This document shows positions 1 to 10,250 of a stretch of DNA of 10,250 bases, one piece after another. The DNA is from Sulfurovum sp. bin170 (GTDB lineage: Bacteria > Campylobacterota > Campylobacteria > Campylobacterales > Sulfurovaceae), in the NCBI RefSeq assembly GCF_010892395.1, contig NZ_JAACKB010000324.1:1-10250 (forward strand), given 5' to 3'. Every line of letters starts with the position of its first letter. The stretch's first letter is position 1. The translations under genes and the position numbers were made by a program. The notes beneath the pieces were generated by a model, which had not been told where the DNA came from, searched no databases, and worked only from the letters and a program-made list of their open reading frames with translations.

Positions 1-700
1 TACTATCTTTGTTATTTATAGATATCGAAACTTCATCAAGCCTGTGAGCTTTTTTATCAAAAGGATTCACAGAGCTAGGAATCTGAATAAAACCACTCAT
101 CTTGGAGTGAATAGAAGCGATGCCTATAACCCTAAATAGGTTATCTTTTATTCTCAAAAAACTACCTATATTGATATGCTGTTTTTTAGATAAATCACTA
201 CTAACAATAACAACTCTATGGTAGGCTTTTATATCATAAGGAATAATTTTTCTACCTCTTTTTATCTCCAAATTTTCTATCTCTATAAATGAAGCATTTG
301 AGATATATACATCGGCGATAAAATCACTACTGGCAAAAGTTATCAATTTTTTTGGATATTTTATAATGGGTGAGACCAGACCATTGTCTCCTATAATCGC
401 CTCTATAGAGTGGTAATCATCTTGGGTTATATTCTCTTTGATTCTAATGGTATTGAGACCGAAATCTTGAATATTATTAATAGCTTCTTGCTTAATACCC
501 TCACTAACCGAGAGTAAAATCACAATAGAGATAACACCAACCATAATACCAATAACACTAAGCAGAGTATGAACCCAATGGTTTTTGAGCTTTTGAAGAG
601 TTGCGTCTATATCTTTTATTAGAGTTCTTGAAAAACTTGGAATCGGAAGGCTTCGCCTCCGTTGTTCGGGAGTAAACTCTCCGTTTCCAAAAAGTCTCAT
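1..700 (-). CDS. MacB/FtsX-type ABC transporter permease, N-terminal part (3' end outside window)
   Basis: This is the inner-membrane permease of a MacAB-TolC-like export system. The reading frame is open from ATG 700-698 to the left edge (233 residues seen). The order is a cytoplasmic tail (1-43), a first membrane segment around 44-65 (TLLSVIGIMVGVISIVILL), the conserved SVSEG that follows TM1 in MacB permeases, then a periplasmic domain of the MacB_PCD type (66-233). The last three membrane segments should lie beyond the window. The start overlaps the ATPase stop as ATGA, so translation is probably coupled. Residues 5-21 (GNGEFTPEQRRRSLPIP) are encoded by a palindromic repeat (639-688) also present twice in noncoding DNA here, so the N-terminus is partly repeat-derived. 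The native tail probably begins near LIKDIDATLQKLKNHW. The family is secure; the substrate is unknown. Confidence 0.88.
   Translation of the reverse strand, partial: MRLFGNGEFTPEQRRRSLPIPSFSRTLIKDIDATLQKLKNHWVHTLLSVIGIMVGVISIVILLSVSEGIKQEAINNIQDFGLNTIRIKENITQDDYHSIEAIIGDNGLVSPIIKYPKKLITFASSDFIADVYISNASFIEIENLEIKRGRKIIPYDIKAYHRVVIVSSDLSKKQHINIGSFLRIKDNLFRVIGIASIHSKMSGFIQIPSSVNPFDKKAHRLDEVSISINNKDS
639..688 (+). repeat. Structured palindromic repeat, copy 1, inside the permease coding sequence
   Basis: This 50-bp element starts with GGAATCGG (639-646) and ends with CCGTTTCC (681-688), which pair with one mismatch. Inside are a hairpin AGGC-TTC-GCCT (648-658) and a hairpin GAG-TAAA-CTC (670-679). 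The spacer CCTCCGTTGTTCGGG is shared exactly with copy 2 (7976-8026), and the right end GGAGTAAACTCTCCG is shared with copy 3 (8048-8105). As in the other copies an A-rich run follows. It is read in the antisense direction as codons 5-21 of the permease without a stop or frameshift. The element class is unnamed here; REP-like or Rickettsia-palindromic-element-like behaviour is inferred. Confidence 0.85.
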
Positions 701-1341
701 CTCTTGTCCAATTGAAGTATCTTATCACAATAGTTTAAAGCATCTTTATCATGAGATACCATAATCACACTCTTATCTTTTTCTTTGGAAATATCTTGAA
801 GTATATCTAGTATAGTAGCACTATTTTTAGCATCCAAATTCCCTGTTGGTTCATCTGCAAAAATAATATCAGGATTTCGTATCAATGCCCTTGCAATCGC
901 CACTCGTTGCTGTTCTCCACCTGATAGGGTATGGATTTTTTTATCTCTATAGTTTAGCATCCCAACTCGCTCCAACCACAAAGAGGCAATCTTCTCTATA
1001 TCTCCTTCTGCTCTTAGACCATACTCAAAAGGCAAAAGAACATTCTCCATCACATTTAGGTGCATCAGCATATTATAAGATTGAAAAATAAAACCATACT
1101 GTGCATTTCGGATATAAGAAGCCTCCTCTCTTGATACGGTGGTAATATCTCGACCTTTTAGCAGAACTCTGCCACTATCTGCTCTATCAAGCAGTGCCAA
1201 TATAGAGAGCAGAGTTGTCTTGCCACAACCTGAAGCACCTGATATACCATAAAAAGTTGAAGCCTCAACCTCTATATTTATATCTGATAAAACTTCTATC
1301 TCTCCATATGATTTTGAGATATTTATGCCTTGGAGTATCAT
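697..1341 (-). CDS. ABC transporter ATP-binding protein, MacB/LolD type
   Basis: This 214-aa cytoplasmic ATPase powers the adjacent permease. All nucleotide-binding motifs are intact: Walker A GASGCGKTT (35-43), Q-loop Q87 in FIFQSYNML, signature LSGGEQQ (139-145), Walker B IIFADE (159-164), D-loop NLD (168-170) and switch H197. The FQSYNML and ADEPTGNLD wording is typical of the LolD/MacB/FtsE branch that works with FtsX-fold permeases. The length is about that of a stand-alone LolD-like subunit; in E. coli MacB the ATPase and permease are fused, here they are separate genes. The start overlaps the adaptor stop (ATGA 1341-1338) and the stop overlaps the permease start (ATGA 700-697). A macrolide substrate should not be assumed. 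Confidence 0.95.
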   Translation of the reverse strand: MILQGINISKSYGEIEVLSDINIEVEASTFYGISGASGCGKTTLLSILALLDRADSGRVLLKGRDITTVSREEASYIRNAQYGFIFQSYNMLMHLNVMENVLLPFEYGLRAEGDIEKIASLWLERVGMLNYRDKKIHTLSGGEQQRVAIARALIRNPDIIFADEPTGNLDAKNSATILDILQDISKEKDKSVIMVSHDKDALNYCDKILQLDKR

Positions 1342-2738
1342 CGTATCAGTAAGACCTCACCCTCATTTAGGTTTTTTAACACCTCTATCTGTTTTTTTCC
1401 CATTCTTCCAACCTCTATCTCTCTTTTAATACCATCCTTTTGGTTATCGACATAGACAAAATATCTCTCTTGATTATAATGCAGTGCTTCAATAGGAATA
1501 GTTAGTCTATTTTTGACCTCATCATAGACAATATCCACCCTCGCAGACATTCCTGAACGCAAAAAACCCTCTATATTTTTAATAGTAATGATGGTTTTAA
1601 ACCGTTTGGTGCTGTTCTCATTGGCTCTACTATCTGCAATCGTATCAATATAGGTAATGGTTCCATAAAGCACCTTTTTCGGATAGGCATCAAGATAGAC
1701 CTCTACCCCCATACCCACTTTCACTTTATTTAAATCAACCTCTCTCGTATAGGTTTTGACTATCATCTTATCTGTATCTGGAATCTGCATAAAAGCTTGA
1801 GATTGCCAGATGCTATCTCCAATCTCAACCCTTGCTCGTTTTCCCATCTTTGAAATCTCTCTATAGAGTATCACACCATCAATAGTTGCTTTAACATCAC
1901 ACAGTTTGATATTGGTTTTCACCCTCTCCAACTCTTTTTTGAGGTAGTTGAGTGAGTTTTTAGCTTTGCTTACCTGTATCTTTTTATTTTGAAGCTCAAA
2001 ACTGTTTTGAATTTTTTTACTCTCTAGTGCCTCTTTGAGCTCTTTTAGTTTAATCTCATGCTCACTTTTGAGTTTTTTCCACTCATATTGCAGATAGTTT
2101 TTTAGCTTCTCCTTTTTAATAGAAAGTGTCTCTTGCGAATTTTTAAAACGGTTCTCAACCTTGTCTCTCTCTCGTGTACTAATATAACCTTTTTCCAGCA
2201 GAGAGTTAAAATCATCCAACTCATCTCTCACAAGATTTAGTTCTCGTTGCTCTCTTACTATCTCTTGTCTCAACTCATTCTCTTTGACTTTCCCACTGCC
2301 AAGCTTTACATCTCTTAGGTTGATTTTTGCTATCTGAATCGACTTCTTAATCTTTTGAATATTATCCTCTCCAGCTCTTTTGAACACCTCTAACTCTTTT
2401 TTGGTCTTAGAGAGCAGTGCCTCTGCTTGGTTGATTTTGTATCTTAGGTTGTTCATCTCCTCCATAAAAGCAGAGATGTCAAATCTAGCCACTATCTGCC
2501 CCTTTTTAACTCTACTCCCCTCATCTATTATCTCTATAATTTTTGCTCTATTGGATGGGATTTCTGATTTTATCTGAACAAATTTGGAGGCTTCAAGCGT
2601 TCCATAGTTTGATATTTTCAAACTGTATGAGTCTCTTTTTACCACAGCTTTTCTATACTCTATATTTCTGTTATCCACAAAGAGATAGGAGAGTATCGCC
2701 AACGCAAGAGATATAAACACTGCTCCTAACCACTTCAT
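1338..2738 (-). CDS. HlyD/MacA-family periplasmic adaptor (membrane fusion protein)
   Basis: This 466-aa adaptor links the inner-membrane ABC pump to the TolC-like channel. It has one N-terminal membrane anchor (about 4-21), a first lipoyl/barrel-sandwich half (about 53-88, with IDEGSRVKKGQIVARFD), a very long alpha-hairpin/coiled coil (about 92-275, rich in Lys/Glu heptads), the second lipoyl half (about 278-305, ATIDGVILYREI), a beta-barrel domain (about 325-405, with VGMGVEVYLDAYP and GFLRSGMSARVDI) and a membrane-proximal C-terminal domain (410-466). The hairpin is longer than in classical MacA, which may suit a long reach to the outer-membrane factor. It starts at ATG 2738 overlapping the preceding stop and ends overlapping the ATPase start. 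Family assignment is confident. Confidence 0.93.
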   Translation of the reverse strand: MKWLGAVFISLALAILSYLFVDNRNIEYRKAVVKRDSYSLKISNYGTLEASKFVQIKSEIPSNRAKIIEIIDEGSRVKKGQIVARFDISAFMEEMNNLRYKINQAEALLSKTKKELEVFKRAGEDNIQKIKKSIQIAKINLRDVKLGSGKVKENELRQEIVREQRELNLVRDELDDFNSLLEKGYISTRERDKVENRFKNSQETLSIKKEKLKNYLQYEWKKLKSEHEIKLKELKEALESKKIQNSFELQNKKIQVSKAKNSLNYLKKELERVKTNIKLCDVKATIDGVILYREISKMGKRARVEIGDSIWQSQAFMQIPDTDKMIVKTYTREVDLNKVKVGMGVEVYLDAYPKKVLYGTITYIDTIADSRANENSTKRFKTIITIKNIEGFLRSGMSARVDIVYDEVKNRLTIPIEALHYNQERYFVYVDNQKDGIKREIEVGRMGKKQIEVLKNLNEGEVLLIR

Positions 2739-4102
2739 CTCAAAGCCTCTGCTACAAAATCAGCATCTAACAGATTTAAGCTCTTTGCCAATCTAAATAT
2801 AGCACTATTGTATCTAACCAACGCACCAGCAGAGGATATTTGAGCATTTAGCATATTGCTCTCTGCATCCAATACATCAATATTACTAGATAATCCCCTC
2901 TCATATCGTATCTGTGCGACATTCAGAGATTCCCTAGCCTCTCTCTCTTTTAGTCTCTCTATATTCAAAGTCTCTTTGATATTCTCAAACTCATTAAACA
3001 GCTCCTCAATCTCTTTTTTTATCACTCTGCGAACTCTCTTTTTATCCTGAAAAATTCTATTTTTGGCAATTTTGAGTCTCTCTATGGCAATCTCCTCATC
3101 ATTGGAGTCAAAAGAGTAGTCAGAAGAGAGTGAGAGAGACCAACTCTTGTTATCAAACTCCAAAGAGTCTCTAAATCTATCATCTTGGCTATAGGAGTGG
3201 TACTTCACATCTACCTTGATATCAGGTAGCATATCTCTGTTGGCATTATAGATTTCTCTATTCAAAATATCCTCATTTATCCGAATAATCTTCCACTTAG
3301 CACTATGGTCAATAATCTTATCCCAATCTATGCTAAAACGATAAGAGACCTTTTTTATCTCTTCACTAAAAATATCTCTCTTCTCATCAGAGTCTATAAA
3401 AAAAGTCGCTTCACTCAGAGCATTTTTATAGTTTTTGAGTGCATCTTGCTCATTTCTTTTGGCACTGAGATAGGATAGTTTTGCTCTATGGACATCAATC
3501 TTAGAGACAATACCAGCCTCCTGTTTCGCTTTTGCAGAGTTATAATTATGCTCTGCTCTTTTGGTCGCCAAATTATAGATAGCTATCTGCTCTCTTCTCA
3601 ATATCACACTATAATATTTTGATATAGCCCAAAATACTATATCTTTTTTAGCCTCATCTATCTCTATCTTGCTTAACTTCTCTCGCTCTTTTACTTTATA
3701 TAGAGATAGAGTATTATATTGAGAGCCAAACTTCCCAAAGATAGATTGGGTGTAACCTATGCTACTTTTTAGTGAATACTCTCTTCTATTGCTTATGGTT
3801 GATTTGGATTGTGTGGTTGAGAGAGATGAGTATATCTTCCCCCCATAGGTATTTGCTTGGCTACCTTGCAGACCAACAGTGACTCTATCACCATACTCAT
3901 CTATAGAGAGTGCTGAATCAGGAGTAACCACTACATCATATCTATGCACCACACTAGAGAGGTTTAGTTTGGATAGTTTAGCATTGTCTCTAAGCATTTG
4001 TGCCTCATAACTTTGACTTAGTGCTTGATGAATATACTCAACCAAACCCATACCATATAGCTCTATAGAGATAAAAAGAGATAGATAGCGAAACCACTTC
4101 AA
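2735..4102 (-). CDS. TolC-like outer membrane efflux protein (OEP family), TTG start
   Basis: This 455-aa protein should form the trimeric outer-membrane exit duct of the pump. A signal-peptide-like N-terminus (KWFRYLSLFISIELYG) is followed by two OEP-type repeats made of long helices and short strands. Signs are the EAGIVSKIDVHRAKLSYLSA segment in the first half and the YERGLSSNIDVLDAESNMLN and SAIFRLAKSLNLL end of the second half, which match the usual VLDAQ...LL..R.DY..A...L pattern. The start codon is TTG at 4102-4100. The next in-frame Met (residue 18) would destroy the signal sequence, so TTG is preferred although no clear Shine-Dalgarno precedes it; coupling to the lipoprotein stop one base upstream probably helps. 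The stop overlaps the adaptor ATG by four bases. Confidence 0.9.
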   Translation of the reverse strand: MKWFRYLSLFISIELYGMGLVEYIHQALSQSYEAQMLRDNAKLSKLNLSSVVHRYDVVVTPDSALSIDEYGDRVTVGLQGSQANTYGGKIYSSLSTTQSKSTISNRREYSLKSSIGYTQSIFGKFGSQYNTLSLYKVKEREKLSKIEIDEAKKDIVFWAISKYYSVILRREQIAIYNLATKRAEHNYNSAKAKQEAGIVSKIDVHRAKLSYLSAKRNEQDALKNYKNALSEATFFIDSDEKRDIFSEEIKKVSYRFSIDWDKIIDHSAKWKIIRINEDILNREIYNANRDMLPDIKVDVKYHSYSQDDRFRDSLEFDNKSWSLSLSSDYSFDSNDEEIAIERLKIAKNRIFQDKKRVRRVIKKEIEELFNEFENIKETLNIERLKEREARESLNVAQIRYERGLSSNIDVLDAESNMLNAQISSAGALVRYNSAIFRLAKSLNLLDADFVAEALR

Positions 4103-4103
4103 G

Positions 4104-4820
4104 CTAGTCAGCTTTTATCGTAGTTGCCTTATCAAGTAACCTTCCACCCTCATCTACCAAATTAACACTCTGTTGACCATCGGGTAGAGAGCTTAGTAGC
4201 GTGTCCACATAAAACTCCAATCCCTCATATATCTCTTTTTCAGAGCTAATCACATCAAACAGAATTCCTATAGGGGTAGTTTTTGCAGAGACAAGATACT
4301 CAACCACGGTTGATAGGGGGTCGATACCCTCTTTTTTCTCAATATTTAGATTGGATAGAGCATACCACATATCCTGTTTATTTAAATCATGCAGAAGCAG
4401 AGAACCCGAGTAGTATATTCTGCCATCTTGTGAAGAGGTCTCAACTGCACCATAGAGTAGAAAATCAGCAGAGGTTAATGCTCTTAAGTTCTCTGCACTT
4501 ATATCTTTGAGTTTAGATGGAGTTTTTTGACCAAAATTGTAGAGAGCTTGGTCTAATACCTTGGGGTCAATCAGAGAGTAGCCTTTCTGCTCCAGTCTTC
4601 CTATGATATTTTTTCTAAAGTAGTCAGCCACAGTAGAAGAGTTTCTATTTGGCACAGGCATTACAGCAATGGTAATATTTGATTTGCTCTTTAAATCCTT
4701 TTCAAATTTTTCTGAAATATAGGTATCAAATTTTTTCGTATGATTTGCAGGAGATGGTGAGTTGCAAGAGATGATGAACAGTGCAGATATAGCCGATAAC
4801 AAAAGTTTAAATATAGACAT
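4104..4820 (-). CDS. Small lipoprotein, DUF799/GNA1162- or CsgG-like, heading the efflux operon
   Basis: This 238-aa lipoprotein has a type II signal peptide ending in the lipobox IISC, with C19 as the lipidated residue. The mature part has a segment ITIAVMPVPNRNSS (about 49-62), a helix-rich stretch with LEQKGYSLIDPKVLDQAL, then SADFLLYGAVE and alternating strands. This arrangement (conserved 'AVMP..N' strand, 'L..KGY..ID', 'ADF.LYG') resembles TolB-N/CsgG-fold lipoproteins such as the DUF799/GNA1162 group; that link is by eye only. It starts at ATG 4820 with AAGG seven bases upstream and ends one base before the TolC-like start, so it belongs to the pump operon. A periplasmic or outer-membrane accessory role, such as channel assembly, is inferred. 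Confidence 0.75.
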   Translation of the reverse strand: MSIFKLLLSAISALFIISCNSPSPANHTKKFDTYISEKFEKDLKSKSNITIAVMPVPNRNSSTVADYFRKNIIGRLEQKGYSLIDPKVLDQALYNFGQKTPSKLKDISAENLRALTSADFLLYGAVETSSQDGRIYYSGSLLLHDLNKQDMWYALSNLNIEKKEGIDPLSTVVEYLVSAKTTPIGILFDVISSEKEIYEGLEFYVDTLLSSLPDGQQSVNLVDEGGRLLDKATTIKAD

Positions 4821-4843
4821 GTTGTAACCTTTTTTTAGAACAA

Positions 4844-4849
4844 ATTATA
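4844..4849 (-). promoter_or_regulatory. Probable -10 box (TATAAT) of the efflux operon
   Basis: A perfect TATAAT on the minus strand lies 24 bases before the lipoprotein ATG, predicting a short leader that includes the AAGG ribosome-binding site at 4831-4828. The position 17 bases further upstream holds only TTTTAA, a weak -35, which is normal for AT-rich epsilonproteobacterial promoters. The gap to the DUF4157 gene is 62 bp, so the operon can be transcribed separately from it. Confidence 0.55.
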
Positions 4850-4882
4850 CAATAAATTCAATTAGATTAAAATATTTTTAAA

Positions 4883-5440
4883 CTATTTCTGAATAGGATT
4901 AAGCTCTTTTAGTGCAGGAAAGTTTGTCAAAAATCTTCTCTTTGCACTCTTCATCTGTAGAGCCTTAAAACTCATTCTATCAGCCTCTTGTTCCAGTCCT
5001 ACATCATTGTTTATCTCTACCTCTCTCTTTCCTTTCATTTGGGTGGTATCACCATAAACTCTTCTCTGTTTCTGCTGTACGACATGCCAAGCTACATGAG
5101 CTAACTGATTCTCGGCTCCTGTAGCGAGGTGTATATCCGAACCTTGGGCAAAAGCATCAGCTTTGAGCTGTGCAGGTTCTGAGGAGTTATAATGCACTTT
5201 AACATCATCCATCGAGTAGCCAGAGAGAGACTCTATACTGTTTTTTAGAGTGTCAGGCAATCCTGTATTGTTCAGTCTTCTCTGCATCACCTCTTCTCCA
5301 AAAATCTCCTCTTGCTCTTTGGATTTCTCCTGCATAAAATGCGTCTGCATCGTCTGCTCTGTTGCTGTTCCACCACTGTTTTTTAAAACTCTATCGTCAT
5401 TTGATAGATTTTTAATCTTTTTTTGTTGAAAATTTTTCAT
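4883..5440 (-). CDS. Stand-alone DUF4157 (eCIS-core-type) protein with a degenerate HExxH motif
   Basis: This 185-aa protein has no signal peptide or membrane segment. After a polar, probably disordered N-terminus (1-55, Gln/Lys/Glu rich) comes a DUF4157 core (about 60-128): LPDTLKNSIESLSGYSMDDV, VHYNS, ADAFAQGSDIHLATG, then LAHVAWHVVQQKQRRV. Members normally read HExxH (for example HEAWHVVQQKQ). Here the Glu is Val116 (codon GTA, 5095-5093), so H115 and H119 remain but the catalytic base is missing. GLEQEADRM (148-156) is the usual downstream acidic motif. DUF4157 is known as the core domain of extracellular contractile injection system cargo and of polymorphic toxins. No toxin domain follows here and no injection genes are in the window. 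A strong AGGAG site lies at 5454-5450. Family call is good; function is unknown. Confidence 0.85.
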   Translation of the reverse strand: MKNFQQKKIKNLSNDDRVLKNSGGTATEQTMQTHFMQEKSKEQEEIFGEEVMQRRLNNTGLPDTLKNSIESLSGYSMDDVKVHYNSSEPAQLKADAFAQGSDIHLATGAENQLAHVAWHVVQQKQRRVYGDTTQMKGKREVEINNDVGLEQEADRMSFKALQMKSAKRRFLTNFPALKELNPIQK

Positions 5441-5464
5441 ACATTTTTGCTCCTTTTTAACTTC

Positions 5465-5473
5465 ATTATATCA
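5465..5473 (-). promoter_or_regulatory. Extended -10 promoter (TGaTATAAT) of the DUF4157 gene
   Basis: The minus strand reads TGATATAAT at 5473-5465, a full extended -10 element, 24 bases before the start codon. The transcript would start near 5458 and carry AGGAG at 5454-5450. There is no good -35 at the standard spacing, which an extended -10 can tolerate. Confidence 0.6.
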
Positions 5474-5494
5474 TATCCACACTTTTCTATGAGG

Positions 5495-5517
5495 CTGATT
5501 TGTCAAAGCTTTATCAG
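5495..5517. promoter_or_regulatory. Imperfect inverted repeat between divergent genes, possible operator
   Basis: CTGAT (5495-5499) and ATCAG (5513-5517) form inverted arms around a 13-bp centre that contains TTTGTCAAA and the self-complementary AAAGCTTT. It sits between the two divergent promoters, so a regulator bound here could affect either. There is no T-run to make it a terminator. No regulator gene is in the window and a five-base arm can occur by chance. Confidence 0.25.
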
Positions 5518-5543
5518 TTAACTTTTGGTTCATTTTAAATAAG

Positions 5544-5568
5544 TACAATAAGAATAAAATCAAAAGGA
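5544..5568 (+). promoter_or_regulatory. Tentative -10 (TACAAT) and ribosome-binding site of the RND gene
   Basis: TACAAT at 5544-5549 matches five of six -10 bases and is 24 bases upstream of the ATG. A poor TTAACT is at 5518-5523 with too long a spacer (20). AAGGA at 5564-5568, five bases before ATG 5574, is a convincing ribosome-binding site and supports that start. Confidence 0.4.
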
Positions 5569-5573
5569 AATAG

Positions 5574-7970
5574 ATGCACAATCGATTAGAAAGCTTAATG
5601 GAAAAATTCGGCTCATTTATCCACGATAATCCCTTCAAGGTTATCTTGGTTTTGATGCTACTTTTAGCACTCCCCATTTCACACCTCCCACAAATCAAGA
5701 TGGACACCTCCACAGAGGGTTTCATGCATGATGATGACCCAGTTTTGTTGACCTACAACAAGTTTCGTGACCAGTTTGGACGCGATGAGAGAGTGGTTTT
5801 AGCCATTAAGAGTGATGAAATTTTCTCTTTGAAGTTTCTACAAACTCTTAAATCACTACATAAGGATATAGAGACCAAAGTACCTTTTGTTGAGGATGTG
5901 ACCTCTTTATATAATGTAAGGAATACACGAGGTGATGGAGATAAGCTCATCACTGATGATTTGCTAGAACCATTTCCTACCACTCTGGAGCAGGTTGAGA
6001 GCATCAAACAGAGAGCCATGAGTTCTCATTTCTACAAAGATTTGCTAATCAGTCAAGATGGCAAGATGACGACTATTCTAATCGAAACGGATGCTTACTC
6101 TCATGAGGGGGAGACTAAAATCGCTGATGAGGATGCTTTTGATGAGGGCTTTGGCGACTCTGCTCCTACAGATAATAAGCCAAAAGCATTTTTGACCGAT
6201 GCTGAGAATGCTCAACTGATTAACTCAATATTGGCGATTGCTGATGAGTATAGAGCCAAGGGGCTAGAGGTGTTTGTTGCAGGTTCTCCCTATGTCAATC
6301 ATGATTTGAAATTGCAGATGAAATCAGATATGCAGAAATTTATGTTGATTACCTTTGTGATTATTTTGGTTTTTTTATTGCTGATATTCAGACGAGCTTC
6401 GGCTGTTTTTTATCCTATTTTGGTGATTATATTTGCACTCCTATCAACGATTGGGACGATGGCATGGGCAGGGGTGGCGTTTAAACTGCCGACACAGATT
6501 GTCCCTTCACTTCTGTTGGCTGTCTCTGTAGGAGCAACGGTACATATTCTCTCTATCTTTTTTGATAGATTCAACGAGAGTGGCAACAAAAAAGAGGCTC
6601 TATCTTATACGATGGGGCATTCAGGACTGGCAATCGCCATGACCTCTGTTACCACAGCGATTGGTGTTGGTTCATTTGCAGGGAGTGAGGTTGCACCCAT
6701 CTCTGACCTTGGGATATTTGCTTCATTTGGGGTGATGGTCTCTTTGGTGCTGACCTTGACCCTGTTACCTGCACTTCTCTCCATTACAAAACTAAAACCA
6801 AAAACAAAAACGGAAGCAGGAAGACTAGACAAGTTGATGAAAAAATTAGCTACAATTCCTGTTAACCATACCAAAACTGTACTAGTTGGCAGTTTTCTGC
6901 TCGTCGCCATCGCCCTTATCGCCTCTACACAGGTAGGATTATCTCACAATCCTCTAAAATTTTTTCAACCAGATAATATGACTAGAGTCTCAACTGAGGT
7001 GATAGATAAACAGATGAATGGTACAGTGACTATTGAAGTGGTGGTTGATACAGGCAAGGAGAATGGTTGGGTTGACCCTGTGAGATTGGAGAAACTAAAT
7101 CAGTTCTCAACCAAACTGGAGTCTTATGTCGATGAGTATACCCATGTAGGGAAAGTTATCTCACTAGCAACTATTGTCAAAGAGACCAATCGAGCCTTGC
7201 ATGAAAATCAAGAGAAGTACTATAGCATCCCAACCGATGCCAATCTTGTCTCACAAGAGCTTCTGCTGTTTGAAAACTCAGGCTCTGATGACCTTGAAGA
7301 TATGGTCGATTCTCAATTCTCAAAAGCTAGAATCACGATTAAGTTACCTTGGATAGACTCGATATACTCCATTAAGGTACTTGATTTTGTCAAAGCAGAA
7401 GCAGTCGCAACATTCAAAGGTGACAAGGTGGAGGTGACAGGAATGACTCCTCTGCTAAATAGCACCTTTGTTAACTCCATAAACTCATCGGTTAGCAGTT
7501 ATCTTATCGCTTTTATCGCCATCACTTTTATGATGATGCTGATTTTAGGCTCGGTTCGTATTGGACTCTTTAGCATGATTCCCAATCTAGCACCTATTAT
7601 TGTAGGGCTTCTGCTGATGTATGTGATGAATATCCCACTTGATATGTTTACACTGCTGATTGGCTCCATTGCTATTGGACTGGCAGTGGATAACACAATA
7701 CACTTTATACACAATTTTAAGCGATACTACTTGGAGAGTGGAGATTCAGCCAAGGCGATCGAGCAGACATTCTTTACTACAGGAAAAGCGATGGTGATTA
7801 CAACACTGGTTCTCTCTTTGGGCTTTTTCGCCTACCTGAGTGCGAATATGATTTCTGTGCAGAACTTTGGGCTCTTGACAGGGGCTGTTATCTCGTTTGC
7901 ACTTCTTTCTGATTTGTTGTTAGCACCTGCTTTGATGATTGTGTTGGCTAGATGGGGTTGGATTAAATAA
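5574..7970 (+). CDS. RND-superfamily (MMPL/HpnN-like) inner-membrane transporter
   Basis: This 798-aa protein has the two-fold RND layout: TM1 (22-39), a large periplasmic domain (41-254), TM2-TM6 (about 256-273, 278-300, 307-329, 350-370, 379-403), then TM7 (435-453), a second periplasmic domain (455-640) and TM8-TM12 (about 641-661, 664-686, 690-714, 737-757, 765-792). It is shorter than HAE1/AcrB pumps (about 1,030) and fits the COG1033 'predicted exporter' MMPL-like group that includes the hopanoid transporter HpnN. TM10 has GLAVDNTIHF with D706 as candidate proton-relay residue; the matching place in TM4 (SVGATVHI) has Gly320. An acidic insert lies at about 178-196. Downstream are a LolA-like carrier and an outer-membrane barrel, so a proton-driven export of a lipid or hydrophobic molecule is inferred; the substrate is unknown. 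Confidence 0.9.
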   Translation: MHNRLESLMEKFGSFIHDNPFKVILVLMLLLALPISHLPQIKMDTSTEGFMHDDDPVLLTYNKFRDQFGRDERVVLAIKSDEIFSLKFLQTLKSLHKDIETKVPFVEDVTSLYNVRNTRGDGDKLITDDLLEPFPTTLEQVESIKQRAMSSHFYKDLLISQDGKMTTILIETDAYSHEGETKIADEDAFDEGFGDSAPTDNKPKAFLTDAENAQLINSILAIADEYRAKGLEVFVAGSPYVNHDLKLQMKSDMQKFMLITFVIILVFLLLIFRRASAVFYPILVIIFALLSTIGTMAWAGVAFKLPTQIVPSLLLAVSVGATVHILSIFFDRFNESGNKKEALSYTMGHSGLAIAMTSVTTAIGVGSFAGSEVAPISDLGIFASFGVMVSLVLTLTLLPALLSITKLKPKTKTEAGRLDKLMKKLATIPVNHTKTVLVGSFLLVAIALIASTQVGLSHNPLKFFQPDNMTRVSTEVIDKQMNGTVTIEVVVDTGKENGWVDPVRLEKLNQFSTKLESYVDEYTHVGKVISLATIVKETNRALHENQEKYYSIPTDANLVSQELLLFENSGSDDLEDMVDSQFSKARITIKLPWIDSIYSIKVLDFVKAEAVATFKGDKVEVTGMTPLLNSTFVNSINSSVSSYLIAFIAITFMMMLILGSVRIGLFSMIPNLAPIIVGLLLMYVMNIPLDMFTLLIGSIAIGLAVDNTIHFIHNFKRYYLESGDSAKAIEQTFFTTGKAMVITTLVLSLGFFAYLSANMISVQNFGLLTGAVISFALLSDLLLAPALMIVLARWGWIK

Positions 7971-7975
7971 AACTA

Positions 7976-8026
7976 GGAATCGGAGGGCTTCTGCCTCCGT
8001 TGTTCGGGTGTAAACACGCCGATTCC
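7976..8026 (+). repeat. Structured palindromic repeat, copy 2 (intergenic)
   Basis: This is a 51-bp element six bases after the RND stop codon. The ends GGAATCGG (7976-7983) and CCGATTCC (8019-8026) are perfect 8-bp inverted repeats. Inside are a hairpin built on GGAGG/CCTCC (7982-7986 with 7994-7998, or GGC-TTCT-GCC) and a hairpin GTG-TAAA-CAC (8008-8017). Relative to copy 1 this second stem has changed on both sides (GAG/CTC to GTG/CAC), which preserves pairing. It has no T-run after it, so it is not a standard intrinsic terminator, but it could act in RNA stability or attenuation between the RND and LolA-like genes. Confidence 0.85.
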
Positions 8027-8047
8027 GAAAATGCAGATTGCATATAG

Positions 8048-8105
8048 GGAAACGATGGCTTCAGCCTCGCTAACTCATTGGCATTGGAGTAAACTCTCCG
8101 CTTCC
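8048..8105 (+). repeat. Structured palindromic repeat, copy 3 (diverged, with an extra hairpin)
   Basis: This 58-bp element lies 21 bases after copy 2 in the same orientation. GGAAACG (8048-8054) pairs with CGCTTCC (8099-8105) with one mismatch. It keeps GGC-TTCA-GCC (8057-8066) and GAG-TAAA-CTC (8087-8096), and adds a middle hairpin GCTAA-CTCA-TTGGC (8069-8082, one G-T pair) where copies 1 and 2 have a short GTTGTTC spacer. The predicted fold is therefore a four-way, cloverleaf-like shape. The right end is nearly identical to copy 1, so the copies are mosaic. A TATAAT box follows directly at 8112. Confidence 0.7.
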
Positions 8106-8111
8106 AAAATA

Positions 8112-8117
8112 TATAAT
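8112..8117 (+). promoter_or_regulatory. Possible -10 box (TATAAT) before the LolA-like gene
   Basis: A perfect TATAAT lies seven bases after repeat copy 3 and 16 bases before ATG 8134, predicting a leader of only about ten bases. The -35 position falls inside the repeat and is poor. The start of the LolA-like gene has no clear Shine-Dalgarno (TTAAACGAAAAAC precedes it), consistent with a very short leader or weak initiation. In so AT-rich a gap the match may be chance. Confidence 0.35.
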
Positions 8118-8133
8118 AAATTAAACGAAAAAC

Positions 8134-8934
8134 ATGAAAACAAAAAAACTACTATTTTTACTAGGAGTAGGTGCATCACTATTAACAATACCTGCAGTAG
8201 CAGAAGAGACAGATGCAAGAGCCATTATGGAAAAAGTGGATGCTAGAGATGAGGGAGATACCTTAGAGCAAGATATGATGATGGTTCTCATTGATAAAAA
8301 TGGAAAAGAGAGAACGCGTGACATAAAATCTTATGCCAAAGATTTTGGAGAAGATAGTCACAAAACCATGTTCTTCAAAAGTCCATCAGATGTTAAAAAT
8401 ACAGCATTTCTGACCTATGATTATGATGATTCTGTCAAGGATGATGACCAGTGGCTCTATCTACCAGCACTTAAAAAGGTAAAAAGAATCCCATCAACAG
8501 ACAAAAGTTCAAGCTTTATGGGTTCAGATTTTTCCTATTTTGACATGACCGACCGTGATTTGGAGGATTATGATTTTAAACTGCTCAAAGAGACACAAGT
8601 TCGTGGGCATGATGCGTGGATGATAGAGTCAACTCCTAGAAATCAAGAGATTATTGATGAGTCTGGGTATGAGAAGACGATTGCTATTGTGCGAAAAGAT
8701 AACTATATGGTTGTTCGAGCGATTAATTTTATGAGCAGTGGAAAGAAGAAGTATCTTGATATTAAAAAGATTCGTGAAGAGAGTGGAATTTGGTTGATTG
8801 ATGAGATGACCATGACCACCAAAAAAGGGAAAAGAACTCTGCATAAGACAATATTGTCGTTTGATAATGTAACGCTAAATGGTAAGATTGATGATGGGGT
8901 GTTTACTACGAGACGACTGGAAAAAGGACTCTAG
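8134..8934 (+). CDS. Periplasmic LolA-like, outer membrane lipoprotein-sorting family protein
   Basis: This 266-aa secreted protein has a type I signal peptide (MKTKKLLFLLGVGASLLT) with probable cleavage after AVA23. The mature part matches, by eye, the LolA-like 'outer membrane lipoprotein-sorting protein' group (COG2834; TP_0789-like fold): ARAIMEKVDARDEGDT, a run of strands with MMVLIDKNGKERTRDIKSY, FFKSPSDVKNTAFLTYDY, DDQWLYLPALKKVKRIPSTD, SSSFMGSDFSYFDM, then W.IESTP and a C-terminal strand region. These proteins have a half-open beta-barrel that can hold acyl chains. It is encoded between an RND transporter and an outer-membrane barrel, so it is probably the periplasmic shuttle of that route rather than the general lipoprotein carrier LolA (inference). 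Its stop (8932-8934) is one base before the next start. Confidence 0.88.
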   Translation: MKTKKLLFLLGVGASLLTIPAVAEETDARAIMEKVDARDEGDTLEQDMMMVLIDKNGKERTRDIKSYAKDFGEDSHKTMFFKSPSDVKNTAFLTYDYDDSVKDDDQWLYLPALKKVKRIPSTDKSSSFMGSDFSYFDMTDRDLEDYDFKLLKETQVRGHDAWMIESTPRNQEIIDESGYEKTIAIVRKDNYMVVRAINFMSSGKKKYLDIKKIREESGIWLIDEMTMTTKKGKRTLHKTILSFDNVTLNGKIDDGVFTTRRLEKGL

Positions 8935-8935
8935 G

Positions 8936-10234
8936 ATGCGAATAGCTCTAGGCTCTCTTCTCTTGGTCTCTCTGCTTGGGGCTGAAAATATTGATGATAT
9001 GATGGATGGTTTTGATGATAAACCAGTCACAAAAAAAGCTCAAACAATTGAGCCTAAGATTGAAGATGACTTAATGGATGGTTTTGATGATGATGCAAAG
9101 AAAATCTTTGATGCCAAAACTCTGCATTGTGGTACAGATTTGCCAAAAGAGGATAAAAAATCATATAGTTTGACAGGCAAAATAACTGAACAGGTTGCCT
9201 ACTCTTATAGTGATGATGAACCTCATGATGATTTCTCTTCATTAAAAACTTCACTGTTTTTGGATTATGAGTATAAGTTTGAGAATGGTTTCAAGTTTAA
9301 GACAAATGGAAAAGCCTACTATGATGCTATTTATGATATTAGAGGAAGTGAGAAATATAACTCTGATGAGCTTGATGAGTTGCGTAGTGAAGTAGAGCTT
9401 TTTGATGCTTATATTGAGGGAAGTCTTACAGATAATTTTGATATGAAACTCGGTCGTCAAGTGGTGGTTTGGGGGCGAAGTGATACGATTCGTGTAACAG
9501 ATGTACTCAATCCTATTGATAACCGTCGCCCTGGGATGGTGGACATTGAGGATTTGCGTTTGCCTGTCACTATGGCAAAATTTGACTATTTTGTGGGCGA
9601 TTGGCGTATTACCCCTATCGCTGTTTTGGAGCAGAGATTTACCAAAAATCCACCATTTGGTTCAGCATTTAACCCATCTCCAAGACCAATGCCAAAAGAT
9701 AAAGACTACTTTGAAGTAACCCCTGCAATGAGCATTGGTGGTGAGTTTTCGGGTTGGGATGTTAACTTTTACTCGGCACAGATTTCTAAAACTGAAGATG
9801 AGAAAGTAGAGATGTATGGAACGGCTCTTAATATATTGAGTGGTTCATGGCTTCTGAAATCAGAATTTGCCTATTTTGATGATGAGACAAAAGAGAAACA
9901 TGGACTATTGGGTCTGGAGTATAATGGGGTTTCGGATACTCTAATCTCGTATGATATAGCTCTTAAAAAACAGGATGGGATAGATGAGCAGTATCAACAC
10001 GCTTTTCGTGTGAGTTCGGATTTTATGAATGCAACGCTAAAAGCTAACTATCTTATCTCTCTGTTTGGTTCAAAGATGGATGAGGGTGGATTTCAGAGGG
10101 CTTGGGTGAAATATGATATTGCTGATGGTATTTTTGCCAATGTTGGGGTTGTTGATTATATTGGTGGGTCACAACAGTTTGATGCTGTGTCAAATAATGA
10201 TATGGCATTTGTTGATTTGACTTATAGTTTTTAA
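8936..10234 (+). CDS. DUF1302-like outer-membrane beta-barrel protein
   Basis: The start at ATG 8936 (432 aa) is chosen over an in-frame ATG at 8879 because it gives a signal peptide (MRIALGSLLLVSLLGA, cleavage after A16), is preceded by AAGGA at 8924-8928, and avoids a 56-bp overlap with the upstream gene. The mature N-terminus is acidic and contains a duplicated motif, DDMMDGFDD (20-28) and DDLMDGFDD (44-52). A barrel-like body of alternating strands follows, with the block LGRQVVVWGRSDTIRVTDVL then NPIDNRRPG and DIEDLRLPV, which is the hallmark I associate with DUF1302 outer-membrane proteins. The chain ends in Phe (DLTYSF), the usual barrel-assembly C-terminus. It is translationally close-coupled to the LolA-like gene and is probably the outer-membrane partner of the RND/LolA-like route. 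Substrate is unknown. Confidence 0.85.
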   Translation: MRIALGSLLLVSLLGAENIDDMMDGFDDKPVTKKAQTIEPKIEDDLMDGFDDDAKKIFDAKTLHCGTDLPKEDKKSYSLTGKITEQVAYSYSDDEPHDDFSSLKTSLFLDYEYKFENGFKFKTNGKAYYDAIYDIRGSEKYNSDELDELRSEVELFDAYIEGSLTDNFDMKLGRQVVVWGRSDTIRVTDVLNPIDNRRPGMVDIEDLRLPVTMAKFDYFVGDWRITPIAVLEQRFTKNPPFGSAFNPSPRPMPKDKDYFEVTPAMSIGGEFSGWDVNFYSAQISKTEDEKVEMYGTALNILSGSWLLKSEFAYFDDETKEKHGLLGLEYNGVSDTLISYDIALKKQDGIDEQYQHAFRVSSDFMNATLKANYLISLFGSKMDEGGFQRAWVKYDIADGIFANVGVVDYIGGSQQFDAVSNNDMAFVDLTYSF

Positions 10235-10250
10235 TATTGAAATGAATGGA

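Follow-up and report, generated by a model that had tools for sequence, protein, structure and literature searches.

A dispersed GGAA-headed repeat family lying in frame within a MacB-like permease gene and other genes of Sulfurovum

Background

The frame of a MacB-like ABC permease gene from Sulfurovum sp. bin170 runs, just behind its start codon, through a palindromic repeat. This raises the question of whether the repeat is mobile DNA that has become coding sequence or a leader preceding the true start, and to which kind of element it belongs. The window, that is the whole stretch of DNA analysed here, is the entire contig C365 (10,250 bases) of a metagenome-assembled genome (MAG) of 2.12 Mb in 462 contigs, 83% complete, and the repeat copies are known from the MAG consensus sequence. 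Gene and domain searches of the window placed an ATPase gene after the permease, followed by HlyD-type and outer-membrane efflux genes, and Rfam, at its gathering thresholds, matched nothing in the window. The following features are referred to below, the REPIN and REP labels being our reading of the repeat unit.

2..700, minus strand: MacB-like ABC permease (PF12704, MacB_PCD) with the repeat inside, cut by the contig end
697..1341, minus strand: ABC ATPase (PF00005), whose stop codon overlaps the permease ATG (ATGA, 697-700)
637..690, plus strand: REPIN copy 1, subtype A (longer match 636-696; core GGAA...TTCC 639-688), antisense in the permease
639-661, 662-666 and 667-688, plus strand: left REP, spacer and right REP of copy 1, with outer TTGGAA/TTCCAA
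625..637, plus strand: TTCTTGAAAAACT, like the outer left arm of other copies (comparison of copies)
638..694, minus strand: 57-nt extra segment relative to orthologue P0002, permease codons 3-21, the ends being set by the common MR start
7973..8031, plus strand: REPIN copy 2, starting 2 nt past the stop codon of an MMPL gene
8046..8109, plus strand: divergent copy 3, shortly after copy 2

Elsewhere in the window (5574-10234), genes for an MMPL transporter, a LolA-like protein and a DUF1302 protein follow one another on the plus strand, copies 2 and 3 lying between the first two. The product of 4883-5440, which has a Pfam eCIS_core match, resembles by eye that of L106:1579-2670 in its N-terminal part, and further repeats were seen within tail or contractile-injection genes at two other loci (L135 and L171).

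A dispersed family and its apparent anatomy

The window repeat is a copy of a dispersed family and not a chance similarity. A sequence search of its own genome yielded 30 matches at E ≤ 1e-3. A covariance model built from 22 copies, with one hairpin of 6 base pairs, yielded 142 (136 of 1070 candidates being scored); counts from this model (R1) rest mainly on sequence because it holds just 6 pairs, and some of the 142 matches may be second-strand doubles, since the unit is palindromic. Model matches occurred in 16 of 41 genomes, corresponding to 16 of the 25 from one Sulfurovum-like genus (own genome included) and to none of the 16 outside it. The plain-sequence search found the repeat in 14 of 60 genomes, every one within a single Sulfurovum-like genus. 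One relative, Sulfurovum sp. UBA1140 (G020), was rich in copies (96 matches).

Aligned copies displayed GGAA(T/C)CGG... and ...CCG(A/T)TTCC ends flanking two short palindromes, and the unit is best read as two inverted REPs, each with a putative GGAA head and an imperfect palindrome. Paired inverted REPs as the repeated unit are characteristic of REPINs and BIMEs; here the right hairpin was counted and the left one recognised by eye only. The family shares with them many dispersed and mostly extragenic copies, 123 of 164 examined elements being intergenic in loci of which ORFs of at least 150 aa (or cut by the locus end) span 0.87 and 0.79. The GTAG/CGTC type of head was not seen, the head being GGAA in most aligned copies. 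Two subtypes could be distinguished: subtype A, the window type, whose left half resembles GGAATCGGAAGGCTCTGCCTCCG, and subtype B, whose left half resembles GGAACCGATGGCTTTAGCCTCG and which often bears outer arms CTTGCAAAACT / AGTTTTGCAAG. In addition, a spacer like ATGCAGATTGCATATAAGG recurs after repeat units (window 8031-8053; L008, L014, L016 and L017), forming larger composite modules.

Of 132 cells counted in the right hairpin, 97.0% are paired; 11 cells show changes on both sides, a number reached by none of 500 shuffles and compared with at most 2 in slid controls. Two further controls on this hairpin were less favourable: 2 pairs had changes on both sides, a result matched in 193 of 500 shuffles, and the number of pair types was reached by 25 of 500, so that the hairpin passes only part of its controls.

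Extent of the permease segment

Read antisense in the permease, copy 1 gives MRLFGNGEFTPEQRRRSLPIPSFSRTLIKD, at about residues 2-22, and the repeat-coded peptide includes LFGNGEFTPEQR. Orthologues were drawn from a protein database because the best permease homologue that a genome search gave in another genome had 36% identity; besides the permease's own gene, those matches of that search whose alignment began within query residues 1-4 proved to be copies of the repeat. The comparison comprised two relatives besides the query. The closer, P0002 (68% identity, 379 aa), starts MRDFFYYLLQDTVATLQKLKN, the window permease having 19 more N-terminal residues before ATLQKLKN; the start of P0003 (50% identity) lies still later than that of P0002. 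The segment is therefore missing from both relatives found, and the in-frame repeat proposed in an earlier note on this DNA proved real, with many copies of its family and an extra 19 residues relative to P0002. The aligner reported an N-terminal extension against P0002 with no internal gap, and codons 3-21 are taken as inserted because the MR start is common to both proteins. This suggests that the permease carries a repeat-derived insert of 19 codons (57 nt), bounded as this shared start would imply. The earlier note had assigned residues 5-21 to the repeat; the insertion stands, its extent shifts to codons 3-21, and the SFSR that follows may be repeat-derived too, given the arm-like TTCTTGAAAAACT at 625-637.

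Alternatively, the reading frame might only run through a repeat leader, the permease starting downstream, perhaps at a non-standard codon, without any repeat peptide being made. Excerpts of PMC3733652 advise such caution, since many N-terminal REPs were found there to reflect mis-annotated starts. By its looks one gene of the own genome (L003) is a case of this kind, coding for a prepilin-type protein with its methylation motif starting only behind the elements. In the permease, ATT at codon 20 is a conceivable rare start, the other near-start codons being ATA at 28 and 31, CTG at 46, and ATT at 50 and 52. However, there is no ATG, GTG or TTG from the start codon to codon 53, the permease ATG (698-700) overlaps the ATPase stop, P0002 begins with MR as well, and a downstream start cannot account for the internal copies in TrmB, an NspC-like protein and others described below. 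We therefore consider this alternative improbable. Both outcomes that the earlier note had listed as refuting its reading, orthologues that keep the segment and a start downstream of it, were looked for, and the results favoured that reading.

The explanation that we prefer, and hold to be very probable, is that the 54-bp core belongs to a mobile REPIN family and forms a tolerated, antisense, in-frame insert in the permease (57 nt, 19 codons), and likewise in other genes. A unit of two inverted GGAA REPs would have entered near codon 3, adding 57 nt, and the encoded peptide would be translated. The gene would have survived because the core of the window copy is free of stops in five of six frames, including the antisense one for which this had been predicted, because the net gain is divisible by three, and because the site lies in the tail before TM1. 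This N-terminal tail is cytoplasmic in MacB-type permeases. A similar antisense peptide had also been predicted for copy 2; it does begin as expected, with GIGVFTPEQRRQ, but this copy exceeds copy 1 by 1 nt and its later frame differs. Comparable insertions would arise elsewhere in loops, linkers and termini, with only in-frame and structurally tolerated ones persisting and with neutral effects on the host proteins.

Hosts of internal copies

Among 117 distinct elements of the own genome, 85 were intergenic, 12 lay well inside an ORF, 15 near an N-terminus and 5 near a C-terminus; the corresponding numbers for the 47 elements of UBA1140 were 38, 4, 4 and 1. The two genomes together thus hold 16 of 164 elements well inside open genes, defined as at least 40 codons on each side by simple ORF calling in loci picked for holding repeats; several of the N-terminal rows are artefacts.

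A recognised family could be assigned in 13 of the 16 internal cases, three remaining without one. The hosts were TrmB, HPr-enzyme I-like, ThiL-like and NspC-like proteins, an SdhA/FrdA-like flavoprotein (in both genomes), a PelB-like TPR protein, NFACT/RqcH-like, MMPL and PMT_2 proteins, a tail or contractile-injection protein, a baseplate-J protein (partial element) and an ORF joining YqiA-like and HD domains. Against NCBIfam, TrmB scored above its curated cut-off, and NspC, ThiL, enzyme I and the flavoprotein below theirs.

Comparison with relatives points to insertion in several of these enzymes. In TrmB, a 31-residue segment is missing from all 21 usable relatives (two of 23 rows, L261 and L264, were dropped as neighbouring ORFs). 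The repeat peptide of the NspC-like protein is missing from 119 of the 119 other homologues among the best 120 of 7172, whose loop measures 10-15 residues against 25 in the NspC-like protein; the insert site falls in a gap of the solved relative 3n29. The predicted model of this protein is weak evidence because, although block 121-130 has a pLDDT of 54, blocks away from the insert score equally low. The ThiL-like protein uses 203 residues to span 177 profile positions. In the enzyme I-like protein, the loop is variable among relatives and the repeat peptide occurs in none of 17 usable rows (one of 18, L284, was dropped as a neighbouring ORF). These proteins are unrelated, and in-frame insertion in unrelated proteins, with the segment missing from relatives, is also the hallmark of Rickettsia palindromic elements (RPEs). 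Taken together, the reading frames and alignments indicate that the cell probably makes proteins with residues encoded by mobile DNA. The cytoplasmic tail, singled out in the earlier note as the tolerant site, appears to be one of several, as loops, linkers and C-termini serve likewise.

Some single loci deserve mention. In two NspC homologues (P0150 and P0133), the loop corresponding to the insert reads GSGDFSP and GSEDFTS respectively, which could be element remnants or chance. In UBA1140, L200:1514-2716 is a single ORF in which residues 1-189 form a YqiA-like esterase and residues 232-382 an HD domain, with a repeat at about 199-218, possibly a gene fusion made by the repeat element. In the same genome, a protein that is prepilin-like by eye (L204:1564-2172) has a repeat behind its start codon and ahead of its first hydrophobic segment, and an HlyD-type protein (L199:1024-2076) has one similarly placed, both comparable to the window permease.

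One linker, several repeat families

The DNA of 16 genomes from the genus was used to read the linker that follows GGNSLLEI in the SdhA/FrdA-like flavoprotein. The own genome has subtype A there, UBA1140 has subtype B, and four genomes (G004, G012, G021 and G022) have GTAG-headed palindromes. Nothing could be assigned in ten others (G001, G002, G005, G009, G010, G013 and G015-G018), the linkers of G010 and G001 having short stems. Among the best 120 of 7985 flavoprotein homologues, 66 matched a loose expression for the GTAG-REP peptide, at the protein level only, and the GGAA family was found in three, namely the query, P0083 (UBA1140) and P0005 (half an element). The predicted fold of the flavoprotein had a mean pLDDT of 52 and was left out of the evidence.

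At the DNA level, the GTAG pattern was present in 8 of 31 genomes, a set to which G021 and G022 do not belong, and was absent from the reversed control. The matches include the G004 and G012 linkers and both sides of a Y1_Tnp gene (G004:C117:1362-1715). The latter lies between two inverted GTAG-type REPs (G004:C117:1281-1833) of the same family as that in the flavoprotein linker of this genome.

It is tentatively proposed that REP elements offer this genus an ever-present supply of ready-made protein inserts. One flavoprotein linker would have been entered independently by two or more unrelated families, namely GGAA REPINs (with two subtypes) and GTAG-type REPs, the family also seen on both sides of a Y1 transposase. 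Many linkers may be decayed REPs, in which case transposase-driven hairpins would diversify loops and, at times, fuse neighbouring genes.

Frames, folding and function

Another possible explanation is that the repeat-coded segment is selected for a function of its own, either as an mRNA hairpin with a regulatory role between the ATPase and permease genes or as a useful linker peptide. In 50 subtype A copies, the six core frames were open in 50, 2, 49, 37, 49 and 47 cases, and 8 of 10 in-gene subtype A copies, assigned by eye, use the frame of the window although five frames are mostly open. By our own reading, subtype B with its arms has two open frames, both being those used. In-gene frames were not read at L003 (two elements), L014, L016, L017 (two), L139, L141, L148, L161, L167 (6117), L186 (two) and L211, on the grounds of an ORF edge within or beside the element, a probable downstream start or a short ORF. 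These numbers would fit a selected segment, though they are suggestive only.

Folding also speaks for it in part, the permease (minus) strand of copy 1 folding better than most shuffles as RNA (z -2.5, 4 of 200 as good); on the plus strand, many shuffles fold as well as copy 1 does (z -1.1, 23 of 200). Folds of other single copies had z-scores of -2.2 (copy 2), -1.6 (copy 3), -4.7 (L021) and -3.6 (L022). A dedicated function is hard to square with the lack of kinship among the host proteins, with relatives that manage without the insert and with a flavoprotein linker that differs freely from species to species, and such selection is very doubtful when compared with tolerated insertion.

Candidate mobilising enzymes

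The repeat would be moved in trans by a Y1/HUH (RAYT-like) transposase. Y1_Tnp domains were detected in 26 of 37 genomes searched, and the repeat adjoins two of 54 Y1_Tnp loci (some places being counted twice). One of them (L105) is an IS605-like remnant in the own genome with a repeat copy adjacent. The other, L114 in genome G009, has repeats on both sides of an ORF (1294-1689, 131 aa) coding for part of a Y1 HUH transposase; they end a few bases before the ORF and resume at 1834. The ORF ends at a stop, and transposase-like sequence seems to continue beyond it. This part scored 25.9 against Pfam Y1_Tnp, above the cut-off of 23, and 23.7 bits against the NCBIfam RAYT model NF047646, below the cut-off of 80. 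Relatives of the L114 type (43-44% identity) occur in G021 and G046, each with its own hairpin repeats on both sides; that of G021 (43%) reached 68.8 against the same cut-off of 80.

The L114 clade was found in 5 of 41 genomes and, among the 16 repeat carriers, only in G009 and G021; no such transposase was detected in the own genome (a MAG, 83% complete) or in 13 of the other 15 carriers. Because of this scarcity and of the sub-cut-off RAYT score, we infer, and do not observe, that the L114-clade Y1/HUH transposase moves the repeat. The lack of a cognate transposase in the own genome, the IS605-like remnant beside a repeat copy and the inclusion of several copies in longer composites would also fit another agent, such as a MITE depending on a different transposase, or recombination or slippage. 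This is rather unlikely in view of the REP-pair anatomy, the repeats on both sides of the G009 gene and the two related transposases, each with its own REP-like clusters. Movement by a Y1/HUH transposase is accordingly retained as the preferred, conditional account.

REPs next to L114-clade transposases at L124 and L130 seemingly have purine-rich GGRR heads (GGAA, GGAG/GGGG), unlike GTAG. Four RAYT-type genes (L104, L106, L115 and L117) were considered as mobilisers and rejected, the GGAA repeat not being adjacent to them; L104 sits among GTAG-type palindromes.

Relation to described repeats

REPINs and BIMEs are described in the portions of Bertels & Rainey 2011 (PMC3116915) available to us as REP doublets forming hairpins, with REP clusters beside RAYTs, and RAYT-REP units are treated in those of PMC2817692. 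The Sulfurovum family shares with these descriptions the unit of two inverted REPs, the many copies and a possible hairpin or clover fold, and the repeat-flanked, stop-interrupted gene of G009 is a candidate counterpart of a RAYT with its cognate REPs. It differs from them, as far as these portions go, by its GGAA head, its Sulfurovum-like host, the intragenic position of some copies and the presence of a related transposase in 2 of 16 carriers.

The closest precedent in coding sequence is that of Di Nocera et al. 2013 (PMC3733652), excerpts of which describe intragenic GTAG/CGTC REP dimers coding for 20-30 aa in unrelated proteins, some at about one site in related species, and a Sulfurovum strain with GTAG and CGTC families whose tyrosine transposases are unflanked by CGTC repeats. 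As in those excerpts, the dimers reported here code within unrelated proteins and some occupy corresponding sites in related species. Relative to them, the Sulfurovum GGAA family has neither head, and its recognised hosts are metabolic, tRNA-modifying, transport and secretion proteins. Within the openly licensed literature, PMC3733652 was alone in treating Sulfurovum REPs and nothing was found on REPINs with RAYTs in epsilonproteobacteria, both being weak evidence of absence; the GGAA family was not found there and seems undescribed so far. With it, a sparsely covered host group gains a REP family whose head belongs to neither of the two large superfamilies, along with relative-controlled examples of mobile DNA become coding sequence within conserved enzymes. 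The flavoprotein linker, with different families in sister species, asks whether such inserts matter and what sets their tolerance.

The earlier note had drawn a parallel with RPEs, which part of PMC10969869 describes as elements of about 150 bp in ten families. The parallel holds for the way in which the element works, a palindromic unit lying in frame within many unrelated proteins; its anatomy is that of a REPIN/BIME-type inverted REP pair, and the Sulfurovum unit is set apart from that RPE description by its size of about 54 bp (segments of 57-93 nt in the permease, ThiL-like protein and TrmB). Since in-frame intragenic REPs and RPEs have both been published, the GGAA REPs are best regarded as a new family of a known kind.
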